A DNA stretch of 64,000 bases, taken from positions 372,001 through 436,000 of the forward strand of contig LR792634.1 in the NCBI GenBank assembly GCA_902827205.1. The letters are read 5' to 3'. Made by a program: the position numbers and the translations under genes. A model generated the notes under the pieces. The model had not been told where the DNA came from. It ran no database searches and saw only the letters and a list, made by a program, of their open reading frames with translations. Of the stretch, positions 1-64,000 are shown piece after piece (position 1 is the first letter of the stretch; each line of letters opens with the position of its first letter). Source of the stretch: Methanocaldococcus lauensis (GTDB lineage: Archaea > AGJL01 > Methanococci > Methanococcales > Methanocaldococcaceae).

Positions 1-902
1 CCAGACTGTGCTCCAATAACTAAGCTTTTGTTGTATGTATATTTTAAAATTAAGTCAGTTGTTTCATCATTAACATGCTCTGGTCTAACCTCTGAAGGAA
101 ATGTTCCAAAGAATATTCTCCCGTCTTTACCTAAAATTTCTTTAATGTTTTTTAGTAAATTTTCAATTTTGTCAATATTAACATCTTTTCCAGTTTTAGA
201 ACCATATCCAAAAGCATTTGGTGTTATAAATCTAATATCCTTTAAATTTCTTTCAGACATTATTTCAACGTATTTACAGATATTTTCAATACTTCTATGT
301 CTAACATTTTTTCCAAATATTCTTGGTGTTTGACAGAAATAACATTTATAAGGACAGCCTCTCGTTATCTCTATGTGTCCAAATTTGTTATATTTTATTG
401 GAAATGGTGGATACTTATTTAAATCAATAGGATTTCTTTTTCCAGTGTATATAAATTTATCCTCTTCAAAATAACATATTCCTTTAACTTTTTTATAATT
501 TTCATACTCACTAACTGACATAATAAATTCTGGAAATGTCTCTTCTCCTTCTCCAATGCAAACTACATCAAACCCTAATTTTAAAGTTCCCTTCGGATCT
601 CCAGTAGGATGAGGTCCTCCAGCTAAGTAAATTATTTTATTACTATATTCTTTATATTTAATTTTTAGTTTTTTCATTAATTCATAGGTTTTCCATAACT
701 CAGTTGTAAAAAACGATATTGCAATAATTACTCTATCATACTTCTTTAAAATTCTTTCTAAGTTATAAATATCTTTTTTATTGGCAAAGTATATAGGAAA
801 ATTGTCAAAGTATTCATTAACCTCTAATGCTCCAATCAATGCATTAAAACTATTTTTGTGTTGTTTTGTATAATAAACTACCAAAGCTGTGTTTTCTCCC
901 AT
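1..902 (-). CDS. B12-binding domain/radical SAM protein, MJ_1487-type (3' end cut off by window)
   Basis: Reading the minus strand from the ATG at 900-902 gives an uninterrupted frame to the window edge (about 300 codons). The N-terminal ~110 residues look like a cobalamin-binding (Rossmann) domain, with [11 protein letters not shown] and [11 protein letters not shown] motifs. A radical-SAM cluster motif CPYKCYFC follows at about residues 183-190, binding the [4Fe-4S] cluster that cleaves S-adenosylmethionine. This layout matches the TIGR04013 family of B12/radical-SAM proteins, whose substrate is unknown. GGGGTTGAT just before the ATG supports this start; an in-frame ATG at 920 is an alternative. 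The gene is divergent from purT. The family call is fairly sure, the function unknown. Confidence 0.8.
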
Positions 903-1077
903 ATCAACCCCTAAAAACATTTATTCCCAAATGGGATAATTAACATAGAACTTTCAATATACATTATTAATATTTATCCATGCGAAAGTCCTATGACAAA
1001 AACTATATTAAGGATTCCTTTAAAAGCTAAAAATATAGAATAAAATTTTTAATGCTAAAAATTTTTTGGTGGAATTT

Positions 1078-2244
1078 ATGGCAATTGGGACTCCTCTTTT
1101 AAAAGGTAGTGTTAAATTTTTATTATTAGGAAGTGGAGAGTTAGGGAAAGAGGTTATTATTGAGGCGCAAAGATTAGGAATTGAATGTATTGCCGTAGAT
1201 AGATATCAAAATGCTCCTGCTATGCAAGTATCTCATAAAAGTTATGTTATTGATATGAAAGATTACGATGCTTTAATGGCGATTATTGAAAGGGAAGAGC
1301 CAGATTACATAGTTCCAGAGATTGAGGCGATAAATACTGATGCGTTAATAGATGCTGAAAAAGATGGATATACTGTTGTTCCTACTGCAGAGGCAACAAA
1401 AATAACAATGAATAGAGAACTAATAAGAAGATTAGCCGCTGAAAAGTTAAAATTAAAAACTGCCAAGTATGAATTTGCTAATTCTTTGGAGGAGTTAAAG
1501 GAAGCAGTTGAAAAAATTGGATTGCCTTGTGTTGTTAAACCAATTATGTCCTCATCTGGAAAAGGGCAAAGTGTAATTAAAAAAGAAAAGGATATAGAAA
1601 AAGCGTGGATTAGAGCAAAAGAAGGAGCAAGAGGAATAGGAAATAGGGTTATTGTTGAAGAGTTCATAAACTTTGATTACGAAATAACATTATTAACAGC
1701 AGTTACAGAGGAAGGAACTAAATTTTGCGAGCCAATAGGGCATATTCAGATAGATGGAGATTATCACGAAAGTTGGCAACCTCACGAAATGGGTGAGTTA
1801 AAAGAACAAGCACAAGAGATAGCAAAAAAGATAACCAATGCATTAGGAGGTTATGGAATATTTGGAGTAGAAATGTTTGTTAAAGGAGATGAAGTTATAT
1901 TTAGTGAGGTTTCACCAAGACCACACGATACAGGAATGGTTACGATGGTTACTCAGGAGATGAGTGAGTTTGAGATTCATGTTAGGGCAATATTGGGCTT
2001 ACCAGTTTCAACAAAACTTATTACACCAGGAGCAAGTCATGTAATAAAAGCAAATATAAACAAATACGCTCCAAAATATGATATAAAAGAAGCATTAAAA
2101 GTACCTAATACAAAATTAAGATTGTTTGGTAAGCCGAATGCAAAAGTAGGTAGAAGAATGGGAGTAGCTTTGGCATATGCAAACTCTATTGAGGAGGCAA
2201 GAGACCTCGCAAAAAGATGTGCCCATGCTGTTAAGATAGAATAA
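1078..2244 (+). CDS. purT: Formate-dependent phosphoribosylglycinamide formyltransferase (GAR transformylase 2)
   Basis: PurT makes formyl-GAR from GAR, formate and ATP in purine biosynthesis, avoiding formyl-tetrahydrofolate, which methanogens with methanopterin lack. The 388-residue product has the N-terminal [12 protein letters not shown] nucleotide-binding motif, an ATP-grasp domain ([14 protein letters not shown] at about 150-165) and the metal/ATP segment [23 protein letters not shown] split over residues ~265-290. Length and motifs fit the whole family. The ATG at 1078 is chosen because GGTGG lies seven bases upstream; a frame-extending TTG at 1066 would place the ribosome binding site inside the gene. 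It appears monocistronic. Confidence 0.96.
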
Positions 2245-2257
2245 TTTTTTCATTAAT

Positions 2258-2632
2258 TTAAATTAAATTATGATTTTTTAAAATTTCTTTGGCTTTGGCT
2301 AACAATTTATTTTCTTTAATAATTTTTTGCATATATTCTTTATCTGGAAACTCTAATGCATCTACTGGACATAACTTTTTACAAGTAGTACAGGCAACTA
2401 CACAGTTGTAAGGTCTAGCAACAACAGGTTTCTTCTTTTCTTTATCCCAATCAAATACTACTCTATTTGCACAGGTTATAAAACATAATCCGCAACCAAT
2501 ACATTTATCATAGTTTATTTTAGGATACCATTCAATTTTTTTCCTATCAATACCCCACCATGGTTTTTTACTCCAATCTTTTATTACTCTACCTAAGGCA
2601 TCTTTTCCTATAATTGGTAAATCTTCACTCAA
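2258..2632 (-). CDS. Two-cluster [4Fe-4S] ferredoxin-like protein
   Basis: A 124-residue soluble protein with two cysteine motifs: CIGCGLCFITC (about 40-50) and CVVACTTCKKLCP (about 77-89). It should bind two [4Fe-4S] clusters and carry electrons. The N-terminal ~35 residues, with KKPWWGID, are not part of the standard ferredoxin fold and resemble the lead-in of other archaeal dicluster ferredoxins. Translation seems to start at TTG (2632), since GAGGTGA sits directly upstream and no ATG fits. It lies 33 bases downstream of the OsmC gene on the same strand, so the two are probably co-transcribed. Its redox partner is unknown. Confidence 0.8.
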   Translation of the reverse strand: MSEDLPIIGKDALGRVIKDWSKKPWWGIDRKKIEWYPKINYDKCIGCGLCFITCANRVVFDWDKEKKKPVVARPYNCVVACTTCKKLCPVDALEFPDKEYMQKIIKENKLLAKAKEILKNHNLI

Positions 2633-2665
2633 ATTTTCACCTCATTAAATATTTTATTATTTTTA

Positions 2666-3247
2666 TTATTCAAAAATAACATTTTTCTCAATTTCGCAGT
2701 TTAAGGTATTACTAATTAAACATTTTTTAGAGCCATTTAAAACTAATTTCTTTAAATCTTCTTTATTCAAATTAAGATTTTCAATATTATCAATTTTTAG
2801 ATAGATATTTAATATTACTTTTTTTATTCGTCCCTCTTCAAAAGATTTTTCGACAGCTCCATCTACTTTTATCTTAGCCTCTATGTTATTTTCTTTTAAT
2901 GTATTACCAACAGCTATACAGATACATCCACACAGCCCTGCTAAAAATAAATCCATTGGAGATATTTTTTCTTTTGTAGAACCTTTTCCTCCCCTTGAAT
3001 GAATACTTAATCCTTTAATATTTAACAGAGTTTCAAACATATCACAAAACTCAGCGAAAATTTCCTTTTTCTCATTTTTACTTACAATAATATCAACAAT
3101 CTTAGATATAAACTCTTTTCTTTCATTTTCAGGAATTTTATCTAAAAACTTTTCTAAAGCTAAAGGTACCATCTTAGGCATCATCTTTGGAGCCATTTCA
3201 TTGGCTATTTCTGAGTTCATCATTTCCATTATCATCTCTGGATTCAT
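2666..3247 (-). CDS. OsmC/Ohr-family protein with Met-rich N-terminal extension
   Basis: The C-terminal ~125 residues match the OsmC fold, thiol-dependent peroxidases or relatives. The diagnostic parts are MDLFLAGLCGCICIAVGNTL (about 98-117) and the second cysteine in KKCLISNTL near 175-183, which would be the redox cysteine pair. Residues 1-70 are an extra segment: a methionine-rich start (MNPEMIMEMMNSEIANEM...) and a helical stretch that I do not recognise as a named domain. GGTGAAATA precedes the ATG at 3247. The downstream ferredoxin gene suggests a redox role, but substrate and partner are unknown. Confidence 0.78.
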   Translation of the reverse strand: MNPEMIMEMMNSEIANEMAPKMMPKMVPLALEKFLDKIPENERKEFISKIVDIIVSKNEKKEIFAEFCDMFETLLNIKGLSIHSRGGKGSTKEKISPMDLFLAGLCGCICIAVGNTLKENNIEAKIKVDGAVEKSFEEGRIKKVILNIYLKIDNIENLNLNKEDLKKLVLNGSKKCLISNTLNCEIEKNVIFE

Positions 3248-3432
3248 TATTTCACCAATTATAAAAATTATAGTATAAACATTAAAAAAAGTAGTATTTA
3301 TAGTTTTCGATTAATTAATAAATTTTAATATCTTTAAAGTATATTTAAATATTAAAACTACTAAAAATTATATCATATTGATAGCTAAGATAAATTTTAT
3401 TTTGGTTTTTGTTGCCTATCTATAATGGTAAT

Positions 3433-3588
3433 TAACTGACAGTGTGAATTAGCGAAAAGAATCTTAAAAACAAAAATAGAAATAGATAAGGTTTAAATAT
3501 GCTAAAAAACGGTAATATAGATACTCGTTGATATCATTTTATGACGTAGTTAAAAATGCAAATGCAATAGTAATCACACTGTCAGTTA
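3433..3588. repeat. MITE-like element with 15-bp terminal inverted repeats
   Basis: The 15-mer TAACTGACAGTGTGA at 3433-3447 occurs in perfect inverted orientation at 3574-3588 (TCACACTGTCAGTTA), bounding a 156-bp segment without an open frame. Together with flanking AT-rich sequence this fills the 3248-3671 gap between the OsmC gene and the 3' end of the regulator gene. The size, terminal repeats and lack of coding capacity resemble a miniature inverted-repeat transposable element. I see no clear target-site duplication, so a long-range hairpin or regulatory structure is an alternative. Confidence 0.45.
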
Positions 3589-3671
3589 GAGTAAAATTGG
3601 TTTATCGTTAATCTAAATATTTAAATATATATGTGAAAATCCTATCTAATTTAATTTGGTAAGATTTAGAT

Positions 3672-4625
3672 TTACGCAATATTTTTTTTCAATATTGATT
3701 TTATGTGCTCAATTAAATCAAGAGCATCGTCCATCTTTTTTAACTCTTCAATACTTACTACTGGTAAATTCTTATATTCTTTCTCTTTTTTTTCTAATAT
3801 CAATAATGAATATCCTTCCAATAATTTTGATAGTTCTTTAACTAATAATGCTTTTCTTCTAACTTCTTCATTGTTTTGTTGTTCAATATTGGTCAATAAG
3901 ATATTTTGAGATTCTTTTAAATCCTTTTCTGCTACAGCATCAAATGGCGCTTTATTGACTATAAATAAGTCAAATCCTAATTTATTTAAGAAATGTAATG
4001 CTTCTTTTTTGTAATCTTCTAATTTTTCTAATTTATTTTCAAAATCCTCATCTTCAATAGGTTCAAATAAATCAATTCCTTTAACTAATGGAACATCTAA
4101 GAATTCTTCAATTTTCATTGCTACCTCTACAGAAGGATTAGCCATCTGCGTTTCATATTTATATATTGCCTTTCTTGAAACTCCTGCAACTTCAGCCAAT
4201 TTTCCAACAGATATTCCCATAGTTTCTATAGCCTCTCTTAAAACGTGTCCATCTATATTTACAAAAAACCCTCCTCTCTTTGCATAAACTACTGGCGGAC
4301 TACCTTCTAAATAGTCCTTAAATGTTTCAAAAGTTACAGCCTTTATGTTGTATCTATCATAAACTACTCCATGCTCCATTGGAGCATTTCTTGTTCTGAT
4401 ACCAATTATTAAAGGAGTCCCACGTAATATACTACTTATTTTTTTTAATTCCTTTGATTGTTCTTTACTTAAACTATCAATATTTTTTAAAACTTTTAAA
4501 ATAAGTCTAATACTATCTTTACTTGCAATTATGTCAAAACAACTTCTACTTAATGGTTTTGAAACAATAAATCTATGTGCTCTTAATAGTTCTATACATT
4601 CAGATATTAACATCTCCCTCATCAT
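3672..4625 (-). CDS. Archaeal Cro/C1-type HTH transcriptional regulator (COG1395 type)
   Basis: A 317-residue protein whose central part (about 131-185) is a Cro/C1 helix-turn-helix: ETMGISVGKLAEVAGVSRKA with KYETQMANPSVEVAMKIEEF. The N-terminal ~125 residues look like an endonuclease-like/restriction-fold domain (SKPLSRSCFDIIASKDS...LILKVLKN), the arrangement of the archaeal COG1395 putative regulators. The C-terminal ~100 residues form a second such-looking domain. Several starts cluster: ATGATG at 4625/4622 next to GGTGAT, and ATG at 4613; exact start uncertain. It is divergent from the fwd operon across a 253-base gap, so it is a candidate regulator of fwd or of itself. Confidence 0.82.
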   Translation of the reverse strand: MMREMLISECIELLRAHRFIVSKPLSRSCFDIIASKDSIRLILKVLKNIDSLSKEQSKELKKISSILRGTPLIIGIRTRNAPMEHGVVYDRYNIKAVTFETFKDYLEGSPPVVYAKRGGFFVNIDGHVLREAIETMGISVGKLAEVAGVSRKAIYKYETQMANPSVEVAMKIEEFLDVPLVKGIDLFEPIEDEDFENKLEKLEDYKKEALHFLNKLGFDLFIVNKAPFDAVAEKDLKESQNILLTNIEQQNNEEVRRKALLVKELSKLLEGYSLLILEKKEKEYKNLPVVSIEELKKMDDALDLIEHIKSILKKNIA

Positions 4626-4825
4626 ATCACCATAAAAATTTTCTAATTCAAATCAATGTTATATTTATTTTTTACGATTTGTATTTTATATTATTGAACT
4701 TTACTAATATAAACTTTATCTACCAAAAATAGATAAATTATTCATATATTTTGAATAATAGTTCTACAATAGAGATGTGAGTAAAACACACAATGTTATA
4801 TATTAATTTCTACTTAAATTTAGTA

Positions 4826-4851
4826 TAAACCATTTATATAGTGAGTATCAC
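4826..4851 (+). promoter_or_regulatory. fwd operon promoter with palindromic operator candidate
   Basis: AAACCATTTATATA (TATA element at about 4833-4840 with an upstream A-rich BRE-like part) is followed immediately by the perfect palindrome GTGAGTATCAC (4841-4851). The palindrome lies between the TATA box and the expected transcription start near 4862-4866, where a bound repressor would block RNA polymerase. The first operon gene and the divergent gene both encode helix-turn-helix proteins. The element is seen directly; its use is inferred. Confidence 0.55.
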
Positions 4852-4878
4852 TAACTAAAATAATGTCAATGTGAGACA

Positions 4879-5325
4879 ATGCCAGAACATATTCTTTCAG
4901 GAATAAAAGCAATAGTATCAATGAAACTGAGAAGAAAGGGTTTAACACAAAAAGAAATAGCAAAAATTATTAAGAGTGATAGGTCAATAGTTTCTCACTA
5001 TCTCTCTGGAAGATATCCCAAGGAGAAAATTTTAAAAATAGCAAAAACTATTGGAGAGATTCCTCCTGAATATGGAGCAAGAATAATACATTCTTTAACT
5101 GATGATAAAGAACTTGCAAAGAATTTAATAAAAGAGTTATATGGAATAAAACTTTCTTGGGATAAAGATTCATGTATATTTTGTGGCACTTGCCTAATGT
5201 GTGAAGCACTCACACTTGATTATTTGACTATAAATATCGATTACAATTCTTGCACACTATGTGGAAATTGTATAATAAACTGCCCAACTAACTCATTAAA
5301 ATTTGTGAGGGAGAATTATGATTGA
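4879..5325 (+). CDS. fwdH: HTH-ferredoxin protein, first gene of the tungsten formylmethanofuran dehydrogenase operon (FwdH-like)
   Basis: A 148-residue fusion. Residues ~8-60 form a Cro/sigma-like helix-turn-helix (RKGLTQKEIAKIIKSDRSIV then SHYLSGRYP). Residues ~95-145 carry two cysteine motifs: CIFCGTCLMC, which is unusual in having C-x2-C-x2-C-x2-C spacing, and a normal CTLCGNCIINCP. The first gene of fwd operons in related methanogens encodes such a small subunit, usually called FwdH; the symbol is given on position and size. The DNA-binding half suggests it may sense redox or tungsten state and regulate its own operon rather than act only in electron transfer. Its last bases overlap fwdF by 8. 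Confidence 0.72.
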   Translation: MPEHILSGIKAIVSMKLRRKGLTQKEIAKIIKSDRSIVSHYLSGRYPKEKILKIAKTIGEIPPEYGARIIHSLTDDKELAKNLIKELYGIKLSWDKDSCIFCGTCLMCEALTLDYLTINIDYNSCTLCGNCIINCPTNSLKFVRENYD

Positions 5326-6388
5326 ACAAGTAAAAGAAATATATGAAAATGGATTCATAATATATAGAGATGGAAAACTTGAAAAAAGAGAACTATTTTG
5401 GAACGATAAATATTGTGTTGGCTGTGGAATCTGTGCCGATATATGTCCAGTAAATGCAATAGTTATGGGTCCATTAGGGGCTATTGCTAAAGGAGATATA
5501 GTTGCTCCAAAATTAGATATTGATAAGGATACTTGTGTTTTATGTGGAATGTGTGCATCAGCATGTCCATTTGATGCATTAGATTTAAAAATCAATGGAA
5601 AATCAATAAAAGAAGATGAAAGATATCCAAAAATTAAAAGAGATATTAAGATATATCAAGATAAGTGTGTCTTGTGTGAGCAGTGTGAAATGGTTTGTCC
5701 TCAGGCGGCTATAGCAGTAGAGAGAAATTTAGCAGAAAGAAGTAAGTTTGTTATTGGAGAAATAAATATAAACAAAGATAAGTGTGTTTTATGTGGAATT
5801 TGTGCTGAATACTGTCCAGCAGATGCTATTGATTTAAAATACAACTATCCAACTCCATCAAATCCAAAACCAATAACTGACATTGAAGTTGATAAAGATA
5901 AATGTGTCTATTGTAAAGTTTGTGAATTTGTTTGTCCTCATGATGCAATAGAGGTTATTTGTTATAAGTGTCCAATGATGAAAAGAGTACCTCAAGCAAA
6001 GTTATATGATGATATCCAAGGAAAAACGGTCGTTGATAAGGATTTATGTGTAACCTGTGGATGGTGTGCTTATATTTGTCCTGCTAATGCCATTGAAGTA
6101 GAGAAGCCATTCAAGGGAGAAGTTATAATTGATGTTGATGCCTGTAACGCATGTGGAGCTTGTATCTCAATATGTCCATGTAGTGCTTTAGAATTCCCTA
6201 AACCAAAAGATAAGGCTGAAAAAGTTCCAAGATTGGTTGTTAATCAAAACTTATGTGTTTTATGTGGAGCTTGTAGCAAAGCATGTCCAATTAATGCTAT
6301 AAAGGTAGTTAGAAAAGAGATTAACTTTGAAAGAGAACCTAAAGCAATTGCCTGGAAAAAGGCGTTTGAAAAACTATTACAAAATTAA
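5318..6388 (+). CDS. fwdF: Formylmethanofuran dehydrogenase polyferredoxin subunit F
   Basis: The 356-residue protein contains eight CxxCxxCxxxCP motifs from about residue 33 to 330 (for example CVGCGICADICP, CVLCGMCASACP, CVTCGWCAYICP, CNACGACISICP), enough for eight [4Fe-4S] clusters. In known Fwd/Fmd complexes FwdF is the electron wire joining the dehydrogenase to heterodisulfide reductase or other ferredoxin partners in the cytoplasm. GAGGGAGAATT precedes the ATG, which overlaps the end of fwdH, indicating translational coupling. Length matches the family. Confidence 0.94.
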   Translation: MIEQVKEIYENGFIIYRDGKLEKRELFWNDKYCVGCGICADICPVNAIVMGPLGAIAKGDIVAPKLDIDKDTCVLCGMCASACPFDALDLKINGKSIKEDERYPKIKRDIKIYQDKCVLCEQCEMVCPQAAIAVERNLAERSKFVIGEININKDKCVLCGICAEYCPADAIDLKYNYPTPSNPKPITDIEVDKDKCVYCKVCEFVCPHDAIEVICYKCPMMKRVPQAKLYDDIQGKTVVDKDLCVTCGWCAYICPANAIEVEKPFKGEVIIDVDACNACGACISICPCSALEFPKPKDKAEKVPRLVVNQNLCVLCGACSKACPINAIKVVRKEINFEREPKAIAWKKAFEKLLQN

Positions 6389-6473
6389 TATTAATTACAA
6401 AATAATCATTAAAAAAATAAAAAAACCAATAAAATTAACAATCAAAAATATTAAAAACTTTAAAGGTGAGCAA

Positions 6474-6722
6474 ATGAAAGCTTATAAGTTAGTTGTATAT
6501 CCAGAAAGATGTCATGGATGTGGTAATTGCGTAGTTTCATGTCCTGTCAATGCTAAACATCCAGAAACATGGGGAGGAAAGGGACCATACAGTGACGATG
6601 TAGTTATTAGAGTTGAGAATGGAGTAGTTAATATAGTAAATCCTGATTTATGTGGTGGATGTGGAGCCTGTATAGAAGCATGTCCAGTTAACGCCATAGA
6701 ATTAGTTTTCATAAGAAAATAA
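6474..6722 (+). CDS. fwdG: Formylmethanofuran dehydrogenase ferredoxin subunit G
   Basis: An 82-residue two-cluster ferredoxin with CHGCGNCVVSCP (about 13-24) and CGGCGACIEACP (about 62-73). This small subunit passes electrons between the catalytic part and the polyferredoxin FwdF. The ATG at 6474 is preceded by AAAGGTGAGCAA, a strong ribosome binding site; a longer reading frame starting at 6327 overlaps fwdF and has no such site. It lies between fwdF and fwdD on the same strand. Confidence 0.92.
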   Translation: MKAYKLVVYPERCHGCGNCVVSCPVNAKHPETWGGKGPYSDDVVIRVENGVVNIVNPDLCGGCGACIEACPVNAIELVFIRK

Positions 6723-6732
6723 GGTGAAAATT

Positions 6733-7134
6733 ATGAAGTTTATGTTAAATACTGGTAGAACTATTTGGCAAGGAGAGGCAATAGAGGCTGGAAAAAATCT
6801 CGATTTGTATGTTAAAGCAGCAGGAGTTATTTACATTAATGAAGAAGATATGGAAAAATTAGGAGTTAAAGAAGGAGATAAAGTTAAAGTTAAATCTGAG
6901 TATGGAGAGGTTGTAGTTTATGTAAAAAAAGCTACCCAGAGAATGCCAGAGGGTATGGTATTTATCCCTATGGGTCCTTGGGCAAACTGTGTAGTTAAGC
7001 CAGACACTCACAGTACAGGAATGCCCTGTCTTAAAGGATATCCTGGATTTTATGTTGAGATAGAAAAAACTGATGAAGAATTTTTAGATATGAAAACTTT
7101 AATGAGAAAAAAATATCTTGAAAATCTTGAGTAA
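6733..7134 (+). CDS. fwdD: Formylmethanofuran dehydrogenase subunit D (pterin-binding)
   Basis: A 133-residue protein of the molybdopterin-dinucleotide-binding type. In larger enzymes this beta-barrel domain is the C-terminal part of the catalytic chain; in Fwd it is a separate subunit helping to hold the tungsten bis-pterin cofactor with FwdB. Recognisable parts are INEEDMEKLGVKEGDKVKVK (about 41-60) and FIPMGPWANCVVKPDTHSTG near 77-96. AAGGTGAAAATT precedes the ATG at 6733. It starts 10 bases after fwdG. Confidence 0.93.
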   Translation: MKFMLNTGRTIWQGEAIEAGKNLDLYVKAAGVIYINEEDMEKLGVKEGDKVKVKSEYGEVVVYVKKATQRMPEGMVFIPMGPWANCVVKPDTHSTGMPCLKGYPGFYVEIEKTDEEFLDMKTLMRKKYLENLE

Positions 7135-7185
7135 ATCTAAATAAACAAAAATAAAAATTAAAATTGTTGTAACAATGGTGATAGT

Positions 7186-8889
7186 ATGGAATATATAATA
7201 AAAAATGGAATTGTTTATGACCCTCTAAATGGAATTAATGGAGAAAAAATGGATATTTGTGTAAAAGATGGGAAAATCGTTGAAAAAGTTTCTGAAAATG
7301 CAAAGATTATTGATGCATCAAACTGTGTTGTTATGCCAGGGGGTATTGATTCCCACACTCATGTTGCAGGACCAAAAGTTAATGTGGGTAGAATGTTTAG
7401 ACCAGAGGACAGTAAAAAAGAAATTTATGCAAAAAAAGGTTTAAGAACTGGAACAGGGTTTTCAGTCCCATCAACATACAAAACTGGTTATCAATACTCA
7501 GAGATGGGATATACAACAGTTTTTGAAGCAGCAATGCCTCCATTATTGGCAAGACATACACATGAAGAATTTATAGAAACTCCTCAAGTAGATAAAGGAG
7601 TTCTAACACTATTTGGTAATAATTGGTTTGTTTTAGAGTATTTAAAAGAAGGTGATATTAAAAAATGTGCCGCTTATGTAGCATGGCTTTTAAAAGCTAC
7701 AAGAGGTTTTGCAATAAAGATAGTTAATCCAGGAGGAACTGAGGCATGGGGTTGGGGTAAAAATGTCCATAGCCTTGATGATCCAGTTCCATACTTTGAT
7801 ATAACTCCAAGAGAAATCGTAAGAGGTCTATGTGAAGTTAATGAACTTCTTGGATTACCTCACTCAATCCACGTCCATCCAAACAACTTAGGACACCCTG
7901 GAAACTGGGAAACTACTCTTGAAACAATGGATTGTGTTAAAGGTATAAAAGCAAAACCAAAATATGGAGAGAGAGAAACCATTTACTATAATACTCATGT
8001 CCAATTCCACTCCTACGGAGGAACTTCATGGAAGGACTTTGAAAGTAAAGGTTTAGAAATTGCTGAATATGTTAATAAAAACGACCATTTAGTGGTTGAT
8101 GTAGGGCAAATTACATTAGATGAAACTACAACAATGACAGCAGATGGACCAATGGAATATGATTTACACATGACAAATGGATTAAAATGGGCAAACTGTG
8201 ATGTTGAACTTGAAACAGGTTCAGGAGTCGTTCCATTTATTTACTCTCCAAAGGGGCCTGTTTATGCTCTACAATGGGCAATTGGTTTAGATATCTTCCT
8301 AAATATAGACACAGATAAAGTATTATTAACAACTGATCATCCAAATGCAGGGCCATTCACAAGATATCCAAGAATTATTGCATGGTTAATGAGTAAAAAA
8401 TACAGAGATGAGTGGTTATATAACAAAGTCCATAAGTGGGCTCAACAGAGAAGCCATGTGGCTGATAGTGATAAAGAATATGACTTGTATGAAATAGCAA
8501 AAGTTACAAGAGCAAATCAAGCAAAAGTTTTAGGATTAAGCAAAGAGAAAGGTCATTTAGGTGTTGGGGCTGATGCAGATATAGCAATTTATGAAATAAA
8601 CCCAGAAGAAAAAGATGGTAAGAAAATAGAGAGAGCATTTAGATATGCCAAGTATGTATTGAAGAGAGGAGAATTGGTTGTTAAAGATGGAAACGTTGTA
8701 AAAGAGGTCTTTGGAGACACAATATATGTAGATGTTAAGGTTGATGAGTCATTAGAACAGGAGATTATGAAAGACTTGAGAGAGAAATTCACAAAATACT
8801 ATTCAGTTAATTTAGATAACTATCCAGTTACTGAGGAATATGCAAATAGTTGGAAGGTTATAAAGATAGATGCAACTGACATCAGCTAA
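7186..8889 (+). CDS. fwdA: Formylmethanofuran dehydrogenase subunit A (amidohydrolase-like)
   Basis: FwdA is the binuclear-zinc amidohydrolase subunit that condenses formate with methanofuran, the second half of CO2 fixation in methanogenesis. The 567 residues show the metal ligands in DSHTHVAG (H57, H59), a GFAIKIVNPGG segment around 175-185 that should supply the carboxylated lysine, further histidines in HSIHVHPNNLGHPGN (about 226-240), and the metal-binding aspartate region TTDHPNAGPF near 385. GGTGATAGT lies before the ATG. Length and motifs are complete. Confidence 0.96.
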   Translation: MEYIIKNGIVYDPLNGINGEKMDICVKDGKIVEKVSENAKIIDASNCVVMPGGIDSHTHVAGPKVNVGRMFRPEDSKKEIYAKKGLRTGTGFSVPSTYKTGYQYSEMGYTTVFEAAMPPLLARHTHEEFIETPQVDKGVLTLFGNNWFVLEYLKEGDIKKCAAYVAWLLKATRGFAIKIVNPGGTEAWGWGKNVHSLDDPVPYFDITPREIVRGLCEVNELLGLPHSIHVHPNNLGHPGNWETTLETMDCVKGIKAKPKYGERETIYYNTHVQFHSYGGTSWKDFESKGLEIAEYVNKNDHLVVDVGQITLDETTTMTADGPMEYDLHMTNGLKWANCDVELETGSGVVPFIYSPKGPVYALQWAIGLDIFLNIDTDKVLLTTDHPNAGPFTRYPRIIAWLMSKKYRDEWLYNKVHKWAQQRSHVADSDKEYDLYEIAKVTRANQAKVLGLSKEKGHLGVGADADIAIYEINPEEKDGKKIERAFRYAKYVLKRGELVVKDGNVVKEVFGDTIYVDVKVDESLEQEIMKDLREKFTKYYSVNLDNYPVTEEYANSWKVIKIDATDIS

Positions 8890-8924
8890 TTATAATTTTT
8901 TAATTTTTCAAAATAGGGATTTTA

Positions 8925-9197
8925 ATGATAACATCGACAACAGACCATTTAGAAGGTTTTAAAATTGTAAAATATTTAGGTGTTGTAATAGGATATGGTG
9001 ATGATCCAGAAGATGCCTTAGATGATTTAATAGAAGTAGCTAAAGAATTAGGAGCTAATGCAATCATAGGGGTAAGAATTTCTAATGAAGTTATGACAGA
9101 AATAGCATGTGATAAAAATTATTCTATTCCTGAATTAACATACTATGCATATGGAACTGCTGTTATTGTCGAACCAAAAGATAAAAATGAAAAATAA
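8925..9197 (+). CDS. YbjQ/UPF0145 (DUF74) heavy-metal-binding-like small protein
   Basis: A 90-residue protein with the DUF74/UPF0145 pattern: an N-terminal strand (TTDHLEGFKIVKYLGVVIGY), a central helix (DDPEDALDDLIEVAKELGAN) and AIIGVRISNE. The family forms pentameric or decameric rings; its biochemical role is unsettled. It lies inside the fwd operon between fwdA and fwdC (35 and 14 base gaps), with GGGATTTT before its ATG. The location suggests an auxiliary role in Fwd assembly or metal handling, but that is inference. Confidence 0.82.
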   Translation: MITSTTDHLEGFKIVKYLGVVIGYGDDPEDALDDLIEVAKELGANAIIGVRISNEVMTEIACDKNYSIPELTYYAYGTAVIVEPKDKNEK

Positions 9198-9211
9198 AAA
9201 TTGGTGATGTT

Positions 9212-10036
9212 ATGAAAGAGTTAATATTAACACTACAAAAGGAGGATATAATTGTTCCGGTAGAGATGGACAAAGTATTGCCAGAAGTTATTGAAAAGAT
9301 GAGTTTAGATGAAATAAAAAATATTGAGTTAATCCAAGGTAGAAAAAAAGTTAAAGTTGGCGATATTTTTGATGTTGAATTAAATGATATTGAAGGAGAG
9401 CCAAGAATTATTATAAAGAATTCAAATCAAAAATTAAAATATATTGGCTCAAAGATGAGTAGAGGAGAGATAATTGTTGAAGGAGATGTAGGAATGTATG
9501 TTGGCGCTGAAATGAAAGGAGGAAAAATTATTGTAAATGGAAATGCTGACAGTTGGGCTGGACAAAATATGAAAGGAGGAGAGTTGTTAATTAAAGGAAA
9601 TGCAAGAGACTATGTTGGCTCTGCCTATAGAGGAGATTGGAGAGGAATGAATGGGGGGACAATTATTGTAGAAGGTAATGCTGGAGATGAAATTGGAGAG
9701 TTTATGAGAAATGGAGTTATCCATATAAAAGGAAATGTAGGTATAATGGCAGGAATTCACCAGAATGGGGGAATAATATTTATTGATGGAAATGTAGATG
9801 TTAGAGTAGGAGGAGAAATGAAAGCAGGAGCTATAGTAGTTTATGGAAAGGTTGAGGAAGTTTTACCCTCATTTAAGTTTGAAGGAATAGTAGAAAATCC
9901 AATAATCAAATTAAGTAAAAAAGATGAAGGAATTCCAATAGAAGGAACTTTCTACAAATTTACAGGAGACTATGTAAATAGAAAACCAAAAGGGCAATTG
10001 TATATATCAGTAGATAATAACCCAGATTTAATTTAA
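9212..10036 (+). CDS. fwdC: Formylmethanofuran dehydrogenase subunit C
   Basis: A 274-residue structural subunit. From about residue 80 to 215 it has the repeated GxxMxxGxIxVxGxxGxxxG pattern of a right-handed beta-helix, also found at the C terminus of glutamate synthase (for example MKGGKIIVNGNADSWAGQNM and MNGGTIIVEGNAGDEIG). In the Fwd complex it packs against FwdA and FwdB. It is the last gene of the operon; an AT-rich stretch of 78 bases follows, with pyrG convergent. The catalytic subunit gene fwdB does not follow. Confidence 0.94.
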   Translation: MKELILTLQKEDIIVPVEMDKVLPEVIEKMSLDEIKNIELIQGRKKVKVGDIFDVELNDIEGEPRIIIKNSNQKLKYIGSKMSRGEIIVEGDVGMYVGAEMKGGKIIVNGNADSWAGQNMKGGELLIKGNARDYVGSAYRGDWRGMNGGTIIVEGNAGDEIGEFMRNGVIHIKGNVGIMAGIHQNGGIIFIDGNVDVRVGGEMKAGAIVVYGKVEEVLPSFKFEGIVENPIIKLSKKDEGIPIEGTFYKFTGDYVNRKPKGQLYISVDNNPDLI

Positions 10037-10114
10037 AAATTTTTATTTTTATTTAATTTTATTTTGCAATAATTATTATTTTTTTTAACTTATATTTTTC
10101 ATTCTTTGCGTTTA

Positions 10115-12876
<2,762 letters not shown>

Positions 12877-13034
12877 TAGAATCACCAAAATTTTAATAAA
12901 GACAAGATTTCTCCATAAAATATAAACTAACTTAACATAAAAATTTTAACATAAAAAATAAGTTAATTATGTATTTAAAATTAAAAAATATTAAATTAAA
13001 TACTAAACTAAATAAAAAATAAAAAAGTTTTATT

Positions 13035-14315
13035 TTATCTGTAAAGAACTGATAAATGACTTGGTTCCTCTTGAACTTTACCTTTTTTCTTTTCCATAAT
13101 CTTTTCAACAGCTTTTTTAAAGTCCTCCATAGTTACATAATCTCTAAGTTCCCTTATAGCATTCATCCCTGCCTCTGTACAAATTGCCTTTAATTCAGCT
13201 CCTACACATCCTTCTGTCATTTTTGCTATCTCCTCTAAATTAACATCTTTAGCTAAATTCATTCTTCTTGTGTGTATCTTCAATATCTCTAACCTACCTT
13301 TTTCATCTGGTGGAGGAACTTCAATAATTCTATCGAATCTTCCAGGCCTTAATATTGCTGGGTCTAAAATATCAAGTCTATTCGTAGCTCCTATTATCTT
13401 AACATCTCCTCTTGCGTCAAAACCATCCATCTCTGCCAATAACTGCATTAAGGTTCTTTGAACTTCTCTATCTCCACCAGTTAAGGCATCAGTTCTCTTT
13501 GCGGCGATAGCATCTATTTCATCAATGAATATTATTGAAGGTGCCTTCTCTTTTGCTAATTTGAATATATCTTTAACTAATGAAGCACCTTCTCCAATAA
13601 ACTTTTTAACCAATTCAGAGCCAACAACTCTTATAAATGTTGCATTGGTTTCTGTTGCTACTGCCTTAGCCAATAATGTCTTACCAGTTCCAGGTGGTCC
13701 GTAAAGTAAAATACCTTTTGGTGGTTCAATTCCTACTTTTTCAAATAGTTCAGGATGTTTCATTGGAAGTTCTACAACTTCTCTAACTTCTTGTATTTGT
13801 TTATCTAAACCTCCAATATCTTCATATTTAACATTAGGTTTTTCATCAACTTCCATAGCCCTTGCTCTGTAATCTTTATTTTCTGGAAGAACATCAACGA
13901 CAGTCAATGTCTGTTGATTTAGACATACTCTTTTTCCTGGAGTTATATCATCAGGATTTACGAAGTGTGAAACATTAACTAAGAAACTTGGACCTGTTGA
14001 ACTTTTAACAATTACCTTTCTCTCTCCGACTTTATCAACTACAGTTCCAACTATTAATGGAGGAACTCTCATTCTGTCTAATTCTCTTCTTAAAATTTCA
14101 TTTTCTTTCATTAACTGTAAATTCTCTCTTTCAAGTTCTTTTTTCTCTAATTCTAATTTTAAAATTTTACTCTCTAATTCAGCAACTGTTGCTTTATTTT
14201 TTAAATCACTTTCAATTATATTCTCACTTAATGGTTTTTCTTTGATTTTTTCTTCTTTAAATTCATCAAAAGATTTTTTTTCTTTATTTAATTCTAAAAA
14301 TTCTTCAAAAACCAT
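13035..14315 (-). CDS. pan: Proteasome-activating nucleotidase PAN (AAA+ ATPase)
   Basis: PAN unfolds proteins and feeds them to the 20S proteasome. The 426-residue chain has an N-terminal coiled coil (about 40-80, [20 protein letters not shown]), an OB domain ([19 protein letters not shown]), and an AAA domain with Walker A GPPGTGKT, Walker B IIFIDEID, and the second region of homology [20 protein letters not shown]. It ends in LYR, the HbYX motif that docks into the proteasome alpha ring. TTTGGTGATAATA precedes the ATG at 14315. The extreme N terminus differs most from M. jannaschii PAN. Confidence 0.97.
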
Positions 14316-14529
14316 TATTATCACCAAATCAGAATAATCATTATTTTTAATATTTTTATTATTATTTTTGTAAATATAATTAAGTATAATATGTATGGTA
14401 TAATAATATTATATTTGTATGGGTTGTGATGCTATATATAATTACTTATATACTGTTGCTCCATATTTATATTTAAATCTATTGTATATATTAATTAATT
14501 TGATTGCTTGATGATATAACAACTCTTCA

Positions 14530-14690
14530 CATAAAGCGGAGGATTTAGGAGAGGGAGCCTAAGCTCACCTCTATGGGTTGCCAAGCCCACTATCCTTACC
14601 GTAGCGAAGCGAGGGCTACGAAATCCGTAAGGATTTCGTTTAATCCCCATTCGGGATTTGGGAGTACCTTAAACAAAATATTCCTCGCAC
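14530..14690 (-). ncRNA. Candidate omega RNA (TnpB guide RNA) / right end of an IS200/IS605 element
   Basis: On the minus strand, overlapping and following the tnpB 3' end, a conspicuously GC-rich stretch holds stacked hairpins: ACGAAATCC-TTAC-GGATTTCGT (about 14617-14642, nine perfect pairs), CGTAGC...GCTACG next to it, GGG-cttggcaa-CCC, and GAGC-TTAG-GCTC. TnpB-encoded IS200/IS605 elements make a guide RNA from exactly this position, ending in a guide that reads into flanking DNA. The element is decayed, so whether the RNA is still made is unknown. The structure is seen; the identity is inferred from position. Confidence 0.5.
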
Positions 14691-15175
14691 CATTAATATC
14701 TGCATTAATAACCATTTTACATTCAGAACAAACATATAAACCTCTGTATTTCCTATTCGATTTCTTTATTACTCCACAAACACTGCATTTTTTAGATGTA
14801 TAACTTTCATCTATCAACTCCACTGATATTCCTTCTTCTTCAGATTTATAAGTTACTCTATGTATTAGTTTTCCGAATGGTATTCTGTGCAGTTGTTGAT
14901 TTATTCTATCCCCAATATCAATTTTAGTTAAATTTTCAGTTAAATTTCCTATAACAATCCTTTAAAACACCCTTTTCTTTCGCTAAATTTACAACTGAAT
15001 ATAGTCATTAACATAATTCCTTTCCTTCACGGCTAACTTTGATAATCGCTTGCAAGTCTTCAAACCTTGTTCTGCAATTTGTGATTTAGACAACAAAATT
15101 TTTCCATCTAATGAAATCTAAAAGATCTCATCTGAATTCATTAAAGTAGAGTCCCTTAGCATCAATTTATAGTAA
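14596..15175 (-). pseudogene. tnpB: Decayed TnpB (IS200/IS605-family OrfB) remnant
   Basis: Positions 14596-14823 still encode the TnpB C terminus: the zinc finger CSVCG...CSECK followed by VINADINGARNIL, the third RuvC motif with its catalytic Asp. Upstream on the minus strand recognisable TnpB-like peptide pieces (KTCKRLSKLAVKERNYVNDY; NQQLHRIPFGKLIHRVTYKS) continue in different frames, broken by several stops and indels to about 15175. No tnpA is nearby. The gene is clearly dead. The remnant occupies the 14316-15329 gap between pan and guaA; the rest of that gap (14316-14520, 15176-15329) is AT-rich with no gene I can support apart from promoter-like TATA stretches. Confidence 0.85.
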
Positions 15176-15329
15176 TATAATTTATATAGTTTGACTTAAA
15201 TATTTTTACGTATTAAATATAGTATAAACATCACGCAATTTAAATATCCAAAAAATATGGCGATATATTTAAATCTTCTTCAAATAAATATCAAAAAATA
15301 AAAATTTTTATTATAATGAGGTGGTATAA

Positions 15330-15896
15330 ATGATTATTATCTTAGACAACGGTGGGCAGTATGTTCATAGAATATATAGAAGTTTAAAATACATAGGAGT
15401 TCCCTCAAAAATACTCCCAAATACAACGCCATTAGAGGAGATTGGACAAAATAAAGAAATAAAAGGAATTATATTGAGTGGAGGGCCAGATATTGAAAAG
15501 GCAAAGAATTGTATTGACATAGCGTTAAATGCAAAACTTCCCATTTTAGGGATTTGTTTAGGACATCAATTAATTGCTAAGGCATATGGTGGAGAAGTTG
15601 GAAGGGCTGAGGCTGAAGAATATGCATTAACAAAAGTTTATGTTGATAAGGAAAATGATTTATTCAAAAATGTTCCAAAAGAGTTTAATGCATGGGCTTC
15701 ACATAAGGATGAAGTTAAAAAAATCCCAAAGGATTTTGAAATTTTGGCACATTCAGATATTTGTAATGTTGAGGCAATGAAGCATAAATCAAAACCAATT
15801 TACGGAGTTCAATTTCATCCTGAAGTGGCACATACAGAATATGGCAGTGAAATTTTGAAAAACTTTTGTAGAGTTTGTGGCTATAAATTTGAATAA
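15330..15896 (+). CDS. guaAA: GMP synthase glutamine amidotransferase subunit
   Basis: In many archaea GMP synthase is two proteins; this 188-residue one is the glutaminase, delivering ammonia to the separate ATP-pyrophosphatase subunit. It has the class I amidotransferase triad: Cys76 in GICLGHQ and His/Glu in [15 protein letters not shown] (about 158-172), plus [12 protein letters not shown] for the oxyanion strand. GAGGTGGTATAA precedes the ATG. It is followed at 82 bases by lemA on the same strand, though a shared transcript is not certain. Confidence 0.96.
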
Positions 15897-15978
15897 ATTT
15901 TTATAAATTTTTATAACAAAATTTATATATTAACAATAACATAAAATTTAAATAATTCAAATCTTTTTGGTGAAATTT

Positions 15979-16545
15979 ATGTCATTATTACTAATTGTTG
16001 TTGGTTTAGTCATTATATTGATTATTTTGGGTATAGTAATCTATAGTATCTCAATATACAACAGATTCCAAACATTAAAAAATGGAGCTGAGGCTACATT
16101 AGGGCAGATAAGGGTAGCTTTAAAAAAGAGATTGGATATGATTAATCAACTTGTTGAAAGTGTAAAAAGTTATGCAAGCTTTGAGAAGGAGACATTAACA
16201 AAAATAACTGAATTAAGGAGTAGTGTTTTGAAGGCAAATACAACAGAGGATATTCAAAATATTGAGAGAGAATCAAGAAATATTTTGGGAAATATTTTAG
16301 TTGCAGTAGAAAACTATCCAGAGTTAAAGACATCTGAGACAGTTAAAGAATTAATGAATGCTATAAGAGAGATAGAGGATGAAATTGCAAGACATAGATA
16401 CACATACAACAATATAGTTCAAGAATACAATACAAAAATTGATTTATTCCCTTCAAATATTGTGGCAAATATATTTGGATTTAGAAAGATGGATTACTTA
16501 CAGTTTGAAGAAAATATATATGAAAGACCTAAAATTAACTTTTAA
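15979..16545 (+). CDS. lemA: LemA-family membrane-anchored protein
   Basis: A 188-residue protein with one N-terminal transmembrane segment (about 3-25, [20 protein letters not shown]) and a long helical soluble part containing the LemA signature ([40 protein letters not shown], ending [13 protein letters not shown]). The family is widespread but of unsettled function, commonly paired with DUF2207 or TPM-type membrane proteins as here. TTTTTGGTGAAATTT precedes the ATG at 15979, so the frame-extending TTG at 15967 is not used. The next gene starts 22 bases on. Confidence 0.9.
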
Positions 16546-16567
16546 ATTTTTAATTTTGGGGATTTTT

Positions 16568-18400
16568 ATGAGTGAAGAAAAGAAAATGATTATTTTTTGT
16601 ATTGTTATTTTTATTGTTGGAGTTTTAGGTGTCTTTTTAGTTAATTTAAATATAACAGGATATTCTGATGTTTATGTTAAGAATTATGAGGCAAATCTAT
16701 ATATTAACAAAAATTTAACCTTGGAAGAAAAATATACCTACGAAATTTTGTCAAATGGAAAATATAGAATGCTATACAGAGATTGGAAAGTTCCATTAAC
16801 TTATAATGAAAGTTTAGAAATTCCTTATGTAAGGGTTTTAAATCTTTCAGCATCGTCAAAAAATATGGTTGGATATGTTGTGGATTATAAAAGAGATGTT
16901 TTTGTATTTGGAAATGTGGATAGGTGGATAATTTCTAACTTATATAACCTTGTATATGAATATTATATTAGAAATGAAGTTGGATTTTACAACCCTAATT
17001 ATTACAGTGTTAGAATTTATAAAACAAAGTATAAATTTTACATATATCCTCCAATTGAAACAGATAATAAAGTTTGTCATATAAATTTACTACTCGCAGA
17101 TGAGCATCTTCCATATAAAAATGTTAAAATAAACATAATTGATGAAAATAAAAGTATATTAAATTTATTTGTTTATCCTTCCACATACAATGTTTATAAA
17201 ACAAGTTTTGGATACACAATTGAAGGCAGTAGCCCAAAAGATGAGCCAATTGAAATTGAGTTCCTTTTAAAGCCATATTCCGTTAATGGATTCTTAAATT
17301 ATATAGAAGGAGTTAAAGAAAAAACAATATCTGCATATAATAGATATTTAATGATATACAACATATCACTGGCTATAAAATATCTTTTAATTGCTTTAAT
17401 ATTAGCCTTTCCTTTAATCGCATACTTTATCTATCAAAAATATGGAAAGGAGAAATTTTATGTTGTTCCAGAGTATCTAAGTTATGTTCCAAACAAAAAT
17501 AGAAAGCCGTGGGTTGTTAATCTTATATTTAATGGAGAAGTAGGTAATTTTGATAAAAATGGTTTTTATGCTACATTGTTGGATTTGCATAATAGAGGAT
17601 ACATAAAAATAATGAAAGATGATGAAGATGTAAAAATAAAAATTCTAAATAAAAACTTAAATGACTTAGATGAGTTTGAAAGAGTTGTTATGAGATTTTT
17701 AATTAAATATGCAAAAGATGATATATTCAATCCAAAAGAAATTGAAAAAATAGCAGAGAATATAGATGATAAAGATAGAATTAAAATGTTATGGAATGAT
17801 GTTAATAGAGTTATGAAAAATCCTCCACTGTCATCAACTTTAACAAAACAGTTCTTAAATACAACTGGAAAGGATATAATATGGATATTGTTGGGAGTTT
17901 TTGTATTATTAACAATAGTCCTATATTTGATTTCTATGCAGTTTTCTAAATATTATCCTGTATTTAGAGATATTCCTTACTTACCAATTATATTAATTAT
18001 ACAAACTATATTGCTATTATTTACGCCAAAATCTCTATTTGGAAGATGGAAAAATAATTATTATAAAGAAAAACTTGAATGGGATGCATTTAAAAAATTT
18101 TTATCTGACTTAGCAATGATTAAAAAGTATTCTCCAGAAGATATTTCAATCTGGAAAGAGTGGTTAATATATGGAACTGCTTTAGGGGTGGGGGATAAAG
18201 TCGTAGAGGCAATGAAGTCATTAAATATAAATATTCCAGAAACCGAGATTGCTCCAGCGGTTTATATTGCCTATGGTTCAATGTATCATTCTGTAAATAG
18301 TGGTTATACTACAACCGTTGCAAGTTCCTCTTCTGGTTCGTTTGGCGGTGGCTTTGGAGCTGGAGGAGGTTTTGGTGGTGGTGGAGGAGGAGCAAGATAA
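16568..18400 (+). CDS. DUF2207 membrane protein with glycine-rich C terminus
   Basis: A 610-residue membrane protein. An N-terminal hydrophobic segment (about 8-28) is followed by a large extracytoplasmic domain with an immunoglobulin-like/DUF2207 pattern ([20 protein letters not shown]). Two or three hydrophobic segments come at about 305-325 and 440-490, with a cytoplasmic-looking domain between them. The tail is almost pure glycine and ends in GGGGGGAR, typical of DUF2207 and TPM-family proteins. GGGGATTTTT precedes the ATG at 16568. The lemA-DUF2207 pairing recurs in bacteria and archaea and suggests a shared envelope role; function unknown. Confidence 0.87.
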
Positions 18401-18416
18401 TAAATAGAGGGAAATT

Positions 18417-19181
18417 ATGGAAAAAAAGGTTATTATAGTTGGAGCAGGTCCAGGAGACCCAGAGTTGATAACAATCAAAGGTAAAAAAGCTATAGAAGAG
18501 GCAGATGTTATTATCTATGCTGGCTCATTAGTTAATGAAAAGCTTTTAAAATATAATAAAAAAAATGCTGAGATTTACAATAGTGCAAATATGGATTTGG
18601 AGAATATTATTAATGTAATGGTTAAAGCAGTTGAACAAGGAAAAAAAGTTGTTAGATTGCATACTGGAGATCCTTCTATTTATGGAGCTATAAAGGAGCA
18701 GATTGATGAACTATCAAAATATGGGATAGATGTTGAAATAATTCCCGGGGTTAGCTCTTTATTTGCCGCTACAGCCTCTTTAAAAGTAGAATTAACACTT
18801 CCAGAAGTCTCTCAAACTGTAATTATTACAAGACCAGAAGGAAGAACACCAATGCCAGAAAAAGAAAAGTTGAGAGATTTAGCTAAACATCAATCAACGA
18901 TGGCTATTTTTTTAGGAGTTTCAATGATTGATAAAGTCGTTAAAGAGTTAATTGAGGGAGGTTATAAAGAAGATACTCCTGTAGCAGTAGTTTATCACGC
19001 ATCGTGGGAGGATGAAAAGATTATTAGAGGAACTTTAAAAGATATTGCTGAAAAGGTAAAAAAAGAGGGAATTAATAAAACTGCCTTAATAATCGTTGGA
19101 GAAGTTTTAAATCCTAAATATTATGCTTATTCAAAACTCTACGATAAAGAATTTGAGCATGGTTATAGAAAGAAAAAATAA
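18417..19181 (+). CDS. cbiF: Cobalt-precorrin-4 C11-methyltransferase
   Basis: A step of the anaerobic cobalamin pathway: transfers a methyl group from S-adenosylmethionine to C-11 of cobalt-precorrin-4. The 254 residues show the tetrapyrrole-methylase pattern: VGAGPGDPELIT near the N terminus, the RLHTGDPSIYGAIKEQ loop at about 80-95, and IIPGVSSLFAA around 110-120. GAGGGAAATT precedes the ATG, 16 bases after the DUF2207 gene. The corrinoid is needed for methyl transfer in this organism. Confidence 0.94.
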   Translation: MEKKVIIVGAGPGDPELITIKGKKAIEEADVIIYAGSLVNEKLLKYNKKNAEIYNSANMDLENIINVMVKAVEQGKKVVRLHTGDPSIYGAIKEQIDELSKYGIDVEIIPGVSSLFAATASLKVELTLPEVSQTVIITRPEGRTPMPEKEKLRDLAKHQSTMAIFLGVSMIDKVVKELIEGGYKEDTPVAVVYHASWEDEKIIRGTLKDIAEKVKKEGINKTALIIVGEVLNPKYYAYSKLYDKEFEHGYRKKK

Positions 19182-19185
19182 TAAA

Positions 19186-19416
19186 TTATTTTTGATATTT
19201 GTTTTTAAACTCTTCAATTTTTTCTAATAATATTTTTAAATCAGTTTTTTTAGTAATATCAGTTTCTTTTTCCAAGAGTTCTTTAACTTTTTTTTCAAGG
19301 TCTTCTAAACTATCACTACTTTCAATTAACTTTTTAATGAACTCTACATTTTCAATATAAGGTAGAGCATCATAAATCAACGATAATTTAAAATCAATCT
19401 CTTCTTTTAGGCTCAT
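19186..19416 (-). CDS. Small charged helical protein (unknown)
   Basis: A 76-residue protein, almost all predicted helix and very rich in Lys, Glu and Leu (IESSDSLEDLEKKVKELLEK). I recognise no family. It overlaps the DUF2304 gene upstream by 23 bases on the same strand, in a different frame, so the pair is translationally coupled and probably functions together. It converges on cbiF with only 4 bases between stops. Confidence 0.65.
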   Translation of the reverse strand: MSLKEEIDFKLSLIYDALPYIENVEFIKKLIESSDSLEDLEKKVKELLEKETDITKKTDLKILLEKIEEFKNKYQK

Positions 19417-19738
19417 ATCTATCCCTTATGGCTATTTCTCTAACTAAGTATGTTATCTGTCTTTCTAATTTATCAATTTTGGCATAAATTCTATAAATTA
19501 AGTAAAATAAAATTACTATGGAGATATAGATAATAGCATCTACTCCTCTCCCTACTCCTAAAATCTCTGCAATATAACCAAAAAATTCTGGATATATTAA
19601 CAATAGAATAACAAAACTCCAAACGAAAATCCAGAATAACCCTTCATTGATATTAATATTTCTCCTTTTTAGTTGTAATATAACTCTCGATAAAGCGAAC
19701 AATGCAAATACTATCCCAACTATTTGAATTAATTCCAT
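19394..19738 (-). CDS. DUF2304 small membrane protein
   Basis: A 114-residue protein with three hydrophobic segments (about 3-20, 34-52, 63-85) and a charged C-terminal helix (KIDKLERQITYLVREIAIRD). The pattern, including NINEGLFWIFVW, matches DUF2304, small membrane proteins often found beside glycosyltransferases of cell-envelope polysaccharide synthesis. No glycosyltransferase is adjacent here. TTGGAGGAAAAGTAAT precedes the ATG. It is divergent from pyrB (83-base gap). Confidence 0.78.
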   Translation of the reverse strand: MELIQIVGIVFALFALSRVILQLKRRNININEGLFWIFVWSFVILLLIYPEFFGYIAEILGVGRGVDAIIYISIVILFYLIYRIYAKIDKLERQITYLVREIAIRDRYEPKRRD

Positions 19739-19773
19739 ATTACTTTTCCTCCAAAATATTTATAATTCTTTAA

Positions 19774-21806
<2,033 letters not shown>

Positions 21807-21850
21807 TTTATCCCTCATTAAAATTATCTAATTATTATTTAGGTGGTTCT

Positions 21851-22591
21851 ATGTTTTATGTTGATGCTCACTGTCATATAGAGGACAAAAATTTTAATAA
21901 AAATAGAGACGAAATTATTGAGAGATCTAAAAAAGAGAATGTTATAATAATAACAAGTGGTGCAAGTTTAGGAGGATGTTTAAGAGCACTAAAATTTAAG
22001 AAAAAATATAATATTTATCTAACTTTAGGTTATCATCCTTCAAGGGTTAAAGCTGATGATAAAGTTGTAGAGAAGGTTTATAATTTAATTAGAGGTAATG
22101 AAAATGAGATTTTAGCTGTTGGAGAGATTGGGATGGATATTAAAGATGAAAACTATGAAAGGCAAGAAGAAATATTTAAAAAATTTTTATCTTTGGCAGT
22201 TGAGTTAGATAAACCAATTGTAGTTCATGCAAGAGGTTTTGAGAGGAAGATATTTGATATATGTAAAGATAAAGTTGATATTATGTTCCACTGTTACAGT
22301 GGAGATTTAGAAACTGCAAAAAATATATGTAGAGAGGGCAATTTAATTTCAATATCTACTCTATTATGTTTTTCAGAACATCACAAAAAACTTGTAGAAA
22401 ATTTAGACATTGATTACTTAATAACAGAAACTGACAGCCCTTATTTATCTCCAATTAAAGGAAAGAAAAATGAGCCAAAAAATGTTAAATTGGTCGTTGA
22501 AGAGATAGCTAAAATTAAAGAAATGGATGTTGATGAGGTAAAAAAAGTTATTTATAAAAATGCATGTAAGTTTTTTAAGAGGAGATTATAA
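21851..22591 (+). CDS. TatD-family metal-dependent hydrolase
   Basis: A 246-residue TIM-barrel hydrolase with metal ligands in YVDAHCHIED (residues 3-12), Glu in AVGEIGMD (about 91-98), His in VVHARG (about 126-131), FHCYSGD (about 150) and ETDSPYLSP (about 198-206). TatD enzymes are Mg-dependent nucleases or deaminase-like hydrolases acting on DNA or D-amino-acyl substrates. AGGTGGTTCT precedes the ATG at 21851. The stop overlaps the next start (TAATG), so it is coupled to the trmO-like gene. Confidence 0.9.
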   Translation: MFYVDAHCHIEDKNFNKNRDEIIERSKKENVIIITSGASLGGCLRALKFKKKYNIYLTLGYHPSRVKADDKVVEKVYNLIRGNENEILAVGEIGMDIKDENYERQEEIFKKFLSLAVELDKPIVVHARGFERKIFDICKDKVDIMFHCYSGDLETAKNICREGNLISISTLLCFSEHHKKLVENLDIDYLITETDSPYLSPIKGKKNEPKNVKLVVEEIAKIKEMDVDEVKKVIYKNACKFFKRRL

Positions 22592-22968
22592 TGTTTTACT
22601 TAAAACCTATTGGAATTGTAGAGCAAAATGAAAATTATACTATTTTAGAGATATTTGATGAATATATTGATGGATTAGAAGGTTTAAAAGAAGGAGATTA
22701 TATTATTATTCTCCTCTGGTTTCACAAAAATGATGATGAAGAAAAAAGAAAAATTTTAAAGGTTCATCCAAAAGGAGATATAAAAAATCCATTAAAGGGT
22801 GTGTTTGCCACTCGCTCTCCGTATAGACCTAATCCTATTGGAAAATACACAGTAAAAATCCACAAAATTTATAAAAATAAAATTATTATTGATAAAATTG
22901 ATGCTTATGATAAAACACCAATTATTGACATAAAAATATTTTCAGAAGCGTTGGATTGTCCAAAATAA
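22591..22968 (+). CDS. TrmO/TsaA-family tRNA N6-threonylcarbamoyladenosine methyltransferase-like protein
   Basis: A 125-residue beta-barrel protein of the TsaA/TrmO (YaeB) family. Diagnostic are the N-terminal YLKPIGIVEQ strand and the FATRSPYRPNPIGKYTVK block (about 71-88) that binds S-adenosylmethionine in TrmO, which N-methylates t6A37 of tRNAs. Archaeal homologues are shorter than the E. coli protein, so the substrate is not proven. Its start overlaps the TatD stop by one base. It converges on the aldolase gene with no gap. Confidence 0.85.
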   Translation: MFYLKPIGIVEQNENYTILEIFDEYIDGLEGLKEGDYIIILLWFHKNDDEEKRKILKVHPKGDIKNPLKGVFATRSPYRPNPIGKYTVKIHKIYKNKIIIDKIDAYDKTPIIDIKIFSEALDCPK

Positions 22969-23889
22969 TTATTTTCTATCTCCATAATATATCTTTAATG
23001 CCTCTTCTAAACTTTTACCTTCAATAGTTATTGCATATATAGCATTGCACATCCTTACTGCCTGATCTAATGGTTTTTGATGTATATTCCTTCCAGTAGC
23101 ATTTCCTCTTGCTCCACTAATATTTATTTGCTCCCAAATTCTTTTTAAAAATATTTCTGGATCTACACTCTTTCCTCCTGCACATAAAACTCCTGTTCTT
23201 CCAGCGGCTAATACTGCCTCTTTAAATCTTTCAGCGGCATTGTCGCAGTTGGGATAATTAACTTTTACGAAATCTGCTCCTAAGCAACATGCAATTCCAG
23301 CAGCTCCAGCAATTAAATGAGGGTCTTTTTCATTTTCAACATTCTTACCCCTTGGATAACTCCAAATTATTGCAATTAATCCATGCCTATGAGCTTCTAA
23401 TATAACTTTAGATGCCTCCTCAAACATTATATGCTCATATTCACTTCCTGGGTAGATAGTGTAGCCAACTCCCAAAATATTTAATCCAGAGTTTTCTTTA
23501 AAATTGACAACATCTCTAACAGTTACTAATGCCTTACTTATAGGATCTCTACTTTTAACAAGATGCGTTTTAGAATTAATCTTTACAATGTATGGAACTT
23601 TTTTATAGTCCATTCCGTATCTTGCAATTAATCCAAGTTGAGTGGCAAATGCACAAATTTTTCCTTTACTCGCTATATTAAATAGATGCTCTGGAGATGC
23701 ATCTTCCTTAGCAATCCCCTCCCCAAAGAAATCATCATTCATATGCTCAATTTTTTGATCTCCTGCAAATATCATAACATTTCCTGTCTTTTTAGTTAAT
23801 TCTAAATAATTACTAATATATTCTTTTTTAACACTTTCTGGAACAGTTAATGGAACCTTTATATCTTTCTTTCTAAGTTTCTTTACCAT
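22969..23889 (-). CDS. Class I (DhnA-type) fructose-bisphosphate aldolase family protein
   Basis: A 306-residue TIM-barrel aldolase of the archaeal DhnA/LsrF type, with GDQKIEHMNDDFF (about 42-54), IWSYPRGK, and the Schiff-base lysine in ADFVKVNYPN (about 208-217), then AGGKSVDPEIFLKR. M. jannaschii has two members of this family; one acts as ADH synthase in the archaeal route to dehydroquinate, the other as fructose-bisphosphate aldolase. The longer N terminus here fits the latter-type paralogue, but the substrate cannot be fixed by eye. GGGGGTTTTT precedes the ATG. Confidence 0.82.
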   Translation of the reverse strand: MVKKLRKKDIKVPLTVPESVKKEYISNYLELTKKTGNVMIFAGDQKIEHMNDDFFGEGIAKEDASPEHLFNIASKGKICAFATQLGLIARYGMDYKKVPYIVKINSKTHLVKSRDPISKALVTVRDVVNFKENSGLNILGVGYTIYPGSEYEHIMFEEASKVILEAHRHGLIAIIWSYPRGKNVENEKDPHLIAGAAGIACCLGADFVKVNYPNCDNAAERFKEAVLAAGRTGVLCAGGKSVDPEIFLKRIWEQINISGARGNATGRNIHQKPLDQAVRMCNAIYAITIEGKSLEEALKIYYGDRK

Positions 23890-24002
23890 AAAAACCCCCT
23901 AATTTAATTGAAATATTACGCTGAAATGTATATATAACAACCAATATAATATATTATAATTAATGATATTAATAAGTATCTATGTGGGAGAGGATGAAAG
24001 TA

Positions 24003-25439
24003 ATGGAGATATTTAACATTTTAAAGGAGAAAATAAAAGAAAAAGATGTTATAACTCCAAAGGAAATGGCTATTATTGATGACAATGCAGAGTATTTAGG
24101 AGTTCAAAAGATACTGTTAATGGAAAATGCTGGAAAGGCAGTATATGATAAAATTAAAGATATTGAGGCAGAGGAATACATTTTTTTATGTGGAACTGGA
24201 AATAACGGTGGAGATGGTTTTGTTGCGGCGAGGCATTTAGGAAGAGGAATTGTTATATTAATTGGAAAAGAATCAGAGATAAAAACTTATGAGGCAAGAG
24301 AGAACTTTAAAATATTAAAAAATTTAGCAGAGTTTGGAAATATAAAAATTATGGAAATTAGAGGATTTGATGATATTAAGGATATTTTTGAAAGTTTAAA
24401 GGAGAAAAAGGCTGTTATTGTAGATGCTATGATAGGAACAGGAATTAGAGGGGAGTTGAGAGAGCCATATAGGACAATAGTTAATAAAATAAATGAATTG
24501 AAGAGAATAAATAAAAATATCTTTGTTGTGAGCGTTGATGTAGAAACTGGAAACTTGGAAAGTGATTTAACTATAACATTCCATAAGAGAAAGACGATAA
24601 ATAAAGGAAATGTAATTGTAGAAAAAATAGGGATACCTAAAGAGGCAGAGTATATAGTTGGATGGGGTGATTTAAAAGCATTAAAAAAGAGAGATAAAAA
24701 TAGCTACAAAGGACAGAATGGGAAAGTATTGGTTATAGGGGGCAGTAAAGATTTCTTTGGGGCTCCAATATTATCTGGATTGGCGGCATTAAAAGTTGTT
24801 GATTTGGTAGGGATTCTTTCTGTTAATTGTGTAATAGACAAATTAAATCATCCAGAGTTTATTATGTATAAGGTTGAAGATAACTATTTAAGTGCTCAAC
24901 ACGTTGATTATGCTTTAAATATCGCTAAAAAGTATGATGTTGTTGTTTTAGGAAGTGGTTTATCTAATAACAATAAAACAAAGTCATTTGTAAATGAATT
25001 TTTATCAAAATATGATAAAAAAGTTATAATTGATGCTGATGCAATTAAAGTTATTGATTATGATAATATTGAATTCTCTGAAAATTATATATTCACCCCC
25101 CATAAAAAAGAGTTTGAATATATGAATATTGATATAAATAATATAGAGGAAGTAAAATCAACGATTGTATTAAAAGGAAAATATGACATAATATTTAATT
25201 CAAATAATTTAAAGATAAATAAGACAGGAAATGCAGGAATGACTGTTGGGGGTTCTGGGGATGTATTGGCGGGGTTAATTGGAGGATTATTTGCTACAAA
25301 TGAGCCTTTTATTTCTGCGTGTTGTGGAGCTTTTATTAATGGATACGCTGGGGATTTACTTTTAAAGGAAAAAGGTTATTACTATACAGCATTAGATTTA
25401 ATTGAAAAAATTCCAAATGTTTTAAAACTCTTTGAATAA
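24003..25439 (+). CDS. nnr: Bifunctional NAD(P)H-hydrate epimerase / ADP-dependent dehydratase
   Basis: Repairs NADHX and NADPHX, hydrated forms of the cofactors that arise quickly at high temperature. The N-terminal ~210 residues are the epimerase (LLMENAGKAV, CGTGNNGGDGFVAARHLG, VDAMIGTGIRGELREP); the C-terminal part is the dehydratase (GKVLVIGGSKDFFGAPILSG, IDADAIKVI, TGNAGMTVGGSGDVLAGL). Length fits the fused family. In-frame ATGs at 23982, 23994 and 24003 compete; GAGAGGATGA supports 23994 or 24003, so the start is uncertain by a few codons. Confidence 0.92.
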   Translation: MEIFNILKEKIKEKDVITPKEMAIIDDNAEYLGVQKILLMENAGKAVYDKIKDIEAEEYIFLCGTGNNGGDGFVAARHLGRGIVILIGKESEIKTYEARENFKILKNLAEFGNIKIMEIRGFDDIKDIFESLKEKKAVIVDAMIGTGIRGELREPYRTIVNKINELKRINKNIFVVSVDVETGNLESDLTITFHKRKTINKGNVIVEKIGIPKEAEYIVGWGDLKALKKRDKNSYKGQNGKVLVIGGSKDFFGAPILSGLAALKVVDLVGILSVNCVIDKLNHPEFIMYKVEDNYLSAQHVDYALNIAKKYDVVVLGSGLSNNNKTKSFVNEFLSKYDKKVIIDADAIKVIDYDNIEFSENYIFTPHKKEFEYMNIDINNIEEVKSTIVLKGKYDIIFNSNNLKINKTGNAGMTVGGSGDVLAGLIGGLFATNEPFISACCGAFINGYAGDLLLKEKGYYYTALDLIEKIPNVLKLFE

Positions 25440-25448
25440 GGAGATAAT

Positions 25449-26327
25449 ATGAAGGCAGATTTGCATATACATACTAAATATTCAGGTATAGGAAGATTTT
25501 GGAAGTTAAAATTTCCTGATTCTGTAGAAGAGCCAAGGAATATTTTAAAAATGGCTAAAAAAAGAAATATTGGAGTTATAGCAATAACTGACCACAATAC
25601 AATAAGAGGGGGGATTGAGACTAAAAAATTAGAAAAAGAGTTTGATATTGAAGTTATAGTTGGAAGTGAAATTTTAACTACTGAAGGAGAAATTATTGGC
25701 TTATTTTTAAATGAAGAGATTCCTAAATATTTAACTCCAGAAGAAACTATTGAAAAAATTAAGGAGCAGGGAGGATTGGCGATAGCACCACACCCTTATA
25801 GCCCTATATGTAAATCTCTTGAAGATAGGATATTTGATTTAGATTTAGATGGAGTAGAAGTTTTTAACGCTTATCATAGAGATGGAATTGTAAATAATAT
25901 AGCTTTAAAAAAGGTTATAGAAAATTATCATAAAAAGCCATTTGCATTTATTGGAAGTAGTGATGCCCATATAGCAAGAATGGTTGGTAATGCATATACA
26001 TTGTTTGAAGGTAATTCATCAGATGATTTATATAAAGCAATAATTAAAAAAAGAACAACTTTTGGGGGAAAGCCAACTCCTCTATATCAGGCTATTTTAT
26101 GGAGTTATGATATAGTGTTAGAATCAGAGAAAAAATTAATAAAATCTATGTTATTCAAGGTAGAAGATGAAAAAATAAATTCAATAAAATTTTATAAAAA
26201 AATTTTAGGAGTTTTTGGAGGTTTTATGTATATCTTTACCCCTTTACCAATACTATCTGGATTTATAGGAAATTACTATCTTAAAAAGAAGGCTAAAGAA
26301 AAATTAGAGGAATATCTAAATATTTAA
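25449..26327 (+). CDS. PHP-domain metal-dependent phosphoesterase
   Basis: The N-terminal ~215 residues form a PHP domain with metal ligands in DLHIHTKYS (residues 4-12), TDHNT (about 47-51), [16 protein letters not shown] and SSDAH (about 174-178). Such proteins hydrolyse phosphoesters, for example nucleotides or 3'-5' bisphosphates. The last ~60 residues are more hydrophobic ([20 protein letters not shown]), perhaps a membrane-associated tail not usual in the family. It begins 9 bases after nnr and is followed 23 bases later by cfbC. Confidence 0.85.
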
Positions 26328-26350
26328 TTTTTATAAAAGAGGTGGTATTT

Positions 26351-27223
26351 TTGAAACAAATTGCCTTTTATGGTAAGGGAGGAATTGGTAAATCTACAAC
26401 TGTGTGTAATATAGCCGCTTCCTTGGCTGATGAGGGGAAGAAGGTTATGGTTATTGGTTGTGACCCAAAACACGATTGTACTTCAAATTTAAGAGGTGGA
26501 AAGGAGATTCCAACGGTATTAGATACAATTAGAAAAAAAAATTTGGATAAACTTAACTTAGATGAGGCAATAGAAGATGGAGTTATAAGTATAGATGATA
26601 TTGTCTATAAAGGTTATAAGGGAATTTACTGCGTTGAGGCAGGAGGGCCTAAGCCTGGCTATGGATGTGCTGGGAGAGGGGTTATAGTGGCAATAGAGTT
26701 GTTAAAGAAGATGAATGTTTTTGAAACATTAGGAGTTGATGTTGTTTTATATGATGTTCTTGGAGATGTTGTCTGTGGTGGTTTTGCAATGCCTTTGAGA
26801 ATGGGACTTGCCAATCAGATTTATATTGTAACTTCCTCTGACTATATGTCAATATATGCGGCAAACAATATTTGTAAAGGAATTAAAGAATTTGCAAAAA
26901 CTGGAAGGATTAAGTTAGGAGGATTAATTTACAATGTTAGAGGTTCATTAGATGCAGAAGATATCGTTAAAGAGTTTGCCAAAAAATTGGAAACTGAGAT
27001 AGTTGGTAAAATTCCAAATTCTTTTTTAATAGCAGAGGCAGAAATTGAAGGTAAGACAGCTATAGAATACGCCCCAGACAGTGAAATTGCATCAATTTAT
27101 AGAGATTTGGCTAAAAAAATTTATGAAAATGAAGGTGGGGTAATTCCAAAACCTTTAGAAAATGAGGAAATATTAATGATTGGTAGGAAGATTAGAGAGA
27201 GATTAAAGAGTTTTTATAAGTGA
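26351..27223 (+). CDS. cfbC: Ni-sirohydrochlorin a,c-diamide reductive cyclase reductase component (NifH-like)
   Basis: CfbC is the NifH-type ATP-dependent reductase that passes electrons to CfbD during synthesis of coenzyme F430, the nickel cofactor of methyl-coenzyme M reductase. The 290 residues have the P-loop [18 protein letters not shown], and the two cysteines ligating the inter-subunit [4Fe-4S] cluster in GYGCAGRG (about 96) and GDVVCGGFA (about 130). Nitrogenase genes are absent nearby, and the sequence is of the CfbC rather than true NifH type. Start is TTG at 26351, preceded by GAGGTGGTATT. Confidence 0.88.
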
Positions 27224-27228
27224 TATTT

Positions 27229-27765
27229 ATGAATGTGAAGGAAATTTTGGAGTTGATAGAAGAAGGATATAGTAGTGAAGATAGAGAATACAAAAAAAGA
27301 GTTTATTTTATATCTAATTTTATAAGTGCATTGGTATTTTTCTTACTTCATTTGGTATTATCTTTTTTTGAGAATATTACGGCATTAACTATTACGATGG
27401 TTTTAATTATTATAATGGGAGTCGTCTTAATAATAAGGCAGAAGCGATTATATAAAAAAGTCCATGGATATTTTGATAAAATCTTAGAAGAAATTATTGT
27501 TTATGGATTAGCATGTATCATAATATCTTCTATTTCTGTATTTGTAATATATCCTCCTCTTTTAGGTGTTTTTATAGCCTCAATTTATGGATTGTTGTTA
27601 TGTGTAGATGGGATATTATTTAAATCAAAATATAGAAAGGTTTGTGGCTTATTATTAATATTTTCTACTATATTAATGATATTATATTTAAATTATCAGT
27701 TTTTGATTTTGGGAACAATTCAAATGATTATTGCCTTTATCTTACTATTTTGTGATAATAAATAA
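27229..27765 (+). CDS. Membrane protein with paired hydrophobic segments (unknown)
   Basis: A 178-residue protein: a charged N-terminal ~25 residues (KEILELIEEGYSSEDREYKK), then two transmembrane segments (about 29-48 and 53-70), a charged helix (RQKRLYKKVHGYFDKILEEI), and three or four further segments to the C terminus. No named family is recognised with confidence; comparable archaeal proteins are encoded next to small winged-helix regulators, as here. GTGATATTT precedes the ATG at 27229, five bases after cfbC stops. The gap to the regulator gene is 10 bases. Confidence 0.7.
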   Translation: MNVKEILELIEEGYSSEDREYKKRVYFISNFISALVFFLLHLVLSFFENITALTITMVLIIIMGVVLIIRQKRLYKKVHGYFDKILEEIIVYGLACIIISSISVFVIYPPLLGVFIASIYGLLLCVDGILFKSKYRKVCGLLLIFSTILMILYLNYQFLILGTIQMIIAFILLFCDNK

Positions 27766-27775
27766 GGGAGTGATT

Positions 27776-28051
27776 ATGAGTAAAGTATTTAATTCTGAGA
27801 TAAGAGTTAAGATATTGGCAATATTGTATGGAATGGAATACTGTGAATTTACGTATTTACTTGAAAAACTTAAGACAACTGAGGGGAATTTATGGGCTCA
27901 TTTAAAAAAATTGGAAAAAGAAGGTTATATAATTATTAAAAAATATCCTTTTAAAAAAAGAATAAAAACAATAGTTAAAATTACAGATGTAGGGAGAGAA
28001 AATTTTAAAAAATATTTAACTGAATTATTAAGATTATCAAATATTGGATAG
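27776..28051 (+). CDS. Winged-helix transcriptional regulator
   Basis: A 91-residue single-domain protein: SEIRVKILAILYGMEYCEFT (first helices), YLLEKLKTTEGNLWAHLKKL (recognition helix region), EKEGYIIIKKYPFKKRIKTI (wing). It fits the ArsR/MarR-like archaeal wHTH proteins (HTH_34 type). GGGAGTGATT precedes the ATG at 27776. The gene is immediately downstream of a membrane-protein gene, a common archaeal pairing in which the membrane partner may control the regulator. It ends 89 bases before the pilin genes, which it may regulate. Confidence 0.82.
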   Translation: MSKVFNSEIRVKILAILYGMEYCEFTYLLEKLKTTEGNLWAHLKKLEKEGYIIIKKYPFKKRIKTIVKITDVGRENFKKYLTELLRLSNIG

Positions 28052-28053
28052 AT

Positions 28054-28092
28054 ATACTTTGTAGAATAAAGTATGTGTAACATTTATATATA
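28054..28092 (+). promoter_or_regulatory. Pilin promoter with upstream inverted repeat
   Basis: ATACTTT-gtagaat-AAAGTAT (28054-28074) is a perfect 7-bp inverted repeat just in front of the TATA element TTTATATATA (28083-28092); transcription should start near 28115. The repeat could be an operator for the winged-helix protein encoded upstream, or the terminator hairpin of that gene, though it lacks a following T run. Confidence 0.5.
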
Positions 28093-28139
28093 GGTTATAA
28101 TTATATAAATTGTGTAGATAATATATAAAAGGTGATAGA

Positions 28140-28358
28140 ATGAAACTCTTAAAAAAATTGTTGTCAAAGAAAGGACAGGTTTCAATGGAGATTGGAATTT
28201 TAATTGCAGCAGCTGTTGCAGTTGCCGCTATTGCAGCATACTTTTATGCTACAAATGTCAAAGGAGCTGCAAGTAGAGCAGGAGCTGCAGCAAACTCAAC
28301 AATAGAAAACATGTCAAATGCAGCTAATAAATATGCAAATTTAATGAGTAATATTTAA
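28140..28358 (+). CDS. Pilin with class III signal peptide
   Basis: A 72-residue type IV-like pilin. The short positive leader MKLLKKLLSKKG ends at the QVSMEIG motif, the class III (DUF361) signal cut by the EppA prepilin peptidase before Gln; the hydrophobic stretch ILIAAAVAVAAIAAYFYATN then forms the filament core helix. The rest is a small Ala/Asn/Ser-rich tail. AAAGGTGATAGA precedes the ATG. It is first of three genes (two pilins and a large membrane protein) likely to form surface pili. Confidence 0.92.
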   Translation: MKLLKKLLSKKGQVSMEIGILIAAAVAVAAIAAYFYATNVKGAASRAGAAANSTIENMSNAANKYANLMSNI

Positions 28359-28416
28359 TTTATTAATATTTCAATGTAGTACTAATTATTAAATTTTTAA
28401 ATTTTTTGGTGTTTTT

Positions 28417-28638
28417 ATGCCAATTATTAAAAAACTTTTTTCTAAGAGGGGACAAGTTTCAATGGAAATCGGTGTAATAATATTTGCTTCTATTATAATG
28501 GCAACTATTGCATCCTATTATTATCTTTCAGGTTATTTAGATTCAAACCCTGAAACTCCTGGAAAAACTGCAAATAAAACTATAGATGCATTAAATAATG
28601 TTTCAATAAGGTATAGTAACAGTTTAAAAAACATATAA
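28417..28638 (+). CDS. Second pilin with class III signal peptide
   Basis: A 73-residue pilin parallel to the previous one: leader MPIIKKLFSKRG, cleavage motif QVSMEIG, hydrophobic helix VIIFASIIMATIASYYYLSG, and a tail with NPETPGKTANKTIDALNNVS. Several N-x-S/T sequons in the tail (NKT, NVS) could be N-glycosylated, as on other methanogen pilins. TTTTTTGGTGTTTTT precedes the ATG. It is 58 bases after the first pilin and 6 bases before the next gene. Confidence 0.9.
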   Translation: MPIIKKLFSKRGQVSMEIGVIIFASIIMATIASYYYLSGYLDSNPETPGKTANKTIDALNNVSIRYSNSLKNI

Positions 28639-28644
28639 ATCTTT

Positions 28645-30477
28645 ATGGTGATAATTATAGATTTATTTTATTTTTTAGTTTTGTTAATATTGATCTATTT
28701 TATAAATCCACTAAATAATGAGGAAAAGATATTAACAACACCATTTATAACTGTCTCCTATATAGTTATTTTCTCATATCTTTTATCAATTTCAAACAAA
28801 CCAATGTATAAATATTTATATATAATTCCATTGTTGTTAATTTTACTGTTGATATACTTTAAAAATAAAAAACCTAATAAATTTATTAAATTTAAAAATT
28901 TTAAACAGTCACATATAATTCTTGCTATAATAACGATATATTCTCTTTTCATTGGCTACATTTTATTTCCACAAAATCCTGCGAATACAACTGATGTACA
29001 ATTTCATTCCTATAAAGCAAAGGAAATTATTGAGGAAAAAACAATATTCTATAAGACAAATGAGGAACCATATAAATACTATGTAGATTATCCTTCTGGT
29101 TTTCATTCTATTATATATTTGTTATCATCATCTGTAAGTGATATACTTAATTCAATTCAATTTATTAAATTTTATATGATAATTCTATTTATTTTTGGTT
29201 ATTATTTAGTTGGTGAGGGAATAAAAAGAGGTTTAGGAATTTTTATATCATTATTTTTTCCATTAACAAATGTTGTTTATAGAATTATTGGAACATTGCT
29301 TCCAAATACCTTAGGATATGCAATGATGCTCGTATGTATATTCTTTATATTAAAATATAGAATAACTAAGGATAATAGATACATATATTTATTCTCCTTC
29401 GTTATATTATCTTTGGTATATATACACACATTTCCATTGATAATATTAACATTATTCTTAATATCAGTATCTATTTACGATTTATATTCAAAACATTATA
29501 AAGATATTATAAAATATTGGAGTTCCTATATTTTGTCTATATCTTTGGCTGTTTTGTTAATATTACAAAAAATGGCTAAAAGTGTTATAAATTATGGAAA
29601 ATCTACGAATTTTTCTCCTGAACCGATATTAAAAATAGTTCATAACATATTGGCAGGATTGGGAATATATTACATATACATTTGGACAAACACACTAAAA
29701 ACAGGTATTTTAGATAATATAAATACCTTTATAATATCAGTAGTATTTACTTTTTTATTAATTGTAGGACTTTATAATTTAAGCAGAATTAAATACAACG
29801 GAATCCCGTTTATTATATTGCTAATATTGTTAATTTTAAACATTATTAACATAAAATTTCTACATATATATATTCCATTTTTCAGTAACCAATATGATAG
29901 TGCAAGAATGGCTATGCATATCCAAATAATTATGCCAATATTTTACGGTTCAGGATTATATTTTCTATATAGGTTAATATCAATGAAAAAAAGAAAATAT
30001 AATTTTTTAAAGATAATTTTCATAAGTTTTGTATTATTATTTTCATTATATGCTTCCTATACAAACTATAGTATATTATCAAATTACCAAAAAAAGATAT
30101 ATGTGATACATCAAAACGACTTAAAAATCTTTGAATATATAAACAAAAATAATATAACAAATCAAACAATACTGAATTTTGGTGAAGATGCTGCTCAATT
30201 CTTACCAATATATACAAAAAATAAACCAGTATTTTGTTATTACAATTTTTCATCAGGTAGAGACAAATTAGAGGGAAATATATCATTATTTGACATTGCA
30301 ACAGCAATTGATAATAAAAACTATACTTTTATCGTAAATCTGTGCAAAAGAGAAAATATAAAATATATATATATCTCTGAATATTTGGGAGGATATGATA
30401 AAGGATTTTTTAACAACAGTAAATACTTTAAAATATTATATCAAGTAGGAAATGCAAAATTAGTTGAAATTAAATAA
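28645..30477 (+). CDS. Large multi-spanning membrane protein, GT-C glycosyltransferase-like
   Basis: About 610 residues with roughly 12 hydrophobic segments up to residue ~470, then a soluble C-terminal domain (about 480-610). An acidic first-loop motif, NPANTTDVQFHSYKAKEIIE (about 112-131), resembles the catalytic loop of GT-C glycosyltransferases and oligosaccharyltransferases. Its place behind two pilin genes suggests pilin glycosylation or assembly. The start is odd: ATG at 28645 has no ribosome binding site before it, while GGTGATAATT inside the frame is followed by ATA rather than ATG, so the true start may be non-canonical. Specific activity unknown. Confidence 0.65.
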   Translation: MVIIIDLFYFLVLLILIYFINPLNNEEKILTTPFITVSYIVIFSYLLSISNKPMYKYLYIIPLLLILLLIYFKNKKPNKFIKFKNFKQSHIILAIITIYSLFIGYILFPQNPANTTDVQFHSYKAKEIIEEKTIFYKTNEEPYKYYVDYPSGFHSIIYLLSSSVSDILNSIQFIKFYMIILFIFGYYLVGEGIKRGLGIFISLFFPLTNVVYRIIGTLLPNTLGYAMMLVCIFFILKYRITKDNRYIYLFSFVILSLVYIHTFPLIILTLFLISVSIYDLYSKHYKDIIKYWSSYILSISLAVLLILQKMAKSVINYGKSTNFSPEPILKIVHNILAGLGIYYIYIWTNTLKTGILDNINTFIISVVFTFLLIVGLYNLSRIKYNGIPFIILLILLILNIINIKFLHIYIPFFSNQYDSARMAMHIQIIMPIFYGSGLYFLYRLISMKKRKYNFLKIIFISFVLLFSLYASYTNYSILSNYQKKIYVIHQNDLKIFEYINKNNITNQTILNFGEDAAQFLPIYTKNKPVFCYYNFSSGRDKLEGNISLFDIATAIDNKNYTFIVNLCKRENIKYIYISEYLGGYDKGFFNNSKYFKILYQVGNAKLVEIK

Positions 30478-30483
30478 TGAATA

Positions 30484-31263
30484 TTATGAAAAGTCAATTT
30501 TAGTACCTTCCACTATGCCCAACAAAGATTTATAAATATTATTTAGTTTATTTCCATTAAATATAATTCCCCTACATTTATTTTTCATAATTGTCTCTAT
30601 TTTGTATCTCATTCCGCCAGTAATATCTATTTTATTAGATTCCTTTAAATATTCTAAGATTTTAGAAATGTTATTTTTGTCAATCCTTTTTATAGGTTTG
30701 TTATTTATCAATACTCCATCAACATCAGTAGCGTAGAGTATTACATCAGTTTTTAACTCCTTAGATAAATACGGAACTATATCATCGCCAGATAGAATTT
30801 TATAGTTATTATTGTCATCAACTACTATATCTCCATGAACTACTGGAATTAAATCTCTTTTAATCATCTCCCTTATTGCTGAAATGTCAAAAATCAATTT
30901 TTCTCCAAAGACGACAAATGAAGATGGCTGTATAGAAACTGCAGGAATGTCATAACTCTGTAAAGTGTCTATAATTATATTGTTAAATCTTCTCATTGCC
31001 CTTTGAATTTCCCAGAAACCTTTTTCCATATTTAAAAATGTTTTTTTGTCATTCTCAATTTTTAAGTATTTTTTAGCAACAGGATGCCCAAAAGAGCCAC
31101 CGCCATGGACTAATATTAACTTTATATCTTTATTTTGGCTTTTGTAATAATCTAAGGCATTTTTTATTTCTCTCGAAATTCTATCAAGATTATCCCAATT
31201 AACTGAGTAAAGAATATTTTTATTTGATAAAATACTTCCTCCCAATTTTAGTATAATTAACAT
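30484..31263 (-). CDS. ipk: Isopentenyl phosphate kinase
   Basis: Phosphorylates isopentenyl phosphate to isopentenyl diphosphate in the modified archaeal mevalonate pathway that feeds ether lipid synthesis. The 259-residue amino-acid-kinase fold shows LKLGGSILSNK at the N terminus, the catalytic-histidine region VHGGGSFGHPVAKKY (about 52-66), VVHGDIVVD and ILSGDDIVPYLSKEL (about 150-166). AAAGGGGATAGA precedes the ATG. It is followed upstream by a methyltransferase gene 10 bases away on the same strand; the two appear co-transcribed with the RNase gene. Confidence 0.94.
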   Translation of the reverse strand: MLIILKLGGSILSNKNILYSVNWDNLDRISREIKNALDYYKSQNKDIKLILVHGGGSFGHPVAKKYLKIENDKKTFLNMEKGFWEIQRAMRRFNNIIIDTLQSYDIPAVSIQPSSFVVFGEKLIFDISAIREMIKRDLIPVVHGDIVVDDNNNYKILSGDDIVPYLSKELKTDVILYATDVDGVLINNKPIKRIDKNNISKILEYLKESNKIDITGGMRYKIETIMKNKCRGIIFNGNKLNNIYKSLLGIVEGTKIDFS

Positions 31264-31273
31264 TCTATCCCCT

Positions 31274-32059
31274 TTACTCTTTTATTCCTTTAATTACATA
31301 TCTTAATCTATTTCCTGTTTTTATTTCATCAACTTCCACATCTAAGTTAATATTTTTCATTTTTTCAATTATTAACTCTCTCCTTTTCTCAGGTTTTTTT
31401 GGCATCATTAAAGAAATTACTCCTTTTTTATTTAAAAAATTAATACCTTCTTCAATTATTCTAAATGAAAATTCCTCTCCATACTTACCTCTACCTATCA
31501 ATTCAACGCTCTTTGCCTTAGCTCCTCCAAATTTTCTCCCACTACTTACAGAATTTTTTGAATAAAATGGAGGATAGGATATAATTAAATCAAATTTTTC
31601 ACCTTTAATTTCTTCTATTCCATCAATAATTTTTCCCTTAGAATTTATAAGTTTTATATCTAATTTATTTTTTTCAATGTTTCTTTTAGCAAATTTTAAA
31701 AATTCTTCATCAACTTCTGTAGCATATACATCAGCATCGTAAAACTTTTTTATTAATAGAGAAATTATTGCTGAATGTCCTGTTCCTATCTCTAAAACTT
31801 TAGGTTTTTTTATTCTCAATCTATATAATGTTTCAAAAGTAGATTTTACAAAGTAATATCTGTTTATAGGTGTAGGAACTAAACCATTTTTATGAAAGTC
31901 CACATCTAAATTAAATAAAACCTTTAAAATAGTTTTATTGTATTCTATTAAAGCATTTTTATTTTTAAAATCTATCCTAAGTTTATCCCCTTTTTTATAG
32001 ACATATTTTTTTAGATTTTCATTATATTTTAATGCTGTCTCAATTTTAAGTCCTAACAT
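31274..32059 (-). CDS. RlmF/METTL16-like N6-adenine RNA methyltransferase
   Basis: A 261-residue Rossmann methyltransferase: VLEIGTGHSAIISLLIKK (about 89-106) binds S-adenosylmethionine, YATEVDEEFLKFAKRN follows, and LIISYPPFYSKNS (about 156-168) is motif IV. The overall layout and GLVPTPINRYYFV upstream match the RlmF/METTL16 branch that methylates adenines in structured RNA. Motif IV is normally NPPF; here the first residue is Tyr (or Ser-Tyr), which is unusual. GGTGTGGAT decides the ATG at 32059. Confidence 0.83.
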   Translation of the reverse strand: MLGLKIETALKYNENLKKYVYKKGDKLRIDFKNKNALIEYNKTILKVLFNLDVDFHKNGLVPTPINRYYFVKSTFETLYRLRIKKPKVLEIGTGHSAIISLLIKKFYDADVYATEVDEEFLKFAKRNIEKNKLDIKLINSKGKIIDGIEEIKGEKFDLIISYPPFYSKNSVSSGRKFGGAKAKSVELIGRGKYGEEFSFRIIEEGINFLNKKGVISLMMPKKPEKRRELIIEKMKNINLDVEVDEIKTGNRLRYVIKGIKE

Positions 32060-32122
32060 ATCCACACCAAGTATTTTTAAATTTTAAAAATTTAAGACAA
32101 AAATAAAATCTAAAAAATAATT

Positions 32123-33412
32123 TTATAATCTTATTTTCTCTCCTAATTTTGGAACTATTGCATCAAATCCATGCTCCAAAGCCCAGTTTCTTAATACTGT
32201 TGCCTGAGTTTCCTCTCCATGCTGTATAATTAACAACTCTGGATTTACCTTTTTAATTATTTCATGTAGTTCATCCATTCCAGCGTGGCATGAGAAGTTA
32301 TATAAACAAACCTCTAAGTTTGGTTTAACCTCATTTTCTCCAATATATATTTTTCCAGTTTCAATTAAATGTCTACCATTAGAATCTCTAACCTGATAAC
32401 CTGTTAATAATAGAGCATTCTTTGGATCATGCATGAATAATTTTAAATAATATAGTATTGGTCCTCCATCTAACATTCCAGCAGTTGTTACAACAATTCC
32501 CCCATTTTTTGATAGATTTTCAATTGCTTTAACTCTATCTTCTGGCTTTTCAATTAATTTAACATTTTTTAAACATTCTTCCAATTTATACCCTTCATTT
32601 AATAGCTCTTTATATTTAAGCATCAATTTGGTTACATCAACCGCCATTCCATCTAAGTAAATAGGAGCATCAATATTATAGTCATTCAATATTAATAAAA
32701 TCTCTTGAGCCCTATCAACAGCAAATACTGGAATTAAGGCAATTCCTCCTTTAAATAATATTTCCTTAATTTTTTCTATAAATGATAATTCAACGGCCTT
32801 CCTATCTGGATGTATACTATTTCCATAGGTTGATTCTATAATTAAAATATCAATATCATCTTTTATATAACTTAAATCAGCCCCTTTTGATAATCTTGTA
32901 TTTCTTAACTTTATATCTCCAGTATAAAGTATAGTTTTATTTTTCTCCTCATACTCTAACAAAATTGAGGCACTCCCAGGAATATGTCCAGCATTAAAAA
33001 ATTCGTATGAAAAATCTTTATAGTATTTTTTATCTTTGTAATTTAAAGGAATTGTATGTCTTATAGTTTCCTTCACATCATGATTGTTAAATAAAATTTT
33101 TTTATTTTCAAATTCAGCAATTTTAACCATATCCTTTAACAAAATTTTAATTAATTTTTTTGTTAATTCTGTTGTTACTACTGGAACATCTATTTTTTTG
33201 TGAAATAGTATTGGCAAAGCCCCAGAATGATCCAAGTGAGCATGAGAGATAAAAACTTTATCAACATCTCTTATAGATTCATCTAATATTGGGTATTCAA
33301 TAGTTTTTCCAAGTTTAACTCCGCAATCTAATAATATTTTACTTTTATCGGTTTTTATTTCAATGCAACTTCTACCAACCTCTAATGCCGCACCCCTAAA
33401 AATAATTTCCAT
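32123..33412 (-). CDS. Beta-CASP metallo-beta-lactamase ribonuclease (RNase J / aCPSF2 type)
   Basis: A 429-residue nuclease with the metallo-beta-lactamase metal motif SHAHLDHSG (about 55-63), a GHIPGSAS histidine, the aspartate in LYTGDIKLR and the beta-CASP motifs including IESTYGN and the late HAGMDEL and IIQHGEE segments. There is no N-terminal KH domain, unlike aCPSF1, so it fits the archaeal RNase J/aCPSF2 branch of 5'-3' exoribonucleases. The ATG follows GGGATAATT. It is separated by 63 bases from the upstream end of the methyltransferase. Confidence 0.9.
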   Translation of the reverse strand: MEIIFRGAALEVGRSCIEIKTDKSKILLDCGVKLGKTIEYPILDESIRDVDKVFISHAHLDHSGALPILFHKKIDVPVVTTELTKKLIKILLKDMVKIAEFENKKILFNNHDVKETIRHTIPLNYKDKKYYKDFSYEFFNAGHIPGSASILLEYEEKNKTILYTGDIKLRNTRLSKGADLSYIKDDIDILIIESTYGNSIHPDRKAVELSFIEKIKEILFKGGIALIPVFAVDRAQEILLILNDYNIDAPIYLDGMAVDVTKLMLKYKELLNEGYKLEECLKNVKLIEKPEDRVKAIENLSKNGGIVVTTAGMLDGGPILYYLKLFMHDPKNALLLTGYQVRDSNGRHLIETGKIYIGENEVKPNLEVCLYNFSCHAGMDELHEIIKKVNPELLIIQHGEETQATVLRNWALEHGFDAIVPKLGEKIRL

Positions 33413-33484
33413 AATTATCCCAACCTCTAATAATTTCTTTTTTTAATTTTATAAAAAAGTTAGAAAATAAAATAGTAATAAATA

Positions 33485-34393
33485 CTATTCTAAGCTTTGC
33501 AAATATTTAATAATATTTGCCATAGCAACACATCCATCTCCAACAGCCTTAGATACTTGCATAACTCCTCCTCTAACATCCCCCACAGCATAAATTCCTT
33601 CTATATTCGTTTTGCAATTCTTATCTGTTATAATAAATCCTTTTTTATCTAATTTTATACCACTATCTTTTAAAAATTCAGTATTTGGAATGTGTCCTAA
33701 ACTTATAAATATCCCATCAGCTTTTATAATCTCTTCTTTTTCATTGACTAATATTTTTATCCCCTCTGCCTTTTCATCTCCAATAATTTCTAAGGGTTTT
33801 GCATTGTATATTATTTCAATATTTTTTGCCTCTTTAAGTTTATCTAACATTATAGGCTCTGCTGCTTTTAACTCTGATTTATCAGTAATTACAGTAACTT
33901 TTTTAGCAATGTCTTTTAAATTTATAGCACTCATTATTGCTGGAGTATCCCTTCCAATAACAATTACCTCCTTATTTAGATAAAAAAAGGCATCACACAT
34001 AGTGCAATAACTAACGCCCTTACCAATAAACTTATCCTCATTTAAACCTAACTTTTTAGGTCTAGTTCCTGTGGCTATAACGATAGTTTTAGTTTCGTAA
34101 GTTGAATTTTTTGTAATAACTTTGAAGGGTTTTTCTTTAATTTCTATTTTAATAACTTCGTCATATATTATAGGTAGTTTAAACTTTTCAGCGTGATTTT
34201 TAAATTTTTCTGCCAATTCAAATCCTCTAATTTCTTCAAATCCAGGATAATTCTCAACGATCCCCGCCTCTGCAATTCTACCTCCAGCATTTTCTTTTTC
34301 TATACATATAGCATTTAACTTACCTCTCATTGCGTATATTCCTGCTGTTAAACCTCCTGGACCAGCTCCTATAATTATTGTATCGTATGTCAT
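33485..34393 (-). CDS. trxB: Thioredoxin reductase
   Basis: A 302-residue flavoprotein: [17 protein letters not shown] at the N terminus binds [12 protein letters not shown] (about 132-140) holds the redox-active cysteine pair, [13 protein letters not shown] is the second nucleotide-binding site, and [12 protein letters not shown] closes the FAD site. The usual CATC is CTMC here. In M. jannaschii the homologous enzyme uses reduced F420 rather than NADPH; the same may hold here. GAGGTAGTAAA precedes the ATG. It is the last minus-strand gene before the long gap to atwA. Confidence 0.93.
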
Positions 34394-34589
34394 TTTACTA
34401 CCTCGTATTTTTATATCGTATTTTTATATAATCTTATTTTAATAGATTTTTAATAAATATTATTTAATATTATTTTTTTTATAGTTTCCTCCCAGCTAAA
34501 AATTGTTATTTCATAAGAGTTCGAAATAGTTTTTAATTTCTGTTTTCTGTAATATAACAATGTTAATATATCTTTATAACTTTGATAAA

Positions 34590-34980
34590 AAAACCTTCGA
34601 AGGTTGTATCCGTTCATCGAAGTTCAATGAACTCACAAGGGTTTGTAGCAGTTTCTAAATATCAGTGGAATAATATTGTTATATAACCGATGAGATGGCT
34701 CTGCCTTTGAGGTCAATATAAATTCCTTTTATGGGGCTGTCTCCGTTTAGCCCGAAGTCCAATGAACCTATGGCAGAGATATTGATATTCTCGATGAAAT
34801 TTCCATAGATATCGGTTTATATAAATTAAGTTGTTAAACGCTATGATATGCTATGGAAATGGGAAACGGAGAGATTAGTAATCTTGATGAATCTGTGAGT
34901 TGATGACAATCCATTTCCATAGATTCTGTTTGTATAAATTAAGTTAAATACTATTATTATGCTATAAAATGGGAAACAAA
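34590..34980. ncRNA. Candidate structured RNA region between trxB and atwA
   Basis: The 592-base gap 34394-34985 holds no open frame but three clusters of inverted repeats and a degenerate direct repeat. At 34604-34632, CGTTCAT-CGAAGTTCA-ATGAAC. At 34685-34818, an outer AACCGAT/ATCGGTT pair encloses CTCTGCC/GGCAGAG and GGGCT...AGCCC. At 34851-34922, a 12-bp stem CTATGGAAATGG/CCATTTCCATAG encloses two TTGATGA boxes. TATA-like elements (TTATATAA near 34679, TTTATATAA near 34816) precede the second and third on the plus strand. CGAAGTYCAATGAACY occurs in both of the first two. No known RNA family is recognised; strand uncertain. Confidence 0.45.
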
Positions 34981-34985
34981 AACTT

Positions 34986-36641
34986 CTATGGCTGAAGGAA
35001 CTTTACATTACTTCTTTTTATAAATTCCTCACAAACCTTTTCAGGTTTTCCTTCCATAACTAATTTATTATTATCTAAGAGTATTGCTCTATCACTAATC
35101 TCTTTAATAAAATCTACACAGTGGGAGACTAAAACTATTGTTGTGCCAAATTTCTCATTTATTTTCTTTAAATAGTTTGCAACATCTCTTAATGTTATTG
35201 GATCTAAATCTCCAAAAGGCTCATCTAAGAATAAAATCTTTGGCTTAGTTATTAACTGTAAAGCCATAGCCACTCTAACCTTTTGCCCTCCACTAAGTTC
35301 AGAAACTTTTTTCTTTAAAATGTCCTTACCTAAATCTAACGCCTCTAAAATTTCATCTGGCTTAAAATCTTCAACAATTGGTGGGAATAGTTTATAAATT
35401 ATATCCTCTGTTAAACCCATCTTTTGAAGTTTTGAAATTCTCTCTGCCTCTGGGACATCAATTAATTGATAAATTGCATCTACAATCTTTGGAGAAATGC
35501 CAAGTTCTTCAGCCTTTACTTTTGCATGAGCAAGTGCCTTTTCTCCTTTTAATCCCAATCTATATTTTAATAAATTTTCAACTGTTTGATAGTAAGGCAA
35601 AGAAAACTCTTGATGCATAATTCCTATTCTCTTTCTAAGTTCTATTCTTTCCCATCCATATTTGGTTATATCAACTCCATCAACAATAATTCTCCCTTCA
35701 TCTGGTAATTCTAAGCCAGCCATCAATCTCATAATTACAGTTTTTCCAACACCACTTGGTCCAATAATAGACACTATTTCCCCTTCTTTAACATTGAAGG
35801 AGATATTTTTTAAGTTTAATGTTTCTCCTCCATGAATAACATAGTACCTCTTAGAGACATTTTCAACTTTTATTATATCATTGTCTTTTATTTTAGGAGT
35901 TCTTATATAAGGTGGCTTCATATCTTTCAAAAACTCATTTAAAACTGTTTCAACATCTCCAATTTTTTTTACTTTTCCATCTTCCAATAATATCAATCTA
36001 TCACAAAGATATCTATGCACTTCTGGCAAATGGGAGGTTATAATTACAGTTATATTTAACTTATCTCTAATGTTTTTAATTACATCTAATAGTTTCTGCT
36101 TAGATGCTGGACAAGCCATTGTTGCTGGTTCATCCAATAATAAAACTCCCTCTCCCTTTTCATAAATTTTAGCTATCTGTCTACCTAATATTAGCCTTTG
36201 TTTTTCACCACCACTTAGTATGTTTGCAAAAGCATCCTTTTTATGTTCTAAACCAACTAATTTTAATATCTCTAAAGCATCTTTTTCATACTCTTCCCAT
36301 TCCTCTTCCATTGGCAATAATTCATCAGATTTGTTTCTTATGGCGTAAAGTTTTCTTATAATATTATTAATTACTGGTTCTGCCCATAGTGCAAAATTTC
36401 TCTGTAAATGAATAGCAGTTACCTCTTTAAAGTTATCTTTTCTACCCAATATTTCCACTTCCCCTTCATCGTAATCTAAGGAACCTCTTAAAATTTTTAT
36501 TAGAGTAGATTTTCCCGCTCCACTTTTTCCAACAATTCCAAAAATCTCTCCTTTCTTAGCTTCAAAAGAGACATTATCTAATGCTTTAAAATCCCCATAT
36601 TTTTTTGTTAAATTTTTTACCTTTACCGCTGTTGTGCTCAT
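34986..36641 (-). CDS. atwA: Methyl-coenzyme M reductase activation component A2 (double ABC ATPase)
   Basis: Component A2 is the ATP-binding protein needed to reactivate methyl-coenzyme M reductase by reducing its nickel centre to Ni(I). The 551 residues contain two ABC domains. First: GKSGAGKST, LSGGEKQR, LLLDEPAT. Second: GPSGVGKT, LSGGQKVR, LFLDEPFGD. There are no membrane segments, as expected for a soluble factor. The first domain's sequence DEPATMACPASKQ is characteristic of this family. ATGGTGATGATT decides the ATG at 36641. Other activation genes (mmp15, mmp17) lie 14 kb away. Confidence 0.93.
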   Translation of the reverse strand: MSTTAVKVKNLTKKYGDFKALDNVSFEAKKGEIFGIVGKSGAGKSTLIKILRGSLDYDEGEVEILGRKDNFKEVTAIHLQRNFALWAEPVINNIIRKLYAIRNKSDELLPMEEEWEEYEKDALEILKLVGLEHKKDAFANILSGGEKQRLILGRQIAKIYEKGEGVLLLDEPATMACPASKQKLLDVIKNIRDKLNITVIITSHLPEVHRYLCDRLILLEDGKVKKIGDVETVLNEFLKDMKPPYIRTPKIKDNDIIKVENVSKRYYVIHGGETLNLKNISFNVKEGEIVSIIGPSGVGKTVIMRLMAGLELPDEGRIIVDGVDITKYGWERIELRKRIGIMHQEFSLPYYQTVENLLKYRLGLKGEKALAHAKVKAEELGISPKIVDAIYQLIDVPEAERISKLQKMGLTEDIIYKLFPPIVEDFKPDEILEALDLGKDILKKKVSELSGGQKVRVAMALQLITKPKILFLDEPFGDLDPITLRDVANYLKKINEKFGTTIVLVSHCVDFIKEISDRAILLDNNKLVMEGKPEKVCEEFIKRSNVKFLQP

Positions 36642-36776
36642 AATCATCACCATTTATATAAATTAAGAATAATACTTACTAATTACAACTTACAACGATT
36701 AACATACATTAACAATAAATCCTTATTATCATAATTGTCAAAAGGTTATTAAAAGGTTATTAAAGTTTTTAACATT

Positions 36777-37388
36777 TTGGGTGAGAGTATCATTGGAGGA
36801 ATAATTTTGTCTGGTGGTAAGGGAGAGAGAATTGGTGGAAAAAAACCATTTAGAATTTTTAATGGAAAGTATCTTATAAATTACCCATCAGATGTTTTAA
36901 AAAGTTTAAATATTCCTTATGTTACAGTTTTTGCAAAAAATTCTATTGACTTATATAAAGAAAAAGAATATTTAAATAAATATAAATGCATAATCTCCTT
37001 TGACTTGATTGAAAATAAAGGCCCTCTTATGGGTATTTTGTGCGGTATGAGAGCTTTAAATGCAGAGTGGTTTATTGTTTTGCCATGCGATTGTCCATAT
37101 ATAACGAAAGAATCTATAATAAAATTAATCTCTTATATAAAAATATCTAAAAAAGACAATTTATGCATAGTTCCAAAGCATGAGAATGGTTTTATAGAGC
37201 CTCTATTTGCCTTATATAAAAGAAACTCCTTACATATTCTAAATAAAATCCTAATGGAAGGTAGTAACTTATCTTTAAGATATTTTATATCTCACTTAAA
37301 TCCGTTTTATATAAAGGTAGAGGAGTTAGATAAATCTAAAAAAATCTTTAAAAATATAAATACAATAAAAGAGTTGAAGCATGGTTAA
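36777..37388 (+). CDS. mobA: Molybdenum cofactor guanylyltransferase-like nucleotidyltransferase
   Basis: About 200 residues with the MobA nucleotide-binding loop IILSGGKGERIGGKKP (residues ~8-24), GPLMGILCGMRAL and the metal motif LPCDCPYI near 100. MobA attaches GMP to molybdopterin, forming the bis-MGD-type cofactor used by Fwd and formate dehydrogenase. The start is unclear: TTG at 36777 lies before a good GGGTGA site, and after that site only AGT ATC ATT GGA codons follow in frame, so translation may begin at ATC or ATT. The gene appears monocistronic. Confidence 0.85.
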   Translation: MGESIIGGIILSGGKGERIGGKKPFRIFNGKYLINYPSDVLKSLNIPYVTVFAKNSIDLYKEKEYLNKYKCIISFDLIENKGPLMGILCGMRALNAEWFIVLPCDCPYITKESIIKLISYIKISKKDNLCIVPKHENGFIEPLFALYKRNSLHILNKILMEGSNLSLRYFISHLNPFYIKVEELDKSKKIFKNINTIKELKHG

Positions 37389-37504
37389 AGTAGTAATAAA
37401 CATTAAACAAAAATAAATAAACTTAAAATAAACTATAAATATAATGAAAAATTATAAGTTTATATGCTTAGTAATATAAATAATTAATTGTGAGGTGATA
37501 ATGA

Positions 37505-38086
37505 ATGGACAATACTGAAAGGTTATATAAAGAGGGAATATTAAAATTGAAAGAGAATGTCCCTCAGATAGTAATTAGTTTAGTCGTTGCGGGGTTAATA
37601 TGGTTATTTGGAGTCCTTGTCTTTATACCAATTGCTGATATGCTTGGAAATCCATATTTATTTGGATTAACAGCTTTAAAACCAATTATTTCAGCAATTG
37701 TTTTTATAGCGTTAGCCTATGTATTTTTAAAAATAGTTAAAGATTTTGGAGAATTAATGGATGGTGTTGCTGACATAATTGCTTCAAAATTAGCAAAAGA
37801 AAGAATAACAGACGATAAGTTAAAAAGATATAGGAGAGGTTTAAGAGCATTAGCATATTTAATCGTAGCAATAATTGCTTATCTGTTCTTCTTACCAATA
37901 ATGGCTGGAATGTCTCCAGTTATAGCAGGAATTGTATTGGTAATATTAGTTATCTGGGGTGTAATTGTACTAATAAACATTGGAAATATCTTTTCAGATG
38001 AAATTGAAGAAGGTGCCAGATTAGCATTAGCAAAATTGGAAAAAATTAGTGAAAAAAAAGAAAATGAAGAAGTTACTAATGAATAA
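37505..38086 (+). CDS. Four-segment membrane protein (unknown)
   Basis: A 193-residue protein with hydrophobic segments at about 22-45, 55-78, 110-128 and 136-158, each pair separated by a charged loop (KDFGELMDGVADIIASKLAK, RITDDKLKRYRRGLRAL), and a very acidic/basic C-terminal tail. I recognise no family with confidence. GAGGTGATAATGA precedes the ATG at 37505. It stands alone between mobA and the thermosome gene; its strong codon bias towards frequent triplets suggests decent expression. Confidence 0.75.
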   Translation: MDNTERLYKEGILKLKENVPQIVISLVVAGLIWLFGVLVFIPIADMLGNPYLFGLTALKPIISAIVFIALAYVFLKIVKDFGELMDGVADIIASKLAKERITDDKLKRYRRGLRALAYLIVAIIAYLFFLPIMAGMSPVIAGIVLVILVIWGVIVLINIGNIFSDEIEEGARLALAKLEKISEKKENEEVTNE

Positions 38087-38211
38087 ATGTCAATAAATGT
38101 CTATTTTATTTCTTTTAATTTTTTAATTAAAATTAAAAAAGATATTGTTTTATTTATTTAATTTACTTAATTTATATATTTAATTATATTGGTAGTGACA
38201 TATATATGCAC

Positions 38212-38232
38212 AAAACCATAAAATATATATAG
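38212..38232 (+). promoter_or_regulatory. Thermosome promoter (BRE/TATA)
   Basis: AAAACCATAAAATATATATA about 55 bases upstream of the thermosome start is a strong archaeal BRE/TATA pair; transcription would begin near 38255, leaving a leader of roughly 30 bases that carries GAGGTGAGAG before the ATG. Assigned by pattern only. Confidence 0.5.
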
Positions 38233-38284
38233 AATTTCATAAACATATAGATACCGAATAAGGTAACAAAGTGAGGTGAGAGAC

Positions 38285-39913
38285 ATGGCAATGGCAGGAA
38301 CCCCAATAGTAGTATTACCACAAAATGTTAAGAGATACGTTGGAAGAGATGCTCAAAGAATGAACATATTAGCAGGTAGAATTATTGCTGAGACTGTTAG
38401 AACAACATTAGGTCCAAAAGGAATGGACAAAATGTTAGTTGATGAATTAGGAGACATTGTTGTTACAAACGATGGAGTTACAATATTAAAAGAAATGAGT
38501 GTTGAGCACCCAGCTGCTAAGATGTTAATAGAAGTTGCTAAAACACAAGAGAAAGAAGTAGGGGATGGTACAACAACAGCAGTTGTTATTGCTGGAGAGT
38601 TATTAAGAAAGGCTGAAGAGTTATTAGACCAAAACATCCACCCATCAGTCATCATCAATGGATACGAAATGGCAAGAAACAAGGCAGTTGAAGAATTAAA
38701 AGATATAGCTAAAGAAGTAAAACCTGAAGATACTGAAATGTTAAAGAAAATAGCAATGACTGCTATAACTGGTAAAGGAGCAGAAAAAGCAAGAGAACAG
38801 TTAGCTGAAATTGTTGTTGACGCTGTTAAAGCAGTTGTTGATGAAGAAACTGGAAAAGTTGATAAGGATTTAATTAAAGTTGAGAAGAAAGAAGGAGCTC
38901 CAATTGAAGAAACTACATTAATAAGAGGAGTTGTTATTGACAAAGAAAGAGTTAATCCACAAATGCCAAAGAAAGTTGAAAATGCAAAAATTGCATTATT
39001 AAACTGCCCAATTGAAGTTAAAGAGACAGAAACTGACGCAGAAATAAGAATAACTGACCCAGCTAAATTAATGGAGTTCATCGAGCAAGAAGAGAAAATG
39101 ATTAAGGACATGGTTGAAAAAATTGCCGCAACTGGAGCTAACGTAGTCTTCTGTCAGAAAGGAATTGATGACTTAGCTCAGCACTACTTAGCTAAGAAGG
39201 GAATCTTAGCAGTAAGAAGAGTTAAGAAATCAGACATGGAGAAATTAGCTAAAGCAACAGGAGCAAGAATCGTTACAAAGATTGATGACTTAACACCAGA
39301 AGATTTAGGAGAAGCTGGATTAGTTGAAGAGAGAAAAGTTGCTGGAGATGCAATGATATTCGTTGAGCAGTGCAAGCATCCAAAAGCTGTAACAATCTTA
39401 GCAAGAGGTTCAACAGAGCATGTCGTTGAAGAAGTTGCAAGAGCTTTAGATGATGCAATTGGAGTTGTTAAGTGTGCATTAGAAGAAGGTAAGATTGTTG
39501 CTGGTGGAGGAGCTACTGAAATAGAATTAGCTAAGAGATTAAGAAAATTCGCTGAAACAGTTGCTGGGAGAGAACAGTTAGCTGTTAAAGCATTCGCTGA
39601 TGCTTTAGAAGTCATTCCAAGAACATTAGCTGAGAACTCAGGATTAGACCCAATTGACATGCTCGTTAAGTTAAGAGCTGCTCACGAGAAAGAAGGAGGA
39701 GAAGTTTGCGGATTAGATGTCTTCGAAGGAGAAGTTGTTAACATGTTAGAAAGAGGAGTAGTTGAACCATTAAAAGTTAAGACTCAAGCAATTGACTCTG
39801 CTACTGAAGCTTCAGTCATGCTCTTAAGAATTGATGATGTTATTGCCGCAGAGAAAACTAAAGAAGAGGAGAAAGGAGGAGAAAGTGGAGACTTCGGAGG
39901 TGATGAATTTTAA
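38285..39913 (+). CDS. thsA: Thermosome (group II chaperonin) subunit
   Basis: The single chaperonin subunit of the organism, forming double eight- or nine-membered rings that fold proteins with ATP. The 542 residues show the equatorial ATP motifs ([37 protein letters not shown]) and the apical helical protrusion region around 240-280, with [16 protein letters not shown] in the second equatorial half. It ends in GGDFGGDEF-like acidic/Gly residues without a GGM tail. GAGGTGAGAGAC before the ATG at 38285 decides the start. Confidence 0.97.
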
Positions 39914-40232
39914 CTCCTCCGAATAAATAACTTTTAATTTTTAAATTTTCTAAATTTTTATTTTTTATTTTATCTATGATCTATAAATTTAAATTAATAA
40001 ATTAGATTTAAGTGAATGCATATGAATATGATGATATCCCACCCTAAAGCAGAGATTTTTAGTCACAATTTATTGTAAATCAACATAACTTTTATAAGAA
40101 TTGTTATGGACTCTACATTGTATAAAGGGATTAATTCAAAAGAAGATATTATAGATCCGGAATAATAAGATTTATATATTTATAGTTATATTGTATATAT
40201 TAATCATTAATATATTATTATAAGGTGAAAAC
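39914..40232. other. Gene-free AT-rich gap between thermosome and LamG genes
   Basis: The first ~60 bases are T-rich and may hold the thermosome terminator. In 40020-40170 there are only very short frames (for example a 19-codon one from ATG at about 40107) that look like debris rather than genes. A TATA-like stretch TTTATATATTTATAG lies near 40170-40185, a plausible promoter for the LamG gene, and AAGGTGAAAAC precedes its ATG. Confidence 0.4.
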
Positions 40233-41138
40233 ATGAAAATATCCTTTAAAATAGTATTTCTTACAATTATTCTATGCTTATTAACTTTTATTTATGGTGA
40301 TGTAGAAAATTATGGTGATTATAGCAAATTAATATTTGATGGTGGAGATAAGAATAATAGCAAACTATCTATGAATGGTAATTCAGAATTTACAACAGCT
40401 TTTTGGATAAAACCTACTGGTAGTCAAACTACTAATTATGATATAATACTCAACAAAGAGACAACTTATGAAATTGCACTAACTAAAGATAATAAACTAA
40501 AATATGCAATTTCAATAGATAAAGATGGAGATGGTAAATCAGATAGTTGGGCATGGATTACAACTAATGTACAGTTAGATACTAATGAGTATCAACATAT
40601 TGCATTAACTTATGATAATGGAGAAGTTAAGATATATAAGAATGGAGAATTAGTTTATGATGAAAAAAATCCTAAATTTGACTATATCTGGCATGGTAAT
40701 ACACGATTACCCGATGGCTCATTAGTTACTTGCTCTAATCAATATAATAATAGTCCGTTATATATTGCTAATAGACCATGGAGAGGATATTGGGGTTCTA
40801 ATATAATTGTATCAGGAGTAGGTATATTTAATAGAAGTTTAACAGAAGATGAAATTAAAAAATTGTATAATGGAGAAATGACTTTAGATGAGTTAAAAAA
40901 ATCAGGATGCATATTTTTTGCTCCATTAATTAATGATACTAAAGATATAATAAATGGCATAAATGGAAAGCTACAAGGAAGTACTATTCAGTTACATACA
41001 GGTGAAGCTCCAAAAAATCTTAAAAAAATGATGGAGTCATTATACAAAAACAATAACACAAAAGCTCCAATACCTAAAGCTGTTTTTTTAATATCTTTAT
41101 TTTTAATATCTACAATTCCTCTTTGGTTTAGAAAATAA
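40233..41138 (+). CDS. Secreted LamG-domain protein with C-terminal membrane anchor
   Basis: A 301-residue extracytoplasmic protein. Residues 1-23 are a signal peptide (KIVFLTIILCLLTFIYG). Residues ~35-215 form a LamG/concanavalin-like beta-sandwich: SEFTTAFWIKPTGSQTTNYD, KDGDGKSDSWAWITTN (a Ca-binding-like loop), HIALTYDNGEVKIYKNGELV and GVGIFNRSLTEDEIKKLYNG, all typical of LamG. The last ~20 residues (PKAVFLISLFLISTIPLWFR) anchor it in the membrane. It probably binds surface sugars or a partner protein. Standing alone between housekeeping genes, it may be an acquired or lineage-specific gene. Confidence 0.82.
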   Translation: MKISFKIVFLTIILCLLTFIYGDVENYGDYSKLIFDGGDKNNSKLSMNGNSEFTTAFWIKPTGSQTTNYDIILNKETTYEIALTKDNKLKYAISIDKDGDGKSDSWAWITTNVQLDTNEYQHIALTYDNGEVKIYKNGELVYDEKNPKFDYIWHGNTRLPDGSLVTCSNQYNNSPLYIANRPWRGYWGSNIIVSGVGIFNRSLTEDEIKKLYNGEMTLDELKKSGCIFFAPLINDTKDIINGINGKLQGSTIQLHTGEAPKNLKKMMESLYKNNNTKAPIPKAVFLISLFLISTIPLWFRK

Positions 41139-41155
41139 ATTAAATTATTTAGATC

Positions 41156-43063
41156 TTACTCAACATAAATATCTTTTCCTTCTATCATTGCATCTAAAAT
41201 TTCTTTACCTACTTTAGTTTTTTTGTTTATCCTAACTGTTCCATCATTTCTAACAGTTACAGTTGTTAGTAGTTTTCCATCAATATATATCCTTATATTC
41301 TCTCCAGCGTAATCTTCTCCAACATCAACAACAACATATTTATCTGTCTCATAAATCTTTGTAGATTCAAGTTCATTTACAAATTCATACTTTCTATATA
41401 TTTTTTCCATATCCTTTTTTTCTTCAGCCTCTTTTTCTTTAACTGAAATCTTTAAACCTAACATATCTTCTAACTTAGAAATTTCTTTTCCTCCTTTTCC
41501 TATTATAGCCCCAACATATTTCTCTGGAACAATTAAATCTATTGAGTTATCTCCTGTAACTTTTACCATTGGTTTAGCTTTTCTTGGTAGAAGTTTTTTC
41601 AAAATTTCCTCTAATCTCTCCTCAGCATATCCATAGATTGGAGATTTCTTTGTATCTTCCTCTTTAATTGGCATAACTACGACTTGTTCTCCGTAAGTGT
41701 AAATCTCATATTCAACCTTACCAGTTTCAAAATCTTTAACTTCAATTACTGGTCTTGCTAAATCTTCCTCAACCATTCCATAAGGAACTTTAACTGTAAA
41801 GTCAATTTCATAAACTTTCTGAATCTTACCATCTTTTATAAATATTACAGTATCTACAACTTGAGGAATAACTCCAAGTTCTACCCTTCCAATTAATCTT
41901 TGAATAGCATCTATTGGTTTTGAAGCATGAACTACTCCAACCATTCCAACTCCAGCCATTCTCATATCTGCAAAAATTTCAAAATCTCTGGTTTTTCTAA
42001 CCTCATCATAGATTGTATAATCTGGTCTAACTAACAGTAAGATGTCGCAAGTTTTTTCCATATCGCCCTCTAATGGTGCATATTGAGTAATCTCCTTACT
42101 AACTTGCAGATCTCTTGGACTTTCCATTGTTTTAACAATTTTTCCTTGCTGTCTATAAAATTCTGCCAATGCCGCTACAAATGTAGATTTTCCACTTCCA
42201 GGAGGTCCAGAGACAAAGATTCCTTCTGCTCTTTCTTTTAATCTTTGTAATAGTTTTTCTGACAATTCATAATCTTCTAATGATGCCTTAACTATTGGTC
42301 TTACTGCAGTAACTTCCAACGCTTCAGAAAATGGAGGTCTTGCTATGGAAATTCTTAAATTTCCTAATTGAATTACAGTAGCCCCTTTTCTTTGAATTTC
42401 AAAAAATCCATTGTTTTGTTCAGCGTATTTTATGATGTTATCTATAATATCTTCCATCTCTTCCTTGGTTAATTCTTTATCTCCAATAGGGACTAATTTA
42501 ACTTCTCCAGGCTTTCCTTTTTTAGCGTAAGGAAGACAACCTTCTTTTAAATGAACTGACATTGTTTCGTCATCAAAGTATTTATCTAACACAAGTTCAA
42601 CTTCTTCCTCTAAGGTTTCTAAGAAATATGCTTCAATTCCCTGGGCTTTAGCTAAATTATACTGAATCCAATCACTTGTTAATAATATAGAATTTGTTTC
42701 TTTAGATACTCTTCTAATCATTGCATCAATTTCTCCACTTTTTGCTAAAAATATCTCTTCCCTTGTAGGTCTCTCTCCAACATACTCAACTTTTATATTA
42801 TGCTCACGGGCTTTTTCTATAAGTTTTCTTAACTCTTCTATTCCTCTATATCCAATTTCTCTACCCATATTTGCCTGATATTCTAATTCAGAAACAACAG
42901 CCTCAGGGATTATTATTATAGCATCTTTGAGTTTACCTCTCTCAATTAATTCAGTAATTCTTCCATCAATAACCACACAAGTATCAACACAAACTTTTTT
43001 CCCTATAAGATTTAGTTCATCAATCGATTTAGTTTCCATTTTTTTTCTTTCTTCAAGGTTCAT
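41156..43063 (-). CDS. PIN-domain, PilT-like ATPase and KH-domain protein
   Basis: A 635-residue archaeal three-domain protein. Residues ~18-145 are a PIN nuclease-fold domain (VCVDTCVVIDGRITELIERG; LLTSDWIQYNLAKAQGIEAY). Residues ~250-440 are a secretion-type ATPase with Walker A GPPGSGKST and KTMESPRDLQVSKEITQYAP. Residues ~500-570 contain a KH RNA-binding motif (IVPEKYVGAIIGKGGKEISK). M. jannaschii encodes the same protein next to mer, as here. Function is unknown, probably RNA-related. TACGGTGATTATT decides the ATG at 43063. Confidence 0.88.
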   Translation of the reverse strand: MNLEERKKMETKSIDELNLIGKKVCVDTCVVIDGRITELIERGKLKDAIIIIPEAVVSELEYQANMGREIGYRGIEELRKLIEKAREHNIKVEYVGERPTREEIFLAKSGEIDAMIRRVSKETNSILLTSDWIQYNLAKAQGIEAYFLETLEEEVELVLDKYFDDETMSVHLKEGCLPYAKKGKPGEVKLVPIGDKELTKEEMEDIIDNIIKYAEQNNGFFEIQRKGATVIQLGNLRISIARPPFSEALEVTAVRPIVKASLEDYELSEKLLQRLKERAEGIFVSGPPGSGKSTFVAALAEFYRQQGKIVKTMESPRDLQVSKEITQYAPLEGDMEKTCDILLLVRPDYTIYDEVRKTRDFEIFADMRMAGVGMVGVVHASKPIDAIQRLIGRVELGVIPQVVDTVIFIKDGKIQKVYEIDFTVKVPYGMVEEDLARPVIEVKDFETGKVEYEIYTYGEQVVVMPIKEEDTKKSPIYGYAEERLEEILKKLLPRKAKPMVKVTGDNSIDLIVPEKYVGAIIGKGGKEISKLEDMLGLKISVKEKEAEEKKDMEKIYRKYEFVNELESTKIYETDKYVVVDVGEDYAGENIRIYIDGKLLTTVTVRNDGTVRINKKTKVGKEILDAMIEGKDIYVE

Positions 43064-43254
43064 AATAATCACCGTAAATTATTATAATTATTAGTTTGTT
43101 ATAAATTTATTTCTTCTCTAATTTTTTTAATTTTACAGTTAATATAAATAGTTAATGAAACATTTTTACAAAATTTTTAGAAAATTTAATATCCCATATT
43201 AAAAATTTTTACATCTATAAATATTTTTCGATTTGAGGTAAATAGAAAACTTAA

Positions 43255-44319
<1,065 letters not shown>

Positions 44320-44335
44320 TTTTATAAAAATTATT

Positions 44336-45337
44336 TTATAGAATTATATCAATTTTTTCTCCACAGACTTTGCATCTTTTTGTTTCTACATCTAAATTAA
44401 CTATTTTAGCGTTAAATATATATCTTTCTATTAGCAAAGCTCCACAATTTGGGCAATAAGTATTTTCTCCCTCATGCCCAGGGACATTTCCAATATAAAC
44501 ATACTTTAATCCTTCTTCAATAGCTAAATTTCTTGCCATCTCTAAGGTTTCTATTGGTGTTGGAGGGACATCTGTTAATTTGTAATCAGGATGAAATCTT
44601 GAAAAGTGTAGTGGAGTTTCTCTTCCCAACTCATCTCTTACAAAGTGTATTATAAATAATAAATCGTCAATATTGTCATTATAACCTGGAACAATTAAAT
44701 TCGTTACTTCTACATGTATTCCTAATTTTTTTGCTAATTTACAAGTTTCTAATACTGGCTCTAAAGTAGCTTTACATACTTTTTTATAAAAATCAGCATT
44801 TCCTTTAATATCTATGTTCATAGCATCTACTGGCAAAGCCTTTAATGGTTCTTTCTCTATGTATCCGTTAGTAATCATCACATTGAATAGCCCTTCCTCT
44901 CTTGCTACAACTGAAGTATCGTACATGAACTCATAATAAACTGTTGGCTCCGTATATGTGTAAGATATTCCTGGACAGTTGTATTTTATAGCAATTTCTA
45001 CAATTTCTTCTGGTGTCATTTCTCTATAAGGAATTTCATCAGGTGGAAATTGGGAAATTGTCCAATTTTGACAGTGTAAGCATCTAAAATTACAGCCTCC
45101 AATAGCTAAAGAAACCACTTGAGTTGTTGGATAGAAATGGAATAATGGCTTTTTTTCTATCGGGTCTATTGCTAATGAGCAAACTTTTCCATAACCAATA
45201 GCATACAATGTTCCATTTATATTTTGTTTATTCCAACAAAATCCTCTTTTTCCATTATTAATTATACAATGTCTTGGACATAGGTTGCATCTAACTTTAT
45301 TATCATCTAATTTCTCATAAAACATAGCCTCTCTCAT
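44336..45337 (-). CDS. amrS: AmmeMemoRadiSam-system radical SAM enzyme
   Basis: A 333-residue radical-SAM protein. It has an N-terminal cysteine cluster CNLCPRHC (about 17-24), the SAM cluster motif CNFRCLHC (about 82-89) and a C-terminal zinc-ribbon pair, CPNCGALL and CKVCGEK. This combination is the AmrS member of the AmmeMemoRadiSam system, whose other parts are an AMMECR1 protein and a Memo-family protein; neither is in this window. The reaction is unknown. GTTGGTGGAACT precedes the ATG. Head-to-tail convergence with mer leaves 16 bases. Confidence 0.9.
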   Translation of the reverse strand: MREAMFYEKLDDNKVRCNLCPRHCIINNGKRGFCWNKQNINGTLYAIGYGKVCSLAIDPIEKKPLFHFYPTTQVVSLAIGGCNFRCLHCQNWTISQFPPDEIPYREMTPEEIVEIAIKYNCPGISYTYTEPTVYYEFMYDTSVVAREEGLFNVMITNGYIEKEPLKALPVDAMNIDIKGNADFYKKVCKATLEPVLETCKLAKKLGIHVEVTNLIVPGYNDNIDDLLFIIHFVRDELGRETPLHFSRFHPDYKLTDVPPTPIETLEMARNLAIEEGLKYVYIGNVPGHEGENTYCPNCGALLIERYIFNAKIVNLDVETKRCKVCGEKIDIIL

Positions 45338-45385
45338 AGTTCCACCAACAATTCTTAAAGAAATTAAAAATTACAAATGCAATGC

Positions 45386-45434
45386 TACTTAATACACTAA
45401 TTTATCCCTAATAGCAAAAATTTCTGTAAGAAAC
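45386..45434 (-). pseudogene. Duplicated 3' tail of the DUF98 gene
   Basis: Minus-strand 45434-45386 reads LTEIFAIRDKLVY then stop, nearly the same as the C terminus of the DUF98 protein encoded just upstream (ITEIFAIRGKLVD). It has no start and is a leftover of a short tandem duplication or of a lost paralogue. It lies about 100 bases beyond the intact copy. Confidence 0.6.
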
Positions 45435-45460
45435 TTTAATAAAGTTTCATCAAAATTGAT

Positions 45461-45486
45461 GCATTGCTTCCTTATGGAAGCAACGC
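45461..45486 (-). terminator. Hairpin after the DUF98 gene
   Basis: TTGCTTCC-TTAT-GGAAGCAA, eight perfect pairs with a four-base loop, just downstream of the DUF98 stop codon on the minus strand. It may end or stabilise that transcript, though no strong T run follows. Confidence 0.5.
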
Positions 45487-45489
45487 CTC

Positions 45490-45996
45490 TTAATCTACTA
45501 ATTTTCCTCTGATAGCAAATATCTCAGTTATCTCCATCAATATTTTATTTTTGTATATTATGTTATATGTTCTTTTTGGTAATTTATTGTATTTGGTTTT
45601 TAGTAGTGATTTTAATCTATCGTCAAGCTCTGCAATGCCTATGTATTTAATCTCTCTCCTTGTTTCTAAGTTGTGTTTCCTTATAATTTTTCCTATTGGA
45701 ATATCTGCTGACAATAAATCTTTTTTTATTTCTTCTCTAAGATTTTCCTCTTCAATATTTTTAAAAGGAGTTTTTGAAATAGCATAAACTAATGGTGTCT
45801 CATTAACTTTAAGAATAACCTCCCTATAATTTGTATTATTGACAATTTTTTGATTTATTGTCTCTACTTTACAAACATCTTCAAATAAAATTTCCAAGAT
45901 ATTTGTTACACTTCCATCAGTTCCTAAGAGGATTTTTTCTTCATTCAGCAAAGGAAATTTTTTATTTAAATTAGATATTTCTTTGTAAATAATCAT
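45490..45996 (-). CDS. DUF98 chorismate pyruvate-lyase-like protein
   Basis: A 168-residue protein of the DUF98/UbiC-related fold, with LLNEEKILLGTDGSVTNILE near the N terminus and the substrate-pocket-like VILKVNETPLVYAISKTPF and LSADIPIGKIIRKHNLETRR (about 114-133), which recall chorismate lyases. Methanogens need such an enzyme to make 4-hydroxybenzoate for methanopterin, and an archaeal DUF98 protein has been shown to do that; here the role is inferred. GTTGTGATATT precedes the ATG. It is divergent from the M24 peptidase gene. Confidence 0.8.
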   Translation of the reverse strand: MIIYKEISNLNKKFPLLNEEKILLGTDGSVTNILEILFEDVCKVETINQKIVNNTNYREVILKVNETPLVYAISKTPFKNIEEENLREEIKKDLLSADIPIGKIIRKHNLETRREIKYIGIAELDDRLKSLLKTKYNKLPKRTYNIIYKNKILMEITEIFAIRGKLVD

Positions 45997-46024
45997 AATA
46001 TCACAACTACTTTTGGTGATAATA

Positions 46025-47045
46025 ATGAATAGTAGAATTGAAAGATTCTTAAAATATATGGAAAGTGAAAATATAAAAAAGGCGGTGATATTAAAGAAGG
46101 AAAATATAAATTATTTTTTAGGAAAATATTTTATGAGTTTTTCTGTATTAGTTTTTGAAGAACAACCTTATCTATATGTTGGTAAACTTGATAAAGATTA
46201 TGCAGAAGAACTTTTTAACTTTTTAGAAATTAGAGAGTTTAAAAGCTGGGAAGAAATATTTAAAGGATGTGATGGAGTTGAGAAGGAACTACCAATTAGT
46301 TATTTAAAATATATTGATAAAGAGTATAAAATAATATCCAACAAAATTAAAGAGCTAAGAATGATTAAAGATAAAGATGAAATTGACTTAATTAAAAAAG
46401 CATCTAATATTAGTGATAAAGCCATAAATTGGGTTTTAAATAATTTAGATGATGCTAAAAATCTAAATGAATATGAATTAGCGGCTGAGATAGAATATAT
46501 TATGAAAAAAAAATGGCTCAATAAAACCAGCATTTGATTCTATTGTTGTCTCTAATAAAAAAACTTCTCTCCCTCATGCTTTACCTACAAAAGATAAAAT
46601 AGAGGATATTTTATTAATTGACATTGGAGCTGTTTATAATGGCTACTGTTCAGACATAACGAGAACATTTTTATTAAAAGATGATGAAGAAATGAAAAAA
46701 ATCTATAATTTAGTTTATGAAGCAAAAAAAGTTGCTGAAGAATATTTAAAAGAAGGAATTACTGCTAAACAACTTGATAGTATAGTTAGAGAGTACTTAG
46801 GAGATTATAAAAAGTTGTTTATTCACTCTTTGGGACATGGTGTTGGCTTAGAGGTTCATGAGGAGCCAAGATTATCGAACAAATTAAAAGATAATAAAGA
46901 TATAATATTAAAAGAGGGAATGATAATAACTATTGAGCCGGGATTATATTTAAAAAACAAATTTGGTGTAAGAATTGAGGATTTATATTTAATTAAGAAA
47001 AATGGATTTAAAAAATTAAGTAAGGCAAAAATTCCAGAATATTAA
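46025..47045 (+). pseudogene. M24-family Xaa-Pro peptidase, interrupted by a single-base frameshift
   Basis: Positions 46025-46510 encode the N-terminal domain of an Xaa-Pro dipeptidase (RIERFLKYMESENIKKAVIL...AEIEYIMKK). The frame then breaks in a run of nine A (46505-46513). With eight A the text reads on as NGSIKPAFDSIVVSNKKTSL... and the M24 metal ligands follow: DIGAVYNGYCSDITRTF, HSLGHGVGLEVHE, TIEPGLY, GVRIEDLY. All metal ligands are intact. So this is either a recent frameshift, a sequencing error, or a site of programmed or transcriptional slippage. GGTGATAATA precedes the ATG at 46025. Confidence 0.85.
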
Positions 47046-47046
47046 T

Positions 47047-47652
47047 TTAAAATAATGGAAGTGCCTTTCTAATATCTTTTTCTATTTTATTTATTTCCTC
47101 AGCGTATTTAATTGCTATATCTTTCATAATTTTATCAATATCCTTTATTCCCAAATCTTCCAATCCTATAATTTCTATATGTTTTGCTCCTTTTGATTTT
47201 ACGTTTATTCCTAAGTGTATCTTTGAAGAAACAATTCCTTTACAGGCAATACATACGGACAGTTTTTTGTTATTATAGTATAAATCATCTCCATCTCTCC
47301 TTAGTTTTAAATTACAGTAATCTTCAATAATTTCTTTAGTTATGCAAACTAACAATCTTTGCCTTAAATATATTGTTTTTAAATCTATGTTATCAAAATG
47401 CTCTATAACAAAATTTATGGCATCTTCTGATTTTATTGGTATATCTATATCCTTTTCTCTTTTAACATCTTTTAAATCCTTCATATTATCAATTGTAACT
47501 TCCATTTTGCCTCTAAACACTACTATGTTATCTTTTTGAACATCAAAATTTTTAAAAGCCCATAACGACTCTATCTCTCTTCCAGTATAATTTAGTTTAT
47601 CTTTAACAAAAATTATTGTTATATAATCAGTGTCAAAAATCTCAAAGTTCAT
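47047..47652 (-). CDS. DUF366 family protein
   Basis: A 201-residue conserved archaeal protein matching DUF366: TDYITIIFVKDKLNYTGREI near the N terminus, RQRLLVCITKEIIEDYC and the C-terminal SVCIACKGIVSSKIHLGINV. The Cys-x2-Cys-like segment may bind metal. Function unknown. The ATG at 47652 is preceded by CGTGGTGATTTT; upstream in-frame starts would run into the neighbouring gene. It lies 4 bases after the radical-SAM gene stop, so the two are coupled. Confidence 0.78.
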   Translation of the reverse strand: MNFEIFDTDYITIIFVKDKLNYTGREIESLWAFKNFDVQKDNIVVFRGKMEVTIDNMKDLKDVKREKDIDIPIKSEDAINFVIEHFDNIDLKTIYLRQRLLVCITKEIIEDYCNLKLRRDGDDLYYNNKKLSVCIACKGIVSSKIHLGINVKSKGAKHIEIIGLEDLGIKDIDKIMKDIAIKYAEEINKIEKDIRKALPLF

Positions 47653-47656
47653 AAAA

Positions 47657-48517
47657 TCACCACGGTAATGGTTTATATTCTCTTTTAATATCTGGAACTT
47701 CTGAAAAAACATCATAAGTTATGTTGTTTAATATAAAGCCATCCATTTCTTTTAATTGAACTAATAAGCATCCTTTAATAGTGACATTAATTTTTGGGGA
47801 ATTTTCTTGCATTTTATTTACCATTAATAATAAATTTTTAATTTTACCAACCTCATCAAAGTTTATATTTAGATTTTTTAAGGAATTCTCATTTTCTTTG
47901 TATAAAATTAGATGATGTACCATAATTTCATCTACATAGCCGTTAAGTTCTTTAGATAATTTTAATAAATCATTATCATTAAATCCTGGAATATATATAG
48001 TTCTAACAATTGTATGTAAATACTTTGATGCTATTTTTATATTCTCTAAAACTTTGGAAAAGTAATCCCTTCCAGTTAATAATTTATACTTTTCTCTATT
48101 AAAAGAACTTAAACTAATCATTATTAAATCCAAACCTAAATCTTTAAATTCTTCTATAATTTTTTTATTTAATAAAACTCCATTTGTTTGTAAATCAACC
48201 CTCAACCCTAACTCCTTACAAAATTTAATACCTTTTTTTACTCCTTCCAAATCCATTAGTGGCTCTCCGTATTGAGAGATTGTAACCGCCTTTGCATTTT
48301 CTAAATTTCCATAAATACCTCTCTTAATATTTTTATGCTTAGAATAACAGTAAATACAGTTCAAATTACATTTTTGAGTAAGTTCTATAGAGGGATGATG
48401 ATAAGGATTTTCAATGTCTAAATTTATCCCCTCACATCCTATACAATGCTTAACTATCTTTAAATTTTTAACAATATCTTCCAATTTATCGCAAATTTCG
48501 TTTCTTAAAATTATCAT
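47657..48517 (-). CDS. Radical SAM protein
   Basis: A 286-residue radical-SAM protein: an early CIGCEG, the cluster motif CNLNCIYCYS (about 48-57), ISQYGEPLMDLEGVKKGIKF and TIVRTIYIPGFNDNDLLKLS, which is the usual second half of the barrel. No known subfamily is certain from the text; anaerobic modification enzymes and archaeosine-like proteins are possibilities. The ATG at 48517 (MIILRNEICDKL) follows GTGATGAGT; starts at 48523 and 48526 are alternatives. Together with the downstream DUF366 gene it forms a two-gene unit. Confidence 0.78.
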   Translation of the reverse strand: MIILRNEICDKLEDIVKNLKIVKHCIGCEGINLDIENPYHHPSIELTQKCNLNCIYCYSKHKNIKRGIYGNLENAKAVTISQYGEPLMDLEGVKKGIKFCKELGLRVDLQTNGVLLNKKIIEEFKDLGLDLIMISLSSFNREKYKLLTGRDYFSKVLENIKIASKYLHTIVRTIYIPGFNDNDLLKLSKELNGYVDEIMVHHLILYKENENSLKNLNINFDEVGKIKNLLLMVNKMQENSPKINVTIKGCLLVQLKEMDGFILNNITYDVFSEVPDIKREYKPLPW

Positions 48518-48701
48518 ACTCATCACAAAAGATTAAACTTTTTCTTTTTATGTTATCTTAAACTTAACATAAAATTTTCCATATTTTCTATATATTAGTT
48601 ATTATAATACATTAATATATTTATGTTTATAAATAAAATGATAAAAAGAACAAAAATTAATTAATAGATTATTAAAACAGTGACTACAATTAAATTTTAA
48701 T

Positions 48702-49262
48702 CTATTTTGCTTTTACTTCTTTAATTTCGACAATTAAAGTTTTTTCATCTGTTGGAAGTTTAGTATTAACTCTAACTTGTGCCTCAGCATTTCCTCCCTC
48801 TTTAGTCCTTAAAACTTTTCTTACAATAGCGGCACATATTAGCCCTTCTGGACTTAATGGAAACTCTTTATAACCTTGATGAACTAAAACCATATGTGTT
48901 GGGAGGAATATAGAATCTTTAATTTTAATTATATGGGTTTCTTCATTTTCTTTCCCTTCAGATATTACCTCAACATCTTTGCAGATACCCATTTCAAGTA
49001 AAGCAGATTTTATTAACTCTGCTCTATTTTCAACATTATATTTAAGTTGTTTATCACCAAGTATTTGGTCAACCATCTCAGCAATTACATCTCCAATTTC
49101 CTTAATAAGCATTTGACTCATTGCTGTAGCTCCTCTTCCTAAAACTTTTGAAACTGCAATAATGTATCCTGTTACCACTGCATTCATTAAAGGAATAACT
49201 CTATCCATATTTCTCCACTCTCCATTAACTTTTTGTAATAAATCTTTTGCCTGTTGGCTCAT
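48702..49262 (-). CDS. Conserved archaeal protein paired with a roadblock protein (unknown)
   Basis: A 186-residue, mainly helical soluble protein. The N-terminal half (MSQQAKDLLQKVNGEWRNMD, VVTGYIIAVSKVLGRGATAM, EIGDVIAEMVDQIL) has a hydrophobic pattern like a small ligand- or protein-binding domain; the rest is alpha/beta (ETHIIKIKDSIFLPTHMVLV). I cannot name the family with confidence. GGAGGGATACAGT decides the ATG at 49262. It is followed upstream by the roadblock gene, 66 bases away, so the two probably form an operon and may interact. Confidence 0.6.
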   Translation of the reverse strand: MSQQAKDLLQKVNGEWRNMDRVIPLMNAVVTGYIIAVSKVLGRGATAMSQMLIKEIGDVIAEMVDQILGDKQLKYNVENRAELIKSALLEMGICKDVEVISEGKENEETHIIKIKDSIFLPTHMVLVHQGYKEFPLSPEGLICAAIVRKVLRTKEGGNAEAQVRVNTKLPTDEKTLIVEIKEVKAK

Positions 49263-49328
49263 ACTGTATCCCTCCAAATACACCACCTCCATATTGAAGG
49301 TGGTATATTTAAACTTTATTTTTAATGT

Positions 49329-49673
49329 TTAAATCATAGCCTTTATCTTTTCAGCGGCTCTTTTCATGTTAATTCTAATTAAACCTAAATTAACTTTTGC
49401 ATCTGTTAAAACGACTAAAATCCCTTCTCCTGCATCAATCATCAATATTTTTCCATGCTCTCCTTCAACCATTGCCTGCTCTAAATTACCCATCCCTATT
49501 TCTGATATTGTTCTTTCAGAGGCCCCAAATGCCGCAGATGCCATAGCCCCTACAAGTTCAGCATCGACATTTCCTGGCAATTGTGAGGCTATAACTAAAC
49601 CATCTTTTCCTACAACCATTGATCCTTTAATCCCTTCTGTCTTATTTAATTCTACTAATACTCTATCTATCAT
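49329..49673 (-). CDS. Roadblock/LC7 (MglB-like) domain protein
   Basis: A 114-residue single-domain protein with the roadblock/LC7 fold: MIDRVLVELNKTEGIKGSMV, VGKDGLVIASQLPGNVDAEL, MASAAFGASERTISEIGMGN and ILVVLTDAKVNLGLIRINMK, the standard repeat of beta strands and helices. In bacteria and archaea such proteins regulate small GTPases (MglA/Ras-like); no GTPase gene is nearby here. GAGGGAAAAA decides the ATG at 49673. The perfect 23-bp array lies immediately upstream of its promoter region. Confidence 0.88.
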   Translation of the reverse strand: MIDRVLVELNKTEGIKGSMVVGKDGLVIASQLPGNVDAELVGAMASAAFGASERTISEIGMGNLEQAMVEGEHGKILMIDAGEGILVVLTDAKVNLGLIRINMKRAAEKIKAMI

Positions 49674-49761
49674 TTTTTCCCTCAAATTCAACAACATATT
49701 ATTATTTTACTTTAAATTTTTGCAATGATTATTTTGATAATTCAACTATTTAAAATTTTTG

Positions 49762-50167
49762 TATAGTAAAGTATATTATTATATTATAGTAAAGTATATT
49801 ATTATATTATAGTAAAGTATATTATTATATTATAGTAAAGTATATTATTATATTATAGTAAAGTATATTATTATATTATAGTAAAGTATATTATTATATT
49901 ATAGTAAAGTATATTATTATATTATAGTAAAGTATATTATTATATTATAGTAAAGTATATTATTATATTATAGTAAAGTATATTATTATATTATAGTAAA
50001 GTATATTATTATATTATAGTAAAGTATATTATTATATTATAGTAAAGTATATTATTATATTATAGTAAAGTATATTATTATATTATAGTAAAGTATATTA
50101 TTATATTATAGTAAAGTATATTATTATATTATAGTAAAGTATATTATTATATTATAGTAAAGTATTA
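49762..50167. repeat. Perfect 23-bp tandem repeat array (about 17.6 copies)
   Basis: The unit TATAGTAAAGTATATTATTATAT (23 bp) repeats without a single mismatch from 49762 to 50167, giving 17 whole copies and a partial one. It fills the 49674-50229 gap between the roadblock gene and mmp17. Each copy contains TATA-like sequence, so on the minus strand the array is in the promoter region of the roadblock operon. There are no spacers, so it is not a CRISPR array. Its perfect uniformity means recent expansion or active homogenisation. Confidence 0.95.
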
Positions 50168-50229
50168 TAAATACATAAATCTATGCATTTAAATGTTTAG
50201 ATAAAAATATATAAAATAAAAAATATAAT

Positions 50230-50796
50230 TTAATAATATCCAGCGGTATTCATTGTCTCTAATTTTTCTTTTAATTTAAATGCCTCTTCAATTTCTTCAG
50301 GTTTAAATGGTCTTTCAGAAGCTATAGAAACTATAGCCTTGTCTATGTATGTGTTTCTAATCCTCATACCCTCAGGAAAAACTCTATTCATAAAATCAAT
50401 TACTTTATCTATAAAATCTTTCTGAGTATCGTAGATATCCATATCTAAATCAATTTCAGAATCAGTAATAATCTCAAATCTTGAGGGTTGATCTATAACA
50501 TGTATCTTTTTTAATAAGTATGGAACATAGGTTTCGTCAGTTATTTTTAACTTATATATGGTTTTACCATCTTGTTTTTTTTGTTCCACAATTTCAGCAA
50601 AATCTCTTATTTTAATCATCTTTCTTGTTGGTTTTGGAAGAACTCCCAATATAAAATAAGGTTCTTTTTCCTTTGCAATAAATTCTACTCTAATTATTGA
50701 TTTTCCTAATAACAAATCTTCCAATGCAGTTTGTATAACTTTCGTATATATTTCCTTTCCAGATTTATCATCGCATTGAACAATAATCTCAGCCAT
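50230..50796 (-). CDS. mmp17: Methanogenesis marker protein 17
   Basis: A 188-residue protein matching the methanogen-only marker family 17: GKEIYTKVIQTALEDLLLGK (about 13-32), VEFIAKEKEPYFILGVLPKP and AIVSIASERPFKPEEIEEAF (about 154-173). Marker proteins 3, 7, 15 and 17 have been linked to activation of methyl-coenzyme M reductase; AtwA, encoded elsewhere in this window, acts in the same process. Starts compete at 50802 and 50796; AGGAAGGG spacing favours 50796. It is 85 bases downstream of the mmp15 gene on the same strand. Confidence 0.85.
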   Translation of the reverse strand: MAEIIVQCDDKSGKEIYTKVIQTALEDLLLGKSIIRVEFIAKEKEPYFILGVLPKPTRKMIKIRDFAEIVEQKKQDGKTIYKLKITDETYVPYLLKKIHVIDQPSRFEIITDSEIDLDMDIYDTQKDFIDKVIDFMNRVFPEGMRIRNTYIDKAIVSIASERPFKPEEIEEAFKLKEKLETMNTAGYY

Positions 50797-50881
50797 AGCC
50801 ATCCCTTCCTAAAATTAAATAAATTTAAATAAAAAGTTAATAAATCAAAGATAAAAATTTATTTAAAAACTCTTACCAAAG

Positions 50882-52120
50882 TTATGATTTCATCTTTTTG
50901 TATCTAAATCCTGATGCTAATAAAGCGGCTCCAACAGCTCCAATTAATTGAGAGTATCTTGGAACAATAATCTTTCTTCCTAAAACTTCTTCCATTGCTA
51001 AAACTAAACCTTTTAACAAACTACTACCTCCAACCAATATTACAGGGTCCCTAACATCGACTTCTTGAAGTTGTTGCTCAAAAACTTGCTCAGCAACTGA
51101 GTGAGCCGCAGCAGCAGCAACATCTTCTGGTTTTGCACCTTCAGCTAAGGCTGTAACTAAATCTTGAATACCAAAGACAATACAATAACTATTCATTTTT
51201 ATTTTTCTCCAATCACCTTTTGCTGCCAACTCTCCTAACTCCTGTAGAGAAACCCCCAACCTTCTTGCAGTTATCTCAAAGAATCTACCACTTGCACCAG
51301 CACAGATTCCCCCCATAGTGAAACCATCAGGAATAGCATCATATAATGAGATAGCCTTATTATCCATCCCTCCAATGTCTATAACAGTTGCCTCCCCTTC
51401 CTGCTTATCCGCCAAATATGCTGCTCCTTTTGAGTTAACAGTTAATTCTTCTTGTATTAAATCAGCATTAAAGTATTTTCCAACTGTGTATCTCCCATAT
51501 CCAGTTGTTCCAATAGTTTCTACTTGATCTAATGATATTCCCGCCTCTTTTAATGCATTATCAACTGCCTCTTTAGCAGAGCCAATTACATCCTTAGTAT
51601 AGATCCAACCAGTTCCTGCAACATCGTCATCTATCATAACAACTGCCTTTGTAGTTGTAGAACCACTATCTATTCCTAAACTTATACCTTCCTGTTTCTT
51701 TCTTGCTAATAAAGATTTTCTTTCAACGATTGTAGTTAATGCTTCCATTCTTGTTAATAACTCAGAAGCCTTAGTTCTTTCAGTAAAAGAATACATAACA
51801 ACTGGTAAATTGGTATTCTGCTGAATAAGTTTTCTAACTTCATTTCTAACCAATGCACCTTCTGCACATCTAAAACATGTTGCTATAAACACTGCCTCAG
51901 CATCTGTATTACCTTCAATAATTGACATTGCCCTTGCAAACATTAGTTTTAAATTTGCAGATCCTACCTTAAAACCTAATCTTTCTTCAACTTCATCAAT
52001 ATACGATAAATCGACTTCTGGAAAAACTAACTCTCCTCCAACACTATTAGCCGCTTTTTCTATTTCACGATAAACTCCGCTCCATTCTGCACCGCATGTT
52101 AATAATGCAATCTTTATCAT
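50882..52120 (-). CDS. mmp15: Methanogenesis marker protein 15 (BadF/BcrA-type ATPase)
   Basis: A 412-residue protein of the ASKHA ATPase family that includes benzoyl-CoA reductase activators and 2-hydroxyacyl-CoA dehydratase activators. Seen are the phosphate-1 motif [18 protein letters not shown] (about 148-165), the cluster-binding cysteine in [16 protein letters not shown] and [13 protein letters not shown], and the adenosine motif [16 protein letters not shown]. The first ~130 residues are a family-specific domain. It probably uses ATP to power low-potential electron transfer in MCR activation. GAAGGTGTAAAGT precedes the ATG. Confidence 0.87.
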
Positions 52121-52173
52121 ACTTTACACCTTCATAATTCATTATAGTATTTTTAGTTTTTTAATATTTATTT

Positions 52174-53058
52174 TTAATACTTATATGGAAAATTTTTTAT
52201 CAATTTTAGCATATCACTTTCTGATATATATTCCTTTGTGCCTATAATCAAACTTGGTCTTTCCAATATTTTACCAAACAATATTATAGGACATCTATTT
52301 TTTACAGCAATATCAACTACTTTTTTATATTCTTCCTCTGGAACTGCTAATATATAAGTTCCCAAGTATCTTGTAGCTCTTGGATATGGGAGAGAATATA
52401 TATTAGCTCCTTTTTTTGATTTTATTAACATCTCTAATAAATTTCCTAACCACCCTCCCCTTGATGCATCTTTACAGGCGTTTATTTTAATATTTTTATT
52501 TAAAATTTCTAAGTATGTGTCAAATTTTTTCTTTGCCTTATAAATTCTCTCTCCAACATCGCCCTCTACAGGATCTCCAAGCATAACTAACAAATCTTCC
52601 TCTTTAGCCCCTCCATCCCTTACTATTAAATCATCTTTAATTAATTCTCCAAAGACTGCCACTGAAATGCAAGATTTTAGACCTTCAATTGTCTGAGTAT
52701 TTCCCCCAATTATTGGAATCTCTAAACCTATACTCTGCTTTCTTAACCCATTAACAGCATATTTTATCTCATCTTCATTTTTTGCTTGAATAGCATTTAA
52801 TGCAAATTTTGGCTTAGCCCCCATTGCCACTACATCACATGCTGTATGAATTAAAGCTGTCTTAGCTCCTAATTTTAGAGGATATGGTCCTTCCATATTT
52901 AAAACAAAATTATTTACTACTATAGCGTCATCTCCTGCTTTAATACCACATTTTAAATTTTCAACTAAATCATCAAAATGCCAAAAGGCTTTTCTTGGAT
53001 AATTTGTTTCTAATATGTGATTTATAGCAATCTTTAACTCATATTCTAAATTTTCCAT
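52174..53058 (-). CDS. AIR synthase (PurM)-related protein, possibly methanogenesis marker 2
   Basis: A 294-residue protein with the PurM/SelD/ThiL fold: GIKAGDDAIVVNNFVLNMEG (about 42-61) with the ATP-binding aspartates, HTACDVVAMGAKPKFALNAI near 78-97, GGNTQTIEGL and CKDASRGGWLGNLLEMLI. The family makes or activates small molecules with ATP; one methanogen-specific branch is marker protein 2, and a place beside mmp15 and mmp17 makes that plausible. TTGGTGTGACT decides the ATG at 53058. Confidence 0.72.
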   Translation of the reverse strand: MENLEYELKIAINHILETNYPRKAFWHFDDLVENLKCGIKAGDDAIVVNNFVLNMEGPYPLKLGAKTALIHTACDVVAMGAKPKFALNAIQAKNEDEIKYAVNGLRKQSIGLEIPIIGGNTQTIEGLKSCISVAVFGELIKDDLIVRDGGAKEEDLLVMLGDPVEGDVGERIYKAKKKFDTYLEILNKNIKINACKDASRGGWLGNLLEMLIKSKKGANIYSLPYPRATRYLGTYILAVPEEEYKKVVDIAVKNRCPIILFGKILERPSLIIGTKEYISESDMLKLIKNFPYKY

Positions 53059-53077
53059 AGTCACACCAAATATTTTA

Positions 53078-54175
53078 TTATTCATTTCTTAACGCCTTTA
53101 TTGGGTCTAAATTTGCCGCTTTATATACAGGATATAATGCAGAGATTAAAGAAGTTAAAATTCCAAATATAACTCCAATTATCATATAAACTATTACATA
53201 ATAAGATAGTGATGTTTTTAACAGATAATGTACAATTAAATATCCAAAGAATAAACTCAAAAATGCTCCTATTAAAGAACCAATAATCCCCAAAATTAAT
53301 GCCTCATATAAAAATAATAATATAATGTCTCTTTTTGAAGCTCCCAAACTTCTCATCACTCCAATTTCTTTTGTTCTTTCAACAACACTCATTAACATAA
53401 CATTTCCAATACCAATTCCAGCAACTAATAGAGAAATAGCCCCTATACCCATTAAAAAGTAAGAAACTTTATTTATAACATCATTAATCTTATTAATTAT
53501 TAAATTTAAAGATAAAATGATATATTTTTTCTCCTTCCTATTTAGGATTTTTTCAGTTTCATTTTTGATTTTATTTATATCATTTATATTTTTGACATAT
53601 AAAATAACCCTTGAATAATTCTCATTTCCATAAAATCTTTTATATGTTTTTGCAGTTAAAATTAAAGAGTTATCTGGAAAAAGAAATGTACTATTGTATA
53701 TTCCATTAATTCTTAAAGAGATATTTTTTATCTCCAATTGATTTCCAATACTAACACCATTTACTTTTGAAAAAAAGGTATCAACAGCAACTGATGTGTC
53801 TGAAACTTTTACTCCTAAATTTAAATACTTTATATCATTTTTATCAATACCAAAGATATTTGCATAAGCCCTCTTATTTTTACCTTTTATATACACATAA
53901 TCTGATGTGGCATAAATTGGAATAATCTTACAATTTAAAATTCTTAATCTATCAATATCTTTTTTATCAATTGATGTATATCCATTCTGATAATTTGGAA
54001 ATATTATAATATAATTTGAAATACTTCCCAAATTTTCCATAATTCCTTGTTTTAATCCTCCTCCTAAAATTCCTAATGAAGATATTGCTGCTACTCCAAT
54101 AATTATCCCTAACAATGCTAAAATACTTCTCAAAAAATGCCTTTTTAAATTTCTCTTAGCCATTTCAAAATACAT
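53078..54175 (-). CDS. MacB-type ABC transporter permease
   Basis: A 365-residue permease with the MacB/FtsX layout: one N-terminal transmembrane segment ([20 protein letters not shown]), a periplasmic-type extracytoplasmic domain (about 40-240), then three segments from about 245 to 350 containing [20 protein letters not shown]. Such permeases do not pump substrates across the membrane in the usual way; they power extracytoplasmic work or peptide export. It ends the operon that begins with SpoIIM. GTGATATTTT precedes the ATG. M. jannaschii carries the same gene order, so this is not new to this genome. Confidence 0.88.
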
Positions 54176-54197
54176 AAAATATCACTTATCTAACTTT

Positions 54198-54887
54198 TCA
54201 ATTTAATACCTCTTCTTTCTCAATTCTTCCATCTTTAATGTAAATTATTCTATCTCCAAATCTTGCAACATTTGGGTCGTGAGTAACTACAATTATAGTT
54301 TTTCCATTTTCATTTAATTTTTTTAACAACATCATAATCTTTTCTCCTGTCTTACTATCCAAAGCTCCTGTTGGTTCATCTGCTAATATAATTGGTGGAT
54401 TATTTGCCAAAGCTCTCGCTATAGCCACTCTCTGCTGTTGTCCCCCACTCAATTGATTTGGCTTATGATTGGCAAATCTCTCCTCTAATTCAGCCATTTT
54501 TAAACACTCTAAAGCCCTTTTTTTTCTCTCTTCTTTACTCATTGAATTTCTATACTTAAAAATTAGTGGAAGTTCTACATTTTCTAAGGCAGTTAATAGA
54601 GGAATTAAATTAAATTGCTGAAAGACAAAACCAATTTTATCTCTCCTAATTTTTGTTAATCCATTGTCATCTAAGTCATTTGTCCTTATATTGTCAATAT
54701 AAACCTCTCCTTCTGTTGGTTTGTCCAAACAACCAATAATATTTAAAAGTGTAGATTTTCCACTTCCAGAAGGGCCCATAATTGAAACAAACTCTCCCTC
54801 TTTTATTCTTATATTTAAATCTTTTAGGGCGTATATGGTCTCATCTCCCATTTTGTAGATTTTTGTTACATTTTTTAGTTTAATCAT
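54198..54887 (-). CDS. MacB/LolD-type ABC transporter ATPase
   Basis: A 229-residue ATPase with Walker A GPSGSGKS, the signature LSGGQQQR and Walker B IILADEPTGALDSKTG, the LolD/MacB pattern. Its M. jannaschii counterpart is a structural model for ABC ATP-binding proteins. It pairs with the MacB-type permease encoded 22 bases downstream. GGGAAAGAATG precedes the ATG, and its start overlaps the end of the upstream gene by 8 bases, indicating coupling. Confidence 0.95.
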   Translation of the reverse strand: MIKLKNVTKIYKMGDETIYALKDLNIRIKEGEFVSIMGPSGSGKSTLLNIIGCLDKPTEGEVYIDNIRTNDLDDNGLTKIRRDKIGFVFQQFNLIPLLTALENVELPLIFKYRNSMSKEERKKRALECLKMAELEERFANHKPNQLSGGQQQRVAIARALANNPPIILADEPTGALDSKTGEKIMMLLKKLNENGKTIIVVTHDPNVARFGDRIIYIKDGRIEKEEVLN

Positions 54888-56400
54888 TCTTTCCCTTTTT
54901 AAATCCTCTATAAATTAAATAAACCACTCCTATAACAAATATAATTCCTATCCCCATTACTAAATAATTAATTTCCTCACTATTTTCATTTTTTAAGGAA
55001 ATAACTTCTTTATTAATTTTTATTGTTTTATGGATTGTTATTAAGTTGTTATTTTCATCCCTATATGTTATTTTAATTGGAATTTCGCTTACATTTCCAT
55101 TTATTACACAGTGTAATTCAAAACTTCCATAATCATCAGGGTTTAAAGTTCCTACAAAATAGTTCTCATATGGCTTTTTTGGGATTATATTCTTTGTTTT
55201 TTCTATTGAAATTAGAACACTCTTCGCCTTCCCAGTTCCTATATTGTCAATATCCCCAGTTATTTTTACCTCATTAAATGAACTTTCTATATTAATTCCA
55301 CTTAAAACTAAATCTGCCTTTCCTATAACATTTATTGTTAAATTTTTCTCTATTTGGTTGTTATCAAAGTATATAACTACGGGAATTGAGGTAATTCCTT
55401 CTTTATCTACTTTTATTTGGAATGATGTATTTTTTATTTCTCCTTTTTTAATAAATACGGTTTTTTGGTTATTTCCAATAAAGTATTTACTTATTTGGAC
55501 TATAAATAGAGAATCTTTATAGTTATTTTTTATTGAGATTGTTAAATTATTAATTTTTCCAACTGTTATTATTGGATTGTTTATATTTATCGAAATTAAT
55601 TTATTTGGAAACACATTGAATGTTAAACTGCCTAAATTCTCAACTATATTTTTATTCTGATATGTTAAAGTTTCTGTTTTTGAATCCTCATCTATTGTTT
55701 CTGATTTTTGAGTTAATTCCAATAAATTATAAGGATTTTCGTAGGATATTTTATAATTTATATAATAAACTCCCTCTTTTTTAGCAAATATTGTTAGTGG
55801 AATGTAAGTTGTAATTTTAGGACTCAAAGATGTTATTGTAAAAGTATTGTCTCCTAAAATTACTAAATTGTTTGAATTTTGGAAGGTTATTTTAATATTC
55901 TCAGCTGTTCCTGTTCCTTTATTAGTTAATAGAATTAAAACTTTATTAGTTCCAACTTTTAGAATATTACTGTTAGGTTTTATTATAATATTTGCCTTTC
56001 CTCTTACAGGAAGTGTAAAAATTCTATTTTCAGAGTATTGTTCTCCATTTTTAGTATAGTTACAATAAACTACCATTTTATAGTCATAATTTGGTGCATT
56101 ATCTTTAATTTTTATTATAAAATGAGCAACACCAATTTCAGATGGGAAAAGATGTCCTATCCACTGCTTACCTTTGATTATTTGAATATTATTTTTTGAC
56201 ATTTGGTTGTAAGGTTTTATATAAACGAGAGTGTTATTAATCTCCTCATCTGATTCAAATGTTACATATAAATCATAGGTTTTTGAAGGCTCTAAGTATT
56301 GAGTTTTATAGTCAATATTTTTAAATGTTATATAGGCAGAGGTTTGAGTTAAAAGAATAAAAAGTAAAAAAGTAATTAATAGATTTTTTAATTCTCTCAT
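54880..56400 (-). CDS. Membrane-anchored CARDB/NEW3-like surface protein of the ABC operon
   Basis: A 506-residue protein with an N-terminal signal peptide (NLLITFLLFILLTQTSAYIT), several extracytoplasmic beta-sandwich repeats of the CARDB/NEW3 type (for example KVGTNKVLILLTNKGTGTAE and ADLVLSGINIESSFNEVKIT), and a C-terminal membrane segment near 475-500 followed by the tail RGFKKGKND. It probably folds outside the membrane and works with the MacB permease, like the periplasmic partners of MacB exporters in bacteria. GAGGGAAAAAT precedes the ATG. Confidence 0.82.
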   Translation of the reverse strand: MRELKNLLITFLLFILLTQTSAYITFKNIDYKTQYLEPSKTYDLYVTFESDEEINNTLVYIKPYNQMSKNNIQIIKGKQWIGHLFPSEIGVAHFIIKIKDNAPNYDYKMVVYCNYTKNGEQYSENRIFTLPVRGKANIIIKPNSNILKVGTNKVLILLTNKGTGTAENIKITFQNSNNLVILGDNTFTITSLSPKITTYIPLTIFAKKEGVYYINYKISYENPYNLLELTQKSETIDEDSKTETLTYQNKNIVENLGSLTFNVFPNKLISININNPIITVGKINNLTISIKNNYKDSLFIVQISKYFIGNNQKTVFIKKGEIKNTSFQIKVDKEGITSIPVVIYFDNNQIEKNLTINVIGKADLVLSGINIESSFNEVKITGDIDNIGTGKAKSVLISIEKTKNIIPKKPYENYFVGTLNPDDYGSFELHCVINGNVSEIPIKITYRDENNNLITIHKTIKINKEVISLKNENSEEINYLVMGIGIIFVIGVVYLIYRGFKKGKND

Positions 56401-56414
56401 ATTTTTCCCTCAAT

Positions 56415-57068
56415 TTATAGAAATTTTAATACACTGTATAGTTGATATAAACCAAATATAACTGTTGGGATTAATGCAGTTATAAATGCCTTCTTTAACT
56501 CTAAGTTTCTTGCATATTTTATAGCATAAGTCCATATATATAAGTTCCATATCGTTACAGCAAATCCTATTAATGTATTGGTGTATATTAAAGTTTTTGG
56601 AAATATCTGTTTCATAACCATTTTAACAATAATAGGGTTTTGTAGTTGTTCCATTGATAATGTAGGAATATGAACATTTGATAGGAAATAGTATCCAATT
56701 GGTATAGTTATACATAAAGCAATTAAATTAGGTAAAAATCCATAGCCAGTGAATTCAAAAGTTCTTTTAAAAGAGCCATTCCCACCAAATGCCATTGATA
56801 TAATATGCATAACTATTGCTATTAATAGCCACGCCACAAACCCTCCAATAAATGCTGAAATCGCTAATATAATTGTCATAAATGATAACATGCTCTGCAT
56901 ATCTTGAGGAAAGATTTTAAACATAACTGATGATGTATAGTAGGAGTATATTGCTATTAATATAGAGAAAATTAAAACTATAATAAATGGCTCTTTAAGA
57001 GAGATTTCTTTATTAGATAAATTTTTAAAGAAGTTGTTTGGATTTAAGATGAGTTCCTTTATATCCAT
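56415..57068 (-). CDS. Yip1-domain membrane protein
   Basis: A 217-residue protein of the Yip1 family: a cytoplasmic N terminus (MDIKELILNPNNFFKNLSNK) then five or six transmembrane segments (about 30-50, 60-95, 105-130, 160-185, 195-215). Yip1 proteins are widespread, of unknown transport or membrane-shaping function; archaeal copies commonly lie beside ABC exporters. GGGGGATATA precedes the ATG. It is 14 bases from the beta-sandwich gene and 54 from SpoIIM, all on the minus strand. Confidence 0.82.
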   Translation of the reverse strand: MDIKELILNPNNFFKNLSNKEISLKEPFIIVLIFSILIAIYSYYTSSVMFKIFPQDMQSMLSFMTIILAISAFIGGFVAWLLIAIVMHIISMAFGGNGSFKRTFEFTGYGFLPNLIALCITIPIGYYFLSNVHIPTLSMEQLQNPIIVKMVMKQIFPKTLIYTNTLIGFAVTIWNLYIWTYAIKYARNLELKKAFITALIPTVIFGLYQLYSVLKFL

Positions 57069-57122
57069 TATATCCCCCGTTATTTTTTTAGTGGTTAATT
57101 AGTATTTAGTTATATTTAAATT

Positions 57123-57662
57123 TTATGTTAATAGATAATTTGCTACTTTTGGAGTAATATAAACCTCCACAAAAGCGGCTATAATTATCAATATTATTGA
57201 AATTAATGCTAATTTTAAAAATTCTTTTATATCTTCTTCTGTTATTGGTTTTTCTTTTTTGTCTAAGAGATAAAGAGTTATTTCATAAGGAATCTTAAAC
57301 CCAGCAAGTGCAGATATAAGCATTGCTGGAATTTCAAATATTCCATGTGGAAGAATTAAGGCTAAAATAAGTTTTATAGGCATTCCGCTATTGTATGCAT
57401 TAGAAATTAATAGTCCAAGATTAAAACCATTAAATATTAAGTTTATAAAAGTGGATAATCCGAAAGTAATGGAGCCAGCTAACATTAAAAAGATTACTTT
57501 TAAGTTGTTTGTTAATATTATCGTTAAAGGGGCAGGCGTGAAACATTTTGGTAGATATCTATTATTTTTATTTATATAACTTCCATTTATGTTTATGGAT
57601 AATAATAATCCAAGAGAAAATATCAATGTACTTATTAATATTAGAAACATGACCTTTTTCAT
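57123..57662 (-). CDS. SpoIIM/DUF95 membrane protein
   Basis: A 179-residue protein with a signal-anchor N terminus (MKKVMFLILISTLIFSLGLL) and four or five more hydrophobic segments; LILPHGIFEIPAMLISALAG (about 108-127) is the DUF95/SpoIIM signature. SpoIIM-family proteins occur in circular-bacteriocin gene clusters and in sporulation. Here it is the intact copy of a gene of which two deleted copies lie nearby. GGGGAATTTA decides the ATG at 57662; earlier in-frame ATGs lack a site. It follows the peptide cassette and precedes the exporter operon. Confidence 0.87.
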   Translation of the reverse strand: MKKVMFLILISTLIFSLGLLLSININGSYINKNNRYLPKCFTPAPLTIILTNNLKVIFLMLAGSITFGLSTFINLIFNGFNLGLLISNAYNSGMPIKLILALILPHGIFEIPAMLISALAGFKIPYEITLYLLDKKEKPITEEDIKEFLKLALISIILIIIAAFVEVYITPKVANYLLT

Positions 57663-57682
57663 TAAATTCCCCATATTAGTCA

Positions 57683-57901
57683 TTAACTTAAAGTTTCAGA
57701 TATTTGGAGTTTTTTAGTTATGAAAACTCTTTTTAGTAAGTAATCAAGTACAAATATAACAATAAGTCCTACAATTGGGATAAGATAATTTTTATTTATT
57801 ATATATGCATAGAGGATAATAAAAATAAAGATACCATCAATAACAAAAATTATTCCTTTTTCTTTAGTACTTAGTAATTTTTCAGAATAATATGGATAAC
57901 A
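57683..57901 (-). pseudogene. Small basic membrane protein fragment
   Basis: Minus-strand 57901-57683 is open for about 72 codons with two hydrophobic segments and a basic tail (EKGIIFVIDGIFIFIILYAY...YLLKRVFITKKLQISETLS) but no start codon in frame. An ATG at 57901-57903 lies in a neighbouring frame; removing one T between it and the SEKLL codons would join them. It is therefore a truncated or frameshifted gene. Its size, two segments and positive charge resemble immunity proteins of circular bacteriocins. Confidence 0.5.
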
Positions 57902-57958
57902 TCACACACTATTGGAAAAATAAAAAAACCTTATATTAACCTCATGTTTTGACTAAAA

Positions 57959-58165
57959 TTAGTTATGTTTATGTTCATCAATTTTTGTATTTTTAGCCCT
58001 ATTGAAGATATTAAATACCATATAGGTAAATAATCCAGCTGTAATACCTATAATAGCTCCAATCCATCCCTGACTTAATGTGCTTATATTACTTAAAATA
58101 TAATATAGCAATATTCCATAAATACCTGCGATTATACATCCAATAAGTATATTATAAAATTTCAT
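57959..58165 (-). CDS. Small two-segment membrane protein of the peptide cassette
   Basis: A 68-residue protein with two hydrophobic segments (about 5-28 and 32-54) and a charged tail (NRAKNTKIDEHKHN). No family is recognised. It lies 60 bases downstream of the peptide A gene, between it and SpoIIM, all on the minus strand, where bacteriocin loci place their immunity protein. GGTGATTTA precedes the ATG. Confidence 0.65.
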   Translation of the reverse strand: MKFYNILIGCIIAGIYGILLYYILSNISTLSQGWIGAIIGITAGLFTYMVFNIFNRAKNTKIDEHKHN

Positions 58166-58225
58166 TAAATCACCAGATAATAATTTATAAAAAATATAAT
58201 GAAAAAATATATGGATTAATTGATA

Positions 58226-58555
58226 TTAATATCCTGCTACTGCTGCTCCAATAATAGCTCCTATTACTGCTCCTGCAGGTCCAGCCAATGATCCACATTC
58301 TGCACCTTCTTCTGCACCAGCCATCATAAGTCTAAGTGCTAAAGCCCTTCCAACAGCCTTTCCAACTTTTTTTCCTCCATCTACAAGAACATACCCTAGA
58401 ACTCCACTAGCTGCACCTCCTGCAGCACCATACTTCTCTGTTAAGTAGTATCCAATATCCCCTAAAACAACAGGCTCAGCGACTAAGGCACCTATCATGC
58501 TTACTAAAACTACAGCTCCAAAAATCTTATATACATCCTTTCCCAAAAATTTCAT
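58226..58555 (-). CDS. Secreted hydrophobic Gly/Ala-rich peptide A (bacteriocin-like precursor)
   Basis: A 109-residue peptide precursor. Residues 1-26 look like a signal peptide (MKFLGKDVYKIFGAVVLVSM then IGALVA), with a likely cut after ALVA; the next residues EPVVLGDIG are shared with peptide B. The core is very rich in Gly and Ala, has a basic patch (DGGKKVGKAVGRALALR), an acidic patch (GAEEGAECGS) and ends in GPAGAVIGAIIGAAVAG, a GxxxG glycine zipper like those of membrane-active bacteriocins. GAGGTGGCATT precedes the ATG but can be paired with CCACC in the leader. No homologue is recalled. Confidence 0.72.
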   Translation of the reverse strand: MKFLGKDVYKIFGAVVLVSMIGALVAEPVVLGDIGYYLTEKYGAAGGAASGVLGYVLVDGGKKVGKAVGRALALRLMMAGAEEGAECGSLAGPAGAVIGAIIGAAVAGY

Positions 58556-58803
58556 AATGCCACCTCTTTATGGTGGTTCAATATAGCCCGTTAATATTGG
58601 CTCCGCCCATAGAGGGCATCATCGCCAACTATTTTTTAATTTTTTTATTAGGTAACTTTAACATATTTTTTAATATCCATATTATTTTTCGTAATTATAA
58701 TTGTAAAAACTCATATATATTACTATTTCAAACTAAATAGTAAAGTATATAATTAGCCAATTAAGATTTTTAATAATTGTAAAATAACTAAAACTTTACA
58801 AAG
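58551..58803. repeat. About 250-bp duplicated upstream region, copy A
   Basis: Positions 58551-58803, the leader and promoter region of peptide A, are almost identical to 60270-60520 in front of peptide B, differing by a few substitutions and one small indel (ATTAGG versus ATAGG). The stretch fills the gap 58556-58822. Within it, CGAAAAATAATATGG (minus strand, about 58678-58692) and GAAATAGTAATATATAT (about 58714-58730) are promoter-like; the first gives a leader of about 100 bases. Confidence 0.93.
58560..58628 (-). promoter_or_regulatory. Leader RNA with kink-turn and RBS-sequestering hairpin (peptide A)
   Basis: On the minus strand 58628-58597 reads UUGGC-GAU-GA-UGCCC, loop UCUAU, GGGCG-GA-GCCAA: a C-helix, a three-base bulge, tandem G.A/A.G pairs and a non-canonical helix, exactly the kink-turn layout. 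Downstream, CCACC (58576-58572) pairs with GGTGG (58564-58560), loop AUAAAGA, hiding the ribosome binding site; between them CAAUAU...AUAUUG (58599-58578) can pair. L7Ae binds kink-turns in archaea, and several riboswitches contain one. The fold is derived by eye. Confidence 0.62.
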
Positions 58804-58822
58804 ATAAGGTGATTTATAAAAA

Positions 58823-59065
58823 TTACTTTAATTTTTTTATTAGTTCTTCTTTTGGAATATTATTCCACTTAGAAACATCATTTAAAATAGCATTTAATGT
58901 TCCTTTTGCTATCTCTTCGTGATATGGAACGGTTATGTTATGGATTCCATATTCTGTTTCTTTTCTTAGTCGTATATGACTACCTCTTTGTCTAACAATC
59001 TCATATCCCAACTTTTTAAGAAATTTTATTAAATCTCTACCACTAACAACTGGAAGTTTATGCAA
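58823..59065 (-). CDS. hicA: HicA-family mRNA interferase toxin
   Basis: An 80-residue toxin with the double-stranded-RNA-binding-like HicA fold: SGRDLIKFLKKLGYEIVRQR then GSHIRLRK, whose histidine is catalytic, and ITVPYHEEIAKGTLNAILND. HicA cleaves mRNA unless bound by HicB. The gene overlaps hicB by 8 bases and is expressed after it. It sits between the SpoIIM remnant of cassette 2 and the peptide A leader. Confidence 0.92.
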   Translation of the reverse strand: MHKLPVVSGRDLIKFLKKLGYEIVRQRGSHIRLRKETEYGIHNITVPYHEEIAKGTLNAILNDVSKWNNIPKEELIKKLK

Positions 59066-59270
59066 AATTAGACACCTCCATTTCAGAAACAGAGAGGATT
59101 TTTATAATTTCTCCTGCCTTTATCTCATCTTCAAAATGCAATTCTACCGCTTCCTTAATATTTTTCATTAATTCATCTAATGTCTTTCCCTGTGTAAATA
59201 TACTTACATCAATACCTTCTGCAACCCAGTATTTGCCATCGTAAAAAACTCTAAAGTTAATAGTTTTCAT
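59058..59270 (-). CDS. hicB: HicB-family antitoxin
   Basis: A 70-residue HicB-type protein with the partial RNase H-like fold: FRVFYDGKYWVAEGIDVSIF, then TQGKTLDELMKNIKEAVELH, which is the HicB signature. A separate DNA-binding domain is absent, so it is the short antitoxin type. AAGGTGGTTTAA precedes the ATG. It is upstream of hicA in the usual archaeal order (antitoxin first). Confidence 0.9.
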   Translation of the reverse strand: MKTINFRVFYDGKYWVAEGIDVSIFTQGKTLDELMKNIKEAVELHFEDEIKAGEIIKILSVSEMEVSNFA

Positions 59271-59327
59271 TTAAACCACCTTAATTTTGGTCTTACTCTT
59301 CTATCTTTATAATCTTCTATTTAAACC

Positions 59328-59459
59328 TTATGTTAATAGATAATTTGCTACTTTTGGAGTAATATAAACCTCTACGAAAGCGGCTATAGATTTTTAGTTT
59401 TATAAATATAAAGTCAGATAGAAAATTAGGATTGTTAATATTATTGGAAAGTTTTTCAT
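59328..59459 (-). pseudogene. Internally deleted SpoIIM remnant (cassette 2)
   Basis: The minus strand begins MKNFPIILTILIFYLTLYL then stops, resembling the SpoIIM N terminus (MKKVMFLILISTLIFSLGLL). It ends at 59328 with about 60 bases nearly identical to the SpoIIM 3' end (VEVYITPKVANYLLT region, 57123-57185). About 400 bases of the middle are missing. Together with the other pieces this fills the 59271-59525 gap between hicB and the membrane-protein gene. Confidence 0.75.
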
Positions 59460-59525
59460 GGTTTCACAATTAAGATGAATTTTTGTTATACTGATTTTTA
59501 TTGCAGAGATTAGAACATAATAGTT

Positions 59526-59930
59526 CTAAAATTTTGAATGAGTTAAATATTTATTATTTTCCCATATAATTAAATAGAAGAATGAAACCAATATTCCACC
59601 TCCAAACCCAGCAAAAAATGATAATGGTAAGTAGTTGATTATGTTAAAATAATTAATCATCGGTTGAATTATCCAATCAAAGATATTTATAGCCACAACT
59701 ATAAATACCAGATATATTATTAACAATTTCTTATTTTTTAATAACTTCTCTTCTAATTTTAAAAATTTTACAACTAGAATATTAAATATTGCTCCAGAGA
59801 TTATTAACAATGTATTTAAAATTAAATTGCTTGTTATGTCTATTAGCCCATAATACATTTGTAATATTATTATAAAATAAGACAATAGTATGAATAAAAC
59901 TCCGATGAGTGAAATAAAGAATATATTTTT
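59526..59930 (-). pseudogene. Multi-segment membrane protein of cassette 2 (frame probably broken near its start)
   Basis: From 59885 down, 119 residues with four hydrophobic segments are open (YGLIDITSNLILNTLLIISG..., KLLIIYLVFIVVAINIFDWI, YLPLSFFAGFGGGILVSFFY). The only local start is TTG at 59885 without a ribosome binding site. An ATG at about 59939-59941 (MKIKK), behind GGTGATAAG, would join this frame if a run of seven T (59926-59932) had eight, so a one-base frameshift or sequence error is likely. It takes the place between peptide B and the SpoIIM remnant that the 68-residue protein has in cassette 1. Confidence 0.55.
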
Positions 59931-59996
59931 TTATTTTCATCGTACATGTCTTATCACCAATTAGGTAAAAAAATAAAATGAGTAATAATTTAAATA

Positions 59997-60274
59997 TTAT
60001 AGTACAACAGAAGAATATGTGACTACTGCAGCCATTCCAGCAACACCTATACCTCCACAAAACATTAATGGAATACAGGCAGTAGTTCCTTTTATCGCAG
60101 CCCAAAATGCCTGTTTATAACAAGCGTTAGCTGCATTTATATCTTTCTCATAATATTGATAATATAAACCACCAATATCACCTAAAGCAACAGGCTCAGC
60201 TACTAAAGCACCTATCATGCTAACTAAAACTACTGCTCCGAAAACTTTTAATACACTACCTTTAATATATTCAT
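59997..60274 (-). pseudogene. Secreted hydrophobic peptide B, one-base frameshift at codon 2
   Basis: Restoring one A after ATGAA gives a 92-residue precursor whose start, MKYIKGSVLKVFGAVVLVSM then IGALVAEPVALGDIG, matches peptide A almost residue for residue. As written, the ATG at 60274 runs into a stop after eight codons; the first in-frame ATG is the MIGA codon at 60218. The core differs from A: it is Tyr-rich at first (LYYQYYEKDINAANACYKQA) and contains three cysteines, then IKGTTACIPLMFCGGIGVAG. It shares the same 250-bp upstream DNA. The frameshift may be real or a sequence error. Confidence 0.7.
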
Positions 60275-60520
60275 AATGCCACCTCTTTATGGTGGTTCAA
60301 TATAGCCCGTTAATATTGGCTCCGCCCATAGAGGGCATCATCGCTAACTATTTTTTAATTTTTTTATAGGTAACTTTAACATATTTTTTAATATCCATAT
60401 TATTTTTCGTAATTATAATTGTAAAAACTCATATATATTACTATTTCAAACTAAATAGTAAAGTATATAATTAGCCAATTAAAGTTTTTGATAACTGTAA
60501 AATAGTTAAAACTTTACAAA
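60270..60520. repeat. About 250-bp duplicated upstream region, copy B
   Basis: Near-identical to 58551-58803 (see copy A). The copy ends just before the RelE-type toxin gene. Differences cluster at its far end (AAAGTTTTTGATAACTG versus AAGATTTTTAATAATTG). Confidence 0.93.
60279..60347 (-). promoter_or_regulatory. Leader RNA with kink-turn (mismatched) and RBS hairpin (peptide B)
   Basis: Same structure as in copy A: UUAGC-GAU-GA-UGCCC, loop, GGGCG-GA-GCCAA (60347-60316) and CCACC/GGTGG over the ribosome binding site (60295-60279). One change (G to A) leaves an A.C mismatch in the first helix, so this kink-turn should be weaker. Confidence 0.58.
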
Positions 60521-60534
60521 AAACCTAATATAAA

Positions 60535-60801
60535 TCATGGAAATTTTTTGTAAATCTGTTTTCTGTGTAATACTCTATAAAAAATAATCTTCCCATTTTC
60601 ATATTTAAAACCAATTCTATAATCCCCTATTCTAATTCTGTAGTAATTCTCTGCCCCTTTTAACTTTTTTACATCTGGAATTTCAGATAAACTATTTTTA
60701 TTGGGAATTTCTTCAAAAACTAATTTTTTAATCTTTATTTGTATATTTTTAGGTAGATTTTTTAAATCTTTAATAAAAGATTTTTTAAAATATACTTTCA
60801 T
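60535..60801 (-). CDS. RelE/ParE-family toxin
   Basis: An 88-residue protein with the RelE fold: [40 protein letters not shown] (about 49-68) and [17 protein letters not shown], with the basic and Arg residues expected in an mRNA interferase. It follows an antitoxin-like gene by 7 bases on the same strand. It lies just beyond the copy-B leader, between cassettes. Confidence 0.9.
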
Positions 60802-60808
60802 AATTTCA

Positions 60809-60991
60809 CTATTCTAATAACTTTTTAGCCGTTTCTAAATCAATTTCTTCCTCATCTTCTACCTCTTCCATTGCCTTTAAAAGTCCATAATCTAATAATA
60901 ATTCTTCAATTTTTTTAAATATCTTATAATCTACTATAACCCCTTTGATATTTCCTTTCTCATCTGTAATATATGATTGAACAATGCCCAT
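60809..60991 (-). CDS. Antitoxin of the RelE-type pair
   Basis: A 60-residue acidic protein ([20 protein letters not shown]...[20 protein letters not shown]), typical of the antitoxins encoded before archaeal RelE toxins: an N-terminal beta-strand region and an acidic helical tail that would wrap the toxin. GGTGGTTAAA decides the ATG at 60991. Confidence 0.78.
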
Positions 60992-61032
60992 TTTAACCAC
61001 CAAATAATTATTTATTATTGTTAATTATTATT

Positions 61033-61217
61033 TTATGTTAATAAATAATTTGCTATTTCTGGAGTGATATAAACCTCTACAAAAGCAACTATAGATTTTT
61101 AGCTTTTGATTTATTTCATCTCCTTTATAGTTTTTTGAAAAATTGTTTATGAATATAAAGCCTGAAATGAAACCTATTGAGAAGATAAGATTGTTAATAT
61201 TATTGGAAAGTTTTTCA
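61033..61217 (-). pseudogene. Internally deleted SpoIIM remnant (cassette 3)
   Basis: It begins MKNFPIILTI, as in the cassette 2 remnant, with a frameshifted continuation (IFSIGFISGFIFINNFSKNY) that follows SpoIIM. It ends at 61033 with about 60 bases closely matching the SpoIIM 3' end. The middle is gone. It starts 5 bases after the stop of the next pseudogene. Confidence 0.7.
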
Positions 61218-61221
61218 TGGT

Positions 61222-61542
61222 TTCACATAACAAATTTGATAATAGCGCATATTACTAAAATTTCAACAAATATGAGTAATAAAATCATAATTATTAAAAT
61301 TGCTTTTGAAATTTTATATATTAATCCATTTGATTTATTTTGATTATATTCCATATAAAATAATAGTTTAATAAGAACTATCACAGCAATTGGCAATGAT
61401 AGTATCCCTAAAATTACTAAAAAATTTTATTATTGTAATGGGATGCTATTACTGTTGCTATACCAATTAGAAATATTTCCAAAAATATATTATTATTAAA
61501 TATTTTGTTATCCATAATTGTTTTTACTAATTCTAAACTCAT
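61222..61542 (-). pseudogene. Small membrane protein of cassette 3, frameshifted
   Basis: From ATG 61542 (after GGGTGATTAA) the frame encodes MSLELVKTIMDNKIFNNNIF, LEIFLIGIATVIASHYNNKI, then stops at TAG (61417-61419) next to a run of six T. In the next frame it continues ILGILSLPIAVIVLIKLLFY and AILIIMILLLIFVEILVICA to the stop at 61222. The whole would be a three-segment protein of about 105 residues. The 61004-61713 gap holds this, the SpoIIM remnant, and AT-rich promoter-like sequence before argH. Confidence 0.65.
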
Positions 61543-61713
61543 TTAATCACCCTCATAAAAATTGTTATTGTAATTTTATAACTATATAATAACAAAAACC
61601 TTATTTAATTCAATTTCTTTTTTATCCATACTAACATTGAATATCAAATGCTAAATATTTTAATATCAATTTTTGTAATTATCTAAAATAACACACAAAA
61701 TATGGTGAGAATT

Positions 61714-63168
61714 ATGAACATTTTGAGAAGAGGTAGATTAGGGAACTCTATTAAGGAAGATGTAGCAAAATACACAACAAGTTTAGATTTTGACAAAGAA
61801 ATTTTTGAGGCAGACATTTTATGTGATATAGCCCATGTAATAATGCTTTATGAGGAGGAAATTATAGATAAAGATACTGCAAAAAAGATTATTGAAGGTT
61901 TGAAAGAAATTTACAAAAATGGAATAGAAAGTTTAAACTTAGACCCTTCCTTAGATGATATACATATGGTTATTGAAAATGAGTTAATTAAAAAACTTGG
62001 TGAAGATGTCGCTGGAAGAATGCACACTGGAAGGAGTAGAAATGATGAAGTAGCAACAGATTTAAGATTAGCATTGAGAGATAAGGTTTTAGAAATTATT
62101 AAATTATTGATTAATATGCTAAAAGATTTATTAAACTTGGCAGATGAGCATAAGCACACTTTAACTGTTGGATATACTCATTTACAACACGCTCAGCCAA
62201 CAACATTTGCTCATCATCTATTAAGTTATGTTTCAGCAATTGAAAGAGATATATTGAGATTATTTGATGCATATAAAAGAATCAATATTTCTCCATTAGG
62301 TTGTGGAGCGTTGGCAACAACTGGATTTAAAATTAATAGAGAGAGAACAAAGGAACTTTTAGGATTTGACAAATTAATAGAGAACTCAATGGATGGAGTT
62401 TCTGCAAGAGATTTTATATTGGAAGTTATGGCTGATTTGGCAATATTGGGAACTAACTTATCAAAAATTTGCGAAGAGTTAGTTCTATTTTCAACTTATG
62501 AGTTTGGAACTGTTGAAATAGCAAATGAATATTGCTCAACCTCTTCTATAATGCCTCAGAAAAAAAATCCTGATGTTGCTGAAATTGCAAGGGCTAAACT
62601 TTGCAAATTAAATGGAAATTTAGTTACTGCATTAACAATATTAAAGGCATTACCAAATACTTACAATAGAGATTTGCAGGAAATTACTCCTAATTTATGG
62701 GAGAGCATATATATTACAATAGATACAATAAAAATGATTCATGGAATGCTAAAAACTTTAAAAGTTAATAAAGACAGAATGAGAGCGTTGGCATATGTAA
62801 ATTATTCTACTGCTACAGAATTGGCTGATACATTGGTTAGAGAGGCAAATATACCATTTAGAACCGCCCACGGAATCGTTGGTGAGGTTGTTAGAAAGTC
62901 AATTGAAGAAAAGAGAGATATATTGGAAGTTATAAAAGAGGTTTTACAAAAATACAATTTGAAAGTAGATGAGGAAAAGATAAAAAAGGCATTAAATCCT
63001 TATGAAAATGTCAAAATGAGGAATGTTATTGGAGGTCCTTCTCCAGAAGAAGTTGAAAAAAGAATAAAGGCATTTAAAAAGAGATTAGAAAAATATGAAA
63101 AAGAAGTAAATGAAAAAATTAATAAAATAAATAAAATTAAAGAAAATCTTCTGTCCTATGAAATTTAA
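61714..63168 (+). CDS. argH: Argininosuccinate lyase
   Basis: Cleaves argininosuccinate to arginine and fumarate, the last step of arginine synthesis. The 484-residue protein shows the fumarase-superfamily motifs: [20 protein letters not shown] and [18 protein letters not shown] (about 85-120), [20 protein letters not shown], and the signature loop [19 protein letters not shown] (about 275-295) with catalytic Ser and Lys. TATGGTGAGAATT decides the ATG at 61714. It marks the edge of the cassette region. Confidence 0.96.
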
Positions 63169-63854
63169 CATATAAGATTTAAATTTTTAGCACAAAACAA
63201 TATAGCAAAGATTAGCCAAAATATTATTAATATGTATCCTCCTTTTTTTCTTAATTTATAGTTGGATATTGGATAAAAAACTCTAACACCCGCTGGTGTT
63301 AAGGAATCTCCTACTATATGGGAATAATAACCAACAGCAACTGGTAATATGTAATGTAAAACACCATTAATATTTGGATTTAGATTAATAATATCCAAAA
63401 TAGCCCATACAAAAACCGCATATACAATTATTTTTCCCAATAAAACTTCATTAGTAACCATTAACAAAGATATTAATCCTGCAAAAACCTTTGAAATAAA
63501 TGAAAGTTTGTAAGATAAAAAACCAATAATTATAGATACAAATAACAACGACCAAATAGTATGAGTATAAGTCCTATGCTCTGAAAAATATGGAATTAAA
63601 AATATTAAAAAAATTGAAACTCCTAAAACAAATAAATCAATATTAAACAAACTTTTTTCAAAAAAATAAAGTAAAATATTAATTAATACAATTCCTCCAG
63701 AAATAATAATTCCTCTCTTTACAATATTCTCTTTAACATCGTGGTCTAAATCTGGATACAATGCTCCAGATAAAACTAAAAATATCTGTTCTGGAGATGA
63801 GATAAAAGGCAAACCAAATATAAGTCCAAAAATTACATGTCCTTTCCAGTTCAT
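63165..63854 (-). CDS. YdjM/DUF457-family membrane-bound putative hydrolase
   Basis: A 229-residue membrane protein with the family's conserved polar pieces between hydrophobic segments: [14 protein letters not shown] (about 32-45), [13 protein letters not shown] (about 92-104) and [20 protein letters not shown] (about 178-197). The histidines and aspartates would bind a metal; the family is LexA-regulated in E. coli, with unknown substrate. TTGTGATAAAA decides the ATG at 63854. Its end overlaps argH by 4 bases (convergent). Confidence 0.88.
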
Positions 63855-63866
63855 TTTTATCACAAT

Positions 63867-64000
63867 TTATTCCTTAGTTAGATTATATAACCATAACATC
63901 TGTAATCTTTGGAGATGTTCATAATGTTCATTACATCTATGTTTTAACGCATCGTAATAACTCTAATCTCCTGCATCGTATTCTGATAGAAAAGATTTTA
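63867..64000 (-). pseudogene. Gene remnant at the window edge
   Basis: Minus strand from 64000 reads SFLSEYDAGD, then TAG (63963-63965), then SYYDALKHRCNEHYEHLQRL and QMLWLYNLTKE before TAA at 63867. The reading frame continues through the stop with protein-like composition, so it looks like the C terminus of a gene with a nonsense mutation. It is cut by the window, so the family cannot be told. Confidence 0.4.

Follow-up and report, generated by a model that had tools for sequence, protein, structure and literature searches.

A partly decayed array of peptide–SpoIIM cassettes beside a MacB-type transporter operon in Methanocaldococcus lauensis resembles a polymorphic archaeocin locus

Archaeal gene cassettes built around SpoIIM/DUF95 (arCOG01996) were noted by Makarova et al. 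in 2014 (PMC4158269) and 2015 (PMC5898192): in Methanococci, Thermococci and Archaeoglobi, a SpoIIM-type gene occurs together with Yip1 and diverged small membrane proteins, close to an ABC transporter resembling SalXY. Secreted peptide genes, core/partner pairing, orphan partners, cassette replacement and kink-turns do not figure in the main text of these accounts, and no earlier account of the peptides, the kink-turn or an immunity logic was found in the literature searched, Makarova et al. 2019 (mBio) lying outside its coverage. A SpoIIM protein also accompanies a hydrophobic peptide of ~70 aa, a small membrane protein and an accessory MacB-type pump in circular-bacteriocin clusters (enterocin AS-48 and relatives). 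Polymorphic toxin/immunity systems, in the part of the account drawn on here (PMC3482391), pair a constant delivery part with a variable toxic part and matched immunity, and have orphan immunity genes and recombination via constant flanks. In Bacillus, MacB/Yip1-type pumps of the YknWXYZ kind guard against peptide toxins (PMC4887032).

The locus lies in a 64,000-nt stretch of the M. lauensis genome (the window), to which all coordinates refer; all features described are on the minus strand. By gene content it belongs with the arCOG01996 cassettes, SpoIIM, Yip1 and small membrane proteins occurring together in the same three lineages. Three repeat units, with repeat identity of 80–99%, adjoin an operon encoding Yip1, a beta-sandwich protein, an ABC ATPase and a MacB-type permease. 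The first-pass annotation had recognised both the three units and the co-oriented operon, and its description of the individual copies needed correcting: the peptide and SpoIIM genes are both open only in cassette 1, cassettes 2 and 3 are decayed, and toxin-antitoxin pairs (RelBE and HicAB) are placed between the units.

Cassette 1 encodes peptide A (58,226–58,555; 109 aa), with a conserved hydrophobic leader and a class I core that is Gly/Ala-rich, as first described. It is followed by a gene for a 68-aa small membrane protein (57,959–58,165), unrelated to the proteins that normally accompany class I cores, and by an intact SpoIIM gene (57,123–57,683; PF01944, E 6.8e-28) with a variable N-part and a constant tail, which may start at 57,662 rather than 57,683. 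This unit had been taken as intact; however, a 5′-truncated relic of a class I small membrane (immunity-type) gene (57,683–57,889) sits between the 68-aa protein and SpoIIM. Its similarity to class I core partners (z 11.6, 9.9 and 8.8 against L066, L064 and L072, respectively) suggests that it is likely the lost cognate immunity gene of the peptide A core. AlphaFold2 gave no usable fold for peptide A (14 sequences; pLDDT 51), and the peptide profile, searched against PDB sequences, gave no match. The SpoIIM model is good (pLDDT 83), with no significant match when compared with PDB.

In cassette 2, SpoIIM is indeed largely deleted, being cut to a relic of ~130 bp (59,328–59,459), and the peptide B gene (59,997–60,274) is also broken by a frameshift just past its ATG (60,274). 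The core frame remains open (59,997–60,269) and the core is akin to that of L069 (z 11). Two homologs of the cassette 2 small membrane protein (59,526–59,885; about 110–119 aa), from L059 (z 33) and from L068 (z 26), have no peptide gene adjacent. Cassette 3 was believed to retain SpoIIM, but this gene (61,033–61,218) is reduced to its start and C-terminal tail by an internal deletion, which ends at a junction similar to the one in copy 2; its N-part is 86% identical to L070 SpoIIM. The accompanying small membrane (immunity-type) gene (61,223–61,542) is probably broken too, into two ORFs (61,417–61,542 and 61,223–61,396), and no related partner was found. A RelB-like antitoxin and ParE-family toxin (60,535–61,003; PF18506, E 6.5e-20; PF05016, E 7.2e-12) lie between cassettes 3 and 2, while a second pair (58,823–59,270) consists of HicB antitoxin (59,058–59,270) and HicA toxin (58,823–59,065), with matches to PF07927 (E 7.5e-18) and PF15919 (E 2e-5, slightly under the cut-off).

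The genome comparison proposed in the first-pass annotation found peptide genes beside SpoIIM in relatives, with 1–6 cassettes per genome, and also outside Methanococcales, in Thermococci and Archaeoglobi. Within genomes, cassettes follow a constant-variable-constant pattern: mean identity is 0.87 for the leader, 0.27 for the core, 0.23 for the small membrane protein, 0.46 for the SpoIIM N-part and 0.91 for the SpoIIM tail. Where two cores are related, their membrane-protein partners tend to be related as well (10 pairings against a permuted mean of 0.8; 8 against 0.5 with near-identical copies removed, with none of 5000 permutations as high), although shared ancestry is incompletely controlled in both comparisons. 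Orphan small membrane genes outside complete cassettes, including six consecutive genes in G001, match known partners of other cores. Cassette replacement at this site, which adjoins argH, is visible against the closest relative (G009), where 97% DNA identity extends to mid-SpoIIM and gives way to an unrelated cassette, then resumes at 89–97% over the leader and 5′ region; L063 and L082 have the same core and partner, with leaders of differing lineage type. These features are those of polymorphic toxin/immunity systems as outlined above, from which the archaeal cassettes differ in their peptide-sized cores, which lack a recognised toxin domain, and in a second constant element, the SpoIIM tail, downstream.

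Upstream of both peptide genes are two RNA hairpins overlooked in the initial reading. Kink-turn hairpins 5′ of peptide A (58,596–58,629) and peptide B (60,315–60,348) score 44.3 and 39.7 bits with model R1, the peptide B copy being itself included in the model. Closer to each gene, a CCACC-7-GGTGG hairpin covers the Shine-Dalgarno sequence (58,560–58,576 and 60,279–60,295); in a survey, such hairpins were found in 22/33 peptide genes and in none of 124 control genes. An upstream kink-turn hairpin, often duplicated, is present in nearly every Methanococcales peptide gene, and its stems covary strongly (0.49 versus 0.175 when shuffled). The kink-turn model gave no credible match on Thermococci and Archaeoglobi cassettes, and no Rfam family matches the peptide leader RNA. 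Known L7Ae-binding mRNA leaders share the GAU bulge, tandem G.A pairs and a hairpin near the Shine-Dalgarno sequence (PMC5539422, PMC6298567). The peptide-gene kink-turn is probably bound by L7Ae, which would repress translation. The kink-turns here differ in lying on putative toxin genes, in often being duplicated with stable covarying stems, and in having C:G at the -1b:-1n pair, which is not C:G in l7ae leaders.

Taken as a whole, the locus has the look of a weapon of the bacteriocin type, one that thermophilic archaea would use and that has hardly been studied so far; on sequence comparison we are fairly confident that it represents one partly decayed copy of a polymorphic peptide-toxin/immunity (archaeocin) array, with probable translational repression by L7Ae. 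In such an array the constant leader would deliver the peptide to the membrane, the hypervariable hydrophobic core would be the active, presumably toxic, part, and the equally variable neighbouring membrane protein would confer immunity to its own core. SpoIIM may act as an adaptor: its variable N-part would contact either the peptide or the matching immunity protein, and its constant tail would dock on the shared Yip1/beta-sandwich/MJ0796-type ATPase/MacB permease complex, which would export the peptide or remove it from the membrane. The segment from core through immunity gene to SpoIIM N-part would be exchanged by recombination through the constant flanks, and in Methanococcales the kink-turn, probably with L7Ae bound, would restrain translation, often together with the Shine-Dalgarno hairpin. 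The loss of the usual class I partner from cassette 1 is a point against this reading.

A circular-bacteriocin-like identity had been proposed at the outset; comparative genomics upholds its bacteriocin-like part, with peptide, small immunity-type membrane protein, SpoIIM and MacB-type exporter, but not the circular label. In true circular bacteriocins, a SpoIIM-containing complex would remove the leader and close the core head to tail, as in enterocin AS-48, and the product would open membranes. We consider this unlikely, although SpoIIM/DUF95, found here, is part of every known circular-bacteriocin cluster (PMC6131525), the cores resemble AS-48 in length (median 71 aa), in hydrophobicity and in Gly/Ala content, an accessory pump of the MacB type is also encoded in AS-48 clusters, and a YIP1 gene is found in one circular-bacteriocin cluster (PMC8534725). 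The archaeal precursors lack homology to circular bacteriocins: neither PF09221 nor TIGR03651 matched peptides A and B or four relatives, in scans where a circular-bacteriocin-like precursor in L159 weakly matched both (E 2.5e-4 and 0.012). Core net charge is near neutral (median −2, versus +6 in AS-48) and, compared with the AS-48 region, no separate ATP-binding gene adjoins SpoIIM in the cassettes searched, where the only ATPase is the shared MacB-type one. In a tree, the SpoIIM proteins of the cassettes fall into an archaeal clade of their own, a separation weakened by long branches; the same tree rules out an archaeal housekeeping paralog and, subject to the same long branches, does not support direct descent from circular-bacteriocin SpoIIM. 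No close SpoIIM was found on plasmids, and viral contigs yielded a single distant one, on a contig with its own circular-bacteriocin-like precursor. Multi-cassette arrays and a leader like a signal peptide further distinguish the archaeal system. Its small hydrophobic membrane proteins covary with the cores; the immunity protein of circular bacteriocins is small, cationic and hydrophobic.

Peptide signalling, with cores as pheromones, small membrane proteins as receptors or sensors and polymorphic pairs defining strains, would fit the covariation of secreted peptide and matched membrane protein equally well, which also counts against the archaeocin-array reading. We nevertheless find signalling improbable: the partners are mostly 2–4 helix proteins of 57–160 aa, and those scanned showed no recognised signalling domain, a series of orphan partners would be more useful as immunity, and SpoIIM with a MacB-type pump is typical of toxin systems. 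Least probable, and very much so, is a complex of rapidly evolving subunits that remodels membranes or forms vesicles, proposed in the part of Makarova, Galperin and Koonin 2015 drawn on here (PMC5898192), where SpoIIM and Yip1 homologs are noted to do such work elsewhere. A structural complex would not predict hypervariable cores, matched and orphan partners or cassette swapping, and the corresponding part of the 2014 paper preferred a variable membrane-associated defence system (PMC4158269).

Extending the archaeocin reading, chances appear about even that hyperthermophilic Euryarchaeota have a combinatorial system in which core-plus-immunity modules pass from one species or order to another and slot into lineage-specific frames, formed by the leader on the upstream side and the SpoIIM tail on the downstream side, with Methanococcales peptide genes and larger secreted proteins of the same leader under one L7Ae/kink-turn translational switch. 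If true, peptide warfare would be common to the main hydrothermal-vent groups of Euryarchaeota, many unannotated small genes could be interpreted by the genetic logic of constant leader, variable core, matched immunity and constant adaptor tail, and the leaders would form a new class of kink-turn-bearing mRNA tying L7Ae to conflict genes.

The transporter operon would also gain a biological role. It encodes, in order, a Yip1-family membrane protein (56,415–57,068; PF04893, E 8.3e-29), an extracellular CARDB beta-sandwich protein (54,880–56,400; PF07705, E 1.5e-6), an ABC ATPase (54,198–54,887) and a MacB/FtsX-type permease (53,078–54,175; PF02687 and PF12704). Yip1 protein, ATPase and MacB-type permease likewise share one operon in YknWXYZ, which acts against the SDP toxin (PMC4887032); the window operon differs in having the CARDB protein in place of a membrane fusion protein and in its adjoining peptide cassettes. 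A MacB/Yip1-type transporter is found in 13/14 genomes with cassettes versus 5/21 others, and may have another role because these five carry it with no cassette detected. The ATPase is the ortholog of MJ0796 (PDB 1F3O, 1L2T and 3TIF, E below 1e-129), for which a role is proposed here, and which is still named hypothetical or uncharacterised in PDB despite its solved structures.

On the minus strand of the window, three units of a peptide gene, a small membrane protein gene and a spoIIM gene lie between a plus-strand gene that we take to be argH (61,702–63,168) and an ABC transporter operon, set apart by two toxin-antitoxin pairs (HicAB at 58,823–59,270 and RelB-ParE at 60,535–61,003). The first-pass annotation had described a triplication with an intact first unit. 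All three units are indeed present, but units 2 and 3 have decayed: in unit 2 the peptide gene carries a frameshift right behind the ATG and SpoIIM has shrunk to its two ends, and in unit 3 SpoIIM is a relic, with an internal deletion whose end junction resembles that of unit 2, and the membrane gene is probably broken. In unit 1 the reading frames of the peptide (109 aa) and of SpoIIM are both open, but the partner typical of its core class survives only as a relic (57,683–57,889), aligning to same-class partners at loci L066 (z 11.6), L064 (z 9.9) and L072 (z 8.8), which clearly outscore all other candidates. The open 68-aa gene beside this relic showed no kinship to these three partners in sequence comparison. 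From the state of the units, including the partner relic and the unrelated 68-aa gene, the window copy, which is mostly decayed, appears to be an array that is decaying or was rearranged recently.

Within genomes, mean pairwise identity is high for the peptide leader (0.87) and SpoIIM tail (0.91), and low for the peptide core (0.27), small membrane protein (0.23) and SpoIIM N-part (0.46). Between genomes leader identity drops to 0.59 and that of the variable parts is unchanged, indicating that each genome keeps its leaders and tails alike but shuffles its cores and partners. Comparison of the window with a relative (G009) shows directly how a cassette has been replaced between flanks that stay constant: identity is 97.3% across 52,177–57,518 (transporter operon and SpoIIM tail), the membrane gene, the core and the N-part of SpoIIM differ, and likeness returns (89–97%) at the leader and 5′ region.

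Related cores lie beside related membrane proteins in 10 cases, far above the chance level (permuted mean 0.8, maximum 5; 2000 permutations), and in 8 against 0.5 when near-identical copies are removed and Thermococci and Archaeoglobi included (0/5000 permutations as high). L063 and L082 have in common both the core (z 31) and the partner (z 10.6), despite a Methanococcales leader in the former and an Archaeoglobi-type leader in the latter. A further 19 ORFs in cassette loci match cassette partners at z > 7, most being small membrane genes outside any complete cassette; one relative (G001) has six consecutive such orphans, matching partners of six different cores. Judged by sequence, these carry the usual mark of immunity genes retained without the matching toxin. 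We consider it fairly probable that the locus is a polymorphic archaeocin/immunity array.

Most Methanocaldococcus genomes, and several from other Methanococcales, share this leader and cassette; tandem runs of SpoIIM reach six copies. When one genome collection was scanned with a SpoIIM alignment, cassettes of the three genes turned up among Thermococci, Thermococcus sp. JdFR-02 included, and in many Archaeoglobaceae; Yip1 and HicAB- or VapBC-like genes are frequent neighbours. The cassettes on two contigs labeled Arcobacter sp. and Desulfurellaceae (L082, L088) are of archaeal type; mis-binning of both contigs is probable. HicAB, RelB-ParE and VapBC-like genes repeatedly lie immediately next to cassettes in three archaeal classes (the window, L063, L066, L071, L076, L086, L090, L095, L099, L108 and L198). 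In G009, an opposite-strand 650-aa ORF (L191:1699–3651) splits the distal array; the RelB-ParE pair next to it is identical to the window's. Archaeal ATPase_2-type genes lie within arrays of several species (L067:945–2042, the one scanned for the PF01637 assignment; L068:8030–9127; L065:6538–7551).

The transporter operon encodes Yip1, a CARDB beta-sandwich protein, a MacB/LolD-type ATPase, identified by PDB search as a close relative of MJ0796, and a MacB-type permease. Close relatives of the beta-sandwich gene are present in 13/14 cassette genomes and 5/21 others (Fisher p 8e-5, uncorrected for phylogeny); these five have the transporter and no detected cassette, and one is an incomplete genome. 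A MacB-type pump that includes a Yip1 protein, YknWXYZ of Bacillus, has been implicated in defending its host against a peptide toxin (PMC4887032), AS-48 clusters include a comparable accessory pump, and one circular-bacteriocin cluster contains a YIP1 gene (PMC8534725). The proposed likeness to circular bacteriocins extends to SpoIIM, size, hydrophobicity and accessory pump, but not to precursor families, dedicated ATPase, SpoIIM clade or cationic charge; we do not file the system as a circular bacteriocin, although it may work like one. On an IMG/VR contig (L159:4594–5390), a spoIIM gene comes after a precursor resembling those of circular bacteriocins (TIGR03651, E 2.5e-4, short of the cut-off).

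Archaeal antimicrobial peptides were reportedly surveyed in mBio in 2019. Makarova et al. (2014; PMC4158269) counted arCOG01996 (DUF95) as one of the most common dark-matter genes, drew attention to its clusters and to a SalXY-like transporter, and suggested variable membrane-associated defence systems; the portions of its main text available to us mention no peptide genes, pairing, orphan series, replacement or kink-turn. The peptide part is provisionally new, and the newest parts are kink-turn control and the exchange architecture.

The kink-turn, a hairpin of the form GGC-GAU-GA-N-stem-loop-stem-NGA-GCC, lies 5′ of Methanococcales peptide genes, sometimes in tandem. Standard pairs fill 98.9% of pair cells across 26 distinct sequences (81.7% shuffled), and the covariation score is 0.49 (0.175 shuffled), a signal that collapses in slid registers. 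The case for the structure comes from this covariation rather than from single-sequence minimum-energy folds of the leader RNA, whose advantage over shuffled sequences is only modest (z -1.5 to -3.1). Strong model matches occur in 14 Methanococcales genomes, each cassette-bearing; cassette-free genomes gave no match, or only matches near E 0.01, and the search saw none in Thermococci or Archaeoglobi cassettes. A second hairpin, in which a CACC-type arm further upstream pairs with the Shine-Dalgarno, is found at 22/33 peptide genes versus 0/124 other genes of the same loci. L7Ae represses translation via such kink-turn leaders (PMC5539422), and by analogy we infer that it may bind those of the peptide genes.

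Many strong sites beyond the training set lie 5′ of genes, or their relics, for larger secreted proteins (241–387 aa) bearing the peptide leader (L192:1520–2398, L193:727–1452, L194:537–1424, L195:551–1714 and L197:707–1585); these proteins may be larger effectors belonging to the same regulon. Several of their genes are followed by genes for small multi-helix membrane proteins. Kink-turns at L199:420–456 (own genome, C1:556420–556456) and L197:5200–5241 are 5′ of a gene or relic for a protein that contains ELNELSNYIRNERYQQ and is perhaps DUF4855-like.

Follow-up and report, generated by a model that had tools for sequence, protein, structure and literature searches.

Most descriptions of natural translational control by kink-turns (k-turns) in archaea concern sRNP genes (l7ae, nop5 and cbf5). 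L7Ae represses its own mRNA through a k-turn in the leader and also binds nop5 mRNA (PMC5539422). The k-turns of l7ae UTRs carry a GAU bulge (PMC6298567), and in archaeal box C/D k-turns the 4b:4n pair is strongly conserved as G:C (PMC5689011). Under the published folding rules, a -1b:-1n pair of C:G with 3n = G or 3b = C favours Mg2+ folding (PMC6298567), whereas 4b:4n = G:C disfavours protein-free folding (PMC5689011); all k-turns tested by the folding-rules group fold with L7Ae (PMC6298567). The archaeal RNAs sRkB and sRkC of P. abyssi, of which sRkB is leader-derived, also hold two k-turns that bind L7Ae in vitro. They are ~210 nt long with several stems, are OrfB-type transposase-related and have no described link to a bacteriocin-like cluster (PMC3124441).

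Clusters for head-to-tail cyclized bacteriocins, in the passages of PMC8659200 drawn on here, consist of a precursor, SpoIIM and a transporter, to which Yip1 and an accessory ABC transporter of three genes are often added. Makarova and colleagues described SpoIIM/Yip1/small-membrane-protein cassettes in archaea, including Methanocaldococcus, as secretion or membrane-remodelling systems (PMC5898192). Here we analysed a 64,000-nucleotide stretch of the Methanocaldococcus lauensis genome (the window; contig LR792634.1, positions 372,001 to 436,000), in which a k-turn leader precedes a small peptide gene of a bacteriocin-like cluster.

Architecture of the leader

Read on the minus strand, the leader has all the parts of a standard k-turn hairpin at 58629-58596, GUUGGC-GAU-GA-U-GCCC-UCUAU-GGGC-G-GA-GCCAAU, and a second hairpin at the ribosome site. 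This leader is referred to as copy A, and its elements are as follows.

58624-58629, minus strand: 5' strand of the k-turn C-helix, GUUGGC, with closing pair -1b:-1n = C:G
58619-58623, minus strand: three-base bulge GAU (58623-58621) and bulged-strand GA (58620-58619) of the tandem sheared pairs
58604-58618, minus strand: 3b•3n pair U58618•G58604 and NC hairpin GCCC-UCUAU-GGGC, from fold and covariation
58602-58603, minus strand: non-bulged-strand GA, box-D-like (CGGA here, CUGA or CAGA in relatives), facing GA 58620-58619
58596-58601, minus strand: 3' strand of the k-turn C-helix, GCCAAU, pairing with GUUGGC 58629-58624
58560-58576, minus strand: ribosome-site hairpin CCACC-AUAAAGA-GGUGG over the Shine-Dalgarno (SD) sequence, a 5-bp stem that recurs in relatives

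The initial annotation had read a canonical k-turn in this leader, and every piece that it named is found on the minus strand in the exact order, with strong covariation in relatives. The U-G pair that it placed in the second helix is in fact the 3b•3n pair; the NC helix is formed by four G-C pairs (GCCC 58617-58614 with GGGC 58608-58605) around the loop UCUAU. The C-helix, 3-nt bulge, tandem sheared G•A/A•G pairs and NC helix of a standard k-turn are all present in sequence, in fold and across 39 distinct copies. The minimum-free-energy (MFE) structure of the leader (RNAfold) is exactly two hairpins, the k-turn and the ribosome-site hairpin, at -25.2 kcal/mol. With a z-score of only -1.7 the folding energy alone is not convincing, and the case for the element is built on motif rarity and comparison rather than on energy. 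GAU-type k-turn hairpins have a chance expectation of ~0.05 per 64 kb in Markov-1 sequence, and a chance origin was rejected on that figure. Rfam 15 families gave no match above the gathering score in the window and otherwise only chance-level matches; a tRNA identity was rejected, none being found.

The l7ae 5' leaders (Daume 2017, PMC5539422; Huang 2019, PMC6298567) share with this one a GAU bulge and a tandem G•A/A•G hairpin near the SD of an archaeal mRNA. There the SD is part of the k-turn helices or adjoins them, whereas here the k-turn stem-loop neither contains nor directly masks it and the SD sits in a separate downstream hairpin. The l7ae-leader RNA cannot fold without L7Ae, whereas two of three folding features favour protein-free folding here; k-turns also often occur in pairs here, and the gene products are secreted peptides rather than sRNP proteins. 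The likeness to the archaeal box C/D sRNA k-turn extends to the GAUGA and (C/N)NGA strands and 4b:4n = G:C. A guide sRNA identity was nevertheless rejected because the C-like and D-like strands close a short, perfect and covarying hairpin, with no guide stretch and no terminal stem around a C'/D' unit. A conserved box C/D sRNA of ~66-73 nt with the terminal stem UUGGC/GCCAA is present in several genomes of the genus (L084, G000:C1:572266-572338, plus strand); such matches (~66 nt, e.g. G000:572266) look like true box C/D sRNAs, score weakly with the k-turn model and were set apart from the family.

The window holds a second leader (60348-60279), almost the same as copy A.

60315-60348, minus strand: copy B k-turn, one C-helix pair broken (A•C, by a G-to-A change)
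60279-60295, minus strand: copy B ribosome-site hairpin, identical to that of copy A

The copy B peptide gene (60274-60000, minus strand) is frameshifted, with AAAGG in place of the AAAGGG found in two copies of the sister genome G005, and copy B is probably a decaying paralogue.

A hairpin over the ribosome site

In copy A, 19 nt separate the k-turn from the ribosome-site hairpin, whose arms are CCACC (58576-58572) and GGUGG (58564-58560). The 3' arm holds most of the SD GAGGUG (58566-58561), five bases ahead of the ATG (58555-58553, minus strand). The proposed CCACC/GGTGG closure of the ribosome binding site is thus confirmed as a 5-bp hairpin covering the SD. Of 37 k-turn leaders, 23 have a perfect stem of 4 bp or more that masks the SD, compared with 18 of 275 background genes (6.5%) from the same genome, an enrichment with binomial p = 1e-18, a value that ignores relatedness and the slightly different loop limits (3-14 in leaders, 3-12 in background genes). 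The mask takes the form CCACC/GGUGG, UCACU/AGUGA or, with the SD GGAGGUGA, either CACC/GGUG or CUCC/GGAG, and a few k-turn leaders lack the hairpin. Formal covariation is modest (three double changes in 17 rows), as expected since the ribosome fixes one arm.

The two hairpins use separate nucleotides and fold together in the MFE structure, and the linker between them varies in length and sequence among relatives. A conserved strand exchange between them was looked for across the family and not found. With a variable linker and no mutually exclusive pairing, coupling of the two hairpins is not visible in the sequence, and the initial description of a "ready-made translational switch" goes beyond what the sequence shows. 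In the leader L096 (G006:C1:1011590-1011660, plus strand; k-turn G006:1011599), CCAAACU has two possible pairing partners, the 5' strand of the C-helix and the AGUUGG of the ribosome site, which makes this leader, alone in the family, a real candidate for strand exchange.

Conservation across Methanococcales

Covariance-model searches yielded 53 standard k-turn copies, 39 of them distinct, in 15 of 36 Methanococcales genomes. The model, built from the k-turn alone, also matched other genera of the order, and DNA and peptide searches within the genus found the leader upstream of the peptide family. In an alignment of 44 distinct rows, which include two chance-level matches and three variants and were fitted to the model with a resulting bias toward structure, 94.7% of cells are paired (99% in the NC helix). 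The alignment has a covariation score of 0.449; shuffles give 0.167 ± 0.017 (0 of 500 as high), and slid partners no more than 0.137. Compensatory, both-sided changes back the helices at four of five NC pairs and one of five C-helix pairs. The raw NC strands, compared model-free, show the same pairing: GCCC/GGGC, GCCUC/GAGGC, GCUCC/GGAGC, GAACAU/AUGUUC, GAAUAG/CUAUUC, GGAC/GUCC and GCUUCU/AGAAGC.

Around this changing helix the GAU bulge and both GA strands show no variation among aligned standard members. Position -1b:-1n is C:G in 36 of the 39 distinct k-turns and U:G in the rest, 4b:4n is G:C in 38 and G•U in the remaining one, and 3b:3n is U•G in 25, U:A in 5, C•U in 5, U•U in 3 and A:U in 1; 3n = G or 3b = C in 30 of 39. 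The 5b:5n pair switches among C:G, A:U and G:C, and from there outward all changes are compensatory. Terminal loops vary freely, from UUAU to GUGCCAG, and the family alignment revealed no conserved nucleotides outside the k-turn core and the ribosome-site hairpin. A UAUA loop was rejected as a conserved docking motif, being common in Methanocaldococcus and absent from other genera.

Thirteen leaders carry two k-turns: in five, two standard k-turns lie 35-40 nt apart (G007, G013 twice, G023 twice), and in eight more the second is a k-turn-like hairpin, often GGC-UGUGAU-GA. A third k-turn of the family in the M. lauensis genome lies upstream of a broken DUF4855-like gene (L083, G000:C1:556418-556456, plus strand); that gene encodes 196 aa in G009, and a related gene stands behind a similar leader in G023. 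No description of the leader family was found in the open-access literature. The leader is a new, undescribed RNA family of a known mechanistic kind, with members in other Methanococcales genera. The initial observation was correct and understated; it overlooked the tandem k-turns, the spread of the regulon across the order and the bacteriocin-like cluster.

Genes behind the leader

Downstream of copy A, the following genes lie on the minus strand.

58226-58555, minus strand: 109-aa peptide gene, MKFLGKDVYKIFGAVVLVSMIGALVAEPVVLGDIG..., with a conserved hydrophobic N-terminal part and a variable Gly/Ala-rich part
57959-58165, minus strand: 68-aa small membrane protein of the cluster
57123-57683, minus strand: SpoIIM-family membrane protein (PF01944, E 6.8e-28)
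56415-57068, minus strand: Yip1-family membrane protein (PF04893, E 8.3e-29)
54880-56400, minus strand: CARDB-containing membrane-anchored protein
54198-54887, minus strand: ABC transporter ATPase
53078-54175, minus strand: MacB/FtsX-type ABC permease

The peptide family has a common N-terminal part (..KIFGAVVLVSMIGALVAEPVALGDIG) and a divergent C-terminal part. The 109-aa peptide matches no Pfam or NCBIfam family; its AlphaFold2 model is all helix and uninformative (pLDDT 53). No member was found in viral contigs, and a scan of named genomes gave matches in three MAGs only. A putative precursor peptide, SpoIIM and a transporter occur together in this cluster, as in circular bacteriocin clusters, where the precursor gene stands with SpoIIM and ABC transporter genes and often with Yip1 (PMC8659200, in the passages cited). 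The locus differs in being archaeal and in having no Pfam or NCBIfam bacteriocin family match, any cyclized antimicrobial product being putative here; those passages describe no k-turn leader.

Nearly all leaders of the family precede secreted proteins, mostly short peptides of this circular-bacteriocin-like cluster (SpoIIM, Yip1, ABC transporter), and others stand ahead of larger secreted proteins and the DUF4855-like protein. Cluster-type SpoIIM, defined by a score above ~89 bits or by broken copies in G008 and G034, occurs in exactly the 15 leader-bearing genomes, the 21 others having other paralogues or none; the bit-score split was set after the list had been seen, and shared descent inflates the match. 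The association of leader and cluster-type SpoIIM is clear. One locus (L086, G023:C2:457500-468500) has five peptide leaders in a row with SpoIIM genes interspersed; promoter, leader and signal segment are conserved along the array and the peptide cores differ, a pattern that suggests cassette duplication and diversification.

Promoter and transcript

Two promoter elements precede the leader.

58723-58729, minus strand: BRE-like, A-rich GAAATAG just upstream of the TATA box
58715-58722, minus strand: TATA box TAATATAT, a consensus match

The consensus places the predicted transcription start at ~58692, ~25 nt past the TATA box and roughly 60 nt upstream of the k-turn, with a predicted mRNA leader of ~135 nt that includes the k-turn. 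With this spacing the element should be in the mRNA, and the consensus matches support transcription through it. In most relatives a TATA-like box lies 70-135 nt upstream of the k-turn. Some k-turns follow a second promoter type, so the k-turn is not tied to a single promoter. In this type an inverted repeat, CTTTACAAAGGTAAAG / CTTTACAAAAGTAAAG, lies 10-60 nt upstream of several k-turns in relatives (e.g. G013:566460, G034:C85:2488) and is a possible transcription-factor site. In the window, a HicA toxin/HicB-like antitoxin pair (58823-59270, minus strand) lies directly upstream of the promoter region of the peptide gene.

Proposed mechanism and alternatives

The RNA structure, its conservation and its association with these genes follow from sequence comparison. 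As the best explanation, with a probability of about 50%, we propose that the leader is a cis-regulatory RNA of thermophilic Methanococcales through which a k-turn and an L7Ae-family protein would gate the translation of secreted bacteriocin-like peptides. L7Ae, or its paralogue L30e, would dock on the k-turn; the M. lauensis genome has genes for L7Ae and for a second L7Ae-family protein. Such binding is probable: the C/D signature (4b:4n G:C, GAU) makes the leader resemble a protein-binding C/D-type k-turn and not a metabolite aptamer. The initial naming of L7Ae as the k-turn binder is borne out as far as the signature goes, since the GAU bulge, L3 = U, G:C at 4b:4n and the box-D-like NGA strand match L7Ae-bound k-turns.

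How binding would act is less certain. With two of the three folding rules favouring protein-free folding of most copies, L7Ae may not be the fold inducer, and "unfolded until L7Ae arrives" is not the state to expect here. The bound protein might make the ribosome site less accessible, either through steric crowding or by keeping the leader folded; the simplest coupling would be steric, with an RNP just upstream of the ribosome site. An effect on translation, most likely repression, is weakly inferred, and we place it slightly below even odds. A low basal level would be set by the ribosome-site hairpin, which in isolation is about half open at 85 °C. The peptide would be made while ribosome assembly draws L7Ae onto rRNA and guide RNAs, and a rise in free L7Ae would shut its production down. 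Conceivable but doubtful is a dedicated L7Ae-family regulon: one or two k-turns would act as protein sensors and the ribosome-site hairpin as gate, tying the production of bacteriocin-like peptides and other secreted proteins to the state of ribosome/sRNP assembly.

Alternatively, the k-turn could bind L7Ae without translational control, the RNP protecting the leader, setting mRNA stability or helping to process a stable leader RNA while the ribosome-site hairpin throttles translation alone. This would suit two physically independent hairpins with a linker of variable length, the leaders that keep only the k-turn, and leader-derived, L7Ae-bound k-turn RNAs of P. abyssi such as sRkB (PMC3124441). 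However, those archaeal mRNA-leader k-turns for which functional data exist control translation (PMC5539422, PMC6298567), and in most leaders the k-turn lies just upstream of the ribosome site; we consider this reading unlikely.

An RNA thermometer, with the ribosome-site hairpin melting at growth temperature and closing on cooling and the k-turn only a stabilising platform, is improbable. Calculated SD pairing in copy A does fall from ~0.9-0.95 at 65 °C to ~0.6-0.67 at 85 °C. The calculated energy of the hairpin alone is -7.5 kcal/mol at 37 °C, -2.4 kcal/mol at 65 °C and 0 kcal/mol at 85 °C, the nearest-neighbour extrapolation to 85 °C being rough. Yet any short GC-rich hairpin is marginal at that temperature, and a thermometer does not account for a k-turn core that is conserved above all other parts, is often doubled and is kept in leaders without the hairpin.

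The k-turn could also, as it does in SAM-I, shape the pocket of a riboswitch that binds a metabolite or an ion. This reading draws on the folding rules: most copies have the C:G closing pair and 3n = G or 3b = C, features that promote folding by ions, as happens in riboswitch k-turns. G:C at 4b:4n counts the opposite way in the same sequence prediction. The ligand-binding alternative raised in the initial annotation is weakened by the lack of conserved unpaired nucleotides beyond the k-turn and the ribosome-site hairpin and by freely varying loops and stem lengths; secreted peptides are also no obvious metabolite regulon, and we consider this very improbable.

Finally, spread of promoter, leader and signal-peptide segment as a DNA cassette (duplication, gene conversion), the hairpin having no RNA function, would fit near-identical leaders within a genome (copies A and B, repeated G003 copies) whose identity spans promoter and first codons, but it merits hardly any credence given an NC helix that changes on both sides between genomes yet stays paired, an invariant asymmetric GAU-GA/GA core, and k-turns found with at least two promoter types and several unrelated genes.

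Significance

A clean, covarying and repeatedly duplicated k-turn leader marks a secreted-peptide regulon in 15 genomes. Its natural single and double k-turns, with differing 3b:3n pairs, offer material for in vivo tests of the Lilley folding rules, and the family is a source of thermostable parts for synthetic L7Ae switches. Archaeal bacteriocin-like clusters, the peptides of which fall into no known protein family, can also be searched for by means of the leader. If L7Ae binds the leader, a ribosome-assembly protein would control inter-microbial peptides; if the regulon reading is true, L7Ae control would reach past its own assembly pathway.
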